From contig NZ_UFTA01000002.1 in assembly GCF_900445265.1 (NCBI RefSeq), positions 1,550,001 through 1,614,000 on the forward strand: a stretch of 64,000 bases of DNA. The letters are read 5' to 3'. Position 1 is the first letter of the stretch; each line of letters starts with the position of its first letter. This DNA is from Anaerococcus octavius (GTDB lineage: Bacteria; Bacillota; Clostridia; Tissierellales; Peptoniphilaceae). Made by a program: the position numbers and the translations under genes. The notes under the pieces are model-generated. The model did not search any database, was not told the origin of the DNA, and was given only the letters and a program-made list of their open reading frames with translations. This document shows positions 1 through 64,000 of the stretch, in pieces.

Positions 1-831
1 TTCTGCTATCTGACCTATTTCTTTATTTGTATTTATAAGCAATTCTTGAGCTTTCATCATTCTAATTGTATTTAAATATCTCATAGGTGTATATTGAAAT
101 TCACTTATAAACTTATTGTTTAAGCTAGACTTTGATATTTTAAACTTTTCTACTAACAAATCCAAATTAATATCATTAGCTAAATTTTTTCTAATATAGC
201 TTTCGATTTCAAGTATCTGACTTTCTCCTTGTTTTTTATAGTATCTATTTCTATTATCGCTAATTTTCCTGTAGGATATTAAACAAATCAACTCTAAAGT
301 TTTTATTGCAATTAAATTTTTATCTTCTTCTCTAAGATATAAAATAAGCTGATTTGCAACATCTATTAAGTTCTTATCCGATAAAATGCAACCTACATCA
401 CTTATATTTTTGAACTTATTAACAAATACTTGTAAAATTTTGTAATAGTCTTTACTCATATCAAACTGATCAGGATTAATGACTATATTAAAAGCTGTAG
501 TCTTTTCTCTATCCGTATAAGACTCACGAGCTTTAGGGATATACTTTCCTATAAAAAGTTGCCTATTAATTAAAACCTTGTTGTTATTTATATAAGTAAA
601 ATAATTGCCTTCATAAGAGTAGGCGATTCTAAAGCCATAGTTCCCACTTTTAATAGAATTTTCCACACTATATTTTTCTTTAAAGTCTATATATATTACA
701 TAAACTCCTGGAAATACTAAGTAAGATCTCATTTTATTCTTTGGAGATTCTATAGATTCATAATCAAAAATATCTTTATCTTTTGAAGGATAAAGTTTAA
801 ATCCCCAACTTTCAATACCCTTAACTGCCAT
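1..831 (-). CDS. AraC-family transcriptional regulator (3' end outside window)
   Basis: The 277 visible codons begin at ATG 829-831, which overlaps the end of the ECF ATPase gene by 11 bases and has GGAG upstream, then run off the left edge, so the C-terminus is missing. The last visible part is the AraC DNA-binding domain: a first helix-turn-helix (ISKSSLNNKFISEF) followed by the linker helix MRYLNTIRMMKAQELL and the start of the second (EIGQIAE). The N-terminal ~180 residues are a presumed sensor region with no fold I recognise. As the last gene seen of an operon for ECF and ABC transporters behind a Fur-like box, it is probably a co-activator responding to the imported ligand, as YbtA does in yersiniabactin loci. 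That role is inferred. Confidence 0.85.
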   Translation of the reverse strand, partial: MAVKGIESWGFKLYPSKDKDIFDYESIESPKNKMRSYLVFPGVYVIYIDFKEKYSVENSIKSGNYGFRIAYSYEGNYFTYINNNKVLINRQLFIGKYIPKARESYTDREKTTAFNIVINPDQFDMSKDYYKILQVFVNKFKNISDVGCILSDKNLIDVANQLILYLREEDKNLIAIKTLELICLISYRKISDNRNRYYKKQGESQILEIESYIRKNLANDINLDLLVEKFKISKSSLNNKFISEFQYTPMRYLNTIRMMKAQELLINTNKEIGQIAE

Positions 832-2227
832 TTAAAAACTCCACTACATTCTCATTGACCATCTTTATAAATTCATAGTCATGGGTTACAATTATTACGA
901 TCTTGCCCATATTTTTCATATCTCTAATAATTTCAATTGTCTTTTTCATATTTGTCATACAAAGACCAGATGTAGGTTCATCTAAGATAACAATTTTCTT
1001 TGGGCTTGCATAGGCTAAAGCTAAGGCAAGCCTTTGTTTTTGTCCGCCAGATAAGCTTTGAGGATGCATATTTTTCTTATCTATTAAGCCAAGTTTAGAA
1101 AGACTTTCATCTTTTATTTTCTCATCCTCTGTAACTATTGAAATCTCTTTATATACGCTCTCTGTAAAAAGCTGATAGTTTACATCTTGCATTACAAGGG
1201 ATATATAATCTCCACTTGACTTAATTTTCTGACCTTTATAGTAAACTAAAGACTTTTGCCTCTTATTTAGCTTACACAAATTCCTAATAAAGGATGTTTT
1301 TCCTATGCCGTTTTTACCAATTATAAAATATATCCCAGGATCAAAAGAAATATTAAAGTCAAATAAAACTCGCTTACTATTTTTATATTTGCAATAAAAA
1401 TTAATACATTTTAATGCATGATTATGATCATATGACTTATCATCTAAAGACTTTCTAGTCCATTTTTCATTTTTTATTTCATTAATCCCTATTTCATCTA
1501 ATCTTCTTAGATTATAAGTCTTTATCAAATCATTATTTACTTCTTCTTTATCATATTCTATAAGATTATTTTCTTTAATTATACAAAGCTTATCTAGTAT
1601 ATTTTTTAAATAATAAAGTCTATGCTCAGCGATAATTATAATCTTACCCATATATTTTAAGATTTTAATAACATTTGCTAGCTTTTCAATTGCTTTTTTA
1701 TCAAGAGAGGCTGAGGGTTCATCAAATACATATATATCATTATCTAAAACTGCTACAGAAGTAATTGCCACTAATTGTTTCTGTCCACCTGATAATTTTA
1801 ATAAGTCCTTATCAAGAAGTTTTTCTGTACCTAATATATTGCTATATCTATCAATAGTTTGAAATATTTCATCTCTTTCTATATTTTTATTTTCCAAAGC
1901 AAAAGCTATCTCATCAAGAGAATTTACTGCATAAAATTGATTTTTAGGATTTTGAAATACCGTAGATATAAACTTACTTCTATCTGCTATGGTCATATCT
2001 ACTAGATTCTTACCATCTAATTCAATTTTCCCACTCAATTTTGCCTTATCAATCTCAGGAATTATTCCATTGATAGCTTTAATAATCGATGACTTACCAG
2101 AGCCGGATTCCCCAGTTATTACATTCACAGAGCCTTTTTCAAAATTTATATTGACATTTTCTAATATCTTATAACTTTTTTTGTCAACATCTTCATAGTC
2201 TAATCCAAAATCTTTAAATTCTAGCAT
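821..2227 (-). CDS. ECF transporter, fused double ATPase (EcfA1-EcfA2 type)
   Basis: This cytoplasmic protein of 468 residues holds two ABC ATPase domains in tandem and energises an energy-coupling-factor importer. The first has Walker A GESGSGKSS near residue 40, LSGGQ and Walker B IYVFDEPSASLD. The second has Walker A GKNGIGKTS near residue 305, LSGGQKQR and VILDEPTSGL, with the switch histidine in IIVTHD. Single-chain double ATPases are common in dedicated (group I) ECF systems, which agrees with the EcfT and S-component genes directly upstream. Its start overlaps the ecfT end by 14 bases, so the genes are probably translationally coupled. The substrate cannot be read from this subunit. 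Confidence 0.9.
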   Translation of the reverse strand: MLEFKDFGLDYEDVDKKSYKILENVNINFEKGSVNVITGESGSGKSSIIKAINGIIPEIDKAKLSGKIELDGKNLVDMTIADRSKFISTVFQNPKNQFYAVNSLDEIAFALENKNIERDEIFQTIDRYSNILGTEKLLDKDLLKLSGGQKQLVAITSVAVLDNDIYVFDEPSASLDKKAIEKLANVIKILKYMGKIIIIAEHRLYYLKNILDKLCIIKENNLIEYDKEEVNNDLIKTYNLRRLDEIGINEIKNEKWTRKSLDDKSYDHNHALKCINFYCKYKNSKRVLFDFNISFDPGIYFIIGKNGIGKTSFIRNLCKLNKRQKSLVYYKGQKIKSSGDYISLVMQDVNYQLFTESVYKEISIVTEDEKIKDESLSKLGLIDKKNMHPQSLSGGQKQRLALALAYASPKKIVILDEPTSGLCMTNMKKTIEIIRDMKNMGKIVIIVTHDYEFIKMVNENVVEFLNGS

Positions 2228-2915
2228 ACTTTCCCCTTATAAATAAAATTATTAAAAGCAAGGAAAATACTAAAAAGACATAATCAAAAAATTTAAGTCT
2301 AGTATTTGAAATGCTAGAACGTTCACATCCTACTTTCATCCCTCTTGTCATTGCAGATATTGATACATTATCAGCTGTTTGTGAGGTTATCATTAGCAAG
2401 GGAACAAATTTATATTCCAAAATCCTAGCTGGATCTTTAAAGAAATTTTTAGCCGTCAATCCATGCATATAGATAGCCTCATTTATTTTTTGATAGTCCT
2501 CTTTTATGGAATAAAAAAATCTAAACATAACTGAAATAGGTATTATTATATAATCAGGAAACTTTATTTTTTTTAGAGCATAGACTAGATCACTCATAGT
2601 AGTAGTGCTGATTGTATAATAACCCATCATAAAGCCTGGTAGAACGCTCATAGTAATTCCACAATACAAGTTTAATATCATAGTCCGTATATTTTGAGGA
2701 AGTATTAATAAGTATTTATTTCCTACAATGGCGAGAGTATTTACTACTACTCCCTTTATAAGCATTGACCATCTTTTATCTACCAAGGCAAAAATATAAG
2801 GTAAGAAGCACAAGAACATTCCTAAATAATAATAGTTATGTACTAGGCTCCCTTCAATTACAACAACTCCTACTACTATAGTTAAAAGTAGTTTTGTTCT
2901 AAAATCAAGCTTCAT
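2214..2915 (-). CDS. ECF transporter transmembrane subunit EcfT
   Basis: The protein has 233 residues with hydrophobic segments at both ends and a long amphipathic middle. The family couples ATPase movement to the S component through two short Ala-Arg-Gly-type motifs in coupling helices; here MTRGMKVG is a likely one. It sits between the S-component gene (directly abutting) and the ATPase gene (14-base overlap), the usual T-subunit position. The call rests on size, membrane pattern, motif and context. Confidence 0.85.
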   Translation of the reverse strand: MKLDFRTKLLLTIVVGVVVIEGSLVHNYYYLGMFLCFLPYIFALVDKRWSMLIKGVVVNTLAIVGNKYLLILPQNIRTMILNLYCGITMSVLPGFMMGYYTISTTTMSDLVYALKKIKFPDYIIIPISVMFRFFYSIKEDYQKINEAIYMHGLTAKNFFKDPARILEYKFVPLLMITSQTADNVSISAMTRGMKVGCERSSISNTRLKFFDYVFLVFSLLLIILFIRGKYARI

Positions 2916-3497
2916 CTATGCCATTCCTGCTTTTATAAAGTGTTTTTTAAGTATTTTTATTCCTAGCGTACAACCTAAATAAGCACCTAATACACCAAGA
3001 GCAACAATTGGAACAAATGACCAAGTAGGCATTACTGACATTAACTTTTCTACAAAGTCTGCTTTATAACCTTGGCTTATCAAATTCTCTTTATAAGAAT
3101 CTCTAGCTATATATAAAGGTAATAGATTAGCAGCAGAAAATAATGAAAAAAACATATAAGTTAACCTTGCATATTTTATGCTTTTGTAATTACCTTTTTT
3201 CATTATAAATTCTGAAACTAAAGCAATAAGAACAATGAGTGGAAAAGCAAGAGAGCCATGACCACTTAAAGAAAATACCAAGCCAAAAATAATGCCCATT
3301 ATCAAAATCATACCAAATTTATCTATTTTAGTTGAATAGAGCATAAAAATAGGTCCTGATAACAAACAACAAGCAAAAGGGACAAGAGGCATGAGCACAG
3401 GTATAAAACCTATCATGCCAGCAACCCATACTGCCATAACGACTAAAAGAGAAAATACTCCTGCATTTACTAAATCTCGTACATTAAATTTATTCAC
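2916..3497 (-). CDS. ECF transporter S component, MptD/Trep_Strep family
   Basis: This 193-residue integral membrane protein has about six hydrophobic segments. The N-terminal MNKFNVRDLVNAGVFSLL and following segments resemble the MptD (Trep_Strep) group of putative S components, which bind the substrate. The start is GTG at 3495-3497, supported by GGAGG about nine bases upstream. The gene abuts ecfT and follows the two exporter-fold ABC genes. S components of this group have no well-established ligand. The Fur-like box upstream of the operon suggests an iron-containing ligand such as haem or a siderophore, but this is inference. Confidence 0.8.
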   Translation of the reverse strand: MNKFNVRDLVNAGVFSLLVVMAVWVAGMIGFIPVLMPLVPFACCLLSGPIFMLYSTKIDKFGMILIMGIIFGLVFSLSGHGSLAFPLIVLIALVSEFIMKKGNYKSIKYARLTYMFFSLFSAANLLPLYIARDSYKENLISQGYKADFVEKLMSVMPTWSFVPIVALGVLGAYLGCTLGIKILKKHFIKAGMA

Positions 3498-3512
3498 TTA
3501 TAAAAACCTCCA

Positions 3513-5234
3513 TCAGTATACAAACTCCTCAGAAAGCCTTGAGCTTTCTATCATTTTTGCGTAAGTTTTACTATTGTCCAAAAGATATTCATGAGTTCCT
3601 AAAGCTTCGATTTTCCCCTCATTCATAACTATAATTTGATCTACATTTTGAATTGACTTCATTCTGTGAGATATAAGCACTACTGTCTTATTTTTTGTTA
3701 GTTCATTTAAAGACTCTTGGATATACTTTTCATTTTCTACATCTAAAGAAGCTGCTATTTCGTCTAATAAAATTATTTCTGCATTTTTTAAAAATGCCCT
3801 AGCTATTGAAATTCTCTGTCTCTCTCCTCCAGATAAGTTTGACCCATTTTCTCCAATTAGAGTTTTATATCCCATTGGAAGTTTGTTTACAAACTCGTCG
3901 CAATTGGCAAGCCTTGCAGCTTTCAAAACTTCATCGTCACTTGCGGATAAATCTCCAAGCCTTATATTATCCATAACACTTCCATTAAATAATATTACAT
4001 CCTGAAATACCATGGATATATGGCTAAATAAATCCTTAGTATCTATGGCATTAATTTCTTTGCCATCTATAGTTATCTTGCCTTTATCATAATCATAAAG
4101 TCTTGATAAAAGTCGAAGTAATGTCGTTTTCCCACAACCAGATGGTCCTACTAAGGCACTTACTTTATCCTGGTTACTTTTAAAGGAAACATTATCTATT
4201 ACTTTCTTGCCATCTTTGTAAGAAAATTCGAGATTTTCACAAGAGATATCAAAAGATTTCAAATCACTTCTGTGACCCTTTTGCATATTTGCCAATTCAA
4301 TAGCTTTGATTTTCTCAACTGGTGAATCTATATACATAAATTCTCCATAGAATGTTGTAAATTGATCTACTCCATCTATTAGCCTTGCCGCAGCAAATAA
4401 GTAGCCGGAAAAGTATAAAATATTTATATTTCCTTCATTAAGTTCTTTTAAGCCAAAATACATGACAAAACCTAAGGCAAATTTTGCCACTATTTGTGAA
4501 AGTGTTACTGGTATAACTTGAGAAATTTCAGTAGCAACGTGGTTTTTTTCAAGCTTATTAACAAAGTGAATTGCTTGTTTTTCTTTGCTTTCGCTTAAAT
4601 TATAAGCTTTGATTTCTGTAGATGAGTCTATAAGCTCTTGAAATATCCTAGCAGATTCTCTTTGATCTTTGTAATATTTACCTGTAGCTTTTTTTTGCTT
4701 GTTTTTAGATAAAAATGTCAATAATATACTTGCTAAAATTGGAATAATTATAGCCAAGGCTAGTCTAACATTTCCTATTAATAACAAAATTGAAACGATG
4801 CAAAAACTAATTATAAAACCATAAAAACCTGGGATAGAATGACTTAGACAGTGTTCTATAGTTTCTACATCCTTCATTATAGTTTGGGATAAATCTGTAA
4901 GATCGTGGCTAGCATAAAATGATAGGGGCAAATCTTTTAATTTTTCAGCAAGACTAACCCTTAAATTTGCACTTTCTTTATATGTCTCGTTATAGGTTGT
5001 CTTATAATCCTTATCAAGTACCAAGACCATTATAAAAGCTATAATAATATAGGATATTATAGTAGCTTTAAGAGAAAAGTCCCCAAGACCCAACAAACCC
5101 TGGATTGTATACATTAGCAAAAATATAGGCAACATAAAAGATAGGTTTTTAAGGGTGGAATAAAAAATAGCTATCGACGTTCCCTTTGCACCCTCATCTG
5201 TTAGGGCAAATCTATTTTTTAAATAATCTTTCAT
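3513..5234 (-). CDS. ABC transporter, fused permease-ATPase (second of a heterodimeric pair)
   Basis: The preferred start is ATG 5232-5234, which overlaps the upstream stop as TAATG and has GGAGG eight bases before it; an ATG at 5249 lies in the Shine-Dalgarno itself. The 573 residues comprise six membrane segments (about 20-300) and an ATPase with Walker A GPSGCGKTT near residue 365, LSGGERQR, Walker B ILLDEIAASLD and the switch histidine in ISHRMKS. Exporter-fold pairs next to AraC regulators and iron-regulated genes are known from YbtPQ and IrtAB, which import siderophores despite their fold. I infer a similar import role for this pair; a true exporter is the alternative. Confidence 0.87.
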   Translation of the reverse strand: MKDYLKNRFALTDEGAKGTSIAIFYSTLKNLSFMLPIFLLMYTIQGLLGLGDFSLKATIISYIIIAFIMVLVLDKDYKTTYNETYKESANLRVSLAEKLKDLPLSFYASHDLTDLSQTIMKDVETIEHCLSHSIPGFYGFIISFCIVSILLLIGNVRLALAIIIPILASILLTFLSKNKQKKATGKYYKDQRESARIFQELIDSSTEIKAYNLSESKEKQAIHFVNKLEKNHVATEISQVIPVTLSQIVAKFALGFVMYFGLKELNEGNINILYFSGYLFAAARLIDGVDQFTTFYGEFMYIDSPVEKIKAIELANMQKGHRSDLKSFDISCENLEFSYKDGKKVIDNVSFKSNQDKVSALVGPSGCGKTTLLRLLSRLYDYDKGKITIDGKEINAIDTKDLFSHISMVFQDVILFNGSVMDNIRLGDLSASDDEVLKAARLANCDEFVNKLPMGYKTLIGENGSNLSGGERQRISIARAFLKNAEIILLDEIAASLDVENEKYIQESLNELTKNKTVVLISHRMKSIQNVDQIIVMNEGKIEALGTHEYLLDNSKTYAKMIESSRLSEEFVY

Positions 5235-6979
5235 TAGCTTATCCTCCATTGGTTGGCTTCATCATACAAATCTACAAATTGTTTGTACCTAGCCTCCTTT
5301 TCCATCAAATAATCGTGGCTTCCACGCTCAATTATATTTCCGTCTTCAACTACTAATATCTCATCAACTCCACGAATAGATGACAGTCTATGAGCAATCA
5401 TAATAACTGTTTTGCCTTCCATTAGACTTTTGAAAGCTTGTTGAAGTTCATATTCATTTTCTGGATCTGCTGCAGCTGATGCTTCATCTAAAATAATGAC
5501 CTTAGGGTCTTTTAGAAATATCCTTGCTATAGACACTCTTTGTATCTCTCCACCAGATAAATTGACCCCGCTTGCTCCAATTATAGAATCATATCCATCT
5601 TCAAACTTATCTATGAATTGATCACACTTAGAAAGTCTTAAAGCCTCATAAACTTCCTTGTCAGATGCATCTTTTTTGGCAAGTTTTACATTTTCAAAAA
5701 TTGAAATTCCTTGAAATAGTTTTGGATTTTGGTAAACCATGCCAATATTATCCATTAAAGTTTCTCTTCTATAAGAATAAATATTCTTATTGCCAATTAA
5801 AATTTCTCCAGAATCTATAGGATATAAAGAAGAAATAAGTTTTGCAATAGTTGATTTGCCACCTCCAGATGGTCCTACTAGGGCATAAACTTTACCCTGG
5901 TCTAATTTAAAAGATAAATTGTCTATAACCTTAGTCTTTTTGTCATAAGAAAAACTTACATTTTTAAATTCTATAGAATAATTTTCTATAAATTCATCAT
6001 TACCATAAGTAATCGCATTATCTTTCATCTCGTCAAATAAACTCTCAAGATTGTCAACTGCTGTATTGGCCTCTACATTGTACAAACCTACATACATTAT
6101 CTTCATCAAATCCGAGAAAAATAAACCCATAAACAATGTGAAAAACAAAATTTTGGCAGACCAAAGATAAGGATCTGCTCCATTTTTTACCATGTAAATG
6201 GCAATAAATATAGGCGTGATGATAAATATGTTTAATACCCACTGAAAGCTTACAAAAGGCAACCTACAAGACATAGAATATTCATAAACCATATCTCTAT
6301 AGTCGTTAATAGTCCTATATAGCTTTTTAAAGCCTATGAGTGGAGCATTAAAAATCTTTACAACTGGCAATCCTCTGACATACTCAACAGCCTGTCCATT
6401 AAGTTCATCAGATTTTTTCATATAAGCTATAGTAAAATCTTTTTCACCAGACATTTTGTAAAGTAAAAACATAGATATTAACACAATTATCACAAAAAAT
6501 ATGCCTAGATAAAGATCTATATTAAAAACCAAGATTAGTAATAGTATTGGTGTAATAATTGCCGCTGTATGGTCAGGTATTAAATGAGCCACACTCATAT
6601 GAGTTTGCTCGACATTGTTGTCTATAATTTTTCTAACTTCTCCCGACTGATGAGTATCAAAAAAAGTATTTGAAGCATTCACTAAATTCTTAATTCCTTT
6701 TTCTCTAAGCCTCGTCTCTAAACTAAAAGCTGCTAAATGACTCATCCAAGTGCCTACAATGTATAATATAGCTTGTACTATAAACAAATTTAATACAAAA
6801 GATGCACTAGATTTTACATCTAAAAAATTTCCTTTTGTAAAAACACTTTCAATTATTTGCCAAATCAAATAATAAGCATAAAACTGGATTAAGCACCCCA
6901 AAGCTGTAAAAATAACTGATAAAACGCCATTAATTTTTTTGTCTGGAATATAAGAAAATAATTTTTTATATATTTTCAA
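5234..6979 (-). CDS. ABC transporter, fused permease-ATPase (first of a heterodimeric pair)
   Basis: This is the first gene of the operon, 581 residues, and starts with TTG 6977-6979, supported by AGGAGG seven bases upstream. Six membrane segments (about 15-300) precede the ATPase, which has Walker A GPSGGGKST, LSGGEIQR, Walker B VIILDEASAAAD and IAHRLSS. The stop overlaps the next gene's ATG, so the two half-transporters are probably made in equal amounts and form a heterodimer. A Fur-box-like palindrome lies 29 bases upstream of the start codon, so iron-repressed expression is likely. The family fits IrtA/YbtP-type transporters, but drug exporters look similar by sequence. Confidence 0.87.
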   Translation of the reverse strand: MKIYKKLFSYIPDKKINGVLSVIFTALGCLIQFYAYYLIWQIIESVFTKGNFLDVKSSASFVLNLFIVQAILYIVGTWMSHLAAFSLETRLREKGIKNLVNASNTFFDTHQSGEVRKIIDNNVEQTHMSVAHLIPDHTAAIITPILLLILVFNIDLYLGIFFVIIVLISMFLLYKMSGEKDFTIAYMKKSDELNGQAVEYVRGLPVVKIFNAPLIGFKKLYRTINDYRDMVYEYSMSCRLPFVSFQWVLNIFIITPIFIAIYMVKNGADPYLWSAKILFFTLFMGLFFSDLMKIMYVGLYNVEANTAVDNLESLFDEMKDNAITYGNDEFIENYSIEFKNVSFSYDKKTKVIDNLSFKLDQGKVYALVGPSGGGKSTIAKLISSLYPIDSGEILIGNKNIYSYRRETLMDNIGMVYQNPKLFQGISIFENVKLAKKDASDKEVYEALRLSKCDQFIDKFEDGYDSIIGASGVNLSGGEIQRVSIARIFLKDPKVIILDEASAAADPENEYELQQAFKSLMEGKTVIMIAHRLSSIRGVDEILVVEDGNIIERGSHDYLMEKEARYKQFVDLYDEANQWRIS

Positions 6980-7409
6980 AATATACCTCCTTATAAATAA
7001 TATATACTGATAATCGTTATCAATATATAGTATATCAAAAATATTCTTTTACACTTGCCAAAAATCGTATTATATTCAAAAATCTTCGTTTTTTTTATGA
7101 AATTTTATAACTTATATAAATTATTATTGAGATTTTAGTTCTTAAAAAATATTAATATAAGACAGATTTACCTCAATAGACTATAAAAATTAGCAAAAGC
7201 TTGGGTTTAGCAGCTATCATAAATGAAAATTTATAATACTTGATAATTAAAGAAATAGTATTAGTACAAATTTAAGAAATGAAATATCCATCAAAATTTA
7301 TGGTTGTAGCATTAATTATATTAAAAATATTAGACTCTAATAAAAATTAAGTTTGCAACATTTGGGTAAATATCTAAAAAGTTTCTAATGAAAAATGAAG
7401 GATGTGCAT
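6980..7409. other. Divergent intergenic region between iron-type operon and CoA-disulfide reductase
   Basis: This very AT-rich 430-base spacer separates the leftward transporter operon from the rightward reductase gene. It holds the AGGAGG site of the transporter gene (6985-6991), the Fur-like palindrome at 7008-7022, and AT-rich sequence in which promoter elements cannot be singled out reliably. No coding sequence or strong hairpin was seen between 7023 and 7390. Confidence 0.6.
7008..7022 (-). promoter_or_regulatory. Fur-box-like operator
   Basis: TGATAATCGTTATCA is a 7-1-7 inverted repeat with one mismatch to symmetry, and differs at only one half-site base from the Bacillus Fur 7-1-7 box (TGATAATnATTATCA). 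It overlaps AT-rich sequence suited to a promoter (TTGATA and TATATT-like hexamers) just upstream of the TTG start of the transporter operon, the position expected of an iron-dependent repressor site. Confidence 0.7.
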
Positions 7410-9068
7410 ATGAAAGTAGTAATTGTAGGAGCGGTAGCTGGCGGTGCAACTTTTGCAACATCTCTACGCCGCTTAGATGAAGATGTTGAAATAGTAATGT
7501 TTGAAAAAGATAGGGATATGAGTTTTGGTAATTGTGAGCTGCCTTATTATTTATCATACGAAATAAAAGATAGCAGCCTTTTAGTCCACAGGGATAGTGA
7601 AAAATTTAAAAAAGGCTATAATATCGATGCTTACAATTATCATGAAGTTATAAGTATTAATCGCGAAGAAAAATATGTCACAGTTTTAGACAAGAGGTGT
7701 GATAAGGAGTTTAACGAAACTTACGACTACCTAGTTTTAGCTCCAGGTGCCCATCCAAATATCCCACAATCTATAAAAGGCACTGATAAGGACCATGTTT
7801 TTACTATCCGTAATGTTATGGATGTAGAAAATATCAGAAACTATTATGAAGAAAATGATGCCAAAAATATTTTAGTAGCTGGTGGTGGATTTATCGCTAT
7901 TGAAGCCGCTCACGCCCTAAATGAGCTAGAAGATACAAATGTATCTATGTTTGTCAGAAGTAAGATTTTAGGGATGATAGATGATGAACTAGCACCTTTT
8001 ATAGAAGAAAATATAAAAGAAAATAATGTAAACATCATTCATGAAAAAGAACTAGTAGAAATCAGAGATAATGAAGTTGTCTTTGCCTCCGGTAAAAAAG
8101 TAAAGGCCGATATGGTAATCCTTGCCCTAGGCATGGCTGCCAATAACAAACTTGCTGTCGATGCAGGGCTAGAAATTACCGACAAGGGATCAATAGTAAC
8201 TGATGAAAATTATCAGACTACCGATCCAAGTATTTATGCCATAGGTGATGCTATTGATATTACAAACTTTATTACAAATGAAAAGCAAAACCTAAAATTA
8301 GCTTGGCCAGCCCATAGACAAGCCAAATTTTTAGCAGGTCACCTATTAGGCAAAGATGAAGAACCCTTAAAATATATAGGAACATTTTTAATCAAATCCT
8401 TTGATTTAAATATTGGTATGACTGGGTTAAATGAAAAAACTCTGCAAAAACTAGGTTATAACTATGATGTAACCCTTATCTCCCATTCTGATAAGGTAGG
8501 GATTATGCCAAGTTCAGAAATGGTTTATATGAAATTACTTTTTGAAAAGGAAACTGGCAAAATTTATGGTGCCCAAGCAGTGGGCAAGGGGATTGTTGAT
8601 AAAAGAATCGATGTCATTGGTACTCTTATAAAAATGGGTGGAACAATTACTGATTTGCACGACCTAGAATTAGGCTACCAGCCTTATTATTCTACAACTG
8701 AAGATATAAATAATGTCATAGCTAACCAATCTATAAATATTTGCAAAGGTCGCTTGCCACACGTAAAATTTTCTGATTTTTGTACTACTAAGGATGATTA
8801 TGAAATAATCGATATAAGAAATAAAAGTGCCTTTGAAGAATGCCACATAAAGGGAGCAAAACTTTTTGAAGGCAAAAAATTACGAGATGAATACGAAAAA
8901 CTTCCTAAAGATAAGAAGATCCTATTTTACGATGAAACTGGGGTTACTAGCTCAAATATGATAAAAATGCTAAATAATTTTGCCTACAATAATATTTATA
9001 TGTTAGATGGTGGCTTACTTTATTTTAGAAAATATGATGATTACTTTAAATTAAACATGCTTTGTTAA
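7410..9068 (+). CDS. CoA-disulfide reductase with C-terminal rhodanese-like domain
   Basis: This FAD- and NAD(P)H-dependent enzyme should reduce CoA disulfide (or persulfide) in the cytoplasm. I chose ATG 7410 because AAGGA lies seven bases upstream; an ATG at 7395 has no such site. The 552 residues open with the FAD motif VVIVGAVAGGA, then the single active-site cysteine Cys42 in SFGNCELPYY, then a second nucleotide-binding motif VAGGGFIAIE and the FAD-binding AIGDAID. From about residue 450 a rhodanese-like domain follows (DYEIIDIRNKSAFEECHIKGA), but its active loop reads FYDETGVTSS, with Asp where catalytic Cys is expected. It stands alone on the plus strand. Related enzymes act in thiol and peroxide defence. 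Confidence 0.9.
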   Translation: MKVVIVGAVAGGATFATSLRRLDEDVEIVMFEKDRDMSFGNCELPYYLSYEIKDSSLLVHRDSEKFKKGYNIDAYNYHEVISINREEKYVTVLDKRCDKEFNETYDYLVLAPGAHPNIPQSIKGTDKDHVFTIRNVMDVENIRNYYEENDAKNILVAGGGFIAIEAAHALNELEDTNVSMFVRSKILGMIDDELAPFIEENIKENNVNIIHEKELVEIRDNEVVFASGKKVKADMVILALGMAANNKLAVDAGLEITDKGSIVTDENYQTTDPSIYAIGDAIDITNFITNEKQNLKLAWPAHRQAKFLAGHLLGKDEEPLKYIGTFLIKSFDLNIGMTGLNEKTLQKLGYNYDVTLISHSDKVGIMPSSEMVYMKLLFEKETGKIYGAQAVGKGIVDKRIDVIGTLIKMGGTITDLHDLELGYQPYYSTTEDINNVIANQSINICKGRLPHVKFSDFCTTKDDYEIIDIRNKSAFEECHIKGAKLFEGKKLRDEYEKLPKDKKILFYDETGVTSSNMIKMLNNFAYNNIYMLDGGLLYFRKYDDYFKLNMLC

Positions 9069-9075
9069 TAAAAAT

Positions 9076-9112
9076 ATCCCTACAAAAGTTTATAACATAC
9101 TTTTGTAGGGAT
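9076..9112. terminator. Hairpin terminator between convergent genes
   Basis: A perfect 14-bp stem (ATCCCTACAAAAGT at 9076-9089 with its complement at 9099-9112) encloses a nine-base loop. On the minus strand it is followed by ATTTTTATTA, a good U-tract for ending the opp operon. On the plus strand the trailing sequence is only AT-rich, so termination of the reductase gene is less certain. Confidence 0.85.
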
Positions 9113-9116
9113 AAAT

Positions 9117-10223
9117 TTATATATTATTTATTTCTCTAACTCTAAGGCAGGCTACAAAATGCCCTGGTTTTACTTCTTCTAGGGCTACATCTTCTTGCCT
9201 ACACTTATCTTTTGCATAAGGGCACCTATCTACAAATCTGCATCCGCCACCTATATTTATAGGGCTTGGTACATCTCCTTCTAGCTTTATAGTTTCCTTG
9301 CTCCTTTGAACTTCAGGATCAGCTATAGGAATTGCTGATAATAAGGCTTTGGTATATGGGTGTAGGGGATTTTCGTAAAGTTCATCAGACTCTGATAATT
9401 CCATCATGCGTCCTAGATACATTACTCCTACCCTATCAGAAATATACCTTACCATTGATAAGTCATGGGCTATAAATAAAAGTGTAAGTCCTAGTTCATT
9501 TTGTAAATCTTTTAGTAAGTTTACAACCTGAGCTTGGATAGAAACATCTAGGGCTGATATTGGCTCGTCACAGACTATAAAGTCTGGATCAAGGGCTAGG
9601 GCTCTTGCAATACCAATTCTTTGTCTTTGGCCACCTGAAAATTCATGAGGGAATCTTTGAGCATGTTCGCTACTAAGTCCTACTAGCTTTAATAGGCTAA
9701 TAACTTTTTCTTTTCTTTCACTCTTAGTTCCTATGTTATAAATTTCAAGGGGTTCAGCTATGATATCTTCTACTGTCATACGAGGGTCTAGGGAAGCGTA
9801 AGGGTCTTGAAAGATCATTTGCATTTTTTGGCGAATATCTTTCATTTGGCGGTTTTTAAGCTTATAGATATCTACACCGTTAAAGTTAACTTCTCCTCCT
9901 GTTGGCTCATAGAGTCTAAGGATAGTCCTACCTGCAGTAGACTTTCCACATCCAGATTCTCCTACTAATCCAAAAGTTTCTCCTGGATATATATTAAAAC
10001 TTAAATCATCTACAGCATGCAAAAGTCCCTTGTCAACTTTAAAAAACTTTGAAATAGAATTTACTTTTATTATTGGATCCTTATCATAAATATTTTTATT
10101 AGTACTCTTTACCTTTAGTAGATCATCTTTAGAATTTTCAGATATTTCTTCTTCATTAACTTTTACTACTGATAAGTGGTCAGTTTCTCTAATAATTTCT
10201 TTATTTTCATTAATTTTTGTCAT
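9117..10223 (-). CDS. oppF: Oligopeptide ABC transporter ATPase OppF
   Basis: This 368-residue cytoplasmic ATPase is one of the two that power peptide import. After a charged N-terminal extension of about 48 residues not needed for the fold, it shows Walker [10 protein letters not shown], the Q-loop [13 protein letters not shown], signature FSGGQRQR, Walker [13 protein letters not shown] and the switch histidine in LFIAHDLSM. The C-terminal peptide-transporter extension carries the cysteine cluster [16 protein letters not shown], known from Opp/Dpp ATPases. It is the last gene of the opp operon, four bases after oppD, and is followed by a strong terminator. Confidence 0.95.
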
Positions 10224-10227
10224 TTGC

Positions 10228-11217
10228 TTATCTCATTTCTATATAAGAAGGGTGTTTTTTAAAACATCTGCTGCAGTGACATTTTTTAATATTATAAAAA
10301 TCAGGTATATTTTTTTCACAAACTACCATTGCCTCATCACACCTATCAAAAAATGCACAACCTAAAGGTGGTTTATATAAGTCTGGTGGTGTACCTTCAA
10401 TAGCATTTAGCGCTTCATTTCTATTCATATTTAGCTTTGGTACAGCTTCTAATAATTTGCGAGTATAAGGATGGCTAGGATTGTTAAAAATCTCATCTAC
10501 CGAACCTTCTTCAACTATTTGCCCTGCATACATTACAATAATATCATCAGCCATATCTGCCACAACTCCTAAATCGTGAGTGATAATTATTATTGAGTTG
10601 CCTTCTTGCTTTTGTATTTCTTTCATGAGGTCTAAAATTTGAGCTTGGACTGTCACATCTAGGGCTGTAGTAGGTTCATCAGCAATTAAAAGATCCGGTC
10701 TAACAGCCATTGCTATAGCTATCATTACTCTTTGCCTCATACCACCTGAAAATTCATGAGGATACTGATCAATTCTTTTTTCCGCTTGTGGAACACTTAC
10801 TTTTTTTAGCATTTCTATGGCTATTTGCCTAGCTTCACTATTGGATATTTTTTTATGACGTTTTAGCCCTTCTACTATTTGCTTTCCAACTTTCATTGTT
10901 GGATTTAGACTGGTCATAGGATCTTGAAACACCATGGAGATTTCATTGCCACGGATATTTGTCATTTCCTTTTCTGATTTTTCTAAAAGATTTTCACCCT
11001 TAAAAACTATTTCTCCACCCTTATATAAAACTGGAGGTTTTGGTAAAAGTTGCATTATTGCATTTGCTGAAACAGATTTACCACATCCTGATTCTCCAAC
11101 TATAGCCAAAGTTTTACCTTTTTCTAGATTATAGGAAATGCCTCTAACAGCTTCTACTTCACCAAAAAAAGTTTGAAATGATACTTTTAAATCTCTAACT
11201 TCTAATAAATTTTCCAT
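10228..11217 (-). CDS. oppD: Oligopeptide ABC transporter ATPase OppD
   Basis: The 329-residue partner ATPase of OppF has Walker A GESGCGKS near residue 40, the Q-loop [17 protein letters not shown], signature FSGGMRQR, Walker [15 protein letters not shown] and [10 protein letters not shown]. The C-terminal region contains the family's cysteine motif (GCAFFDRC and further Cys pairs), with additional cysteines close to the end. It lies between oppC (six bases upstream) and oppF (four bases downstream). Sequence cannot separate oligopeptide from dipeptide specificity. Confidence 0.95.
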
Positions 11218-11223
11218 CTTAAC

Positions 11224-12171
11224 CTACTTTCTAAGCCTTGGATCTAGTGCATCACGCAATCCATCACCTAGCACATTAAAGGCAAACATAATTAAAGATA
11301 TAATCAATGCTGGATAGAATATTTGATAATACAAATCTATGCCCATTACAGCTAAACCATCATTTGCTAAAACTCCTAGTGAAGGTTGAGGTGGTTGAAG
11401 CCCTAAACTTAAAAATGATAAAGTTGCTTCTGAAAATATAGCACGAGGAATAGTAAGAGTTAGATTTACTAAAATTGGACCAAGTGTATTTGGTAAAATG
11501 TGTTTTCTTAGAATATATGATGGTGAAGCACCCAGAGATCGTGATGCCAAAGCATATTCTGATTGTTTAAGTTGTAAAACTTGACCACGTACTAAAAGTG
11601 CCATAGGAACCCATCCAGTTATACTCATTGCTATTACCAAGGTAAGCAATGATGCACCTTGTTGGGATGAAAAAGTTACTGAAATTAGTATTACTATTAG
11701 CATATAGGGAATAGCATATATAATTTCAGCAATACGCATCATAATGGAATCCACTCTAGGACTTGCCATACCTGCTATACCTCCATAAGTTACACCTATA
11801 ATAAAATCAAACGCTGCTGCAAGTATTCCTATTAAAAGTGAGTATCTTATACCATAGCACACACGAGTAAATAAATCACGACCCAACTCGTCAGTTCCAA
11901 ACCAGTTCTCATCATCAGGTATACTATTAATTTTTAAAAAGTTTTGCTCTGCATAATCAACATTAGTAAACTTTGGTCCTACAAAAGCCATTATTAATAA
12001 AGCTATGATTATAAAAATTCCTAGCATAGCCAATTTATTTTGCCTAAGTCTTCTAAAAACATCTGACCAATAACCTATAGTTGGTCGTGTTATTTTTTCT
12101 TTATCTGTATCTTTTTTTACAGGTCTAAAAGATTCAGGAGTTAGTTTTAAAGTTTCTATATTCTTTTCCAT
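11224..12171 (-). CDS. oppC: Oligopeptide ABC transporter permease OppC
   Basis: The protein has 315 residues. A cytoplasmic N-terminus rich in charge leads to a first membrane segment near residue 55, then an extracellular loop with the typical FGTDELGRDLFTRV, followed by five more membrane segments. The inner-membrane coupling motif is seen around ALASRSLGASPSYILRKHIL, matching the EAA loop of binding-protein-dependent permeases. It ends with DPRLRK, as OppC/DppC proteins usually do. It is two bases from oppB and six from oppD. Confidence 0.95.
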   Translation of the reverse strand: MEKNIETLKLTPESFRPVKKDTDKEKITRPTIGYWSDVFRRLRQNKLAMLGIFIIIALLIMAFVGPKFTNVDYAEQNFLKINSIPDDENWFGTDELGRDLFTRVCYGIRYSLLIGILAAAFDFIIGVTYGGIAGMASPRVDSIMMRIAEIIYAIPYMLIVILISVTFSSQQGASLLTLVIAMSITGWVPMALLVRGQVLQLKQSEYALASRSLGASPSYILRKHILPNTLGPILVNLTLTIPRAIFSEATLSFLSLGLQPPQPSLGVLANDGLAVMGIDLYYQIFYPALIISLIMFAFNVLGDGLRDALDPRLRK

Positions 12172-12173
12172 TT

Positions 12174-13097
12174 TTAGTTCCTCGCTATATCTATTCTAGG
12201 GTCAATTATTCCATAAAGAATATCAACTATAAGAAGTAAAATTATTAGAATAAATGAATAAAAAATTGTTGTTCCCATTATTAGAGTATAGTCTCTATTT
12301 CCTATAGATGTTACAAAAAATGCACCAAGTCCTGGTATACCAAATATTTTTTCAATTACAAAAGATCCTGTAATGAGTCCTGCAAGAGTAGTACCCATTG
12401 TAGAAACTATAGGTAAGATTGCATTTCTAACCGCATGGTTCATTATAACCCTAATCTTAGAAAGACCTTTTGATTTTGCTGTTTTTACATAATCTTGTCC
12501 TAAAACTTCAAGCATAGATGATCTCATAAGTCTAGCACTAGATGCCATTGGCATAAATGAAAGTGCTAAAGATGGCAAGATGGTATGCCTAAACGAACCC
12601 CAGCCACCTATTGGGAAAAATTCTGATTCTTGAGCTATAAATTTTATAAATATAGTAGCTAAAATAAAGCTCGGTACAGAAATACCTATAAGAGCTATAA
12701 TCATCATTATGTAATCTGGTGCCTTATTTTGATAAAGGGCTGCTATAGAACCAAAAAGTGGTCCTAAAATCATAGCAATAATAAAAGCTTGTAAACCAAG
12801 TCTAGCAGATACTGGTGCTCCTCTTTTTATCATTTGATTTACATTTTCTGCACTAGAATACATAGAATCACCTAGGTCTCCATGAACTACATTTTTTAAA
12901 TATATGGAATATTGAGTGCTGAGAGGTTGATCTAGACCATATCTTTTATTTAATGAGTCATAAACTGCTGCTGGCATCCTACCTTCCTTGGAAAATGGAT
13001 CTCCCGGGACAGCATGCATCATAATAAAAGTTACTGTAATAATCACCCACATAGTAATTATTGCAAGTATAAGTCTCTTTCCAATAAATTTTTTCAT
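12174..13097 (-). CDS. oppB: Oligopeptide ABC transporter permease OppB
   Basis: The 307 residues begin with a membrane segment (KRLILAIITMWVIITVTFIM) and the conserved HAVPGDPF, characteristic of OppB/DppB. Five further membrane segments follow, with the EAA loop in DYVKTAKSKGLSKIRVIMNH. It pairs with OppC to form the channel. It is the first gene after the long hairpin element that separates it from oppA, so its expression may be lower than that of oppA. No separate promoter is obvious in the 153-base gap. Confidence 0.95.
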   Translation of the reverse strand: MKKFIGKRLILAIITMWVIITVTFIMMHAVPGDPFSKEGRMPAAVYDSLNKRYGLDQPLSTQYSIYLKNVVHGDLGDSMYSSAENVNQMIKRGAPVSARLGLQAFIIAMILGPLFGSIAALYQNKAPDYIMMIIALIGISVPSFILATIFIKFIAQESEFFPIGGWGSFRHTILPSLALSFMPMASSARLMRSSMLEVLGQDYVKTAKSKGLSKIRVIMNHAVRNAILPIVSTMGTTLAGLITGSFVIEKIFGIPGLGAFFVTSIGNRDYTLIMGTTIFYSFILIILLLIVDILYGIIDPRIDIARN

Positions 13098-13134
13098 TAT
13101 TATCCCCTTCCATTAAATAATTTGTATTAAAATA

Positions 13135-13217
13135 AAAAACCGATTGAACTTAGCAAGGAGGAGGTCTAGGGTGAATTTTTCCACCCTAGAACAGTAATGC
13201 TAATCTTATCGATTTTT
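13135..13217 (-). terminator. Large two-part hairpin between oppA and oppB, likely partial terminator
   Basis: An inner perfect 9-bp stem (TCTAGGGTG 13165-13173 with 13182-13190) sits inside an outer imperfect stem (13135-13155 with 13198-13217, pairing TTAGCA with TGCTAA and CGAT with ATCG). On the transcribed minus strand the outer stem ends in CGGTTTTTTATTTT, a U-tract. It probably lets only part of the transcription from oppA continue into oppBCDF, a common way to make more binding protein than permease. The strand also contains CCTCCTCCTT, which could mask ribosome-binding sites. Confidence 0.65.
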
Positions 13218-13250
13218 TACTAAATATATAACTTTTAGACTCTTATCATT

Positions 13251-14996
13251 TTATCTTTGAGAAAGATCAATATCTGCAAATGTTAATGTTGGGTAGTTTA
13301 TGCTAGTTTTGTAAACTCCACTAACATATGGTTTTTGCATATATGGTTGAGTGTAGAAATAAATTGGTATGATTGGCATATCATCTATTAATATTTTTTC
13401 AGCTTCTGCCATTTTTTCAAATCTAAATTCATTATCAGCTGAATCACCAACTTCTGCCATTAACTTATCAAAATCTTTATTGGAGTAGAATACATCATTG
13501 TTTCCATTATCAGTCATCATTATATCGAGCATTGTATTTGGATCTAGGTAATCTCCTACCCAGCCTGCCCTAGCAATTTTATAATCACCATTTTTTCTTC
13601 TATCGATAACTACTTTAAATTCAGCATTTTCTAATTGGAAGTCTACACCAAAGGCTTGTTTCCACATTTGTTGAACAGCTTGAGCTATATTTCTGTGAGC
13701 TTCGTTTGTATTAAATAATATAACTGTTCCATTCAAATCTTCTAATTTCATGCCTTCTTCAGCAAGTCCTTCTTCAAGTAGATCTTTAGCTTTTTCTTTA
13801 TCTTCTTTAATTAGATTGCCATTTCTATCTCTGAATTCTTTGCCGTCTGGGTCTAAAAATCCGAATGGTACCAAACCTTCTGCTGGAATTTGTCCACCTT
13901 TTGTGATATTTTCAACTATAGCTTTTCTATCAATAGCCATAGATAAGGCATTTCTAACTTTTGCATTGTTAAATGGTTTTTCTTTGTTATTAAATTGGTA
14001 ATAATATGTTGCTACATCTCCACCAATTATTAGTTCTGGATTATCTTCTTTGATAAGTTTATCTACTACTGCTGTTGGTGGATTTATAATAAAGTCATAT
14101 TCGCCACCTTCATATTTAGTATATTGTGTATTTTGTTCTTCAATTATATCTAAGTCGATACCATCAAGTTTTACTTCATCAGCTCTATACCAATCTGGAT
14201 TTTTTCTTAGAGTGATTTTTTGATTGTGATCCCAGCCTGTTATCTTAAAAGGACCATTTGATACAAACTCTGTATTTGTTGGGTCTTTTGCCCAGTCAGC
14301 ATTTGCTTCAACAACATTTTGATTTACTGGATATAAGGTATAAAATGCTGTTAACCCTAAAAAGTATGGTGATGGTTTTTTAAGTTTTACTTCTAGAGTT
14401 TTATCATCTATACTTTTGATTCCTATATCATCTGCTGATCCGTCACCGTTTAGATATTCTTCAGCCCCTACTACATAGTTTGAAATTTGGTAAGCATAAT
14501 CAGATGCAAGTTTAGGATCTACTACTCTTTTCCAAGCATATTCAAAATCACTTGCTTTTACTGGATCTCCATTTGACCATTTTGCATTTTCTCTTATGTG
14601 GAATGTATATGTAAGTCCATCGTCTGATTCATCGTATGATTCAGCCATAGCTGGTGCTAAATCACCATTTTCATCATAAGACATAAGACCTGTAAATGCG
14701 TGTTGTAAAATCCATGACTCATGAGTACCTTTAGCCAGAGCTGGATCTAAAGAAGCTGGTTCTGAGGAGTTATTTGTTCTTAGTATTTTTTCTCCTTGGG
14801 CTTCTTTGTCACTATTTTCCTTACTTTCTTCTTTTTCTTTTGATTCTGCTTGGTTTTTATCTTCTGAATCTTGATTTTGTGTACTTGCTACTTCTTCATT
14901 CTTTTCTTTAGCTTGATCATTATTGCCGCCACAGGCTGTAAATGCTACAAGCATAAACAATAAAAGAATACTTAAACTTAACTTTCGATTTTTCAT
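13251..14996 (-). CDS. oppA: Oligopeptide-binding lipoprotein OppA
   Basis: This extracellular peptide-binding protein (SBP_bac_5 family) delivers peptides to OppBC. The start is taken as ATG 14994-14996, with GGAGG five bases upstream; an ATG at 15008 overlaps that Shine-Dalgarno. The signal peptide ends in the lipobox AFTAC, with lipidated Cys near residue 22, followed by a low-complexity Glu/Lys/Ser linker to about residue 70. The mature protein has the family's hallmark regions: ILRTNNSSEPASLDPAL at the start, YTFHIRENAKWSNGDPVKAS, and FNTNEAHRNIAQAVQQMW. It is first in the operon behind a good promoter. Confidence 0.95.
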   Translation of the reverse strand: MKNRKLSLSILLLFMLVAFTACGGNNDQAKEKNEEVASTQNQDSEDKNQAESKEKEESKENSDKEAQGEKILRTNNSSEPASLDPALAKGTHESWILQHAFTGLMSYDENGDLAPAMAESYDESDDGLTYTFHIRENAKWSNGDPVKASDFEYAWKRVVDPKLASDYAYQISNYVVGAEEYLNGDGSADDIGIKSIDDKTLEVKLKKPSPYFLGLTAFYTLYPVNQNVVEANADWAKDPTNTEFVSNGPFKITGWDHNQKITLRKNPDWYRADEVKLDGIDLDIIEEQNTQYTKYEGGEYDFIINPPTAVVDKLIKEDNPELIIGGDVATYYYQFNNKEKPFNNAKVRNALSMAIDRKAIVENITKGGQIPAEGLVPFGFLDPDGKEFRDRNGNLIKEDKEKAKDLLEEGLAEEGMKLEDLNGTVILFNTNEAHRNIAQAVQQMWKQAFGVDFQLENAEFKVVIDRRKNGDYKIARAGWVGDYLDPNTMLDIMMTDNGNNDVFYSNKDFDKLMAEVGDSADNEFRFEKMAEAEKILIDDMPIIPIYFYTQPYMQKPYVSGVYKTSINYPTLTFADIDLSQR

Positions 14997-15018
14997 CTCT
15001 TCCTCCATTTAGTTTACT

Positions 15019-15039
15019 AATGTATTAGAGCGATACATT
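15019..15039. promoter_or_regulatory. Inverted repeat downstream of the oppA promoter
   Basis: AATGTAT (15019-15025) and ATACATT (15033-15039) form a 7-bp inverted repeat with a seven-base centre, located just after the predicted transcription start and before the oppA Shine-Dalgarno. It could be a repressor operator or a weak 5' hairpin. No regulator was identified for it. Confidence 0.4.
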
Positions 15040-15048
15040 GTTATAGAT

Positions 15049-15077
15049 ATTCTAATACAAGTTATGCCTTTTGTAAA
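15049..15077 (-). promoter_or_regulatory. oppA promoter
   Basis: On the minus strand TTTACA (15072-15077) and TAGAAT (15049-15054) are separated by exactly 17 bases, a good match to a vegetative sigma-A promoter. The predicted start is near 15042, giving an untranslated leader of about 45 bases for oppA. Confidence 0.7.
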
Positions 15078-15186
15078 GTATTTTTTTATTTATTTTAAAA
15101 AAATATTATAAATATGTATTTACTTGTTGAGTTTACAATCGTTCTTTTAAGCTATGTATTATTTATAAATCCATAGATTTTTGTAC

Positions 15187-15215
15187 AAAAAAATCACCCA
15201 CAAGGGATGATTTTT
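15187..15215 (-). terminator. Terminator of the CNNM/CorC-type gene
   Basis: AAAATCACCC pairs with GGGATGATTTT (one bulged base) around a short loop, and on the minus strand the stem is followed by TTTTTTT. It directly overlaps the stop codon of the gene at 15214 and isolates oppA from it. Confidence 0.8.
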
Positions 15216-16566
15216 AATTATCAGATTCTTCTAATATTTCATTGTCATTGGCATATTGTTGATCTTTTAGTTTTCTAATCCTACAGGCTTTTATCCTATT
15301 ATCCTCAATATATAGGATTTTGATTTCATAGCCATTATAAATAAGGGTTTCGTTTGCTCCTTCTTCTGGAATATAACCTAGGGAATCTATTATAAAGCCA
15401 CCTAGGGAATCAAAGTTTTCATTTTCCTCATCTATATCCATAGGAATTTTTTCATTTAAGTCTTTGATATTCATAGAAGCTTTTACAACATAAACTCCCT
15501 TACGATTTTCTCTAAATTCGCTTGAAAGATTTACTCCATCGTCTAAATCTCCTACTATTTCTTCTAGAAGGTCGTCTATGGTTACTACTCCTGCAAACCC
15601 ACCGTATTCATCTATTAAAACTGCCATATGAATATGTTTTATTTGCATATCAGCAAATAATTTATCTGTTTCAATTTTGTCGGGTGCAAAATAAGCAGGC
15701 TTTACTAGACTTTTTAGGTGTACATTTTTTATCCCAACCCTGGTTGCTTCTAATAAGTAATCTTTGGTATAAAGTATACCCAAGATATTATCTACTTCGT
15801 CTTCATAAACAGGTATTCTAGAATGTTTTATCTTTGTAAACTCGTCTAACCAAGTTCTTTGATCATCATTTACGTCTATCATAAAAACATCTGTTCTTGC
15901 TGTCATTATTTCTTCTGCAATTAAATCATCAAAGCCCATAATGGAATGGATCATTTTTGATTCCATAGGGCGGATGATACCTTGATTTTCTCCAACTTGG
16001 AATATAGATTTTATCTGCTCGCTTGTAACTTCTTTTTCGACGGTTCCTGCTTCTATACCAAAGATATTCATAAAAAAGTTTGTTACAGATATAGTTATAG
16101 AAACTAAAGGTTTGGTCAAAAACATGACAAACATAGTAAGGCCTACAGTGTATCTGGTTATTTTCATAGGAAATCTTACACCAATTCTTTGTGGAATCTT
16201 ATCCACAAATATAACTTTTATAATCGAGTATAAAACTATTTCAATAAAAGTCATCCAACTTAAAGATAACTTTCCATTAAAGAAAAATCCATCAGTACTT
16301 ATATCACTTAATCTTTTTGAAATGTAAGCAATAGTTAAAAGGGATAATATTATATTTATTATGTCGAAAGATTGATTTAGTCTATCTTGATCCGATACAA
16401 TCTTTAAGATAGTCCTAGTTTTTGTGTCATTTTCTTTCTCTTCCTCTAACTTCATTGGATTTAATGTAATTAATCCTGTGTGAATGGCTGTAAAAGTACC
16501 ATTAATTATTAAAAATAATATTATAATAAGAATTGTAATTAAGCTATGGTAGGGGCCTTGATCCAT
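15214..16566 (-). CDS. CNNM/CorC-family membrane protein with CBS domains (hemolysin-like)
   Basis: The 450 residues show the standard order of this family. A DUF21/CNNM membrane domain with about four hydrophobic segments covers residues 5-190, a CBS pair follows (EEIMTARTDVFMIDVNDDQ, then HIHMAVLIDEYGGFAGVVT), and a CorC_HlyC domain closes the protein (about 350-435). The family is linked to Mg2+/Co2+ or Na+-coupled Mg2+ export and to nucleotide sensing through the CBS domains; 'hemolysin' is a historic name. GGAG precedes the ATG at 16564-16566. The gene has its own terminator, so it is probably monocistronic. Confidence 0.9.
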   Translation of the reverse strand: MDQGPYHSLITILIIILFLIINGTFTAIHTGLITLNPMKLEEEKENDTKTRTILKIVSDQDRLNQSFDIINIILSLLTIAYISKRLSDISTDGFFFNGKLSLSWMTFIEIVLYSIIKVIFVDKIPQRIGVRFPMKITRYTVGLTMFVMFLTKPLVSITISVTNFFMNIFGIEAGTVEKEVTSEQIKSIFQVGENQGIIRPMESKMIHSIMGFDDLIAEEIMTARTDVFMIDVNDDQRTWLDEFTKIKHSRIPVYEDEVDNILGILYTKDYLLEATRVGIKNVHLKSLVKPAYFAPDKIETDKLFADMQIKHIHMAVLIDEYGGFAGVVTIDDLLEEIVGDLDDGVNLSSEFRENRKGVYVVKASMNIKDLNEKIPMDIDEENENFDSLGGFIIDSLGYIPEEGANETLIYNGYEIKILYIEDNRIKACRIRKLKDQQYANDNEILEESDN

Positions 16567-16644
16567 TTATATTCTCTCCGTTCTTTTTTTATCTAAGAAT
16601 GACTATATACATTATTTTTGCTATTGTCAAAACAATTATATACA

Positions 16645-16685
16645 AAAAAAGAGTTCACCTCAAATTACAGGCTGAGCTCTTTTTT
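16645..16685 (-). terminator. Terminator overlapping the end of the NhaC gene
   Basis: AAAAAAGAG at 16645-16653 pairs with CTCTTTTTT at 16677-16685, with a second small CTCA/TGAG pairing inside. On the minus strand the stem begins within the last codons of the antiporter gene and is followed by TTTTTTTG. Coding and termination signals therefore overlap. Confidence 0.75.
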
Positions 16686-18269
16686 ATTTTTTAATTTTAA
16701 TATATACATCAAGGCAAAAATTACTATCAAACCAAAAGATAAAGATATAAGAGCTGAATGAGTAAATCCTGCTATGATATATGCTACTGCAGATATAGCT
16801 GCAACACTCATACCATAAGGTAATTGAGTTTTAACATGATCAATATGAATACAACCTGCCCCTGTGGATGACATTATAGTTGTATCAGATATTGGAGATA
16901 AATGATCTCCGCATACTGCCCCCGAAAGAGTAGCTGATATGCCTATAAAGAATATTGGATCTGTCGGTTCAAACATAGATACAACAATTGGTATCAAAAT
17001 TCCAAATGTCCCCCAGCTTGTTCCTGTGGCAAAGGCAAGAAATATTGCAACTATAAAAATTACAACTGGCAAAAATGAATTTAAACTTCCTGCAACATTT
17101 TCCATAAGTCCACCTACATATTGAGTCGACCCCAATAGGTCATTAGATATATTCTTTAAACTTGTCGCCATGGTCAAGATCAAAATAGCTGCTACCATTG
17201 AAGAAAATCCTTCAGAAATAGCATCCATCGATTTTTCAAATGTTATAGATTTTTTCACTACAAAAAATATTATAGTGATTATTAGCGCAATAATAGATCC
17301 CATAGCAAGAGCTATTGATGAATCTGTGTTGGCAAAAGCATTCACAAAGTCATGATAAAAAGGACTATTTAAATCGAAAAACCCACCTACATTAATTAGA
17401 CTAATCACACAAGAAATAATCAAAACTAATACAGGAAAAACCAAATCAATTACAGATCCATTTAAATTTTGATCTAAATCATCAGTAGCAACATCCTTAC
17501 TAATACCTAGATTTCCTTCTTTTATAGCTCTTTGTTCGTATTTTTTCATTGGACCAAAATCATTGTCAAAGGCTATAATATTTATTACAAAAACCAAGGT
17601 CAAAAGAGAGTAAAAGTTAAAAGGAATTGATCTTACAAATAACTCTATACCTGACATATGACTATTTTCGGCATATCCTGAAACAGCAGCAGCCCATGAA
17701 GAGATAGGTGCTATCATACAAACAGGAGCCGCAGTTGCATCTATTATGTAAGCAAGTTTTGCTCTTGATACCTTGTGGGAATCAGTTATAGATTTCATAA
17801 CAGATCCACTTGTTAAACAATTAAAATAATCATCAATAAATAGCATTATACACAAGCAAAATGTAGCAAGTTGTGAGCCTTTTCTAGTCTTTATTTTGGA
17901 ATTAGCCCAATCTCCAAATGCTTTGGATCCTCCTGAATAATTTATAAGTACAACCATTATTCCAAGAACTACTAAGAATATAAAAATTCCTGAACTTCCT
18001 GAAATAGAAGTAATAAATCCTTCTTGAACTAAATTATTTAGAAAAACTCCAAATGATCCGCTTGATGATAAAATTGCCCCTGTAACAATCCCTAAAAATA
18101 AAGATGAGAATACTTCTTTTGTAAATAATGCTACAAAAATAGCTACTAAAGGTGGAAAAAGTGACCAAATACTCGCTTCAGTAGTTTTTCCTGTTATTGC
18201 AATATATATAGCAAGCCCTACAGATAGCAAGGCAATTGCCAGGGCTGGTTTTAACTTTTTAGTATCCAT
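16665..18269 (-). CDS. NhaC-family Na+/H+ (or amino-acid/organic-acid) antiporter
   Basis: The start is ATG 18267-18269, with GAGAGG six bases upstream; an upstream in-frame start at 18341 gives 24 extra residues and no ribosome site. The 534 residues form about 12 membrane segments. Family hallmarks are LFIDDYFNCLTSGSVMK, APISSWAAAVSGY, the glycine-rich GTSWGTFGILIPI, and CGDHLSPISDTTIMSSTGAG close to the C-terminus. Members exchange H+ for Na+ or, in some subgroups, malate/lactate or basic amino acids. The nearby Na+-type V-ATPase makes a sodium role attractive, but the substrate is not proven. The gene is probably monocistronic. Confidence 0.85.
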   Translation of the reverse strand: MDTKKLKPALAIALLSVGLAIYIAITGKTTEASIWSLFPPLVAIFVALFTKEVFSSLFLGIVTGAILSSSGSFGVFLNNLVQEGFITSISGSSGIFIFLVVLGIMVVLINYSGGSKAFGDWANSKIKTRKGSQLATFCLCIMLFIDDYFNCLTSGSVMKSITDSHKVSRAKLAYIIDATAAPVCMIAPISSWAAAVSGYAENSHMSGIELFVRSIPFNFYSLLTLVFVINIIAFDNDFGPMKKYEQRAIKEGNLGISKDVATDDLDQNLNGSVIDLVFPVLVLIISCVISLINVGGFFDLNSPFYHDFVNAFANTDSSIALAMGSIIALIITIIFFVVKKSITFEKSMDAISEGFSSMVAAILILTMATSLKNISNDLLGSTQYVGGLMENVAGSLNSFLPVVIFIVAIFLAFATGTSWGTFGILIPIVVSMFEPTDPIFFIGISATLSGAVCGDHLSPISDTTIMSSTGAGCIHIDHVKTQLPYGMSVAAISAVAYIIAGFTHSALISLSFGLIVIFALMYILKLKNKKELSL

Positions 18270-18678
18270 AAAAAACCTCTCTATGAGTTTTAAATATTTA
18301 TAAGAATATCCTTCATATATAATTAGCAAAAGATCTCGCATAAGTTACAAGTTCATTTGCTAAAGTTATAATCACTTATAATTAAACTCAAATATTTTGA
18401 CGTATGCATTATATTATACTTATTTTTTTTGTATATAAAAGTGCCTTTATTAACTATATTTAAGTTTAAAATTATATAAAATTGTCTTAACAATTTTGTA
18501 GCTTTTATAACAATAGAGTTATAAGCACAAAAAAAGAAGACCCATGGTCCTCTTCTTCCATTTCTTTTAGCTTTTTGCATTTAGGAAAATAAGTCCAGTA
18601 AGTATAGCAATTACGCTAGCCTTTGATATTGTTAAAATACTATCGTAATTACATTTTTATACTAAAATAGGATTCTTA
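18270..18678. other. Intergenic region between V-ATPase operon and NhaC gene
   Basis: These 409 bases hold the V-ATPase operon terminator (18534-18557) on the right and the NhaC upstream region on the left. A TATAAT hexamer on the minus strand near 18410-18420 is a likely -10 for the antiporter, although its -35 (CTTTTA) is poor, and would give a leader of about 150 bases. A 75-codon frame (18353-18580) crosses the terminator and has no family features; I do not call it a gene. Confidence 0.55.
18534..18557 (-). terminator. Terminator of the V-type ATPase operon
   Basis: On the minus strand AAGAAGA and TCTTCTT pair, with an inner ACC/GGT pairing around ATG and an asymmetric bulge. The stem is followed by TTTTTTTG. 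It lies about 120 bases after the stop codon of the last ATPase gene. Confidence 0.65.
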
Positions 18679-19407
18679 CTATTCCTTAGATAGAGTAGGC
18701 CTGCTATCGCCTTTTGGACCAATTGGATCTTTGCCTTCTCTAAATCCTGGTTCATCTAAAGTATCTGTAACATCAGGATCTGAGATAATATCTTTAACTT
18801 TCATTAGTCTTGCGATAGTAGCTCTCTCGTTTTCCTCTAATTTTGCTCTAATGTATTTAATAGTTTCTTCCAAGTCTGGAATAGTACGATATTCTAGAGC
18901 ATTTACACGTCTACGTGTAGATTCTATTTCATCTGCCATAAGCTGGGTAGTTTTTTCAAGTTCTGCAAGTTTTAAAAGTTTTTCCATAACATCATTTAGA
19001 CCAGAAATAGCTTGGTCTAGTCCTGCTGATGTTTCAGCATAACCGTAGGAAAACATACTTGCGTCTTTATTTTCTTCTACCTTAAATTCCATTTCTGGAA
19101 TTCTAACACTCATGACATTTTTAACACCTATATCAACACCAACTTTTTGTGTAGGAAAGCTAACGCTAGCTTCCATTGATTCTGGGCTCATAAAGGCACT
19201 TGCAATAAGGAAGTCAGAAAAAGAATCAGATAGTTCTTTTTCTACTTCTTCTCTTAAAGTTTTGTTTTCGCGGATTAAAATCATAAATTGACGCATAAGC
19301 TCATCTTGCTTATCTTTTAATAATTTATAACCACGCTTACTTGTGCCAAGCCTTTCTTTTAAGGTGTTAAGATTCATCCTAGTTGGCGTTACTTTTAGTC
19401 TTGCCAT
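18679..19407 (-). CDS. ntpD: V-type ATPase subunit D (central stalk)
   Basis: The start is ATG 19405-19407 (MARLKVTPTR), placed after AGGTGATAAAA; a GTG at 19416 would add three residues. The 242 residues have the typical D-subunit layout, two long N- and C-terminal helices forming the coiled-coil rotor axle, with the signature MARLKVTPTRMNLNTLKERL and the C-terminal RRRVNALEYRTIPDLEETI. It rotates inside the A3B3 head and connects to subunit F and the c ring. It is last in the operon and nine bases after ntpB. Confidence 0.95.
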   Translation of the reverse strand: MARLKVTPTRMNLNTLKERLGTSKRGYKLLKDKQDELMRQFMILIRENKTLREEVEKELSDSFSDFLIASAFMSPESMEASVSFPTQKVGVDIGVKNVMSVRIPEMEFKVEENKDASMFSYGYAETSAGLDQAISGLNDVMEKLLKLAELEKTTQLMADEIESTRRRVNALEYRTIPDLEETIKYIRAKLEENERATIARLMKVKDIISDPDVTDTLDEPGFREGKDPIGPKGDSRPTLSKE

Positions 19408-19416
19408 TTTTATCAC

Positions 19417-20784
19417 CTAATCCATATATTTTTCAATTAGGGTATCATCAATTCTCTTAAGTTCTGATTTTGGAATTAATTTTAATAATTCCCAACCAAG
19501 ATTTAGAGTTTCTTCGATGGATCTATTTGTGTAATATCCTTGATTAATATATCTTTCTTCAAATTGTTTAGCAAATTCTGCAAAAGCAAGGTCTGCGTCT
19601 GAAAGTGCTGAGTCACCCAAGATTTTTTGTAATTCGCGGGCATCAACACCTGAAGCATATGCTGCATAAATTTGGTTCATAGTGCCAGCATGATCTTCAC
19701 GAGTTTTTCCTTTACCAATACCCTTATCTTTCAAACGAGAAAGTGAAGGAAGAATTGATACTGGTGGTTCTACACCTTGGTTATACAATTCACGGTTTAG
19801 GATAATTTGTCCTTCTGTAATATAGCCTGTAAGGTCAGGAATTGGGTGAGTAATATCATCTTCTGGCATTGAAAGAATTGGAATTTGTGTAATAGTTCCT
19901 GGTTTGCCACGAAGTTTTCCAGCTCTTTCATAAATTGTAGAAAGATCTGTATATAAATATCCTGGATAACCACGACGTCCTGGTACTTCCTTACGAGCAG
20001 CTGATACTTCACGTAAAGCTTCTGCGTAGTTTGTCATGTCTGTCATGATTACTAGTACTTGCATGTCTTTTTCATATGCTAGGTATTCTGCACAAGTTAA
20101 AGCCATTTTTGGTGTAGATAGACGTTCGATAGCTGGATCATCGGCAAGATTCATAAATAATACTGAACGATCAAGCGCCCCAGTTTTTTTAAAGTCATCT
20201 AGGAAAAATTGTGCTTCTTCAAATGTAATACCGATAGCTGCAAATACTACCGCAAATCCTTCATCGTCATTAAGTACTCTAGCTTGACGGGCAATTTGTG
20301 CTGCTACTTGGTTGTGTGGAAGTCCGTTTCCTGAGAAAATAGGAAGTTTTTGTCCACGTACAAGTGTATTTAGTCCGTCAATCGTTGAAATACCAGTTTG
20401 GATAAATTCTGATGGATAGTCACGGCTTACAGGGTTTATAGCTGTACCGTTTACATCACGTTTTTCTTCTGGAATTATAGCTGGTCCATCATCGATTGGT
20501 TCGCCTAAACCATTAAAGGCACGACCAACCATATCTTCTGATACACCAAGTTCTAGTGGACGACCTAAAAATCTCACAGAAGTAGCTTCTAGGTTGATAC
20601 CTGTTGATCCTTCGAAAAGTTGGACCATAGCTCGACCTTCTTCGATTTCTATAACACGACCACGGCGGCGTTCTCCAGTGTGCATTTCAATATCTACAAG
20701 TTCATCGAAATTGACACCTTCTACACCTTCGACAAGCATAAGAGGTCCAACAACTTCGGTTACTGTTTTATATTCTTTTAACAT
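19417..20784 (-). CDS. ntpB: V-type ATPase subunit B (non-catalytic)
   Basis: The 455-residue non-catalytic head subunit alternates with A in the A3B3 ring. It carries [20 protein letters not shown] at the N-terminus, [11 protein letters not shown] in place of a canonical P-loop, the [20 protein letters not shown] segment and [19 protein letters not shown]. All are typical of bacterial V/A-type B subunits. Its ATG shares a base with the ntpA stop, so translation is probably coupled and keeps A and B stoichiometric. Confidence 0.97.
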
Positions 20785-22541
20785 TATGCCTCCCTTGATA
20801 ATTGACTGATTTCTTCGTCAACTTCTGCTTTGATGTCTTTCAATTTGCCTATTTCATCTTCGTGAATAAATTTTGCACGAGTGATTTTTTCATGAACTGG
20901 TAGACCTTCTATTTTATCAAGCTCAACACCATTTGCTAAAGCTTCTAATGATCTATCATAGTTATGAAGGATTAAGTCTAGCATGATGTTTTGTTTGTTA
21001 AGTGAACAGAATGTATCTACATCATGGAAGGCATTTTGTTGTAAGTAGTCTTCTCTGATTGATTTTGTAACATCAAGTTTTAGTTTGTCATCATCACTAA
21101 GTGCATCACGTCCAACTAGTCTTACAACCTCTTGTAAAGATGATTCTTGAGCAAGCAAGCTCATTGCACGTTTTCTCATTGTTGAAAAGTTTTCATTGAC
21201 ATTTGTATCAATGTATTTATCCATCTTATCTTGATATAAAGAATAGGATGTCAACCAGTTAATAGCTGGGAAGTGACGTTGGTAAGATAGGTCATAATCT
21301 AGTCCCCAGAATACCTTTACTATACGTAGAGTAGCTTGGGTAACTGGCTCTGATAGGTCCCCACCTGGAGGGCTTACAGCTCCTATAACTGTTAATGATC
21401 CTTCTTCATCTCTATTTCCTAAAACTTCAACTTTACCACTTCTTTCGTAGAAATCTGCAATTCTAGATGCAAGATATGCTGGGAAACCTTCATCTCCAGG
21501 CATTTCTTCCAAACGACCACTCATTTCACGAAGAGCTTCTGCCCAACGGCTTGTTGAATCAGCCATCATAGCTACATTGTAACCCATATCTCTAAAGTAT
21601 TCTCCAAGAGTAATTCCTGTATAAATACTTGCTTCACGGGCTGCTACTGGCATGTTAGATGTGTTGGCAATAAGAACCGTACGCTCCATGATTGATTCGC
21701 CTGTTCTAGGATCTATTAGTTCTGGGAATTCGTTAAGTACGTCTGTCATTTCGTTACCACGTTCACCACAACCTACATAAACTACCATGTCTGCATCGGC
21801 AAATTTTGCTACTTGGTGTTGTACTACTGTTTTACCAGAACCAAATGGTCCAGGGATTGCAGATGTACCTCCTTTTGCAACTGGGAAGAATGTATCGATT
21901 ACTCTTTGACCTGTAATAAGTGGTTCATCAGGATCTAGTTTATTTCTTGATGGACGAGCATTTCTTACTGGCCATTTTTGAATCATATTTATTTCTTTAT
22001 CGCCATCTTCTGTTTCAATTACTGCAATAGTTTCTTCTACAGTAAATTCTCCAGATTTTATATCTTTTAATTTTCCTTTGATTCCATATGGAACCATGAT
22101 TTTATGTGTTAGTACCTTTGTTTCTTCTACTGTTCCTAGGATATCTCCTGCAACAACTTCATCGCCTACACTTTTTTTTGGTTCGAATTCCCATTTTGTT
22201 TCACGATTTAAAGCTGGTGCTGTAACCCCTCTTTTTAGGAAGTTTCCAGCTAAATCTTCTAATTTTTCAAGTGGTCTTTGAATACCATCGTACATGTGGC
22301 GAAGCATACCAGGTCCAAGTTCAACTGATAGAGGATGTCCTGTAGAAACTACTGGGTCTCCAGGTCCTATTCCTGTTGTTTCTTCATAAACCTGAATACT
22401 TGCAACATCTCCTCTCATCTCAATTATTTCGCCGATGAGCTTATCTTTTGATACCTCAACCACATCATAGATATTAGCATCAGATAATCCGCTAGCTTCT
22501 ATCAATGGTCCTGATACTTTAGTAATTTTACCTTCTTTCAA
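20784..22541 (-). CDS. ntpA: V-type ATPase catalytic subunit A
   Basis: This 585-residue subunit hydrolyses or makes ATP. The P-loop GPFGSGKT is at residues 231-238. The long non-homologous insertion typical of V/A-type catalytic subunits spans about residues 115-185 and includes [16 protein letters not shown]. The catalytic glutamate region [12 protein letters not shown] and the segment [20 protein letters not shown] are intact. ATG 22539-22541 follows AGGAGC. The full length argues for a working enzyme. Confidence 0.97.
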
Positions 22542-22552
22542 ATTAAGCTCCT

Positions 22553-22864
22553 TTAATTTAGAATATTGGCTCCAACAGCCTTTTCTACTGATTTATTAAT
22601 ATCAGCAAGACCTATACCCATTGATCCCTTGTTTCCAGGGATTAAAATGATAGCTGGAGTCATTTGATCTCTATATTTGTCAATTGTAGATGGAATCTCT
22701 TGAGCAAATTTTTCTGTTATAAATATCACACCAACATCTTCTTTGGCAAGAGTATTTATAGTATCTACTGCCTCTTCACCATCTATAACTGTGTATACTT
22801 CTACACCGAGTGCCTTAAAGGCAAGAACTGAGTCTTTATCACCAATTACCGCTACCCTATGCAT
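22553..22864 (-). CDS. V-type ATPase subunit F
   Basis: This small cytoplasmic stalk subunit of about 103 residues binds subunit D. It begins [13 protein letters not shown], matching the family's N-terminal Rossmann-like strand and loop, and contains [14 protein letters not shown] prefer ATG 22862-22864 because the family usually starts at this point; a GTG at 22871-22873 with AAAGG just upstream is also possible and adds three residues. The start overlaps the end of subunit C. In Enterococcus nomenclature this is NtpG. Confidence 0.9.
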
Positions 22865-23918
22865 AAGTCTCACGCAACCTTTCTAATGTAAATTCTTTTG
22901 GTAATGAATTTAGTTTTGATACTAGAATGATCCTTAAGTTTTTGATTTCACTCTCTTTTGAGATTATATAATTCATCAAAACTTCCGGGCCGTAAGTCAT
23001 AGATTTTGCAAGTCTAGAGTAATCCATTTGGTGATCATCAATTGCTTTTTCTAAATCTAGTAAGTTCTGGTCTAAAGATTTTTCATCATCCAAGGATCTC
23101 ACTAAATATTTATTTATATTTTCATTTGCGAGTTTAACCACGATATGGTTTACATCTGCTGGTGCAAGTTCTACTAATCTTTCTGGATCAATATATCCTC
23201 CACTGATTAGAGCATCTTCCAAGTCACTAGCTTCGCTTGCTTGAGCTTTGATACGCAAAAGAGTTTTTACATTTATTAAATCAATTCTCTCTTTTGTATA
23301 TTTTTTTAGCTCATCTAAATCTATATCTTCAGCATCTATTAAAAGTTTCTTGTAGTATGACTTATCAAGGCTAATATCAATATCTTTCGGATTATTTGTT
23401 TGCCTAAACTTATTTAAAGCTTCTTTAGCATAATCTACATAAATGTCGTTTTCATTCAAAGATTTATTAAAAGGTTCATATCCTTCTATATCTAGACTTT
23501 CTAAAAATCCTAGTTCTATATTATCGCTTGATAATTGTCTTTTTATATAAGCTAGGTCTATATTTCCTATACCGCTATATAAATTGGCATAAGACTCCTC
23601 TTGAACAATTTCTCTTACTATAACTTTTAGATTATGAAAATTGTATCGTTCTCTAAAATATTGTAAAAGTTTTTCATCTCCTGCAGTCTGTTCTATAAGT
23701 TCATAGGAATTTTTTAGCTCATCATCCAAGATTTTTTCGTATTCTTCTGGACGATTTAGTTCTTGGATGCTTTCTCTGTAGGAAGAGTCATTTAATGCAG
23801 ATAAGACTTCATCTACTGAATCATAATCATTTAATCTTTCTAGATCATTTCTAGTAAGGAGGTTATTTTCGTGTATTCTAGTTGAGATAGATCCACCTAT
23901 ATAGTTATCTCTATTCAT
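22857..23918 (-). CDS. ntpC: V-type ATPase subunit C
   Basis: This 353-residue, largely helical protein corresponds to the funnel-shaped subunit C (d in eukaryotes) that joins the central stalk to the rotor ring. The N-terminal [22 protein letters not shown], the acidic helical body and the late [21 protein letters not shown] segment fit the family. Bacterial C subunits diverge strongly, so placement within the ntp operon between E and F adds to the call. Confidence 0.92.
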
Positions 23919-23927
23919 AAACCCTCC

Positions 23928-24479
23928 TTAGTTAAATATTTCATCTGAAATTTGTTTTCTTATATCATCAATGTTGTATTTTATTATTGAAGAAAATCTG
24001 TTGTCATATTCGATTTTGCCAGATTTTACTACAAAACCATCCTCAACTGTCTGATCTGAGACTTTTAAGTTTCCAAAGTCTGCATCTTTTAGAGCATCTT
24101 TGTAAGTTTCAGATAAGATTAATTCTCCATTTGAAATACCAGCTTTTTTTAGAGTATTATCTACAAATGTCTTATAAGAATCGCTATCTAATTTTTTTAA
24201 ATTATCTAGTAATTTACCTACAATCTGATCTATAACTTCATTTTTAGCTGCTATTTCTATATCACGTGATTCACGATTTGCTGAAACTTCTTCGTTTCTT
24301 TTGATAGTTTCTGCTTCTTTTTGTGCTGTTGCCATTATTTCAGAAGCTTTCTTATCTGCTTCGCTTTTTTTATCACTTAGAATTCTTTGGGCTTTATCAT
24401 TTGCATCATCTAATATATTTTGACTTTCAGTTTTTCCTTCACTAATAATTGATTCTAATATTACTTCAAGATTATTCAT
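23928..24479 (-). CDS. ntpE: V-type ATPase subunit E (peripheral stalk)
   Basis: The protein has 183 residues. The first ~110 form a charged, alanine-rich coiled coil (ILDDANDKAQRILSDKKSEA), and the C-terminal ~70 form a globular head domain. It pairs with the H/G-type protein encoded at 26889-27212 to build the peripheral stalk that holds the head against rotation. It is nine bases upstream of ntpC. Subunits of this type have low sequence identity, so context supports the assignment. Confidence 0.9.
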   Translation of the reverse strand: MNNLEVILESIISEGKTESQNILDDANDKAQRILSDKKSEADKKASEIMATAQKEAETIKRNEEVSANRESRDIEIAAKNEVIDQIVGKLLDNLKKLDSDSYKTFVDNTLKKAGISNGELILSETYKDALKDADFGNLKVSDQTVEDGFVVKSGKIEYDNRFSSIIKYNIDDIRKQISDEIFN

Positions 24480-24494
24480 AATCTTTTCCTAATA

Positions 24495-26888
<2,394 letters not shown>

Positions 26889-26902
<14 letters not shown>

Positions 26903-27212
26903 CTTTTACAATCCTTTCTGTCAAAGTTTTTATAATGACTTCAACATTTTTGTTACTGGTGTTTAAAATATTACTTGAAGCTTCGCGTGCCTTTTGCAAA
27001 GTAGGTTCTTTGTCAATTTTGGCCTTGCGATTTGCTTCATCAATGAGGCTTTGAGCTTTTTTGTTAGTATCAGAGATTATTCTCTTATACTCAATATCGG
27101 CATCGTCTTTTGCTTTTCTAATGATTTCTTGTGATCTTGCTTTCGCATCACTTACTTCTTTAGAAGCAGATTCTTCAGCCTCCTTGATTTTTATTAAAAT
27201 ATCATCTGCCAT
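26889..27212 (-). CDS. V-type ATPase stalk subunit G/H-like coiled coil
   Basis: The first gene of the operon encodes 107 residues that are almost entirely a charged, alanine-rich coiled coil (IKEAEESASKEVSDAKARSQ). This corresponds to the G/H subunit that pairs with E in the peripheral stalk, called NtpF in Enterococcus. AGGGGGTG lies just upstream of the ATG, with an extended -10 promoter before it. Low-complexity coiled coils are hard to assign by sequence, so position is the main support. Confidence 0.85.
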
Positions 27213-27240
27213 TTTTCACCCCCTAAATAACATTACTTAG

Positions 27241-27249
27241 ATTATACCA
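27241..27249 (-). promoter_or_regulatory. V-ATPase operon promoter (extended -10)
   Basis: On the minus strand TGGTATAAT is a perfect extended -10 (TGnTATAAT), with the start expected near 27234 and a leader of about 22 bases. The -35 region (CTATTT at 17 bases) is poor, as is common when an extended -10 is present. Confidence 0.7.
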
Positions 27250-27409
27250 TAAATATTGTGTAAAAATAGATATAATTAAATTTTTATCAATCTTTTACTG
27301 ATCATACAGTGGAGATTTTAGCATAAACTTATATGTTTTTTACACATATATTTTAAATACCCAATACGGATGACAAGTAAATATCTTTTACTAATTTTCT
27401 ATAAAAATT

Positions 27410-27444
27410 GAGCGAACCTAAATGCTAATAATTTAGGTCCACTC
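27410..27444 (-). terminator. Terminator of the TetR-MMPL-heptad protein operon
   Basis: A 14-bp stem with two G-U pairs (27410-27423 with 27431-27444; core ACCTAAAT/ATTTAGGT) and a seven-base loop is followed on the minus strand by AATTTTTAT. It lies just after the stop codon of the heptad-repeat gene. Confidence 0.85.
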
Positions 27445-27454
27445 TTTTATCTTA

Positions 27455-29764
27455 TTATTTAATTTTTTGGATTATTCTTGATCTTGTTTCAAAGTCATCT
27501 GTGCTTCCAGAAATTGAGTTATTTTCTTTAGATAGTTTAGACATTTGATCTAATATGTCACTTACTTCTTGAACATCTTTTGTTTTATTTGATAACTCAT
27601 CTATTCCTTGTGCTTTATAATCTTTTAGACCTTTAGCAAATTCATTGTAACTTGCTTGGTATTTATCGCTACCTGCTTTTAATTGGCCAGTGGATTCATC
27701 AAGTTGTGTTAGACCTGTATTTAATTTTCTTAAAGCAGCTGCTAGAGGATTTATAGCTGTTTCATTTATATTTGCTAGTTGATTTAATGATTGAGATCTT
27801 TTCTTAAATTCACCTAGTCCATTTGAAAGTTTTTGTGAACCATCTGTTAATTGTGCTGAGTTTTCATCAAGTTGATTAATAGCACCTGATAATTTTTCAA
27901 CTCCTGCTGTGTTTTGGATAGTTCCTTCTTTTAATTTACTAGATCCTTCTTTGATTTGACTTGTTGCATCATCTAACATAGCAATTGATTCTTGTAATTT
28001 TGCAAGGTTAGATTGTGAGAATCCTTTAGAAATTTTTTCTACACCTGCTGAAAGTCCAGTTGATGCTGTTTGTAATTCTTCTTTTGATTCAGATAATTTT
28101 GTAGAAATTTCATTTGAACCAGATTTTGCTTGTTTTATACCTGCAGTAAGCTCAGATGATGCTTCGTTTAATTGTGAAAGACCCGCTTGTACTCCACCAC
28201 TAAGTTGTGCACTTGTCTTTAAATTTTCAGCTTCTGCATATAGCCCGTTTCTAATTGCTGATAGATTTTCAATTTGACCATTTAATGAACCATCTTCATT
28301 GCTTGCTTCTAGATTTGCAATTACACCATCAATGGCATTTGCTTGAGCGTTGATGTTTTCTAAGCTTCCTTGAATATTGATACCGCTAGCTGTTTTGCTA
28401 ATTTCTCCAATGCTATTATTCATTGTTTCTGATGCATCAGTAAGTTGTCCAAGTCCAGTATTTAATTCACCTACTCCTTTTTCTAACGGAGCAATTCCTT
28501 CACCAAATTCATCTAAACCACTTTGTAATTGGCTTAGGGAATCTGTAAGTGAAGCTGTTTTTTCTTCGCTTTTTGATGGATCCATTGCTGTTTTTTCTTT
28601 TAATTGACTAGTTGCTTGATTTAATTTTGTTATACCATCGTCAAGTTCTGTAGCTCCCGCTTGTAATTGTCTAGCACCTTGATTTAAGGCTGGCATATTT
28701 TCATTAACTTGACTTACCCCAGCTGTGTATTTATTTACACCTGCATTTAGGTTATTTGAACCATCGCTTAATTGATTTACTGCATTTGTCATTACTGAAA
28801 CTTGGTTTGGTAAATCTGCAAATGCATTAGAAAGTTTTTCAAAATTAGCTAATATTTGGCTAGAGCCATCTGATAATTGTCCAGCACCAGCACTTAATTG
28901 GTTAATACCGTCGTTGATTTGTCTGCTACCATTTGATAATTGATCAGAAGCATCTACAAGTTTATTCATATTATCTTCTAGCTTGTCTATACCATCATTT
29001 AATTCATCTAAAGATGCTAAATTTGTATCTTCTTGGAAAAATTCATTGCTTATTAAAGTATAAATTTCTGTTGGCTTATAATCTGTAACATCCATTTCTA
29101 CTTCCATTTTTTCTTTAAACTTATCTAATTTATCTTTTTCTAAGATACCATCAAAGTTTTCTTTTAAACCTGGTGTTAGTAGACCTGTTACTATTTCGTT
29201 TTTACCATCTTTTACAATCTTACCGTCATCTGTACTTATATTTGTAACTTTTTCGCTATCAAATATCATGGCAGTTGCCACTGCATATGGTGAATAAATC
29301 TTTGTTTGTTTGCCATTAATTTCAGATGTTTGTGTTTTTTTGTTTGTAGCTTCTGCAACAATTTTTAAATGTCCAGATTTGCCTTCTAGTTCACTAGCTT
29401 TTAATTCTTTACCATCTAGGTAATATGTTATTTTTACATCTACTGGAAGTTCACTATCTGTTTTCCCTTGGTAGTAGATATCCTTATCTTTTGAATCCCA
29501 ATTGATATATCCATTATCTGCTTTAACTGACTCATCTGTTTCAAGGTTTTTAATATCTTTTAAGTTTGATTTATCTTTTACTTTTATATTTTCATCACCA
29601 TTTAGCCAGATTGAAGCAGTTTCGTCTGTAATTTTGCCATTTTCTTGAGTTACATATATGGTTTCATTTTTCTTTACAGGTTCTGTAGCCGCATATGATA
29701 CGTTGCTAGCCAGTACTGATCCAACAGTTACTGCTGCAAGAACTTTTACAAATTTTTTATTCAT
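27455..29764 (-). CDS. Secreted coiled-coil protein with LxxG heptad repeats (YhgE/Pip-like tail)
   Basis: The 769 residues start with a signal peptide (KFVKVLAAVTVGSVLASN, cut near SYAA). An N-terminal globular region (about 30-260) is followed by a long run of seven-residue repeats of the xxxLxxG type (QLSNGSRQINDGINQLSAG and many more) to about residue 740. Such heptads are known from YhgE/Pip-family proteins, but the membrane segments that normally flank them are absent. No LPXTG or C-terminal anchor is seen. It is nine bases downstream of the MMPL gene, so a periplasm-like or wall-space partner of the transporter is a fair guess. Function unknown. Confidence 0.8.
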   Translation of the reverse strand: MNKKFVKVLAAVTVGSVLASNVSYAATEPVKKNETIYVTQENGKITDETASIWLNGDENIKVKDKSNLKDIKNLETDESVKADNGYINWDSKDKDIYYQGKTDSELPVDVKITYYLDGKELKASELEGKSGHLKIVAEATNKKTQTSEINGKQTKIYSPYAVATAMIFDSEKVTNISTDDGKIVKDGKNEIVTGLLTPGLKENFDGILEKDKLDKFKEKMEVEMDVTDYKPTEIYTLISNEFFQEDTNLASLDELNDGIDKLEDNMNKLVDASDQLSNGSRQINDGINQLSAGAGQLSDGSSQILANFEKLSNAFADLPNQVSVMTNAVNQLSDGSNNLNAGVNKYTAGVSQVNENMPALNQGARQLQAGATELDDGITKLNQATSQLKEKTAMDPSKSEEKTASLTDSLSQLQSGLDEFGEGIAPLEKGVGELNTGLGQLTDASETMNNSIGEISKTASGINIQGSLENINAQANAIDGVIANLEASNEDGSLNGQIENLSAIRNGLYAEAENLKTSAQLSGGVQAGLSQLNEASSELTAGIKQAKSGSNEISTKLSESKEELQTASTGLSAGVEKISKGFSQSNLAKLQESIAMLDDATSQIKEGSSKLKEGTIQNTAGVEKLSGAINQLDENSAQLTDGSQKLSNGLGEFKKRSQSLNQLANINETAINPLAAALRKLNTGLTQLDESTGQLKAGSDKYQASYNEFAKGLKDYKAQGIDELSNKTKDVQEVSDILDQMSKLSKENNSISGSTDDFETRSRIIQKIK

Positions 29765-29773
29765 ATTTCCCTC

Positions 29774-31828
29774 CTAGTTTAATCCTTTTGTTGTTTTCTT
29801 TATAAATGGGAATGTTATACTAATTATTGCAGGTAGGAAAAGAATAATTACTAACATAGAAATTATTGCTCCTCTTGCTAAAAATATACATATAGTAGAT
29901 ACTATCTCCATTTTTGAATAAATACCTACACCAATAGTTGCTGCAAAAAACGCAAGGGCTGATGTAACAATTGATTTTGCTGTCTCTTTTGTCGCTACTT
30001 TTAAAGCCTTGTTTTTATCTTTATTTTTCTTGTATTCGAATAAAAATCTATCTGTCATTAGGATAGAGTAGTCGATAGTAGATCCTAGTTGAACTACACC
30101 GATTATTATTGATGTGATAAATGGTATGGTTTGGCCCATATAAAATGGAAGCCCCATATTTATAAGTATAGCTAGCTCTATTGCCGCAATTAGTACGATT
30201 GGTAGGGCAAAAGATTTAAATATTATTGCTATAATTATAAATACCACCCCAATGGATGCAATATTTACCATTTTAAAGTCACGGTCAGATATTTCTGTTA
30301 GGTCATCAGTAAGAACTGCTTCCCCTGTCAGATAACCATCTGGATCATGGTCTTTTATAATTTTATTTATTTCTGTAATCTGCTTATTAACCTCTGGCGA
30401 TGCTGTTTGATATTCGGAGTTTAACATAACCATTTGGTAGCCATTTTTTACAAAGTTATCTTGTAATTTATCTGGTAGAACACTACTTGGCAATGTAAGA
30501 CCTGTTAAAGAGTTTACGCTTAATACATTATTTACCCCATCTAAATCTTCTAATTCATCAATCATGCCATTTATAGATTGTTTACTCAAATCATCTTTTA
30601 CAACTATAAAGTGAGTAGATGCCATATTATAATCTTTTTTCATTTTATTTAAGGCCACTATTGAGTCCAAATCTTGAGGTAATGACCTATCTAAGTTGTA
30701 GTAAAGGTCTGTATGAGTTGACCCATAAACTGCTGGTATGAAAAGAGCCAAAAATACAATAAATAAAGTTTTTTTGTATTTTAAAGTAAAGTTTGAAGTT
30801 TTTTCAAAGGATGGCAGTAAAACCTTGTGGTTAAATCTATTGACCCATTTTTCTGTAATCAATATCATTGGAGGTAGAACAACTACTGTTGACACTAATC
30901 CCAAAAGCACACCCTTACTCATTACAAGACCTATATCTTTACCAAGACCTAGTCTCATCAAAAGTAAAACTAAAAATCCAGCAAAAGTAGTTAATGAAGA
31001 TGCAAAAATAGATGCAACTGTGCTTGTAATAGCCTTTGACATAGCTTCTTTATTATCTTCATTTGATTGTTTCTTTTCTGCATATCTATGATATAAGAAT
31101 ATAGAATAGTCTGTAGTTACAGCCAATTGTAAAACGGCTGCTATAGCTTTTGTAATATATGAAATCTCCCCTAGGAAAATATTTGTACCAAAGTTATAAA
31201 GGATAGCATAACCAATATTTAACATAAATAAAAATGGTATGATTGTAGACTCATTGGTAAAACTTAAAACTATTAGGGCAAGAACTACCGCAAGTGCTAC
31301 ATATATTGGAGTTTCATGGTCTATCAAATCCTTAGTATCTTTTACTAAAGATGAAATACCTGATAAGAATTTTTCCTTAGACTCAATTGCTTTGATTTGA
31401 TCAATAGCCTCCATTGTAGTAAATGAAGATGAAGATTCACTAAATTTAACCATTAAAAGTGTAGAATCTTCTGCATAAAAAGTGTCCTTTATTTCATCAG
31501 GCAAAAAGTCATTTGGTATTGTATCTCCCACAATAGAAGATTTAGAAATAACATCTTCTACACCATCAATTTCTAGAATTTGCTTTCTAAGCTCTTCTGC
31601 ATCATGGTCATCGCCTTTTAAAATCAGCATACCAGTAGCAGCATTCTTAAAATCCTTATCTAGAATATCTTGTCCTTGGGTAGACTCAAGGTCAGCCGGT
31701 AAGTAGGAGAGAATATCGTAGTTTACATCAGTTTTTTCATAACCAATCCATGAAGGTATTAACAATAATGTCATAATAAGTAAGACTAATTTTGGATGGT
31801 ATGAAATAAATTTTGCAATTTTTCTCAT
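29774..31828 (-). CDS. MMPL/RND-family membrane transporter
   Basis: The 684-residue protein is an internal duplication. Each half has one membrane segment, an extracellular domain and five more segments. The paired hallmark motifs are LAVTTDYSIFLYHRYAEK in the first half and GSTIDYSILMTDRFLFEYKK in the second, matching the proton-relay region of MMPL proteins. These export lipids, glycolipids, peptides or drugs. The ATG overlaps the tetR stop (ATGA), so the regulator and pump are coupled. The partner secreted protein downstream suggests assembly of a surface component, by inference. Confidence 0.9.
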   Translation of the reverse strand: MRKIAKFISYHPKLVLLIMTLLLIPSWIGYEKTDVNYDILSYLPADLESTQGQDILDKDFKNAATGMLILKGDDHDAEELRKQILEIDGVEDVISKSSIVGDTIPNDFLPDEIKDTFYAEDSTLLMVKFSESSSSFTTMEAIDQIKAIESKEKFLSGISSLVKDTKDLIDHETPIYVALAVVLALIVLSFTNESTIIPFLFMLNIGYAILYNFGTNIFLGEISYITKAIAAVLQLAVTTDYSIFLYHRYAEKKQSNEDNKEAMSKAITSTVASIFASSLTTFAGFLVLLLMRLGLGKDIGLVMSKGVLLGLVSTVVVLPPMILITEKWVNRFNHKVLLPSFEKTSNFTLKYKKTLFIVFLALFIPAVYGSTHTDLYYNLDRSLPQDLDSIVALNKMKKDYNMASTHFIVVKDDLSKQSINGMIDELEDLDGVNNVLSVNSLTGLTLPSSVLPDKLQDNFVKNGYQMVMLNSEYQTASPEVNKQITEINKIIKDHDPDGYLTGEAVLTDDLTEISDRDFKMVNIASIGVVFIIIAIIFKSFALPIVLIAAIELAILINMGLPFYMGQTIPFITSIIIGVVQLGSTIDYSILMTDRFLFEYKKNKDKNKALKVATKETAKSIVTSALAFFAATIGVGIYSKMEIVSTICIFLARGAIISMLVIILFLPAIISITFPFIKKTTKGLN

Positions 31829-32424
31829 TTGATTTCTCCTGTTCCATTAAAAATTTTTCTAATAACAGCAAACAAAACTGGTTTCATTTCATCAATAGAT
31901 AATATCGAATCTTCCATCAAGGCGCTTTTACAAGTAGACATCATAATATCAAATGTCATTGCCAAGATGTATAGCTGTTGAGATTCGCTATAAGACTTTG
32001 AAAATAAATTCTCATATTTATTAAGAATAAATTGTAAAGTAGAATCAGCTTCAGTAAGCATTCCATCATTTTCAATTTCAGCATATAAGGCACAAGTAAT
32101 ATTATTACTTAAAAGATCAAGCTCAAAAGGATTGGCAATTAGATAATCAATTATGTAATCTACAAAAGAAATATATCTTCCAACAGGATCTTTTCCTATA
32201 CAATTATTTTCAGCATTGATAATAATGTCCATAGCCTTATTGAGGACTATTTTCTCTTTTAAGTCATTTTTATCCGAGTAATACAGATAAAAAGTTCCAA
32301 GGCCGTAGCCAGATTCAGACATAATCTCACGAACAGATGCTTTGTCAGGGCCTTTTTCCTTAAAAACTCTAAGAGCAGCCTCCATGATGTCTGCTTTTTT
32401 CCCACTAACCTTATCAGTGGTCAT
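31825..32424 (-). CDS. TetR-family repressor of the MMPL operon
   Basis: The 199 residues begin with a TetR helix-turn-helix (IMEAALRVFKEKGPDKASVREI, then GYGLGTFYLYYSDKNDLKE; residues about 12-58), followed by a helical ligand-binding domain. It is the first gene of a three-gene operon. Two near-identical palindromes, TGAACATCGTTCA and TGAACAATGTTCA, flank the predicted promoter just upstream, so it probably represses itself and the transporter until a ligand binds. The ligand is unknown. Confidence 0.9.
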   Translation of the reverse strand: MTTDKVSGKKADIMEAALRVFKEKGPDKASVREIMSESGYGLGTFYLYYSDKNDLKEKIVLNKAMDIIINAENNCIGKDPVGRYISFVDYIIDYLIANPFELDLLSNNITCALYAEIENDGMLTEADSTLQFILNKYENLFSKSYSESQQLYILAMTFDIMMSTCKSALMEDSILSIDEMKPVLFAVIRKIFNGTGEIK

Positions 32425-32448
32425 ATAAAACCCCCTTTCTTAAAAAAA

Positions 32449-32461
32449 TGAACATCGTTCA
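32449..32461 (-). promoter_or_regulatory. TetR operator 1 (downstream of -10)
   Basis: TGAACATCGTTCA is a perfect 5-3-5 palindrome located between the predicted start of transcription and the tetR ribosome-binding site. It shares both half-sites with the second copy at 32494. Confidence 0.7.
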
Positions 32462-32493
32462 TCTGTTGTTACATTTTATATTTTACACCTAAA

Positions 32494-32506
32494 TGAACAA
32501 TGTTCA
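32494..32506 (-). promoter_or_regulatory. TetR operator 2 (overlapping -35)
   Basis: TGAACAATGTTCA is a perfect palindrome with the same TGAAC half-sites as operator 1, with centres 45 bp apart. On the minus strand it contains the candidate -35 TTGTTC, which lies 16 bases from TAAAAT, so bound repressor would block the polymerase. Confidence 0.7.
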
Positions 32507-32661
32507 ACTATGAAATAAAATTTTTTTGTCTTAATTGATTCTCTGCAATTTTAAGCATTATTATATAAAAAAAAGTATAAGGTAAAAATAAGGTGATCCC
32601 ATAAAGTTGAACCTAATACCAGGACTGGTAGTTATACTAGTTCTGGTATTTTATTATTCCT

Positions 32662-32681
32662 TTCCACCCATATGGGTGGAA
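32662..32681 (+). terminator. Palindromic hairpin inside the left end of the IS
   Basis: A perfect 20-base palindrome (half-site TTCCACCCAT) is followed on the plus strand by ATTTTTT, giving terminator-like sequence facing inward. It probably stopped outside transcripts from entering the element. Confidence 0.6.
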
Positions 32682-32689
32682 TTTTTTAT

Positions 32690-34058
<1,369 letters not shown>

Positions 34059-34164
34059 TAAAAAACTGACCTCCTTAAGTTGGTTTCTTAGTCCAACTTT
34101 TAGGGGTCAGTACAAGAATACTGTTTCGTATTTTTTTATTTGTAATTTAAAATTATATTTAATT

Positions 34165-35223
34165 TTATAAATCATCCTCAATTATAGAAGATTTTGAATA
34201 CGCTGAAACTTTTGCTTCGAAAAAGTCTGTTTTTACTTGGTTTGGATCTGCATATTCTTCTACCCATTTCATTGAATCTGGTACTTCATCGTATCCTTGA
34301 TAAAGATTGCCAAAACCTAATCCTTTTGCTCTTAGGTTTCCTAAATATTTAATATAATCTTCTATCATTTTACCATTTAATCCTACTATATTATCACCAA
34401 TAGCGTATTTTCCCCAAGCTATTTCTTGATCTACTCCTTCTTTTAGCATAGCTGTGTAATATTTTATATGTTCTTGTGTAAATAAGTCAGATCTTTCTTT
34501 TCTTAAATCATTTATTAATGATCTAAATAGCCATAAGTGTGTATTTTCATCTCTATTTATATATCTTATTTCTTGGACTGTTCCTGGCATTTTGCCATTA
34601 CGTCCTAGATTATAGAAAAATGAAAATCCTGAGTAAAAATAAATACCTTCTAGGATATAATTTGCAATTAAGGCTTTCATAAAGTTAAATTCGTCATCTT
34701 CTTCTAAAAAGTCATTGTATTGCTCACCTATATATTCATTCCTGTGCAATAAATGTTCATCATCTTTCCACATATATAAAATTTTTGTTCTTTCTTCTGG
34801 TGAACAAATAGTATCTAAAATATATGAATATGATTGTGAGTGGATAGACTCTTGATATGTTTGGATTGATAGGCAAAGATTTATTTCATTTGCTGTTATA
34901 TATGTTTGCAAATTTGGAAGATTTGCAGTTTGGATTGAATCAAGATAAGTCAAAAATGAAATTATCCTATCAAAGGCAAATTTTTCAGCATCATCTAGAT
35001 TTCTATAATCTTTAATGTCTTGGTTTAGATTAATTTCTTCTGGTATCCAAAAATTGTTCATAGCTTGACGGTACCAATCGCTTGTCCAAATGTATTTCAA
35101 ATTATTAAAGTCATTTAAGTTTGTAGTATTTCCTTGGATTATTTTTCTTTTGCCGAGATCTATATCTCCACCTTCATTAAAAATTCCACGTTTTTCAACT
35201 TCAGTTTTTTTACTATCTTCCAT
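34165..35223 (-). CDS. nrdB: Class I ribonucleotide reductase small subunit NrdB
   Basis: The 352-residue ferritin-like subunit holds the diiron site and radical that start ribonucleotide reduction. The iron ligands can be placed as Asp95, Glu125, His128, Glu192, Glu226 and His229, and the radical tyrosine as Tyr132 in ESIHSQSY, four residues after His128 as in Escherichia coli NrdB. The gene lies about 14 kb from nrdA (49592-52120) on the same strand, though the two are normally adjacent. A weak promoter (TTTACT, 17 bases, TACAGT) precedes it. AGGAG sits close to the ATG at 35223. Confidence 0.93.
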   Translation of the reverse strand: MEDSKKTEVEKRGIFNEGGDIDLGKRKIIQGNTTNLNDFNNLKYIWTSDWYRQAMNNFWIPEEINLNQDIKDYRNLDDAEKFAFDRIISFLTYLDSIQTANLPNLQTYITANEINLCLSIQTYQESIHSQSYSYILDTICSPEERTKILYMWKDDEHLLHRNEYIGEQYNDFLEEDDEFNFMKALIANYILEGIYFYSGFSFFYNLGRNGKMPGTVQEIRYINRDENTHLWLFRSLINDLRKERSDLFTQEHIKYYTAMLKEGVDQEIAWGKYAIGDNIVGLNGKMIEDYIKYLGNLRAKGLGFGNLYQGYDEVPDSMKWVEEYADPNQVKTDFFEAKVSAYSKSSIIEDDL

Positions 35224-35295
35224 TGTGCTCTCCTTATTTTATGTCTGCTAGTTTCACTGTACCTTTATTGGGAATAAGAGTAAAAATTTAAAATA

Positions 35296-35326
35296 AAAAC
35301 CTCCTAGCTTTTTACTAAGAGGTTTT
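35296..35326 (-). terminator. Terminator after the giant protease gene
   Basis: AAAACCTC and GAGGTTTT, with an inner TAG/CTA pairing, form a stem around a short A-rich loop. On the minus strand it is followed by TTTTTATTTT. It separates the secreted-protein operon from nrdB. Confidence 0.8.
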
Positions 35327-35337
35327 AAATATTACTT

Positions 35338-38300
35338 TTAATCTAAATTTACATCATAGATGGCAGGTACTTGGTTAGATTTAATGTCACTTGAATATTG
35401 AGTCTTTACACATCTATCTAAGACATATTTTAGATCGTTGTTATCTTGATATTTTTTTATAAAGATAACTTTCGAATTTTTATCAACAGCTATAATTGTA
35501 TTATTAACTCTGTTATTTAAATACGCGAGTACTGATCCATTTGTATAAATATCTCCTAAATCTAAATTATGAGCTTTTATAGAGTCATTTAATATTTTTG
35601 GACTTGCTGCATAATTTAAAAGTTCTATTGAAAAATCTTCACTTACGTATTGGTGAGCATTATTCCACATTTGAAATGAACTTTCTTCTTTGTAATTTCC
35701 TAAAAGATAAATTGTTAAATCTTTATCGCCTATGTCAGAAATTTTTTTATAAGTGCTGTCATTTCTTAGAAGATTTATGTTTTTTATATCTCTACCATAA
35801 AATTTTTGATTTTGATTTTTTTCTTCAGCTGAAAGTCCATCGTAATCTCCCCTATTTTCTCTTTGGTTAAAAGTTATAGGAAAATTACTTGCTAATTCTT
35901 CACTATTTGCAGGAGCTATATATTGTGGCTCGTGATCTTTATTGTCACTTGATATTACTTCACTTGATATTGGTGGGAAATCATCAGATCCATCTTCTGC
36001 TGAATATTTTGTTTTTAGCGCTCTATTTACTAAAGATTCTACATCTTCATTTGTAGCATATCTTTTTACAAATAATAATTTTCCATCTTCGTCAGTTACA
36101 ACTACATATGGTGATGAAACTTCTTTATCAAAATCAAATTTTGCTCCACCATAGTAGAAATTATTTTTTATATCGTTCATATCATAGGATTTAAACATAT
36201 AGTTTAGATCGTCGATTGCCTTATAATTTGAAATCTTAACTAGATTTATATTATCTGTATTTAGGTAAGCTGAATTTTTCCACATTATTCTAGATTTATT
36301 ATCCTGTGGAGATCCTACTAACATAACATTTACTTTTTTATCTAAGAAATCTTTAATATAAATATTTTCTTCATCCATACTATTCATCATATAAAGATTC
36401 ATATCCTTACCGTAGTATTTTTTGTTGACATCTTTTTCGTTTGGCTCAAAGATTCTATAGTCCCCTCTTTCACTACGTTGGTTAAAGGACATTGGATAAA
36501 TTTTATTTGGATCATCTTCTTTTTTAGGAATTTCATTTAGCACATCGTAGTTGCCAATATCTTTATAAGAATCAGTTATAGTTTGGTTAACTGCGCTTGT
36601 ATTTAAAGTCCTATCTATAACATATTTTATGTCTTCGTTAGACTTATATTCTTTACTAAATAAAAATCTTTGATTTTTATCAATTACTACTATTGTTGGT
36701 TTTTGTACATTAAATAGTGTATTGTATGAAGCTGATACATAAATATCTTTTTTTACATCATATAAACTTTTAAATCTTGCTTTTTCAGCATTTATAGCTG
36801 TTTGACTACCTAGATAGGAAACATTTATTAAATCATAATCACCATCAGCAATGTATTGAGCATTATCCCACATTTTAATAGTTTCATCTTTTCTATAATC
36901 ACCTAGTAGAAGAATTTTTATATCTTTTTTGGAAATTTTATTTAATTTCACTCTACTATTGTCAGATTTTATAAGAACTGCTTTTGAAAAATCATTGGCA
37001 TATTTGCTATTAAATTTCATTTCCTCATCGCTCATGCCCTTATAATCTCCTCTTTTCTTTCTTTGATCAAAAGAAATTGGATAATTATTTGAGAAATTAT
37101 CTAGGCTTAAAGCCTTGTAATTATCATTATCAGCATAATATCCATTTAACATATTAAATCTTCTTAGTAATTCATAATTAGATTTATATGGGAATACATT
37201 TATTACTGCTCCGTTTTTATCTAAAACAACTACTTGGTTTTTATTTGATCTAAATTGTCCATTTAGTGAGTTTCCTCTATAGAAAGAATCTTTATAAAGT
37301 TTACCGCTACTGATAGTTTCAAGGTCTTTTGCACTTGCATTTGTAACTACATTTACAAAGTTAAAGGCCTTATTATCTATATTTGAGGAATTTTCAAACA
37401 TTTTTCTAGAGTTTTTATCAATCCTATCTCCCATCAGAAAAATACTTGGACGTTTTTTATCGATGATGTCTCCTATTTTTATAGGCTTATTATCTTTGTC
37501 ATATAAAACTAGATTGTTGTAGGTATTACCATATCTAGCTTTTAGATTTATCATAGTAAGATTATCTGTTGTCTCGAAAAATCCTAGGGCATTCGCACCT
37601 TCAAATGACAGTGGGAAGTTTTGTCCTTTTACTTCTACATCTATAGGATTTTTTGGTTTTTCTGACTCTGAATCAGGATCTGGACTTGGTTTTGGATCTG
37701 GTTTATGGTCTGGCTCTGAATCAGGATCTGGATTTATAGGCTCATCACCAAGTTGTACTTCTAAATCTTTTTTGTATTCTTTAAATCCTTCTCTGTTTAT
37801 TCTTACCTTTATTTTATACTTGCCAAGGCTATTTTCATCAGAAGTTGGGAATGATATTTTTATATTACCCTTAGCATCTGAAGTTGCTGATTTATTAAAT
37901 ATTTCTTTTTGACTTGGATCTATTAAAACTGCACTTGCTGTGGCTTTATCTAGTAAAGAATTATTTAAATCTTTTGCAACAATACTTAAGTTTATGCTAT
38001 CTCCCAAATCGTATTTGCTTTTGTTAGTAGAAATATCTGCCTTCATTTGTAAAAGATCTGGAGTATTTGCATCTACTATTTCATATTCTAAGAATTTGAA
38101 AGTATTTTTGTAATCTGCATCTAACAATTCTACTTTTAATTTATATTTTCCTAGAGAAGTTTTATCATTGGTTCCTATCTTAAAAATATGTCTACCATTT
38201 TTATCCGTTTGCCTATTGTAGGATACACTCCTGCCAAAAGGATCTACCAAGGTGTATTTGATATTTCTATTTGCAAGAGCTTTTCCTGTTTTGCTATCTT

Positions 38301-41300
38301 TAATTTCTACATTTGTTTCTACAACTTCTTTGCGTTTTATGCGAGCACTTGGAATGCTGATAGAAATATTTGCCTTGCCGTTACTATTTACTTCTACATT
38401 TGGGTCTACATTTGTATCTACGATTTTTATATTTTGCTTAGCTAGGATTTCTTTAATATTATCAAAATCTTTTTCATCTATAAGATTTACTATTCTACCA
38501 TCTTCGTTTAGAACTAAAATTTTATTTCCCTTACCAAGTTTTAATTTTCCATTGCGAAGATTGTTTTCACTATCGATAGCACTATATGATATAAGTCGTT
38601 TCAAATTATTTTCTTTTAAATAGTCTATATCTAATTTTGGACTTATTCTCATAAAGTTATATGAATCGTGAGATAATTTTGCAAATTTTTCTAAGCTTGG
38701 GTCTTTTTCTCCTGCAAATAATACTAAGCTTGGCTTATCTAGATCAAAATTATCGCCTATCATTTGGTCTTTACCTGCAAAGTCTTTTACATTTTCTGCT
38801 AAAATATTTTTGCCGTATAGGTTTTTAATGATTTTTTCATTTTCTAAGTCACCCTTTAAGTGGTCAAAATATGCATTTTTCTTTGCAGTATCGTAAGGTG
38901 CAAAGTTATCAGCCTTTTCTTTGCTTGCTATATTGAAAACAACAGCTGAATTTGTGTCTTTATAGCCATCTTTACTTGCTTTTGCAATAATTTTATATTT
39001 ACCTGGATAGGTATTATCAGCAAGTTTTATTTTTAAATTTGCTTCTCCCAAATTGTCTGTTTTTATTTCACCGCTATCTAAAACTGTATTAGCAAGGTCA
39101 AGAATTTTATATGCTACATTTGCTTTTGCAATATAGTTATTATTTGTATCTAATGATTTTAATTGGAAAGCTAGTTCATTTTTAGGATTATAAATTTCTT
39201 TTTCTCTTTTTATAGTTAAAGCAAGGTTTTTGTTGTAGGAATCATTATCTATATCAGCTATCTTGATATATTCTTCCATGCCTTCTTCAATGACACGGAC
39301 TGATTTAAATCCTTTTGATTTTAGTTCTTTTAAAACGTCATCATTACTTGCTTTGTTGCAAACTACAAATAACTTAGAGTTTTTGCTAATGCTATCTAAG
39401 AAAACATCAAAATCTTTATCATTATAGTCAAGGTTAAATGAATCTTTGATATGAGCTCTGTCAAAGGATGATTTTGCCCTTATATCTAGAATAAATGGTT
39501 TATTTTTCTCAATATAAGCACCTACATCATTTGCCTTTATTTTGCCAATGTATTCCTCGCTAGTTTTTTCAATAGATTTATTAGTTACAAAAATCACTTG
39601 GCGAAGTTTTTTACTTTCGAATTTATCTTTTGAAATATCAAAGTTAAGAATGTATTTACCTTCATTTTCTAAATTTACATCAAAAGATAGATGACCATCT
39701 TTGTCTGTTTTTAAATTTTCTTGATTTTTGCCAGTTTTACTTGCAATAGCTACTTTAACATATGCATCATCTACTTTATTGCCCTTTTCATCTTCTAGAT
39801 CTAGATTTACCTTTGCCTTAGCTAAATCTTCATAGACTTTTTTGTCAGTAGTAACTTTTGCTTTTAATTTTGTTAGTTTTGGTCTTTCTTTTGCTACAAA
39901 ACTTACTGTTTTTGCAAGAGACTTGTAATTTGATTTTTCTGCCTTAAAGCTTACTTCATATTTTCCAGGTATTAATTTTAAATTGTAAGCCCAATTAGCT
40001 TTTCCCTTATCATCTGTTTTACTTCTATCTACAATCACCTTGCCATCTGGTGTTTTTATAGAAATATTTACATCAGCATTTTTTACAGTATTGCCGAATT
40101 CATCCAAACTTATTAATGAAATTTCTGGTTTTTCGTCTACAAAGTATTGGTCTTTTTTATTTTTTGCATCTACTGTTAGTTCTTTATAATCAGGATTGTC
40201 TTCACCAAATCTTATTTTATAATTAGACTTTGTTGACGGATAATTATATGCAGTTGCATAAGCACTTATAGAATATTCTCCAGCTGATGTATAGGCTTTT
40301 GGTGTCATATAAATAAATACATAGCCATTATAATCAGTAACCTTTTTGATTTTGGTTTCTTTTTGGTTTGGATCTACTATACTTAGTTCCACAGATGCAT
40401 TTCTTTTTGGCTTGTTATTTTCATCCTTTACTTGAACTTTTATATAAGCTGATTCGTTTAGCTTATAATCTTTTTTAGCTGATTCAAAGGAGATATTTAG
40501 GTATTTACCTTCTTTTTTTACAAAGAAAGTATCAGATTTTTCTATATCATAATATCCATCTTTAAAGGCAGTTGCGTCTACTTTGTACATACCAGTTGCA
40601 TTTTTGTCTGTTATGTCCATAGAAAATGCTGCTTTACCTTCTTGATCTGTTTTTAAATCTAATTCGTAAGATTTTTGATTTGGATCAGTTATAGTTAATC
40701 TAACATTTGCATCTGAAATTGCCTTTCCTTCATGGCTAACTTTAAAAGTCATATCTACACTTTCTTTATCAGCCATATACTCATCTTTTGCCATATCTAT
40801 GTCAAAATCAAGTTTTGCCATTTCAGCTGTATTTCTATCTACTAGTAGATCTAGATTTTCAGTAAATGGATCAAATCCACTTAGGCTTGCATCTACTTTT
40901 AAATTATAGTTACCTTCCTCTGTAAAATTATCTTTTGATAAATCAAAAATTGCTTCTCCGTCTTTGTTTGTATAAAGATTTTTCTTTATTTCTTTATTTG
41001 ATGGAGTAGTTATTGTTAGATTTACTTTTGCGTATCTTTTTATTTCTCCATATTTGTCGCAAACTTTTGAAACAAGTTTTACACTATCATTTGGTCTGAT
41101 CTTATCTTTATCCAAACTATTTGTAACAAATAATGGGTTTTCTATACTTGGAGCGAAATCTTTACTTTCTACATTAAAGGTATTTATACCAATTAATTTA
41201 TCTTTGTAATAAATATTTATTCTATATTTACCAATGGCAGCACTATTATCAAGTCTTACATTAAAATTAGCTTCACCTGTTAGATTTGTTTTTAAATCGT

Positions 41301-43251
41301 ATTTAAATTTTTGATTGTGACTAGTTACTATTTCACAAACTATATCTTTATTTACTATTTGGTTATTATCTTGGTCTTTTAGACCTATATTTATACCTAC
41401 TTGTTCTCCTTGCAAGTAGCTTTGCTTTTCTGAATGTATATTTGCTTTAAATTCTGCATTTGATTCATCTACTTTTATTCTCATAGTATCAAAAACTTTG
41501 CTAGAATTTTTAGCTTTTGCAGTTATAACGCATTCACCATAGCCAATCGCTTTGACTTTACCAGCTTTATCTACTTCACAAACCGTTCTATCGGAGCTTT
41601 CCCATCTTAAATCACTTGCTTTTACATCTGCAGGTTTTATAGCAACTGGAAGAGAAACTTCATCTCCGATTTTCATTAATTTTTCTTTTTCTTTAAAATT
41701 TATAGACTCGATTTTTTGACTTTGGTCGTCATTTTCATCAATATGGTCAGCATCGGTAGTAAAAGCTTTTAGTGATACATTTGCATTTGGGATTTGATCG
41801 GTAAGATCAGTCCATTTTTCGCCTTCTTTACTTACAAAAGATTGACCTGGATCAGCGGTAACTTTTGAAGAAAAGCCTTTGATTGGTCTTTCTATTGGTA
41901 TAGGATATTTATATCCTGGAGTTTTCATTCTGACAATTACTGCAAATTTAGATCCTTTTGGTATAAAAGTATCTTCTACTTTTACTTTTTCATAACCTGC
42001 AAATTCCATTTTACCTGTTTTTATACTTGTTTTATCAGTTAGTCCGCCGTTATTTTCTATATTTGTATTTACAAAAACTTCGTATTCGGCATTATTTGCA
42101 GATGTCCACAAGCCTACATTTGTTAAATATGTATCTTCTTTCACTGGACCAAATACATTTGCATAGTAAGACTCTTCCCCAAGACCTACTTGGCTAGTCA
42201 TGCCTAGTTTGTCGTATTGCCAAATTTTTTCGTTTGGATTTAAATCTTTTAGAATATATTGGGAGTTCTGAGTTCCTATATTTTTGTCATAATATGAAAC
42301 ATAGTAGTAACCACCTTGGGTACCCCAATTTGTTCCCCATGAGTTTTTACAAATCCAAGCACCATCACCTTGTGGAGTTGTTTTAAAATTTTTTCTACTA
42401 TAGTCATCATCCCAACCAACAATGGTTATAGCGTGATTTGGAGCTTGACCTCCGTTATAATAATGAGCCATAGTTTTTTTATTTAAATAATCATCTCCAC
42501 CCATTACAGCTGAGTAAATACCGCCATTTTCCATGATCATTCTCTTTAAAACATCATTATCGGTAGCATCTCTTTTGTCTGGTAAAAAGTAGGCACGTGT
42601 AAGTTCTTTTGCTACTGGCAAATCTTCTGGAGAATTTCCGTTAAAAATATCGTATGGGTCATCTTTTTCTAAAACAGGACCAGATCTACGTGCTAAGTAG
42701 GCAGAAGAAACTGTTCTTGTTCCACCTTCGCTAGGACCCCAGTCAAAACCATGAGTATTTCTCATATGTTTTTCAGAAAAATCCATTCTCTCATCAGGTA
42801 GTAAAACTGATTCGGCAGATCCATAAGTTGCAAATGCCCAACAAGATCCATTTGGTCCTTGGTCTTTTACACTTGTAACTTTCCCTTCATCTCTTAGATC
42901 ATATTTATTACTAATCGTAAAAAAGTTATTAAATCTGCTATATCTTCTTGGCAAAGTTTTCTTTTTTGCTTTACTATCTATAGAACTATAATTTGTATAT
43001 ATATCGTAAGGGTCTTTTTTTATCGGATTATCTTTTTGATCTTCGTTATTAAATTTATCATTTAATATTGACTTTTCGTATAAGTCAGCATCTTCCTTGT
43101 TTGGATTTATATTTTTGTCTACTTCATTAAATTCTACTAAGTCGTTACTTTGGTTTTTATTATTTTCTCCCGTCGCAAATGATGGGTAAGCTATTTGCGT
43201 AATCATGGATAAAGATAAGATTACAGAAAAAATTTTAGCTTTGTTTTTCAT
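35338..43251 (-). CDS. Giant secreted papain-like (C1) protease with Ig-like, rhodanese and thioredoxin-like repeats
   Basis: ATG 43249-43251 follows AGGGAG; an upstream start at 43305 lacks a site. The 2637 residues open with a signal peptide. The C1 peptidase (about 115-335) has Gln131 and Cys137 in KDQGPNGSCWAF, His273 in NHAITIVGWDD and Asn303 in KNSWGTNWG. A lectin-like region (about 345-505) and a Big_2-type Ig domain (about 512-595) follow, then about nine Ig/MG2-like repeats of ~100 residues. Among these sit a rhodanese-like domain with Cys1298 and a cysteine-free thioredoxin-like unit (about 1455-1605). After a Pro/Asp linker (1839-1867) come four more thioredoxin-like units. Units 2-4 open with an RGDY motif (Arg2067, Arg2262, Arg2467). 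No LPXTG is present. Probably secreted, acting on host or peptide substrates; target unknown. Confidence 0.85.
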   Translation of the reverse strand: MKNKAKIFSVILSLSMITQIAYPSFATGENNKNQSNDLVEFNEVDKNINPNKEDADLYEKSILNDKFNNEDQKDNPIKKDPYDIYTNYSSIDSKAKKKTLPRRYSRFNNFFTISNKYDLRDEGKVTSVKDQGPNGSCWAFATYGSAESVLLPDERMDFSEKHMRNTHGFDWGPSEGGTRTVSSAYLARRSGPVLEKDDPYDIFNGNSPEDLPVAKELTRAYFLPDKRDATDNDVLKRMIMENGGIYSAVMGGDDYLNKKTMAHYYNGGQAPNHAITIVGWDDDYSRKNFKTTPQGDGAWICKNSWGTNWGTQGGYYYVSYYDKNIGTQNSQYILKDLNPNEKIWQYDKLGMTSQVGLGEESYYANVFGPVKEDTYLTNVGLWTSANNAEYEVFVNTNIENNGGLTDKTSIKTGKMEFAGYEKVKVEDTFIPKGSKFAVIVRMKTPGYKYPIPIERPIKGFSSKVTADPGQSFVSKEGEKWTDLTDQIPNANVSLKAFTTDADHIDENDDQSQKIESINFKEKEKLMKIGDEVSLPVAIKPADVKASDLRWESSDRTVCEVDKAGKVKAIGYGECVITAKAKNSSKVFDTMRIKVDESNAEFKANIHSEKQSYLQGEQVGINIGLKDQDNNQIVNKDIVCEIVTSHNQKFKYDLKTNLTGEANFNVRLDNSAAIGKYRINIYYKDKLIGINTFNVESKDFAPSIENPLFVTNSLDKDKIRPNDSVKLVSKVCDKYGEIKRYAKVNLTITTPSNKEIKKNLYTNKDGEAIFDLSKDNFTEEGNYNLKVDASLSGFDPFTENLDLLVDRNTAEMAKLDFDIDMAKDEYMADKESVDMTFKVSHEGKAISDANVRLTITDPNQKSYELDLKTDQEGKAAFSMDITDKNATGMYKVDATAFKDGYYDIEKSDTFFVKKEGKYLNISFESAKKDYKLNESAYIKVQVKDENNKPKRNASVELSIVDPNQKETKIKKVTDYNGYVFIYMTPKAYTSAGEYSISAYATAYNYPSTKSNYKIRFGEDNPDYKELTVDAKNKKDQYFVDEKPEISLISLDEFGNTVKNADVNISIKTPDGKVIVDRSKTDDKGKANWAYNLKLIPGKYEVSFKAEKSNYKSLAKTVSFVAKERPKLTKLKAKVTTDKKVYEDLAKAKVNLDLEDEKGNKVDDAYVKVAIASKTGKNQENLKTDKDGHLSFDVNLENEGKYILNFDISKDKFESKKLRQVIFVTNKSIEKTSEEYIGKIKANDVGAYIEKNKPFILDIRAKSSFDRAHIKDSFNLDYNDKDFDVFLDSISKNSKLFVVCNKASNDDVLKELKSKGFKSVRVIEEGMEEYIKIADIDNDSYNKNLALTIKREKEIYNPKNELAFQLKSLDTNNNYIAKANVAYKILDLANTVLDSGEIKTDNLGEANLKIKLADNTYPGKYKIIAKASKDGYKDTNSAVVFNIASKEKADNFAPYDTAKKNAYFDHLKGDLENEKIIKNLYGKNILAENVKDFAGKDQMIGDNFDLDKPSLVLFAGEKDPSLEKFAKLSHDSYNFMRISPKLDIDYLKENNLKRLISYSAIDSENNLRNGKLKLGKGNKILVLNEDGRIVNLIDEKDFDNIKEILAKQNIKIVDTNVDPNVEVNSNGKANISISIPSARIKRKEVVETNVEIKDSKTGKALANRNIKYTLVDPFGRSVSYNRQTDKNGRHIFKIGTNDKTSLGKYKLKVELLDADYKNTFKFLEYEIVDANTPDLLQMKADISTNKSKYDLGDSINLSIVAKDLNNSLLDKATASAVLIDPSQKEIFNKSATSDAKGNIKISFPTSDENSLGKYKIKVRINREGFKEYKKDLEVQLGDEPINPDPDSEPDHKPDPKPSPDPDSESEKPKNPIDVEVKGQNFPLSFEGANALGFFETTDNLTMINLKARYGNTYNNLVLYDKDNKPIKIGDIIDKKRPSIFLMGDRIDKNSRKMFENSSNIDNKAFNFVNVVTNASAKDLETISSGKLYKDSFYRGNSLNGQFRSNKNQVVVLDKNGAVINVFPYKSNYELLRRFNMLNGYYADNDNYKALSLDNFSNNYPISFDQRKKRGDYKGMSDEEMKFNSKYANDFSKAVLIKSDNSRVKLNKISKKDIKILLLGDYRKDETIKMWDNAQYIADGDYDLINVSYLGSQTAINAEKARFKSLYDVKKDIYVSASYNTLFNVQKPTIVVIDKNQRFLFSKEYKSNEDIKYVIDRTLNTSAVNQTITDSYKDIGNYDVLNEIPKKEDDPNKIYPMSFNQRSERGDYRIFEPNEKDVNKKYYGKDMNLYMMNSMDEENIYIKDFLDKKVNVMLVGSPQDNKSRIMWKNSAYLNTDNINLVKISNYKAIDDLNYMFKSYDMNDIKNNFYYGGAKFDFDKEVSSPYVVVTDEDGKLLFVKRYATNEDVESLVNRALKTKYSAEDGSDDFPPISSEVISSDNKDHEPQYIAPANSEELASNFPITFNQRENRGDYDGLSAEEKNQNQKFYGRDIKNINLLRNDSTYKKISDIGDKDLTIYLLGNYKEESSFQMWNNAHQYVSEDFSIELLNYAASPKILNDSIKAHNLDLGDIYTNGSVLAYLNNRVNNTIIAVDKNSKVIFIKKYQDNNDLKYVLDRCVKTQYSSDIKSNQVPAIYDVNLD

Positions 43252-43267
43252 TTTTTTCTCCCTTAAT

Positions 43268-43295
43268 ATAATAGAGGGCATAAGCCCTCTATTAT
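43268..43295 (-). promoter_or_regulatory. 12-bp hairpin in the leader of the giant protease gene
   Basis: ATAATAGAGGGC (43268-43279) pairs perfectly with 43284-43295 around a four-base loop, between the upstream toxin-like gene and the giant protease start codon. The following sequence is AGGGAG, not a U-tract, so attenuation, mRNA processing or transcript protection is more likely than simple termination. Confidence 0.6.
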
Positions 43296-43322
43296 TTACA
43301 AGCACATTACTCTTTGTATTTA

Positions 43323-44702
43323 TTAATTAAAATTGAAAATTAGATAACCTTCATTTACTGTTTGGTTATTTTCTTGACCTTCATCACCAAAATCAGGTGC
43401 TACTATTTCTTCAGATGCTCTTAGTCTATCTCTATTATTTGTATAAGTTTCATAAGAACCATATTGTAATTTATTTTCGTTATTTCCATAGCCAACTATG
43501 ATTTCTTCGTTATCACTTGGAGTAAATCCGTCTGGTAAGAAATCAAATGATGGGCTATTTAACCAAACAATTTTTGCTATTCTTGCAGGATCAGGGATTT
43601 CAGATTGAACATTAAATTCTCTCCAAGAAATTGCTTCGCCTTCTCTAAGTGCAAGTACTGATTCAAATTCTTGTGGGTGTTTTGCTCTTAATTCATTGAT
43701 ATAATCTCTTAAAATATAAACACCTTCTGCTGCTCTTTGATAAGAAACATCTTTTGCACGTCTAACATCAGTTGCTTTTCTTAATTCTTTTTCGAAAGCA
43801 TTTCTTTCTTCTGTTGTTAGATATTTGCTTGTTTTATTTTTTATATTACGTGCATCTCTTATTTCTTTATCAATTGTTCCACTTAACCATTTTGGAGAAG
43901 CATAGATATCTCTTTCAAGAAGTGCTGCTTGGCAAGCTGATTTTAATCTTGCATCAAGTTCTATTAAATCTTTAACTTGAATTTGGCTGTTACCTTTTTT
44001 AGCAATATCATTTATCTCTTGCATAAGTGAAGTTCTTACAAAATCTCTTTTACCTTTAACTCCAACTTCAGATAAATCATCTCTATAATATTTATTTAAT
44101 AATTTTTTTGCTTCTCTAACGTCTTTGTTAAATACTCTTTTAAGATAAATTGTTGCAAAGTCATCAGCTGTTAAGTCTGGCATTTGTACTAATTCATCCA
44201 TAACATTTGAAATTCTTTCGCAAGCTGCTTCTATATCATCAACTGATGCAAATGGGTTAAAAGCTGTTACTAAAGCAATAGCTACTTCTCCAGCTGCTTT
44301 GCTGTGAGCTGCTTGTACTTTATAAATTAATTCTGTTGAACATCTATGGATAAAGATACCTGTTAGTCCTAAAAGTTTTATTCTAGGAGCTATAGAATCT
44401 AGGTCATAGATTGTATCTGGGTTATATCTTTGAGCTTGTGGTGGTAGTTCAAAAGCTCTATCTTCTGCTAAAGTTACCAAATCTTCTTGGTAAGCTTGCA
44501 TTAAAGGAACATTTTTAACTTTGTTTTCTTCTAAGACTGTAGCGCCTTCAAGCATTTCAGATTCTGAAAGTTGTGGAATATTATCTTGGTATTCTTCCAT
44601 TAAGGAAGCTTCGCTTTCGCTACTTGCACTTGAAATTGCTGGTGCACCTACATTTGCTAGCATTAGCATAGCTAGTAAAGATGCTAAAATTTTGTTTTTC
44701 AT
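43323..44702 (-). CDS. Secreted CAMP-factor-like protein, paralogue 1
   Basis: The 459 residues start with a signal peptide (KNKILASLLAMLMLANVGAP, cut near SSA). The central region (about 100-270) resembles CAMP-factor pore-forming proteins: an AHSKAAGEVAIALVTAFNPF helix, then PDLTADDFATIYLKRVFNK and a helical segment. The C-terminal ~190 residues have no match that I recognise and end with conserved GYGNNENKLQYGSYETYTNN. The next gene upstream is a paralogue of identical length and layout. CAMP factors bind membranes and help lyse host cells, but that function here is inferred from motif memory, not from an alignment search. Confidence 0.65.
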   Translation of the reverse strand: MKNKILASLLAMLMLANVGAPAISSASSESEASLMEEYQDNIPQLSESEMLEGATVLEENKVKNVPLMQAYQEDLVTLAEDRAFELPPQAQRYNPDTIYDLDSIAPRIKLLGLTGIFIHRCSTELIYKVQAAHSKAAGEVAIALVTAFNPFASVDDIEAACERISNVMDELVQMPDLTADDFATIYLKRVFNKDVREAKKLLNKYYRDDLSEVGVKGKRDFVRTSLMQEINDIAKKGNSQIQVKDLIELDARLKSACQAALLERDIYASPKWLSGTIDKEIRDARNIKNKTSKYLTTEERNAFEKELRKATDVRRAKDVSYQRAAEGVYILRDYINELRAKHPQEFESVLALREGEAISWREFNVQSEIPDPARIAKIVWLNSPSFDFLPDGFTPSDNEEIIVGYGNNENKLQYGSYETYTNNRDRLRASEEIVAPDFGDEGQENNQTVNEGYLIFNFN

Positions 44703-44748
44703 AATTATCCTTCCTGATATTTTTTTACTTACTAATGAAAACTAATCT

Positions 44749-46128
44749 CTAATTATTTGGATCGGTAAAATCCGGATAAATCATTTCTGGATTTGACCCA
44801 TCCATATTAGTAGTTATAGTTTCATCACGTAAAGAGCTTCTATTTGTAACATAGCTATTATAATTGCCATAGTGAGCTTGTTGGGCTCCAAAACCGATTA
44901 TAATATTAGAGCTTTGTGCTTGCATGCCTTGAGGGATTTTATCAAATGTTGGAGATACAATCCATTTAATATCTGCAACTTGGTAAGGTTCGATGTAAGA
45001 ATTTGGTATATAAAGATTAAAATCTCCAAATACCTCTTTATTTAAAATTTCTGGGTATTTTGCTATAAGCTCTCCATCAAAATCCCATAAATCGTAGCAA
45101 GCTTCGGCTATTCGATCGTATCTAGGATTTCTTTCGATTTTTCTATCGGTAAGTTTTTTTACAAATCCTTGCCATGCGTCATAGTCTTCCTTGCTTATTT
45201 TACTTCTGTATTGGGCTTTTAATTTATTTTGCTTATTGATTTCTGGATTAATATTTTCGCTAATCCATTTTGGATTTGCAATTATTTCGCTAGATAAAAG
45301 TGCAGATGATGTAGCAGATTTAAGTCTAGCATCTAGTTCTACTAGTTGACCAAAGGTTATTTTTTGTCCTACTTGTTTATTAATATCATTTACTTCATTT
45401 TTATAAATATTTTGTATATATTCTTCCTTACCACGCATGCCATAAGTTCCCTTGCCAAAATATTTATTCTGTGATCTTCTTGCTTGACCAATATTTTTAT
45501 ACATCAATCTTTTTACATATATAGTAGCTTGGTCACCACTGGTTAAATCACGATAATCCTTAATTTTTTCTGCATTTTCATCAAATTTTTCAATAGCATT
45601 TAAAACATCTTTTCTGCCATTAAATGGATTTATAGCAACCATAATAGCTTCAAATGATATTTGTGCAGCCTTATTGTGGGCTTCTTGGATTTTATAAATA
45701 TATTCCGTTGTCATTTGATTTATAAATTGACTAACTTTTCTTAGTAATTGGATACGAACTCCAACTGAACCAATGTAGAAAAATTGTTGTGGATTTTCTG
45801 GATTTACTCCTTGTGGTATATTTATATTTCTATCTTCACATAATTCTATAAGTTCATTTTCTGCCTGACTCATCAAAGGTATTTCGTAGGCCTTATTACC
45901 TTCAATTCTAGCACCTTTTAAAACCGAACTTTCTTGTCTTAATTCTACATCACTTAATCTTAGATCATAGTCTTCGTTTATTTTTTCAATATCAGAGACT
46001 TCCATAGATTCTTCACTTGCACTTTCCATACTTTCTGCATATGACTTAGAACAATAGTAAAATGGCACCGAAGTGAATAAAAATGTTGCTAAAGTTAATG
46101 TAGAAAAAATCTTGTACTTTTTGCTCAT
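44749..46128 (-). CDS. Secreted CAMP-factor-like protein, paralogue 2
   Basis: This protein also has 459 residues, with a hydrophobic signal segment (FSTLTLATFLFTSVPFYYC). It shares conserved blocks with its neighbour in the same order: AHNKAAQISFEAIMVAINPF, YRDLTSGDQATIYVKRLMYK, LVELDARLKSATSSALL, NPKWIS, and GFGAQQAHYGNYNSYVTNR near the C-terminus. GGGAGG precedes the ATG. The unequal residue identity outside these blocks suggests an old tandem duplication. It probably acts outside the cell with its paralogue; a CAMP-factor-like membrane role is a hypothesis. Confidence 0.65.
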   Translation of the reverse strand: MSKKYKIFSTLTLATFLFTSVPFYYCSKSYAESMESASEESMEVSDIEKINEDYDLRLSDVELRQESSVLKGARIEGNKAYEIPLMSQAENELIELCEDRNINIPQGVNPENPQQFFYIGSVGVRIQLLRKVSQFINQMTTEYIYKIQEAHNKAAQISFEAIMVAINPFNGRKDVLNAIEKFDENAEKIKDYRDLTSGDQATIYVKRLMYKNIGQARRSQNKYFGKGTYGMRGKEEYIQNIYKNEVNDINKQVGQKITFGQLVELDARLKSATSSALLSSEIIANPKWISENINPEINKQNKLKAQYRSKISKEDYDAWQGFVKKLTDRKIERNPRYDRIAEACYDLWDFDGELIAKYPEILNKEVFGDFNLYIPNSYIEPYQVADIKWIVSPTFDKIPQGMQAQSSNIIIGFGAQQAHYGNYNSYVTNRSSLRDETITTNMDGSNPEMIYPDFTDPNN

Positions 46129-46159
46129 TACTACCTCCCTTTATAATTTTTTAAGCTTT

Positions 46160-49100
46160 TTACTTTACAGAAAATTTTATTTCATCTTCTTTATCTGCAT
46201 AAGAAGATTTATTAACCTTTACTTTTAAAATATAATCTCCTTCTTTTAGGCTAGGTGCTTTGTAGGTAACTTTGCCTGTATAGGAAGATTTAAAAGTCTT
46301 TTCGTTAATTTTTTTATCTGAACTATCCAAAAGCAAACAAGTTATATTTGCATCTTTTAAATTATAATTTTTTTCATCTTTTGCAATAACTGTTCCGCTC
46401 ACTTTTGCATACTTTTTGTAAGTATCATTAAAACCTGTAATCTCTAAATTGATTGGTTTTTTATTTGGATCTATAAAATCTATCTTATATGATGCATTTA
46501 TTTTATCTTTGCTTTCGCTAGTCTCGCTAACTTCTATTTTGTAAGTACCTGGTCCTATAGTTTTAGTCGGTTTTATAAATAAATTAGCATTTGCTGAGTA
46601 ATCAGTAGTTTTTGTGAGAGTATGATTAAAATTATTTGGTCCTGTCACCTTTACATTAAACTTATAATTCTTTAAAGGATTTCCCTTTTGATCTTTAAAT
46701 GTTAATTTTATATTTGCCTTATCTCCTAAGTAGTATAATTTTTTATCTTGGCTAAAGCCTACTGAAATGCCTTCTTCTTTTTCATTTATCTTAAAACTAG
46801 ATTCACCTTCAAAATCTCCGCTTGATTTTGAATGTGCAATCACTTCTACTTTGTATTGCCCACTAGTATTATCTTTATCTAGGCTATAATTATAAGTTGC
46901 TATTCCTTGCTCATTTGTTCTTCCAGAACCTTTTTGAATTTTCCCGTTTGGACTGGTGATTTTTATATCAAAATCTGTATAAGCAAGTGCTTTTTTCCCA
47001 AGTCTTGTTGATATTTTCAGTTCTACTTTTTCATTCTTTGCGTATTCACTTTTTGATGGACTTATAGTTAAAACCGGATCTTGATCTTTTGTTTTTTCCT
47101 TATCACCCATACTTATATCAAAAGATTTTTCATAATCCTTAAATGAATCTCCAGATACTTTTATATCAAGTTTATATATGCCATCTTCTTTAATATGGTT
47201 AGTTGGAATGTACATATTTACATTTCCATTTCCATCAGTATAGACTGACACTTTTTTGCCATCTGCAAAACGTGCTTCTACTAAAGCATCTTTTAAAGAT
47301 CTTTTATTTTTATCTTTTACATTTATGTGAACTTTTAGATATTCATTTAGTTTTACCTTATCTTTTGGTAAATTAACATCAACTACTAATTCATTATTTG
47401 AGCTAGTGTCTACTTTTTTTACTATAACACTTACATTTTTGCTTATTCCTGAACCATCACTTGCAGAAACTATAATATTTGCTTTTCCTTCTCTAATAGC
47501 TCTTATTTCTCCATTTGTATTTACACTTGCTACATATGGATTAGATGATCTGTATGTAAGCTTTTTATTTGTAGCTTCTATTGGCAAAACATCTGCTTTT
47601 ATACTTTCTTTTTCGCCAACCTTTAATTCTATATTGTCTTTATCTAGGTTAATCTCGGAAATTTTTACAATCTTAGGATCAGGCTTATAATCAGGATCAA
47701 CATAGGAACCGGCTGGCTTTGTAAATGCTTTTAGACAAACATTTGTATTAGCCATTTGATTTGTTAGATCAGACCAGTTATATCCATCATAGGAAATAAA
47801 TGATTCGCCACTAGAAGCTCTTGCTCTAGATGAGTATCCCCAGATTGGTGTTTCCACCGGGATAGGGTAATTATAACCTGTAGTTGTAAATTTTATAATC
47901 GGTGCAAAATATGCACCTTGAGGAATTTGCTGTGGATCAAATTTAATAGTTGTGTAGCCTGCATATCTTATACTGCCACTGGCAACTTTTATTCTGTTAT
48001 TAAATCCACTATTTCCACCAATATTTGTGTTTACATAAACTTCATAATCTATATTATTAGTCGGAACAAAGACTCCAACTTCTGAAATTTGTAAATTTTC
48101 CCTAGCTGGTCCAAATACATTTGAAAACCAAGCTACTCTACCATTCCCTATATTGCTAGTCATTCCAAGAGGATCGTAATACCAAATTGATTTGTTTCTT
48201 TCTTTATTTTTTAATTGAAAAATACAGTTACTAGTCCCAATAATAGTATCGTAATAAGAAATATAATAATAACCACCCATGCCGCCCCAATTGGAACCCC
48301 ATGAGTTTTTAGCAAGCCATGCTCCATCACCAGGTGCACCCCATTTAAAATTTGATGCACTATAATTATCATCCCAACCGATTAAAGTTATAGCATGATT
48401 GCCCCAGCCATTTCCGTAATTATTATGGCCCATAGTATAAAAATTAGTAAAAGATTCATCTCCATTTACAGTAGTATATGCTGCACCATATTCCATAATT
48501 GCACGTTTTAGAGTTGCAAGATCATTTGCATTTCTAACATCTGGTATATACATAGCACTTTGAAGTTCTTTTACAGGTGTGAAATTAATAGGAGAATTAA
48601 AATCATAGGGGCTATATGGCTCATCTCTTTCAGAAATAGGACCTGACCATCTAGCAAGATAAGCTGCAGATATTTGACAAGATCCACCATCTTTTGGACC
48701 CCAATCGTAGCCGTGAGTATTTCTAAGATTTTTCTCGGAAAAATCATTGTTTTCACGTGGTAATAAAACAGATTCAGCAGATCCATAAGTTGCAAAAGCC
48801 CAACAAGACCCATTTGGCCCTTGGTTTCTAACAGGAGTTACTCTGCCTTCATTTCTTAAATCGAAACTAGCTGGCAAAAAATTTGCCATTTGCCTATCTG
48901 GATATGGATTATCTATAGCATCATAATCAGTATAAATTTTTAAAGGATCAACATTTACACCATTATTTTTGCTATCAGCACTTGCTCTTTGCTTATTAAA
49001 ATCTGGATTTATTGGAACCTGATTTATTATAATTTCTTGATTTAGACTTTCATCATTTAAAGAAAATCCTTCATTGTCTTCTTTTGCTTGATTAATATCC

Positions 49101-49192
49101 TCACTGGCTACTGCTTTTGGAGTATTTATAGTAAATACGAGTGAAATACTAAACAATAACATCAAAAGGACATGTTTTCTATTTTTTACCAC
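46160..49192 (-). CDS. Secreted papain-like (C1) protease with Ig-like repeats
   Basis: The preferred start is GTG 49190-49192 with GGGGG just upstream; a TTG at 49204 lies in that site. The 1010 residues share the layout of the first half of the giant protein: signal peptide, propeptide, and a C1 peptidase with Gln124 and Cys130 in RNQGPNGSCWAF, His266 in NHAITLIGWDD and Asn296 in AKNSWGSNWG. A lectin-like region (about 325-485), a Big_2-type Ig domain (about 505-590) and four Ig/MG2-like repeats to the C-terminus follow. It lacks the rhodanese and thioredoxin-like parts. As first gene behind a strong promoter it is probably the most expressed of the four. Confidence 0.9.
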   Translation of the reverse strand: MVKNRKHVLLMLLFSISLVFTINTPKAVASEDINQAKEDNEGFSLNDESLNQEIIINQVPINPDFNKQRASADSKNNGVNVDPLKIYTDYDAIDNPYPDRQMANFLPASFDLRNEGRVTPVRNQGPNGSCWAFATYGSAESVLLPRENNDFSEKNLRNTHGYDWGPKDGGSCQISAAYLARWSGPISERDEPYSPYDFNSPINFTPVKELQSAMYIPDVRNANDLATLKRAIMEYGAAYTTVNGDESFTNFYTMGHNNYGNGWGNHAITLIGWDDNYSASNFKWGAPGDGAWLAKNSWGSNWGGMGGYYYISYYDTIIGTSNCIFQLKNKERNKSIWYYDPLGMTSNIGNGRVAWFSNVFGPARENLQISEVGVFVPTNNIDYEVYVNTNIGGNSGFNNRIKVASGSIRYAGYTTIKFDPQQIPQGAYFAPIIKFTTTGYNYPIPVETPIWGYSSRARASSGESFISYDGYNWSDLTNQMANTNVCLKAFTKPAGSYVDPDYKPDPKIVKISEINLDKDNIELKVGEKESIKADVLPIEATNKKLTYRSSNPYVASVNTNGEIRAIREGKANIIVSASDGSGISKNVSVIVKKVDTSSNNELVVDVNLPKDKVKLNEYLKVHINVKDKNKRSLKDALVEARFADGKKVSVYTDGNGNVNMYIPTNHIKEDGIYKLDIKVSGDSFKDYEKSFDISMGDKEKTKDQDPVLTISPSKSEYAKNEKVELKISTRLGKKALAYTDFDIKITSPNGKIQKGSGRTNEQGIATYNYSLDKDNTSGQYKVEVIAHSKSSGDFEGESSFKINEKEEGISVGFSQDKKLYYLGDKANIKLTFKDQKGNPLKNYKFNVKVTGPNNFNHTLTKTTDYSANANLFIKPTKTIGPGTYKIEVSETSESKDKINASYKIDFIDPNKKPINLEITGFNDTYKKYAKVSGTVIAKDEKNYNLKDANITCLLLDSSDKKINEKTFKSSYTGKVTYKAPSLKEGDYILKVKVNKSSYADKEDEIKFSVK

Positions 49193-49227
49193 AATTTCCC
49201 CCAAGACCTATTTATTATCCTACTAAA

Positions 49228-49256
49228 TTTATATAAAATATTCTTCACTTTGTCAA
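49228..49256 (-). promoter_or_regulatory. Near-consensus promoter of the protease-toxin operon
   Basis: On the minus strand TTGACA (49251-49256) and TATAAA (49228-49233) are separated by exactly 17 bases, the closest to consensus that I found in the window. The start is expected near 49221, giving a short leader to the GTG start codon. Confidence 0.8.
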
Positions 49257-49555
49257 GACAATTATTTCACACTTTCTGCAATTTTCTGAATAATTTAACC
49301 TTATAATTCATTATTCTTACAATTTATACAAAGTTTGCTCATTTTTTTATCAAATTTATATCTTTAAATAAATAATTTTTTTGATGGATACTTTAGAAAC
49401 ATTATAATAAAATTTTTACTTTAATATATATACATTGCAAAATGAATGTTTACAATTAAACACTTTATAAATAAAAATAATATATGAAATTCATTTATTT
49501 TTTAATTAATTTTTTTAAAAGAATATTTATTCAATAGGATATAAAATAATTTTTA

Positions 49556-49586
49556 CCACAAAAAAACCCACCTTAAAGGTGAGTAT
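49556..49586 (-). terminator. nrdA terminator
   Basis: CTCACCTT pairs with AAGGTGGG (one G-U pair) around a TA loop; on the minus strand TTTTTTTG follows. It lies directly after the nrdA stop codon, so nrdA transcripts end before the secreted-protein genes. Confidence 0.8.
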
Positions 49587-49591
49587 TAGTT

Positions 49592-52120
49592 TTAGCTTGC
49601 ACAAGAATCACATTCTTCTACTTCAAGACTTTTACCTCTAACATAGTAGATGCTTTTTACTCCTGATTCCCAAGCTTTTATATAAACGTTTAATATTTGG
49701 CGCATAGTATATTCGTTAGTGATATAAATATTTATGGATTGGGCTTGGTCAATATGTCTTTGTCTGACACCTGCCATTTCCATTGAAATATTTTGGTCAA
49801 TATCATGGGCATTTTCATACAGCCAGAAAGTTTTTGTTGTTAGTCCTGGTGCTACTCTTGGAACTATAGCGCCTTTTTTTTCTTCTAGAAAGTATCTGCT
49901 CATAATTGGATCTACTCCTGCAGATGTTCCTGAGATAATAGATGTTGATCCTGTCGGAGCAATTGCCATTAAATATCCATTTCTAAGGCCATTTATAGCA
50001 ACATTTTCTTTTAATTTTTCCCAGCGATCGCTATTATAATCTCTCAATTCAAAATATGCACCTGTTTGCCAATCAGATCCTTTAAATTCTTTGTAGGATC
50101 CTTTTTCTTTTGCAATTTCCATTGATTCTAAAATTGCATAATAGTTTATATCTTCGTAAACTTTGTCTACAAATTCTCCGTGAGCTTCTCTGTTTGTCCA
50201 TTTTACATCATTTTTTACTAGCATATGGTGGTAGCCACTTGTTCCAAGACCTATTGCACGATATTTTTTATTTGTAACTTCTGCGTAAGGAGTTGGATAA
50301 TAATTTAAATCTATAACATTATCTAAGGCACGAACTATCGTTCTTACAGTTTCTTCTAATTCTTCTTGATCTGTAACATCAATTTTCCCGAGTGTTAAAC
50401 TTGCAAGATTACACTCTACAAAATCACCCGGTTTTGTTTTGTTAACTATAATTGTATCACCATTTTCATCTATTATTTCTGTAGAAACTGTTTCTGACTG
50501 ACTCATATTTTGGGCAATTTCCGTACATAGGTTTGATGAGTAGATCATGCCCTTGTGTTTATTTGGATTCATTTTATTTACAGCATCACGGTTAAAGACA
50601 AATGGCGTTCCTGTTTCTGTCCAAGATTTGATTAATAAACGTACCATTTCTTTTACTGGCATAGTTCTTCTTGATATATTTTTATCTTCAACTAGTTTTA
50701 GGTAAAATTCTTGCCATTCATCACCATAAGTATCTTCAAGAGCTTTGCCATATTTTTTTAAAACTTCATGTGGATCAAACATATACCATGTAGCGTTTAT
50801 ATCATCTCGGCACAATTTCCAGAAATAATCTGGCACACAAACCCCAGGGAAAATATCGTGGGCTTTCATCCTATCGTCACCGTTATTTGTTTTGAGTCCT
50901 AAAAATTCTGGCATATCCTTGTGCCAAATATCTAGGTAACAAGCAACAGCTCCTTGGCGAACACCTAATTGATCAACTGCAACCGCTGTATCATTAGCAA
51001 GTCTTATCCAGCGGATAACTCCACCAGCAACTCCTTCAAAACCACGAATATCAGATCCATTTGCACGAACTTTTCCAAAATATAGACCCATGCCACCACC
51101 GTGTTTTGAAACTTCAGCAAAATTTGTAATTGAACGGTAAATGCCTTTTAGTGTATCTGGAACTGTATCTATAAAGCAAGATGAAAGTTGGTTAAATGAC
51201 TTTCTGGAATTGGTCATGGTTGGTGTTGCCATTGTTGCTTTTAATGTTGAAAGTATATCATAAAGTCTTTTTGCAAAAGCAACCTTATCTTTTTCCGGAA
51301 TTGCTAGGTGCATAGCAATGCCCATAAACATTTCTTGAACACTTTCAATAATATCACCAGTAAAAGTATGGATTAAATAACGCTTTTTAACTAAATCTAG
51401 TCCAGAATAAGTAAATAAATTATCTCTTTCTTTTTTAAGGTAAGCTTCTAATTCATCCATATCTTTTGATGAATAGTTTTCTTTGATATATGGACCATAA
51501 AGTCCAGCATTTGTTAGATAGTCAATTTTTGATTTAAAATCTACTATATCATATCTTTCTTCATTTCTCTTTATTTCAAGATCAATTTCATACATCAAAA
51601 ATCTTGCAGCAATTATCTCCCAGTCTGGAGTTTCCTTACTAGTTAATTCACTTGCTGCACGAGTTAAAGCACTTAATAGTTCATCCTCACTCATATTGTC
51701 CTTGGTAAATGATTCAAATTTCATATATAAGGAATCAATAGGATATCTTTGATTGTCAAATTCTTTTTGAACTTTAGTAAGTATATCTAAAATCTCTTTA
51801 TCAGTAATATACTCTTCAAAATCAGTCATTACCTTACGATCCATGTTATGTTTAGCACGATATAAAATAAATGACTTGACTTCCCTATAATAATTTTCAT
51901 CAATAAGTGTAAGTTCTACTAAATCCTGAACTTCTTCTACACTTACCACGTGATCTTTTGGATATTTTTCTTCGATGGTAGCTACAATTTTATCACTCAT
52001 TTGTGATAGTTTTTCATCGCTTACTAAGCTATCCACTGATGCAAATGCTTTCGAAATAGCTAGTTCTATTTTTTCTTTTTCAAAAGGAACTTTTGTCCCA
52101 TCTCTTTTAATAATATCCAT
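49592..52120 (-). CDS. nrdA: Class I ribonucleotide reductase large subunit NrdA
   Basis: The 842-residue catalytic subunit reduces ribonucleotides with the radical from NrdB. An N-terminal ATP-cone (about 1-90, MDIIKRDGTKVPFEKEKIEL) can sense the ATP/dATP ratio. The catalytic core carries SFNQLSSCFIDTVPDTLKGI, GGGMGLYFGKVR, NLCTEIAQ with the conserved active-site cysteine region, and APTGSTSIISGTSAG. The C-terminal pair in ECDSCAS can shuttle electrons from thioredoxin. Two NrdR-box-like sites sit in the promoter. The gene is separated from nrdB by about 14 kb of unrelated genes. Confidence 0.95.
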   Translation of the reverse strand: MDIIKRDGTKVPFEKEKIELAISKAFASVDSLVSDEKLSQMSDKIVATIEEKYPKDHVVSVEEVQDLVELTLIDENYYREVKSFILYRAKHNMDRKVMTDFEEYITDKEILDILTKVQKEFDNQRYPIDSLYMKFESFTKDNMSEDELLSALTRAASELTSKETPDWEIIAARFLMYEIDLEIKRNEERYDIVDFKSKIDYLTNAGLYGPYIKENYSSKDMDELEAYLKKERDNLFTYSGLDLVKKRYLIHTFTGDIIESVQEMFMGIAMHLAIPEKDKVAFAKRLYDILSTLKATMATPTMTNSRKSFNQLSSCFIDTVPDTLKGIYRSITNFAEVSKHGGGMGLYFGKVRANGSDIRGFEGVAGGVIRWIRLANDTAVAVDQLGVRQGAVACYLDIWHKDMPEFLGLKTNNGDDRMKAHDIFPGVCVPDYFWKLCRDDINATWYMFDPHEVLKKYGKALEDTYGDEWQEFYLKLVEDKNISRRTMPVKEMVRLLIKSWTETGTPFVFNRDAVNKMNPNKHKGMIYSSNLCTEIAQNMSQSETVSTEIIDENGDTIIVNKTKPGDFVECNLASLTLGKIDVTDQEELEETVRTIVRALDNVIDLNYYPTPYAEVTNKKYRAIGLGTSGYHHMLVKNDVKWTNREAHGEFVDKVYEDINYYAILESMEIAKEKGSYKEFKGSDWQTGAYFELRDYNSDRWEKLKENVAINGLRNGYLMAIAPTGSTSIISGTSAGVDPIMSRYFLEEKKGAIVPRVAPGLTTKTFWLYENAHDIDQNISMEMAGVRQRHIDQAQSINIYITNEYTMRQILNVYIKAWESGVKSIYYVRGKSLEVEECDSCAS

Positions 52121-52171
52121 AATTACCGCTTTCTATTTTTTATTTCTTCTATTCTTTTTATATAAATCACA

Positions 52172-52187
52172 ATACTATATATAGTAT
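52172..52187 (-). promoter_or_regulatory. NrdR box 1 upstream of nrdA
   Basis: ATACTATATATAGTAT is a perfect palindrome within a 24-base palindrome and matches 14 of 16 positions of the NrdR consensus ACACTATATATAGTGT. It lies downstream of the predicted -10 of nrdA. Confidence 0.75.
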
Positions 52188-52209
52188 TGTGCCTTATAAT
52201 ACCTTTGGT

Positions 52210-52238
52210 ATTATACCATATGTAGTATGGTATTTAAA
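52210..52238 (-). promoter_or_regulatory. nrdA promoter
   Basis: On the minus strand TTTAAA (52233-52238) and TATAAT (52210-52215) have 17 bases between them, and TGG directly before TATAAT adds an extended -10. The second NrdR-like box lies in the spacer. Confidence 0.7.
52213..52228 (-). promoter_or_regulatory. NrdR box 2, in the nrdA promoter spacer
   Basis: On the minus strand ATACTACATATGGTAT differs at two positions from box 1. The centres of the boxes are 41 bp apart, about four helical turns, so both face the same side. Additional AATACC/GGTATT half-sites are nested around it. Confidence 0.65.
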
Positions 52239-52253
52239 GTTGTGATAAAACAA

Positions 52254-52300
52254 AAACAAAGCTTATATTCTGCCATCTTGCACAATATAAGCTTTTGTTT
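52254..52300 (-). terminator. Terminator of the sppA-RDD operon
   Basis: AACAAAGCTTATATT and AATATAAGCTTTTGTT form a long imperfect stem around a 14-base loop, followed on the minus strand by a T-rich tract. It lies 28 bases after the stop codon of the RDD gene. Confidence 0.75.
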
Positions 52301-52327
52301 ATATATATTTATATATTTTTATAAAAT

Positions 52328-52801
52328 TTATTTGCTAGCTAAGTAGTACTCATAGGCACTGTTTTTAACCACAACTGTATCACAAATCATATCCATTAAT
52401 GATTGCTTTTTTGGTACAAAAGCCACTAATAAATACAAAAACAAAAATTTGTTTTGTACATATCTACCAAATGTTTCACGTGAAACAACTTGACCAAAAG
52501 TTAATTTTTCGGATTTTGTTGGTATAACTCTTATGTCCGTAATCATTTTTCCTAAAGTTTGTCCATTATTAAAATATGTCATCAAGGTAAAATATAAAAG
52601 GCAGATAAGCCAAAATATTATACCGTAAAGGCTGATATTATTTATTATTTGATAATCTTCACCTATAAAATTTTTGACTATATTAGCGAGAGAGCTAGTA
52701 ACTGCCATATCTATACAAAACGCTAATAGTCTTATAAAAAAACCTGCATAATAAAAATTAACAATGTTTTGTTTTTTATTTTCTATTCTTATCTCACTCA
52801 T
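52328..52801 (-). CDS. RDD-family membrane protein
   Basis: The 157 residues show the RDD pattern: an Arg in the first membrane segment (AGFFIRLLAFCIDMAV, with the Asp of RDD), a second segment, and NNGQTLGKMITDIRVIPT before the last segment. The family has several small transport or membrane-organising members without a settled function. It starts eight bases inside the end of sppA, so it is probably co-translated. A perfect parS-like palindrome lies within the coding sequence at 52472-52487. Confidence 0.85.
   Translation of the reverse strand: MSEIRIENKKQNIVNFYYAGFFIRLLAFCIDMAVTSSLANIVKNFIGEDYQIINNISLYGIIFWLICLLYFTLMTYFNNGQTLGKMITDIRVIPTKSEKLTFGQVVSRETFGRYVQNKFLFLYLLVAFVPKKQSLMDMICDTVVVKNSAYEYYLASK
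52472..52487. promoter_or_regulatory. parS: parS-like centromere site 1
   Basis: TGTTTCACGTGAAACA is a perfect 16-base palindrome and matches the Bacillus parS consensus (TGTTnCACGTGAAACA). ParB, encoded at 62119-63090, is the expected binder. The site lies inside the RDD gene, encoding VSRET. Confidence 0.9.
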
Positions 52802-53783
52802 TATAAGCTCCGTATAGGTACATAGGCTTATTGCCTTCGCTTTCCATAAATTCTTTTAAGATAGCTAAGTCGGATTTGGGATTTTCTGTGTTTGTAGAAA
52901 ATTCAGGGAAATATTTTGAAAATGAATTTGCTAATTCATTTTTTTCTACAACCATTGGATCGAATAATTCACCTTTTTCAGTAATATCAGCAACGGCATC
53001 ATCGAGATCACCGATTTCATCTACCAATCCATTTTTGACAGCTTGGCTACCATCGTATACTCTACCATCAGCTAGTTTTCTTACTTCGTCTTCGCTCATA
53101 TCACGTCCATCTGCTACCACTTTTACAAATCTTGAAAAAGCACTATCAACTAGTCCTTGGAAATATTCTTTTTCTTCTTTATCCATATCACGGCCGGTAG
53201 ATCCAGCATCTTTCATTTTGCCAGTTTTTATATTTTGTTCTTTTATACCATATTTTTCAAATAATCCTTCTAAGGAATAAGATTGCATTATAACTCCAAT
53301 AGATCCTGTAAATGTTTCATTGGAAGCATATATTTTATCACAAGGAGCTGATATATAGTAGCCACCACTTGCAGCTAGTTCTTGCATAACCGAATATACT
53401 GGTATATTTTTTTCTTTTACTTCTTCAATTTTTTTTGCTATTTTTTCACTTGCATATACTGAACCACCTGGAGAGTTTACATGTAGGATAACTCCTTTTA
53501 TGGTATCATCATCTAAAGCTTCATCTAGTTTTTCTACTATGTAATCATTTGAATCATCATTTGCAATTAGTCCATCAACATTTACAACCATTATTCTTTG
53601 AGCTTTGTTTGTTCCATACAAAACTTCATCTTCTGCACCCATCAATCTTTGACGGGCTTGGTCGTAGAAATTAGCTTCTTGCCTTTCTTTTATATCTTTG
53701 CTTCCATCTGAAAATGCAGATATTAAAAATACTATTAATGCTAATCCTGCTGCTAGCCACCTTTTCTTGTTCTTGTTTTCCAT
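52794..53783 (-). CDS. sppA: Signal peptide peptidase SppA (short form)
   Basis: The 329-residue membrane-anchored serine protease degrades cleaved signal peptides. One N-terminal membrane segment (about 9-24) is followed by the SppA core with VNSPGGSVYASEKIA, nucleophile Ser139 in AASGGYYISAP, GSIGVIMQSY and a catalytic Lys191 candidate in MKDAGS. The short length fits the single-domain Gram-positive form. The downstream RDD gene overlaps its end. AAAGGAGG precedes the ATG. High demand is plausible, given the many exported proteins in the window. Confidence 0.9.
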   Translation of the reverse strand: MENKNKKRWLAAGLALIVFLISAFSDGSKDIKERQEANFYDQARQRLMGAEDEVLYGTNKAQRIMVVNVDGLIANDDSNDYIVEKLDEALDDDTIKGVILHVNSPGGSVYASEKIAKKIEEVKEKNIPVYSVMQELAASGGYYISAPCDKIYASNETFTGSIGVIMQSYSLEGLFEKYGIKEQNIKTGKMKDAGSTGRDMDKEEKEYFQGLVDSAFSRFVKVVADGRDMSEDEVRKLADGRVYDGSQAVKNGLVDEIGDLDDAVADITEKGELFDPMVVEKNELANSFSKYFPEFSTNTENPKSDLAILKEFMESEGNKPMYLYGAYNE

Positions 53784-53916
53784 AATTCCTCCTTTGGAAA
53801 TAATTTATTAAAAACCATCGTTAATATAATAACATAGTTAATAATTGTTTTCTTTGTAATATTCAGTATAATTATAGTGCATGACAGTTATCGTTAACAC
53901 TAAATAATTGTAATGT

Positions 53917-53934
53917 ATAGGCCGCATGGCCTAT
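53917..53934. other. GC-rich hairpin upstream of sppA
   Basis: ATAGGCC and GGCCTAT form a perfect 7-bp stem with the four-base loop GCAT; weaker ATGTA/TACAT pairing extends it. It lies between the ftsH terminator and the sppA promoter region (TATAAT on the minus strand at 53871-53876). Its role is unclear. Confidence 0.45.
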
Positions 53935-53967
53935 TTACATATCTATGTAATATTATATCCAAAATAA

Positions 53968-53995
53968 AAAACTGCCCAAGATCGTGGGCAGTTTT
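53968..53995 (-). terminator. ftsH terminator
   Basis: AAAACTGCCCA (53968-53978) pairs perfectly with 53985-53995 around a six-base loop, followed on the minus strand by TTTTATTTT. Confidence 0.9.
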
Positions 53996-54001
53996 CTTTT
54001 T

Positions 54002-56011
54002 TTAGATATTATCGCTTCCAGGATTGGTATCTGGGTCATCGCCCGGTATATCATCTTGATTTTCATTTATTGGTGGTAGATCTTTTAATTCACTTTCTTC
54101 ATCATCTAAATCATTTACATCTACGTCTGTATTTTCTCTCACTTCTTCTTTATCTACTGGTTCAGTTTCTTTACGGTTTAATATTTCCATAAATTGTTCG
54201 CCTGTGATAGTTTCTTCTTTTAGTAGGAAGTCTGATATTTCGTGAAGCTTATCAATATTTTCTTTTAATATTTCAATCGCTCTCATGTGAGCCTGGCTAA
54301 TAATTGATTGAACTTTTTCGTCAATTTTATTTCCTGTTCCACCGGAAACAATTAGGCTTCTTTCTCCTCCTAGATACCTTCCTTGGATTTGTTCTAATTG
54401 CATAAAGTCAAAATCATCATCCATACCATAGATTGTAACCATTGATCTTGCCATAGATGTTGCACGCTCTATATCATTACTTGCACCAGTTGTTTTGGTA
54501 TTAAATATTAGTTCTTCAGCAGAACGTCCGCCAGCAAGGGTACATATTTCATCAAATAGTTCTTGCTTGGTCATGATATATTTTTCGTCCTTATCAACTG
54601 TCATTGTATAGCCCAAGGCTCCACCAGTTCTTGGTACAATTGTTATTTTTGTAACTGGAGTCTTGTGAGTTTGAATTGCTGCTACTAGGGCATGACCTAC
54701 TTCGTGGTAGGCAATAATTTTCTTTTGGTCATCAGAAATAACTGCATTTTTCTTTTGTTGACCTGCAATTACTACTTCAATCGATTCTTCTAGGTCTTCT
54801 TGGCTTAGTTTTTTACGACCTTCACGTACTGCACGTAGGGCACCTTCGTTTACTATATTTGCTAGATCTGCACCTGATGTACCTGCAGTTCTACTAGCTA
54901 TTTCTACATAGTCAATATCATCTTCACGCTTAACATTTTTGGCATGAACTTTTAATATATCTTCGCGGCCCTTTTTGTCTGGTAATTCTACTTCTACTTG
55001 TCTATCAAAACGTCCTGGGCGTGTCAAAGCTGGATCCAATATTTCTGGTCTGTTAGTTGCAGCTAAAAGTACAACACCTTCTGTAGCATCGAAACCATCC
55101 ATTTCGTTTAATAATTGGTTTAAAGTTTGCTCACGTTCATCGTTTCCAGAAAATCCACCAGTATCCCTTTTTTTGCCAATAGCATCTATTTCATCGATAA
55201 ATACTATACATGGTGCTTTTTCTTTAGCTTGTTTAAATAAGTCACGTACTTTACTAGCACCCATACCTACAAACATTTCTACGAATTCTGAACCAGATAT
55301 TGAGAAAAATGGCACACTTGCTTCACCAGCAATTGCTTTTGCTAAAAGGGTTTTACCTGTTCCTGGAGGTCCTACTAAAAGCACTCCTTTTGGAATTTTA
55401 GCTCCTATTTCCCTATATTTTCCTGGATTATGCAAAAAGTCAACTATTTCAAATAGGGAATCTTTTGCTTCTTCTTGTCCGGCTACATCTTTAAATGTTT
55501 TTCCTGTTTTATTTTCTACGTATACTTTTGCATTTGACTTGCCAAAATTCATAAAGTCTGCGCCACCACGACCACCCATGGTTTTTGTTAAAGATCTTGA
55601 GGCAAAGTAAAATATTGCATAAATTAATAGTAATGGAAGGATTGATGTTAAAAATATAGTCAACCATGGATTCATAGTTGTTTCTATTTCTTTTGAGAAG
55701 TTTAATTTTTTATTTTTCTTCTTAGCTTCTAGGAGTCTATCTGTTATATCAGTATCTTCCCATAAGCCTGTTTCAAAAGTTTTTTCTTTACCATCTTCTA
55801 TAGCTTTGAATGTATATTTTGTCTTATCTTTTGAAACCTCTGTAACTTGGTCATTTTCGATCATAGTTACAAATTGGCTATAGCTTACTTCCTTAGCCCC
55901 ATCTTGGCTAATGACTGGATTTAGAGCAAATCTTATTACAATATATATTATTATTGCAATAATCCAATAGTACAAGAGGGGTCTATTAGATTTATTTTTT
56001 TTATCGCTCAT
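54002..56011 (-). CDS. ftsH: ATP-dependent zinc metalloprotease FtsH
   Basis: The 669 residues contain two membrane segments (about 12-30 and 115-137) around a small extracellular domain, then the AAA+ domain with Walker A GPPGTGKT at 214-221, Walker [11 protein letters not shown] and the second region of homology [21 protein letters not shown]. The protease domain has HEVGH at 436-440; HEAGH is more usual, but the HExxH zinc ligands are kept. The C-terminal ~60 residues are very acidic. The ATG abuts the marR stop, an unusual pairing. It removes unassembled or damaged membrane proteins. Confidence 0.95.
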
Positions 56012-56482
56012 CTATAGTCCGCTCCTTGAGATGTAATTATCTAATAGTTCTTCAAGGGCTTGTAATTCATCTATAATTGTTTGTAAATTTACATCTATCT
56101 TATCAGTAGGGATGTCAGCTCTAATTTCATCGAAGTATATACCTACTCTCTCAGCTGCATCGCGTCCCTTATCAGTTAGTTCCACATTTACAACTCTTTC
56201 GTCTTCGTCAGATCTAATTCTTGTTACAAATCCTTGTTTTTCTAATTTTTTACAAATATTTGAAATATTTCCGCCTGTCACACCAATTGCCTTTCCTAAG
56301 TTTCCTATAGAAACTGCATCTTTGTTAGCATAAAGTGTTATAAGCATCTTTAATTGCAAGGTAGTAATACCTAATTCTTGTGCTGTATCTTGCAATAATA
56401 TATCAATTTTGTGAGATATTTCTCTAATCATGGAGAAAATTGAATTATTAAATTCAAAAAAATCAATATGTTCTGTTGCCAT
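56012..56482 (-). CDS. MarR-family transcriptional regulator
   Basis: The 156 residues form a MarR winged helix: a helical N-terminus, the recognition region GNLGKAIGVTGGNISNICKKL, and the wing LEKQGFVTRIRSDEDERVVNVELT with the family Asp-Glu-Arg. The stop codon directly precedes the ftsH ATG, so both are made from one transcript. CAGGAGG lies before the ATG, and TTGAAA, 16 bases, TAAAAT form a possible promoter upstream. It may regulate its own operon in response to stress; its ligand is unknown. Confidence 0.9.
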   Translation of the reverse strand: MATEHIDFFEFNNSIFSMIREISHKIDILLQDTAQELGITTLQLKMLITLYANKDAVSIGNLGKAIGVTGGNISNICKKLEKQGFVTRIRSDEDERVVNVELTDKGRDAAERVGIYFDEIRADIPTDKIDVNLQTIIDELQALEELLDNYISRSGL

Positions 56483-56606
56483 AATTCCTCCTGGGTATAT
56501 ATAGTTTATTAGATTATTTTACATATTATTTTAGATTTTTCAATCAAAAAATATTATTTTTAATATACTTTAATTAGAAAAATTATTGTATATCCTTATA
56601 TATATT

Positions 56607-57491
56607 TTACCACATATCTTTATCAAATTTATTTTCTTTTACTAGGCTAATATATTTTGCTGCATCTAAAGCTGCTATTTGGCCTTGACCAGCTGCTTTA
56701 TTTATTTGATATGGTCTACCAGATATATCTCCTGCAGCGTAGAGTCCTCTAATATTTGTACGACCATTTTTATCTGTAATAATATGTTCTTCGTCAGTCT
56801 TTATTGATGGAACAAGTCTTTCTGGCTTTGATGAATCACGAATTATAAAAAATCCATCAGCAGTAATTTCTTTACCAGATTTAAATTTCAGTATAGTTGG
56901 ATTTTCTTCTCCTAAAAATTCTACAGGGATTTCTCCATTTATCACTTCTATATCTTCATTTAATTCTGGGTTTTCTTTATACATATTTACATATGTAAGC
57001 TTGTCTACAACTTCACAAGTGTAGTTTGCTTCTTCTACTGATTCTTCATTGTAGCCTATTAAGACAACTTCTTTCCCCTTATAAAAACTTGCATCGCATG
57101 TAGCACAATATGAAACACCCTTACCAAAAAACTCATCTTCGCCAATTAAATCTTTTTTTAATTCAATGCCTGTAGCTACTATAACAGATGTTGCTTCGAT
57201 CATCTTTTCTCCCTTTAGGATAATAGCAAAATAATCTCCCATGGCATAGATTTGTTGAACTTTTTCTGTTGATCTTTCTACATCTTGATCTTGTAAAGAT
57301 CTTTTAAAATTTTCATTTAATTCTTGACCACTAATTTTTTCAAAACCTAGATAGTTATTAATCCACTTTGTTTTTGATATAGCAGGGGAATCAGTTCCAA
57401 ATACGATAACGTTTTTATTTCTAATACTAGCGTTTAAAGCAGCACTAAGTCCTGCTGGACCTGCGCCAATAACTGCTAAATCATATCTCAT
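56607..57491 (-). CDS. Thioredoxin reductase-like flavoprotein without a normal NADPH motif
   Basis: The 294 residues keep the FAD motif GAGPAG (9-14), the redox pair Cys129/Cys132 in YCATCD, and the C-terminal FAD region GLYAAGDISG. The second dinucleotide motif is broken: where NADPH-dependent enzymes have GGGxxA, this protein has VLIGYNEESVEEA, and the usual HRRxxxR is missing (VNMYKENPEL instead). This is the pattern described for ferredoxin-dependent flavin thioredoxin reductases of anaerobes. Its ATG region overlaps the trxA stop by one base, so trxA and it form an operon. Confidence 0.88.
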   Translation of the reverse strand: MRYDLAVIGAGPAGLSAALNASIRNKNVIVFGTDSPAISKTKWINNYLGFEKISGQELNENFKRSLQDQDVERSTEKVQQIYAMGDYFAIILKGEKMIEATSVIVATGIELKKDLIGEDEFFGKGVSYCATCDASFYKGKEVVLIGYNEESVEEANYTCEVVDKLTYVNMYKENPELNEDIEVINGEIPVEFLGEENPTILKFKSGKEITADGFFIIRDSSKPERLVPSIKTDEEHIITDKNGRTNIRGLYAAGDISGRPYQINKAAGQGQIAALDAAKYISLVKENKFDKDMW

Positions 57492-57799
57492 TATAAATAT
57501 TTTCCTATTGCTTCTTCTAAAACTTCTTTTGATTGAAAACCTACAAGTGTTTCTTGTAATTTACCATCTTTAAAAATCATTAGGCTAGGAACTGCATTTA
57601 CATTGTACTCACTTGCAATTTCTTCTGCCTCATCTACATCTATTCCATAGATTGGATAATCTACTTCACTAGCTAGTTCTTCTAAAACTGGAGCTTGCAT
57701 TTTGCATGGTCCACACCATGTTGCATTAAAATCTACAAGGCAGATTCCTTTTCCAGCTTCAACTTCATCTCTAAATTCTAATGTATCTAATTCACGCAT
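57491..57799 (-). CDS. trxA: Thioredoxin
   Basis: The 102-residue redox protein has the active site WCGPC (Cys29/Cys32), a following cis-proline region VNAVPSLMIFK, and the usual length of bacterial thioredoxin. It precedes and overlaps the reductase gene that should reduce it. AAGGAG stands before the ATG. Its substrates probably include ribonucleotide reductase, encoded in the same window. Confidence 0.95.
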   Translation of the reverse strand: MRELDTLEFRDEVEAGKGICLVDFNATWCGPCKMQAPVLEELASEVDYPIYGIDVDEAEEIASEYNVNAVPSLMIFKDGKLQETLVGFQSKEVLEEAIGKYL

Positions 57800-57890
57800 G
57801 TTTTTCTCCTTAATAATTCTATATTTAGTTATGTTTTTTTATTTTCAACTTGCAAGTACTCCGTGCTAGTTCTTTCTTTATTCGTATAAG

Positions 57891-58203
57891 TTAGCTTTGT
57901 TCAACTAAACCTCTAACTTCCATAACTGGTAGCGAATATATTATACCCTTATTTTCTTTATTTAAATTCATATTATCATATATAGCTTCTTTAATGTTTT
58001 CTGCTATGTCATTTTTTACTAGCATTATCACTATACTTTTTCCGGTTCCACATTCATATTTAATAATATGCTTTTGCAGAGCCTCTTCCGTGAATTAATG
58101 TTGCTCCTTTTGCACCATTTTCTTGTGCAATGGCAACTGCTTTTTGTCCCTCATGCCTATCTATAATAACATAAAGAGCTTGGTAATTACTTTCGTTTTG
58201 CAA
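57891..58203 (-). pseudogene. Second P-II-like protein, frameshifted
   Basis: A P-II-type reading frame starts with TTG 58201-58203 (MQNESNYQALYVIIDRHEG), reaches GAKGATLIHGRGSA and then stops at about 58080. The rest continues in another frame (IIKYECGTGKSIVIMLVKND to PVMEVRGLVEQS). This is the order expected of one P-II protein of about 105 residues, so a single frameshift divides it. Earlier sequence shows short competing frames, so the start is tentative. Confidence 0.75.
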
Positions 58204-58212
58204 ATTGCTTTC

Positions 58213-58488
58213 TCATTTATATTCTAATTGTGATGTAAATGCTACCCCTGTATTTATCTTAACTAACTTTTCTTCTAATTCATCCATAGCTATTTTTGCA
58301 TTTTCATCATCTAATATTGCCATTACAATTTCTTTTCTTATCTTATTTACTTTTAACTTGCTCTGTATGCTTTCACTGGCAGATCCATAACCATAATAGC
58401 AGGTAATGACAATTGCTCCATCATCCTTTATGGTTTTCATAAATTCACTACCCTTACCTCTTGGCAAAATTGCTCTTAAAAGCTGCAT
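58213..58488 (-). CDS. P-II-like protein of the DUF1538 locus
   Basis: The 91-residue protein looks intact. It begins MQLLRAILPRGKG and has the P-II-like pattern of a ferredoxin-fold subunit with a loop (GYGSASESIQSKLKVNKIRK), lacking the classic uridylylated tyrosine loop of GlnB. The ATG shares bases with the true stop of the DUF1538 frame (TAATG), so it was coupled to it. Such proteins probably gate the DUF1538 membrane partner, by analogy to GlnK-AmtB. That analogy is inference. Confidence 0.75.
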   Translation of the reverse strand: MQLLRAILPRGKGSEFMKTIKDDGAIVITCYYGYGSASESIQSKLKVNKIRKEIVMAILDDENAKIAMDELEEKLVKINTGVAFTSQLEYK

Positions 58489-59885
58489 TAATTTGCTCCT
58501 TTCTTATAAAGGTATCCCAAAATCATAATTGTTAAAACTGGCATCATAGCAACAAATGATATTACTCCAAAACCATCTGCTACATTTCCTGCAACTCCTG
58601 GCAAAAAGCAAGGATAAATGTTGCCGTCATCGGTCCAGATGCAACTCCCCCTGAGTCAAATGCTATTCCTGCAAATGTTTGTGGGATTTTTAGAGAAATC
58701 AATAAAGAAATTAAAAATCCTGGCACAATTACCATCCATAGGGCAATATTTTCTAATTTTATTCTAATAATTGCAAGCATTACAGCAGTAGCCACACCTA
58801 TTGATAAAGCTTTTAAAATACTTTTTCTAGCAATAGAACCACCTGTAACATCTTCCACTTGTTCTGCCAGTACTGCAACCGCTGGTTCTGCCAATACTAC
58901 GACTAATCCCATTATAAAGGCAACTAATGGCAAAAACTTAGAATCTCTTAATCCTTCACCAAGTATGCGAGCAAGTTCCATAAATCCGCCTTCTACAGAA
59001 CTTAAAAATATTATTAGCCCAATATAAGTATAAAATAGACCCAGTAAAATTTCTGTAAATTCATCTTTTGCTGTCTTAAAGTATTTAGCATTTATTATAA
59101 AAAATACTAAGGCTATAGGTACTATAGCAAAAGTTGAATTTTTAAAGCAAGTTGCTATAGCTGAAGTATAAGCTGTAGCTTCCATTTCCAAAAGATTATC
59201 TCCAACGGATAAGCTCATCAAAAGACCTGCGATTATAGGTCCTGTTGATGCTATACCTACTAGCCCAAAAGAGTTATCTTCACTATAATCTCCCTTTAAA
59301 TTTGCAACCCCAAGTCCTAATGCTATTATAAACGGAGTTGTCATTGCTCCTGTAGTTGCTCCCGATGCATCAAAGGCTATTGCATGTCCAGTTTCACTTG
59401 CTATAAACATTAGAGCAAAGATAGTTATATATAGAATCCACATTATTTTTGAAATCTTTATTTCTTTAAAAATTCTATATAAACCAATAGAAATCATAAT
59501 CCCCACACCTAGAGATATTATGGCAACTATTATCCATGGTGATAGACCAACTGTATATGTTACTTGACTCGCTAAAATTAATAAATCTGGTTCTGCCATA
59601 GAAATTACAAAGCCTATAAAAATGCCAAATAGCACTACTTTGAAAATTTTATTAAATCTAGCTAAAAAATCACCCATCATAGTTCCGATTTTTGAATCCG
59701 ATTTTTGAAATAGAAAGATCAATTCCTGATAAAAATATAGATAATCCTAGTATAACTCCTAGGGATCCCAAGAGAAAATTAATAAGTAAAGAACTTCCAA
59801 CTCCGACAAAAAAATTAAGTATTAATACTAAAACCACTATAGGCAGGACCGCCTTAGTGTTTTCTTTTATATAATCTAAAAATAT
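58488..59885 (-). pseudogene. DUF1538 membrane protein, multiply broken
   Basis: The frame can be followed from 59885 to 58488, but only with corrections. The first codon after AGGAGG plus five bases is ATA, not ATG. Residues KENTKAVLPIVVLVLILNFF onward run for 66 codons until a 13-bp tandem duplication (59684-59709) shifts the frame. The main 380-codon frame (58580-59722) carries the family motifs AFDASGATTGAMTTPFI and AFDSGGVASGPMTATFILAF. A T-tract shortened by one base near 58620 then breaks the C-terminus (LPGVAGNVADGFGVISFVAM). DUF1538 proteins are putative transporters with P-II partners. Confidence 0.85.
59684..59709. repeat. 13-bp tandem duplication inside the DUF1538 gene
   Basis: TCCGATTTTTGAA occurs twice head to tail (59684-59696 and 59697-59709). 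Removing one copy joins the N-terminal frame to the main frame exactly (13 = 1 modulo 3), giving ISKIGTMMGDFLA in one frame. Confidence 0.92.
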
Positions 59886-59911
59886 AGGATCCTCCTTAAA
59901 AATTTTTAAAA

Positions 59912-59945
59912 ATAAAGAGGCAGCCTAATAAGGTTGTCTCTTTAT
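59912..59945 (-). terminator. pta terminator
   Basis: ATAAAGAG and CTCTTTAT pair, with inner CA/TG and CC/GG pairs and two mismatches, around a TTATTA loop; on the minus strand TTTTTAAAAATTTTT follows. The DUF1538 frame begins only 26 bases later with no room for its own promoter. Confidence 0.75.
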
Positions 59946-59968
59946 ATAAATATCAACTGTCAATAATT

Positions 59969-60967
59969 TTAAGATATTGAGCTATCTACTGATTGGCTAG
60001 CTGTAATTATTGCTATTTCGTAAACATCTTGTGTAGAACATCCACGAGATAAGTCATTTACTGGTGCATTTAATCCTTGAAGGATTGGTCCTAAAGCTTT
60101 ATATCCACCAAGTCTTTGAGCTATTTTATATCCAATATTACCTGCTTGTAGGTCTGGGAAAATAAATACATTAGCAGTACCTGCTACATCAGATTTTGGA
60201 GCTTTGTTTTTAGCTGTAGCTGGATCTATAGCAGCATCAAATTGTAATTCACCATCAAGTGGTAGATCTGGGTTAAGTTCGTGAGCTTTTTTAGTAGCTT
60301 TTGAAACTTTGTCAACAAGGTCATGTCTTGCAGAACCTTTTGTTGAGAATGATAGTAAAGCTACTCGTGGATCCATACCAAATCCTCTAGCTGTTTCTGC
60401 AGATTCTACAGCAACTTCTGCCATTTCTTGTGATTCAAGAGTAATATTTACAGCTGTATCAGCAAATACTAATTGTTCACCATTAGGTCCAATCATAACC
60501 ATTACACCTGATACTCTTGATACACCTGGTTTTGTTTTTATAAGTTGAAGAGCTGGTCTAATAGTATCTCCTGTTGTACCTACAGCACCTGATACCATAC
60601 CATCAGCTATACCTGCTTTAACCATCATAACACCATAGTAGTTATGATCTTTTTTAAGCATATAGTCTGCATCTACTCTTGTAGCTTTTCCTTTTCTTGC
60701 TTCTACAAATAAGTCAGCTAATTTATCGAAATTTTCGTCATAGTTTGGATCTATAATTTCAAGTTTCCCAAGTTTTAGGTTATTTTCGTTAGCTACCTTT
60801 TGAATTTCTCCTTTATCGCCCAAGATAATTGGATGAAGAAGTCCTTCTTCGTTATGTTTAATAGCAGCTTCCAAAATTCTTTTATCGTTTCCTTCTGGGA
60901 AAACTATTTTTAAGTTTTTTCCTTCAATGGTCTCTCTAGCACTTTCTAAAATTGATGAGTTCGCCAT
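59969..60967 (-). CDS. pta: Phosphate acetyltransferase
   Basis: The 332-residue enzyme converts acetyl-CoA and phosphate to acetyl phosphate, the step before ATP formation by acetate kinase. Motifs of the family are KIVFPEGNDKRILEAA, GMVSGAVGTTGDTIRPALQ, ALLSFSTKGSARHD and VFIFPDLQAGNIGYKIAQRL. The length fits the short clostridial-type Pta. GGAGG precedes the ATG and a promoter lies at 61007-61035. No acetate kinase gene is in the window. Confidence 0.96.
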   Translation of the reverse strand: MANSSILESARETIEGKNLKIVFPEGNDKRILEAAIKHNEEGLLHPIILGDKGEIQKVANENNLKLGKLEIIDPNYDENFDKLADLFVEARKGKATRVDADYMLKKDHNYYGVMMVKAGIADGMVSGAVGTTGDTIRPALQLIKTKPGVSRVSGVMVMIGPNGEQLVFADTAVNITLESQEMAEVAVESAETARGFGMDPRVALLSFSTKGSARHDLVDKVSKATKKAHELNPDLPLDGELQFDAAIDPATAKNKAPKSDVAGTANVFIFPDLQAGNIGYKIAQRLGGYKALGPILQGLNAPVNDLSRGCSTQDVYEIAIITASQSVDSSIS

Positions 60968-61006
60968 TTTTCCTCCTTAATAATGTTTATATTACTTTTT
61001 AACTAT

Positions 61007-61035
61007 ATTATACCCAAGTCGTTAAAATATAACAA
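61007..61035 (-). promoter_or_regulatory. pta promoter
   Basis: TTGTTA (61030-61035) and TATAAT (61007-61012) have exactly 17 bases between them on the minus strand, giving a start near 61000 and a leader of about 33 bases. Confidence 0.75.
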
Positions 61036-61101
61036 AGATATCATGCAAAAGATAAATATTTTTCAATTTTTATCGAAATACTATAGTAATATAGTTATTT
61101 T

Positions 61102-61575
61102 TTAACCTTTCGCTTTCTTTAGAGCTGCCTCTTCATGATCTGACAATTCAAATTTTGCTTGTCCATTAGTTATTTCCTTTAGATATATAGTAGAACCATC
61201 TGCACCATATATACTAGTCAAAATTATCCCATTATGAAAATTATCTAACATACATAGGCTAAATGAAAGTTCATTAGTCCCATAATCAAAGGCATTATAT
61301 CTTATTACAGACATATTTGATATAGCACCCATAATAGAATCTTTTGCTTCTAATGATCTTTGATCAACAGATCTTAATTGTTGGTTTGAAGATTCTATTT
61401 GATCATTTAAAGCTAAAAGTAATTCCTCTAAGTTTAAATCATCACTATTACCCCTTAATAAATGATCATAGCGGTTTTTCTGTCTTCTTAATTTGTTATT
61501 CATAGATTGAATCATGGCAAACTCTACTACAACTAAAATAGCCAAAATTCCTAATATTACATAAACAGCTGTCAT
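61102..61575 (-). CDS. DUF4446-family membrane-anchored protein
   Basis: The 157 residues have one N-terminal membrane helix (about 4-24), a charged helical middle and a C-terminal domain with the DUF4446 signature (VIRYNAFDYGTNELSFSLCM, NGIILTSIYGADGSTIYLKE). Its function is unknown. In many Firmicutes it lies beside parB, as here, two genes downstream. The ATG overlaps the upstream stop by one base. Confidence 0.85.
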   Translation of the reverse strand: MTAVYVILGILAILVVVEFAMIQSMNNKLRRQKNRYDHLLRGNSDDLNLEELLLALNDQIESSNQQLRSVDQRSLEAKDSIMGAISNMSVIRYNAFDYGTNELSFSLCMLDNFHNGIILTSIYGADGSTIYLKEITNGQAKFELSDHEEAALKKAKG

Positions 61576-62132
61576 TATTTCCTTCTTTCTATAGCATTTA
61601 GATTATCTAAGTAGATTTTGTTAGCCTTATCTTTTATAGATTCTAAATCATAACTATTACTTGTGCAATCTAAGTTAATCTTTATAGTAGGTAGAGCTGA
61701 TAATATAGCTTGATATAGAAGGTCATTTGCAATCTGCCCATCTGTGAGTGTGGATTTTTTTCCATAAGTTAAAAAGAAATTTATATGCTCTAGGCCCTTA
61801 ATATTTTTTTCTACCATATTTAATAAAGGATCAGTAGCTTTTAAAAAATCTTCTTCACAGGAATTTCCTTCTTTGATTTTTATCATCAGTTCATTAAAAT
61901 TGTCTACATCATCTTGCATATATGTTTCATATGATTTCGAAATTTCTAATAATGTTTCACGTGAAACTTTAGCTAGATTTTTATTAATTTCAAAATTGTT
62001 TTTATCCATCATTAATGATAGATTTATAGCTAAATTTGAAATTAATATGAGCAAGGCTCCGCCACCTGGATTTGCTTCTGCTTTTCTAGTTTGCAAAAGC
62101 AAATTCTTAACATCCATATCAATTATTTTCAT
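61575..62132 (-). CDS. Cyclodeaminase/cyclohydrolase-like (FTCD C-terminal family) protein
   Basis: The 185 residues start with an NLLLQTRKAEANPGGGALLI segment, the glycine-rich N-terminal motif of formiminotetrahydrofolate cyclodeaminase. The rest is helical. Stand-alone members are small and widespread, and some act in folate one-carbon or serine metabolism. It starts 14 bases inside parB and ends at the DUF4446 start, so all three are one transcript. A parS-like site lies in its coding region at 61953-61968. Confidence 0.8.
   Translation of the reverse strand: MKIIDMDVKNLLLQTRKAEANPGGGALLILISNLAINLSLMMDKNNFEINKNLAKVSRETLLEISKSYETYMQDDVDNFNELMIKIKEGNSCEEDFLKATDPLLNMVEKNIKGLEHINFFLTYGKKSTLTDGQIANDLLYQAILSALPTIKINLDCTSNSYDLESIKDKANKIYLDNLNAIERRK
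61953..61968. promoter_or_regulatory. parS: parS-like centromere site 2
   Basis: TGTTTCACGTGAAACT matches the parS consensus at 15 of 16 positions. It lies 150 bases from the parB end, inside the cyclodeaminase-like gene, encoding VSRET as at site 1. Confidence 0.85.
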
Positions 62133-63090
62133 TTTTGAGCCTATTGTATATTTTTTCTATATCATCTATGCTATAGCAATCAATAGTTAATTTATATGAT
62201 TTCCCTTCTTTTTTAATAGCAACTTTAGAACCAACTTCATCCATAAATTTTTCTTCCAAATCTTCAACTAGAATTTGATCAATATCTGGTCCATAAGTTT
62301 TATTTTCATCATCTTCTTTTTTATTATTATCAGTAGATTTTTTCTTGCTTGTATTTTTTTCTACTTTTCTAATATTTGTACTACCATTTATAAAATCATT
62401 TAATGTTAGGCTTCTTTGGTTTGCATCTGAAATTGATAAAAGAGTTCTAGCTTGGCTAGGAGATATTTTACCATCATCTAAGGCTTTCTTTTCTACTTCT
62501 TCTAAGTTTAACAATCTCAATGTATTAGCAATATATGATCTAGATTTCCCCATAGTTTTTGCTATTTGTTCTTGAGTCATATGATGATCATCAGCTAATT
62601 TTTTATAGGCTCTAGCTTCTTCTAAAGTCTTTAAATCTTCCCTTTGCACATTTTCTATTAAGGATAAGATTTCTATTTCCTTATTATTATAATCTCTAAT
62701 TATAGCATCTATATCATTTAGTCCAGCTATTTTGCTAGCACGGTATCTTCTCTCACCAGCTATAATCTCATATTTATCATCCACTTTAGAAACCACAATA
62801 GGATTTAATAAGCCATATTCTTTTATAGAAGCTGCCAGGTCTTTCAAAGCTTCTTCATCAAAAGATTTTCTCGGCTGACTTGATCTAGCTTTTATCTTTT
62901 CAAGACTTATTTTTTGTATTTTATCGCCTGGTTTTTGTTCTTCTAATTTTTTTACTTCATCTTTAAGAGCAAAGTTATAATCTTTATTTAAAGAATAATT
63001 TCGACTTGTACCTTGAGTTTTTTTATCATTATCATCAACTTCTGGAATCAAAGAATGTAAGCCACGGCCTAAGGTTCTTTTATTTGACAT
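62119..63090 (-). CDS. parB: Chromosome partitioning protein ParB (Spo0J-type)
   Basis: The 323 residues include the N-terminal CTP-binding domain with SQPRKSFDEEALKDLAASIK and GERRYRAS (CTP motif), the motif EILSLIENVQREDL, a helix-turn-helix (MTQEQIAKTMGKSRSYIANT) that reads parS, a lysine-rich linker, and a C-terminal dimerisation domain. It abuts parA. It loads at parS and spreads as a clamp, recruiting SMC. The N-terminal ~60 residues are basic and probably bind ParA, as in Bacillus. Confidence 0.95.
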   Translation of the reverse strand: MSNKRTLGRGLHSLIPEVDDNDKKTQGTSRNYSLNKDYNFALKDEVKKLEEQKPGDKIQKISLEKIKARSSQPRKSFDEEALKDLAASIKEYGLLNPIVVSKVDDKYEIIAGERRYRASKIAGLNDIDAIIRDYNNKEIEILSLIENVQREDLKTLEEARAYKKLADDHHMTQEQIAKTMGKSRSYIANTLRLLNLEEVEKKALDDGKISPSQARTLLSISDANQRSLTLNDFINGSTNIRKVEKNTSKKKSTDNNKKEDDENKTYGPDIDQILVEDLEEKFMDEVGSKVAIKKEGKSYKLTIDCYSIDDIEKIYNRLKNENN

Positions 63091-63999
63091 CTATGCATCC
63101 TTTCTATTTTGATCGTTTTTAATTATTTCATTTGCTAAAGCAATATAAGCTACAGAACCTTGTGATTTTGAATCATACTCTATAGTAGATAATCCATGAC
63201 TTGGCGCTTCAGCTAGTCTTGGATTTCTTGGTATCATTACTCTAAATACATTTGTTTTAAAATATGATTTTACTTCTTCTACTACTTCATATGATAAAAC
63301 AGCTCTTTTATCAAACATAGAAAGTAGAACACCTTCAATTTCAAGATCTTCATTTAACTGTTTTTTAACCATATTATATGTATTCATAAGCTCACTTACA
63401 CCCTCTAAGGCATAATATTCTGTTTGAATTGGAATTATAATTGAATTACTTGCTACTAGTGCGTTTATAGAAAGCAATCCTAATGATGGCGGACAATCTA
63501 TAAGTACAAAATCATATTCATCTTGATCAATTAAATCTATTATATTTTTTAATTGTCTTGTACGTTCTAGAGCATCGAGTTCAACTAATTCTACCTCAAG
63601 TCCTGAAAGAGCTGCTTCTGATGGGATGATGTCTACTCCCGACTGAGTTTTTGTTATATAATCTTCTATATTAATAGATTCTTTTTTTATTTTATCATGA
63701 TTTTCTATATCTTCGCTCTCTTCTAAATCATCTGCAGAATCATCAGTATCCACTTCTGAAACATTTTCAATTAATTCTTCATTATTATTTTCGTCTTGCA
63801 AAGCTTCTTCTTGTGAATTATCTTTATTCTCTTCTTTTAACTTTTCACTTTTATCATCTTCACTAGCATAAAATAATTCATATAAAGATTTATCAATATT
63901 ATATTTATCAAGTCCTAAACCTGTGGTGGTATTTGCTTGTGGATCTATATCTATTACCAAGACTTTTTTATCCAGATAATTTAAAGCAACAGCAAGGTT
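63091..63999 (-). CDS. parA: Chromosome partitioning ATPase ParA (Soj-type), 5' end outside window
   Basis: The visible C-terminal part of about 303 codons includes VLVIDIDPQANTTTGLG (switch I/A' region), FVLIDCPPSLGLLSINAL (Walker B region) and MIPRNPRLAEAPSHGLS. The deviant Walker A motif lies beyond the right edge, so the first Met (63960) is not the true start. An acidic low-complexity stretch of about 60 residues (DDKSEKLKEENKDNSQEE onward) is inserted between LYELFYASE and INIEDYITKTQSGVDII, where Bacillus Soj has only a few residues. Confidence 0.93.
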   Translation of the reverse strand, partial: NLAVALNYLDKKVLVIDIDPQANTTTGLGLDKYNIDKSLYELFYASEDDKSEKLKEENKDNSQEEALQDENNNEELIENVSEVDTDDSADDLEESEDIENHDKIKKESINIEDYITKTQSGVDIIPSEAALSGLEVELVELDALERTRQLKNIIDLIDQDEYDFVLIDCPPSLGLLSINALVASNSIIIPIQTEYYALEGVSELMNTYNMVKKQLNEDLEIEGVLLSMFDKRAVLSYEVVEEVKSYFKTNVFRVMIPRNPRLAEAPSHGLSTIEYDSKSQGSVAYIALANEIIKNDQNRKDA

Positions 64000-64000
64000 T

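What the first reader, a model, noticed from the sequence alone, without database searches (positions are those of the whole stretch)
35338..43251. Giant C1 protease ends in cysteine-free thioredoxin-like repeats
Sequence shows five units of about 150 residues (about 1455-1605, 1878-2035, 2055-2218, 2251-2414, 2457-2617) sharing a hydrophobic strand, a Gly-Asp or Gly-Asn turn and a helix (LLLGDYRKDETIKMWDNA, VMLVGSPQDNKSRIMWKN, YLLGNYKEESSFQMWNNA), then a second strand and helix (TIVVIDKN with a closing YVIDR-type helix). The layout resembles thioredoxin or peroxiredoxin folds, but the CxxC position holds Gly, Asp or Lys. A secreted papain-like protease with such repeats is, to my knowledge, not described. 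The redox fold may have been reused for binding.
Basis: partly seen in the sequence, partly recalled or inferred. Interest (0 to 1): 0.82.

Follow-up and report, generated by a model that had tools for sequence, protein, structure and literature searches.

The report
Secreted protease with disarmed thioredoxin repeats
A very large secreted papain-like protease of an Anaerococcus-type bacterium ends in five repeats that descend from thioredoxin, a redox enzyme, but have lost its reactive cysteine pair, while relatives in nearby genera still have it, so the repeats probably now bind something rather than do redox chemistry.

Summary
A profile made only from relatives with intact CxxC finds all five (E 1e-15 to 6e-4). 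Those relatives (Fenollaria, Ezakiella, one Tissierellia MAG) carry rhodanese and two thioredoxin units, four of five with the protease; their units match Pfam Redoxin (7 of 9). In the MAG an in-frame TGA, a candidate selenocysteine, stands at the first Cys of the second unit. In the window lineage CxxC is gone (33 of 33 units): units 2-5 read [D/E/K]xx[S/T] and the rhodanese is decaying. Units 2 and 4 stay well conserved, and the former active site of units 2-5 more than the rest, which suggests non-catalytic binding. Binding is inferred. New variant of a known kind: redox-dead thioredoxin domains on a Cwp84-like protease.

The parts
35338..43251 (-). whole gene, 2637 aa, secreted multidomain C1 protease
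   Evidence: window-type relatives with open frames of 2369-2666 aa
43171..43251 (-). signal peptide, approximate, residues 1-27
   Evidence: read from the sequence; no predictor run
42271..42912 (-). papain-family peptidase domain (Peptidase_C1), residues 114-327, catalytic Gln, Cys, His and Asn motifs present
   Evidence: Pfam E 6.7e-25; motifs QGPNGSCW, NHAITIVGW, KNSWG
41758..42225 (-). Cwp84-type lectin-like domain, residues 343-498
   Evidence: Pfam PF18560 E 6.1e-42; best solved relatives 4d59/4ci7
41494..41709 (-). Big_2 domain, residues 515-586
39577..41454 (-). block of MG2/Big_1-type Ig-like domains, residues about 600-1225
   Evidence: seven MG2 stretches in the whole protein
39265..39531 (-). 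rhodanese domain, residues 1241-1329, Cys 1298 present but active-site loop degenerate (CNKASND against CRTQVRS)
   Evidence: Pfam E 1.4e-10; alignment; Cys kept in 2 and lost in 4 of 6 window-type proteins, the window's included
38920..39234 (-). Ig-like domain between rhodanese and unit 1, residues about 1340-1444
   Evidence: inferred from the MG2 stretch at the same place in L033, 1131-1206
38416..38916 (-). thioredoxin-like unit 1, residues 1446-1612, CxxC deleted; counterpart of the CGAC unit
37738..38415 (-). two Ig-like domains, residues about 1613-1838
   Evidence: MG2 best stretch 1742-1832
37126..37626 (-). thioredoxin-like unit 2, residues 1876-2042, DKNS at the CxxC site
36589..37092 (-). 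thioredoxin-like unit 3, residues 2054-2221, KDET at the CxxC site, Pro kept at the cis-Pro position
36001..36507 (-). thioredoxin-like unit 4, residues 2249-2417, DNKS at the CxxC site, Pro kept at the cis-Pro position
35389..35889 (-). thioredoxin-like unit 5, residues 2455-2621, EESS at the CxxC site
43323..44702 (-). CAMP-factor-domain protein 1 (partial domain match), next gene upstream
   Evidence: Pfam PF07373 E 1.6e-16, model positions 58-162 of 219; a CAMP pair stands beside the cys-less giant in 7 of 7 loci
44749..46128 (-). CAMP-factor-domain protein 2 (partial domain match)
   Evidence: Pfam PF07373 E 5e-15
46160..49189 (-). paralogous C1-lectin-like protease (1009 aa) without rhodanese or thioredoxin match

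Best explanation
The gene encodes a secreted Cwp84-type papain protease whose tail descends from a redox module (rhodanese, Ig, TlpA-type thioredoxin with CGAC, Ig-like domains, thioredoxin with CGGC) that related bacteria still carry with its thiols. In the window's lineage the module lost its chemistry: unit 1 lost the CxxC by deletion, the rhodanese is decaying, and the place of the single terminal thioredoxin is taken by four units with [D/E/K]xx[S/T] instead of CxxC. The four terminal units are most likely a non-catalytic binding array that holds a substrate or partner protein for the N-terminal protease, in the way the thiol-less b/b' domains of PDI bind substrates. Shown: domain order, homology to CxxC relatives, absence of CxxC, conservation pattern of units 2-5. 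Inferred: ancestral redox activity, the direction of loss, the binding role and its ligand.
For: A CxxC-only profile finds all five units. Unit 1 matches the CGAC group at 98.9% and unit 2 the CGGC group at 97.6%. The unit tree separates 12 N-terminal-position units (window type, L029, CGAC group, G107) from the 33 others, CGGC units included, at 99/98. CxxC relatives have the same domain order (L033 by Pfam; others by profiles) and match Redoxin and TlpA-type proteins. One CGGC-type unit has an in-frame TGA at its first Cys with the frame conserved to its usual end, in a genome with SelB and tRNA-Sec; this points to a catalytic role in the ancestor. Second-Cys position Ser or Thr in 26 of 27 C-terminal-position units of the seven cys-less C1 giants. 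Units 2 and 4 have 57% and 51% invariant columns over 6 orthologues against 42% for the Ig block and 17% for the rhodanese. Around the former active site of units 2-5, 53 of 84 columns are invariant against 252 of 587 elsewhere; 149 of 11070 overlapping sliding placements do as well. Two units of this family also end a giant subtilase (L032), so such tails are not tied to a papain thiol.
Against: No structure could be predicted. Alone, the window units match no thioredoxin family (one sub-threshold NCBIfam match, MauD, E 0.042 over 2333-2414). Units 3 and 5 have 38% and 35% invariant columns, below the Ig block. The cis-Pro position holds Pro in 2 of 5 window units. The active-site-conservation test fails for unit 1 (5 of 17 against 53 of 150) and is only nominal in single units (p 0.04-0.13); part of it may be core packing. 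The protease-domain tree puts the tail-less window paralogue inside the CxxC clade (100/94) and supports the cys-less giants as a group only at 83/75, so the history is not a simple line. The subtilase units do not have the [D/E/K]xx[S/T] pattern. No ligand is known.
Confidence: 0.55

Rival explanations
1. The C-terminal units are a cell-surface retention module, taking the place of the three wall-binding repeats of Cwp84.
For: Repeated units at the extreme C-terminus: 4 in the window type, 3 in L029, 2 in the subtilase L032. The window protein has no LPxTG and none of the 25 of 29 Pfam families shown for it is a wall-binding one. CWB2 was found in 1 of 11 genomes tested. Cwp84 carries three CWB2 repeats (passages of PMC4089489).
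Against: A general anchor should occur on many proteins; the window genome has the units in one protein only. The genome of L026 has 67 CWB2 matches yet its giant keeps the same tail. Sortases are present in 10 of 11 genomes. SLH anchoring in the window genome was not tested.
Confidence: 0.25
2. The units are decaying remnants without a function of their own, acting as spacers.
For: Unit 1 is missing in L027, the rhodanese has only 17% invariant columns, and units 3 and 5 are less conserved than the Ig block; degenerate fragments lie in G025 and G022.
Against: Units 2 and 4 are more conserved than the Ig block, and units 2-5 are present in 6 of 6 window-type genes.
Confidence: 0.13
3. The units are still redox-active or handle thiols, for example with cysteines of a partner.
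For: Relatives are CxxC proteins; window unit 5 has one Cys.
Against: No unit of the seven cys-less C1 giants keeps CxxC (33 of 33); the unit-5 Cys lies away from the site and is Thr in L026; the rhodanese Cys is lost in 4 of 6 window-type proteins.
Confidence: 0.04
4. The units are not thioredoxin-like but another alpha/beta domain.
For: No direct family match; a PDB profile search with the cys-less units lists 13 sequences up to E 10, 12 of them transferrin receptor, best E 0.08, and one thioredoxin-like protein at 1.7.
Against: Homology in register to CxxC units that match Redoxin and thioredoxin-family structures.
Confidence: 0.03

Closest known systems
Clostridioides difficile Cwp84 (C1A protease plus lectin-like domain; PDB 4ci7, 4d59)
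   Same: Protease and lectin-like domains in the same order; best solved matches, E 5.4e-36 and 3.8e-36. The Cwp84 paper already aligns an Anaerococcus hydrogenalis relative of these two domains (figure legend in PMC4089489).
   Different: Cwp84 carries three CWB2 wall-binding repeats (passages of PMC4089489); this protein has Ig-like domains, a rhodanese and thioredoxin-like units, and no CWB2 match was seen.
TlpA-type thioredoxins (Pfam Redoxin, Thioredoxin_2)
   Same: The pooled CxxC relatives of the units align at 97% with TlpA-type proteins of the order and match Redoxin.
   Different: Window units lack CxxC, lack the cis-Pro in 3 of 5, and are built in series into a secreted protease.
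PDI b and b' domains (thiol-less thioredoxin domains that bind substrates); calsequestrin (recalled)
   Same: Redox-dead thioredoxin domains in series; the substrate-binding role of b/b' is from the abstract and passages of PMC5013553.
   Different: Eukaryotic ER proteins (recalled); no sequence relation tested. Here bacterial, extracellular and on a protease.
Fenollaria/Ezakiella C1-rhodanese-thioredoxin giants (L033, L030, L031, L034)
   Same: Homologous protease, rhodanese and thioredoxin units in the same order.
   Different: They keep CRTQVRS in the rhodanese and CGAC/CGGC in two thioredoxin units; the window type has five units without CxxC.

Membership tests
Peptidase C1 with lectin-like domain (Cwp84-like) | Papain-family domain with Gln, Cys, His and Asn motifs | tested here: met
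Peptidase C1 with lectin-like domain (Cwp84-like) | PF18560 lectin-like domain directly after the protease | tested here: met
   143.9 bits against a cut-off of 27
Peptidase C1 with lectin-like domain (Cwp84-like) | CWB2 (PF04122) wall-binding repeats, as in Cwp84 | tested here: not met
   no PF04122 among the 25 of 29 families shown; none in the own genome
Thioredoxin superfamily (TlpA type) | sequence homology to accepted members | tested here: met
   only through the CxxC relatives; a direct match to Pfam thioredoxin families is absent
Thioredoxin superfamily (TlpA type) | CxxC active site | tested here: not met
   absent in 5 of 5 window units
Thioredoxin superfamily (TlpA type) | cis-Pro opposite the active site | tested here: inconclusive
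   Pro aligned in units 3 and 4 only; cis geometry not testable
Thioredoxin superfamily (TlpA type) | thioredoxin fold | not testable with these tools
   structure prediction switched off
Rhodanese | PF00581 match above the cut-off | tested here: met
   41.9 bits against 22.2
Rhodanese | active loop beginning with catalytic Cys (CRxxxR type; motif recalled and seen in the relatives) | tested here: not met
   CNKASND in the window: Cys present, the Arg residues of the loop absent; Cys absent in 4 of 6 window-type proteins

The most novel reading that the evidence does not exclude
Tissierellia built a portable extracellular sulfur/thiol relay (rhodanese plus TlpA-type thioredoxins, one perhaps with selenocysteine) into secreted surface proteins and proteases; in the Anaerococcus lineage the relay was disarmed and its last thioredoxin multiplied into a new pseudo-thioredoxin binding array with a [D/E/K]xx[S/T] signature, while a related cys-less pair was fused to a subtilase in Ezakiella.
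Probability: 0.35. Interest if true: 0.7.

Novelty: new variant of a known kind. Interest (0 to 1): 0.52.

Why it matters
It would give bacteria a parallel to the redox-dead domains of PDI, with living relatives that still keep the active form, so the change from enzyme to binder could be tested side by side. It also uncovers an extracellular rhodanese-thioredoxin module fused to proteases, including a candidate selenoprotein, in anaerobes that are known mainly as human-associated bacteria (recalled).

Tried and rejected
A PDB sequence-profile search with the cys-less units gave only chance-level matches, 12 of 13 to transferrin receptor. Pfam with the 33 cys-less units gave no thioredoxin or redoxin family among the 25 of 27 families shown. 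A direct profile comparison of window units with redoxins of the order gave at most 15.5% for a single unit group (unit 3 against the Prx set) and 6.3% for the pooled units 2-5; 13 sequences (8 CxxC, 5 without CxxC, called Prx here) were kept from the 30 loci held, after a first extraction that gave 10.

The idea that the thioredoxins keep the papain thiol reduced was set aside: units of this family also end a subtilase (L032), the module stands without a C1 domain in L028 and L095, and the window units have no CxxC. The peroxiredoxin reading was dropped (0.3% for the CxxC pool against the Prx set). RNA folding after the TGA in L028 shows a hairpin that is not better than shuffles (z -0.74), so a SECIS element is not shown. 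Phage records hold no match.

Rows dropped: L028 unit 2 (interrupted by TGA) was left out of the unit tree and the motif table. L027 has no unit 1. The fragments in G025 and G022 were not counted as genes. The two subtilase units (L032) are in the tree and the table but not in the 33 and 27 counted. Window unit 3 gave one off-target profile match to an Ig-like block (29%).

Full report
What is there. The ORF 35338-43251 on the minus strand encodes 2637 residues. Pfam places a papain-family peptidase at 114-327, a Cwp84-type lectin-like domain at 343-498, a Big_2 domain at 515-586, a run of MG2/Big_1 Ig-like domains, and a rhodanese domain at 1241-1329. The catalytic motifs QGPNGSCW, NHAITIVGW and KNSWG are intact. 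The best solved relatives of the N-terminal part are the Cwp84 structures 4d59 and 4ci7. That Anaerococcus has a protease with these two domains is known: the Cwp84 paper aligns one of A. hydrogenalis (figure legend); whether that one has the tail I did not see.

The five units. They lie at 1446-1612, 1876-2042, 2054-2221, 2249-2417 and 2455-2621. With 5-6 orthologues per unit, profile comparison links 8 of 10 unit pairs above 60% probability, with E-values down to 3.5e-34; the two failures are unit 1 with units 3 and 5. Of 35 comparisons with five other domain groups of the protein, 34 stay at or below 1.2% and one (unit 3 with an Ig block) reaches 29%.

Relatives with cysteines. A search of 130 genomes of the family found matches in 12. 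Six genomes, the window's own included, carry the window type: five of the window's genus and one of another genus; the other five are 62-86% identical over the C-terminal 768 residues. I count 31 genomes of the window's genus in the listing, so 5 of 31. A contig titled Anaerococcus sp. (L119) matches G029 of that genus at 100% over 4001 bases, hence the name. In L033 Pfam gives C1, lectin-like, Big_2, Ig-like domains, rhodanese, MG2, Thioredoxin_2 (E 8.2e-5, below its cut-off in the whole protein) and further Ig-like domains, and the second thioredoxin unit is found by our profile. In L030, L031 and L034 the C1-lectin part, rhodanese and two units were located by profiles; their Ig-like domains were not scanned. 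Their rhodanese loop reads CRTQVRS and their thioredoxin units read CGAC and CGGC. A Tissierellia MAG (L028) has the same tail without a C1 domain in its frame, with CRTQNRS in the rhodanese and CGPC in its first unit. A profile made from nine such CxxC units finds window units 1-5 at E 1.3e-15, 4.5e-10, 1.3e-4, 3.4e-15 and 6.4e-4 in a set of 217 sequences, against 3.1 bits for the best of 200 shuffles. In the whole-genome search with the same units only window units 1 and 2 were listed at the limit of 1e-8; with the cys-less profile, which contains them, all five are.

Why these are thioredoxins. Of the nine CxxC units, seven match Pfam Redoxin and five Thioredoxin_2 at E up to 1; the first member passes the Redoxin cut-off. 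In the PDB their profile meets 14 sequences at E up to 1: first an uncharacterized protein aligned through its own C-x-x-C (0.0008), then three thioredoxin-family proteins (0.0048-0.0065), later DsbG, ResA, thioredoxin and YkuV above 0.1; two glucansucrases at 0.08 look like chance. The pooled CxxC profile aligns to eight TlpA-type sequences of the order at 97%; the CGAC group alone reaches 95%, the CGGC group alone 62%. The window units alone do none of this (6.3% for the pooled units 2-5; NCBIfam MauD at E 0.042, far below its cut-off). Their membership rests on the CxxC relatives as a bridge, and the fold itself was not predicted because the tool is off.

What was lost. Units 2-5 read DKNS, KDET, DNKS and EESS at the CxxC site and unit 1 has a deletion. 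Over seven cys-less C1 giants (33 units) the second position is Ser or Thr in 26 of the 27 C-terminal-position units, and the cis-Pro position is Pro in 14 of 27. The rhodanese Cys is kept in the window and L023 but is Ser, Asn, Ser and Gly in the other four window-type proteins. The unit tree of 45 rows separates 12 N-terminal-position units (window type, L029, CGAC/CGPC and the G107 unit) from the other 33, the CGGC units included, at 99/98; several long branches make details unsure, and the root is not known. That CxxC is the older state is inferred from its being the rule in the superfamily. The Ezakiella MAG G048 has both types: a CxxC giant (L034) and a cys-less giant (L029). The protease-domain tree puts the window's tail-less paralogue inside the CxxC clade (100/94), and the cys-less giants group at only 83/75, so tails have been lost or exchanged.

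Is it decay or reuse? Over six orthologues the invariant columns are 74% in the protease, 76% in the lectin-like domain, 42% in the Ig block, 17% in the rhodanese, and 57, 38, 51 and 35% in units 2-5; unit 1 is absent in L027. So units 2 and 4 lie above the Ig block and units 3 and 5 below it. Columns around the former CxxC and cis-Pro are invariant in 53 of 84 cases in units 2-5 against 252 of 587 elsewhere; unit 1 shows no such excess (5 of 17 against 53 of 150). Of 11070 overlapping sliding placements 149 do as well. I read this as a retained site in units 2-5 and a decaying rhodanese and unit 1. It is suggestive, not proof.

Selenocysteine. In L028 the second unit has TGA where the first Cys of CGGC stands, and the frame after it runs to the usual end. 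That genome has SelB above the cut-off and tRNA-Sec. Eleven redoxin matches, all in other families of the order, also carry one TGA. No SECIS is shown. A Cys/Sec exchange at this place would suggest that the ancestral unit is a working redox site.

Context. A pair of genes with a partial CAMP-factor match stands next to the cys-less giant in 7 of 7 loci; CAMP genes were also seen near two CxxC giants (L033, L030), whose neighbourhoods, like those of L031 and L034, were scanned only in part. Two cys-less units of the family end a giant subtilase in Ezakiella coagulans (L032). In G107 a rhodanese-thioredoxin(CGGC) frame overlaps the end of an SLH-protein frame and lies beside a subtilase gene. 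So the tail is tied to secreted proteins of several kinds, two protease classes included. Beyond the family nothing was found: 12 of 249 genomes of the order at E 1e-8 and 4 of 391 sampled genomes of the class at E 1e-10, all within the family. The genome-contig scan used two rhodanese patterns taken from the CxxC type, so it could not see the window type; it kept 80 of 114 relatives, and a profile check of those 80 loci found thioredoxin units of this family only in the five already known.

Mechanism. Best reading: an active Cwp84-like protease whose tail binds rather than reduces. The comparison with PDI b/b' domains is one of working principle (abstract and passages of PMC5013553), not of membership. 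The anchor rival takes its force from the three wall-binding repeats of Cwp84 (passages of PMC4089489), but the units occur in one protein only in the window genome, and L026's genome, rich in CWB2 (67 matches), still uses this tail. Sortases are present in 10 of 11 genomes tested though the window protein has no LPxTG.

Literature. Seven searches listed no paper whose title or abstract start describes such a protein; three of the listings were capped (20 of 89, 10 of 16 and 12 of 94 papers). An eighth looked for PDI papers. I saw passages of two papers and otherwise only search listings. The held library lacks most subscription papers.

Noticed in passing
   Followed up: partly
L032:167-8068 (-): Giant subtilase (S8, PA, fn3_5, FIVAR, List_Bact repeat) of Ezakiella coagulans ends in two cys-less thioredoxin-like units of the same family.
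   Followed up: partly
window 43323-46128: Pair of CAMP-factor-domain proteins beside a C1-lectin protease and the giant; conserved as a pair in 7 of 7 cys-less loci.
   Followed up: partly
L095:3731-9351 (G107): SLH-protein frame overlapped by a frame with rhodanese (CRTDNRS) and thioredoxin (CGGC), next to a subtilase gene; may be one gene with a frame break or two genes.
   Followed up: partly
G053: Relative in another genus has 67 CWB2 wall-binding matches while the other 10 genomes tested have none at E 0.001.
   Followed up: no
G025:C162:1644-1751 and G022:C2:663062-663157: Short degenerate fragments of the giant's C-terminus (E 2.2e-6 and 7.9e-4), with stops.
   Followed up: no
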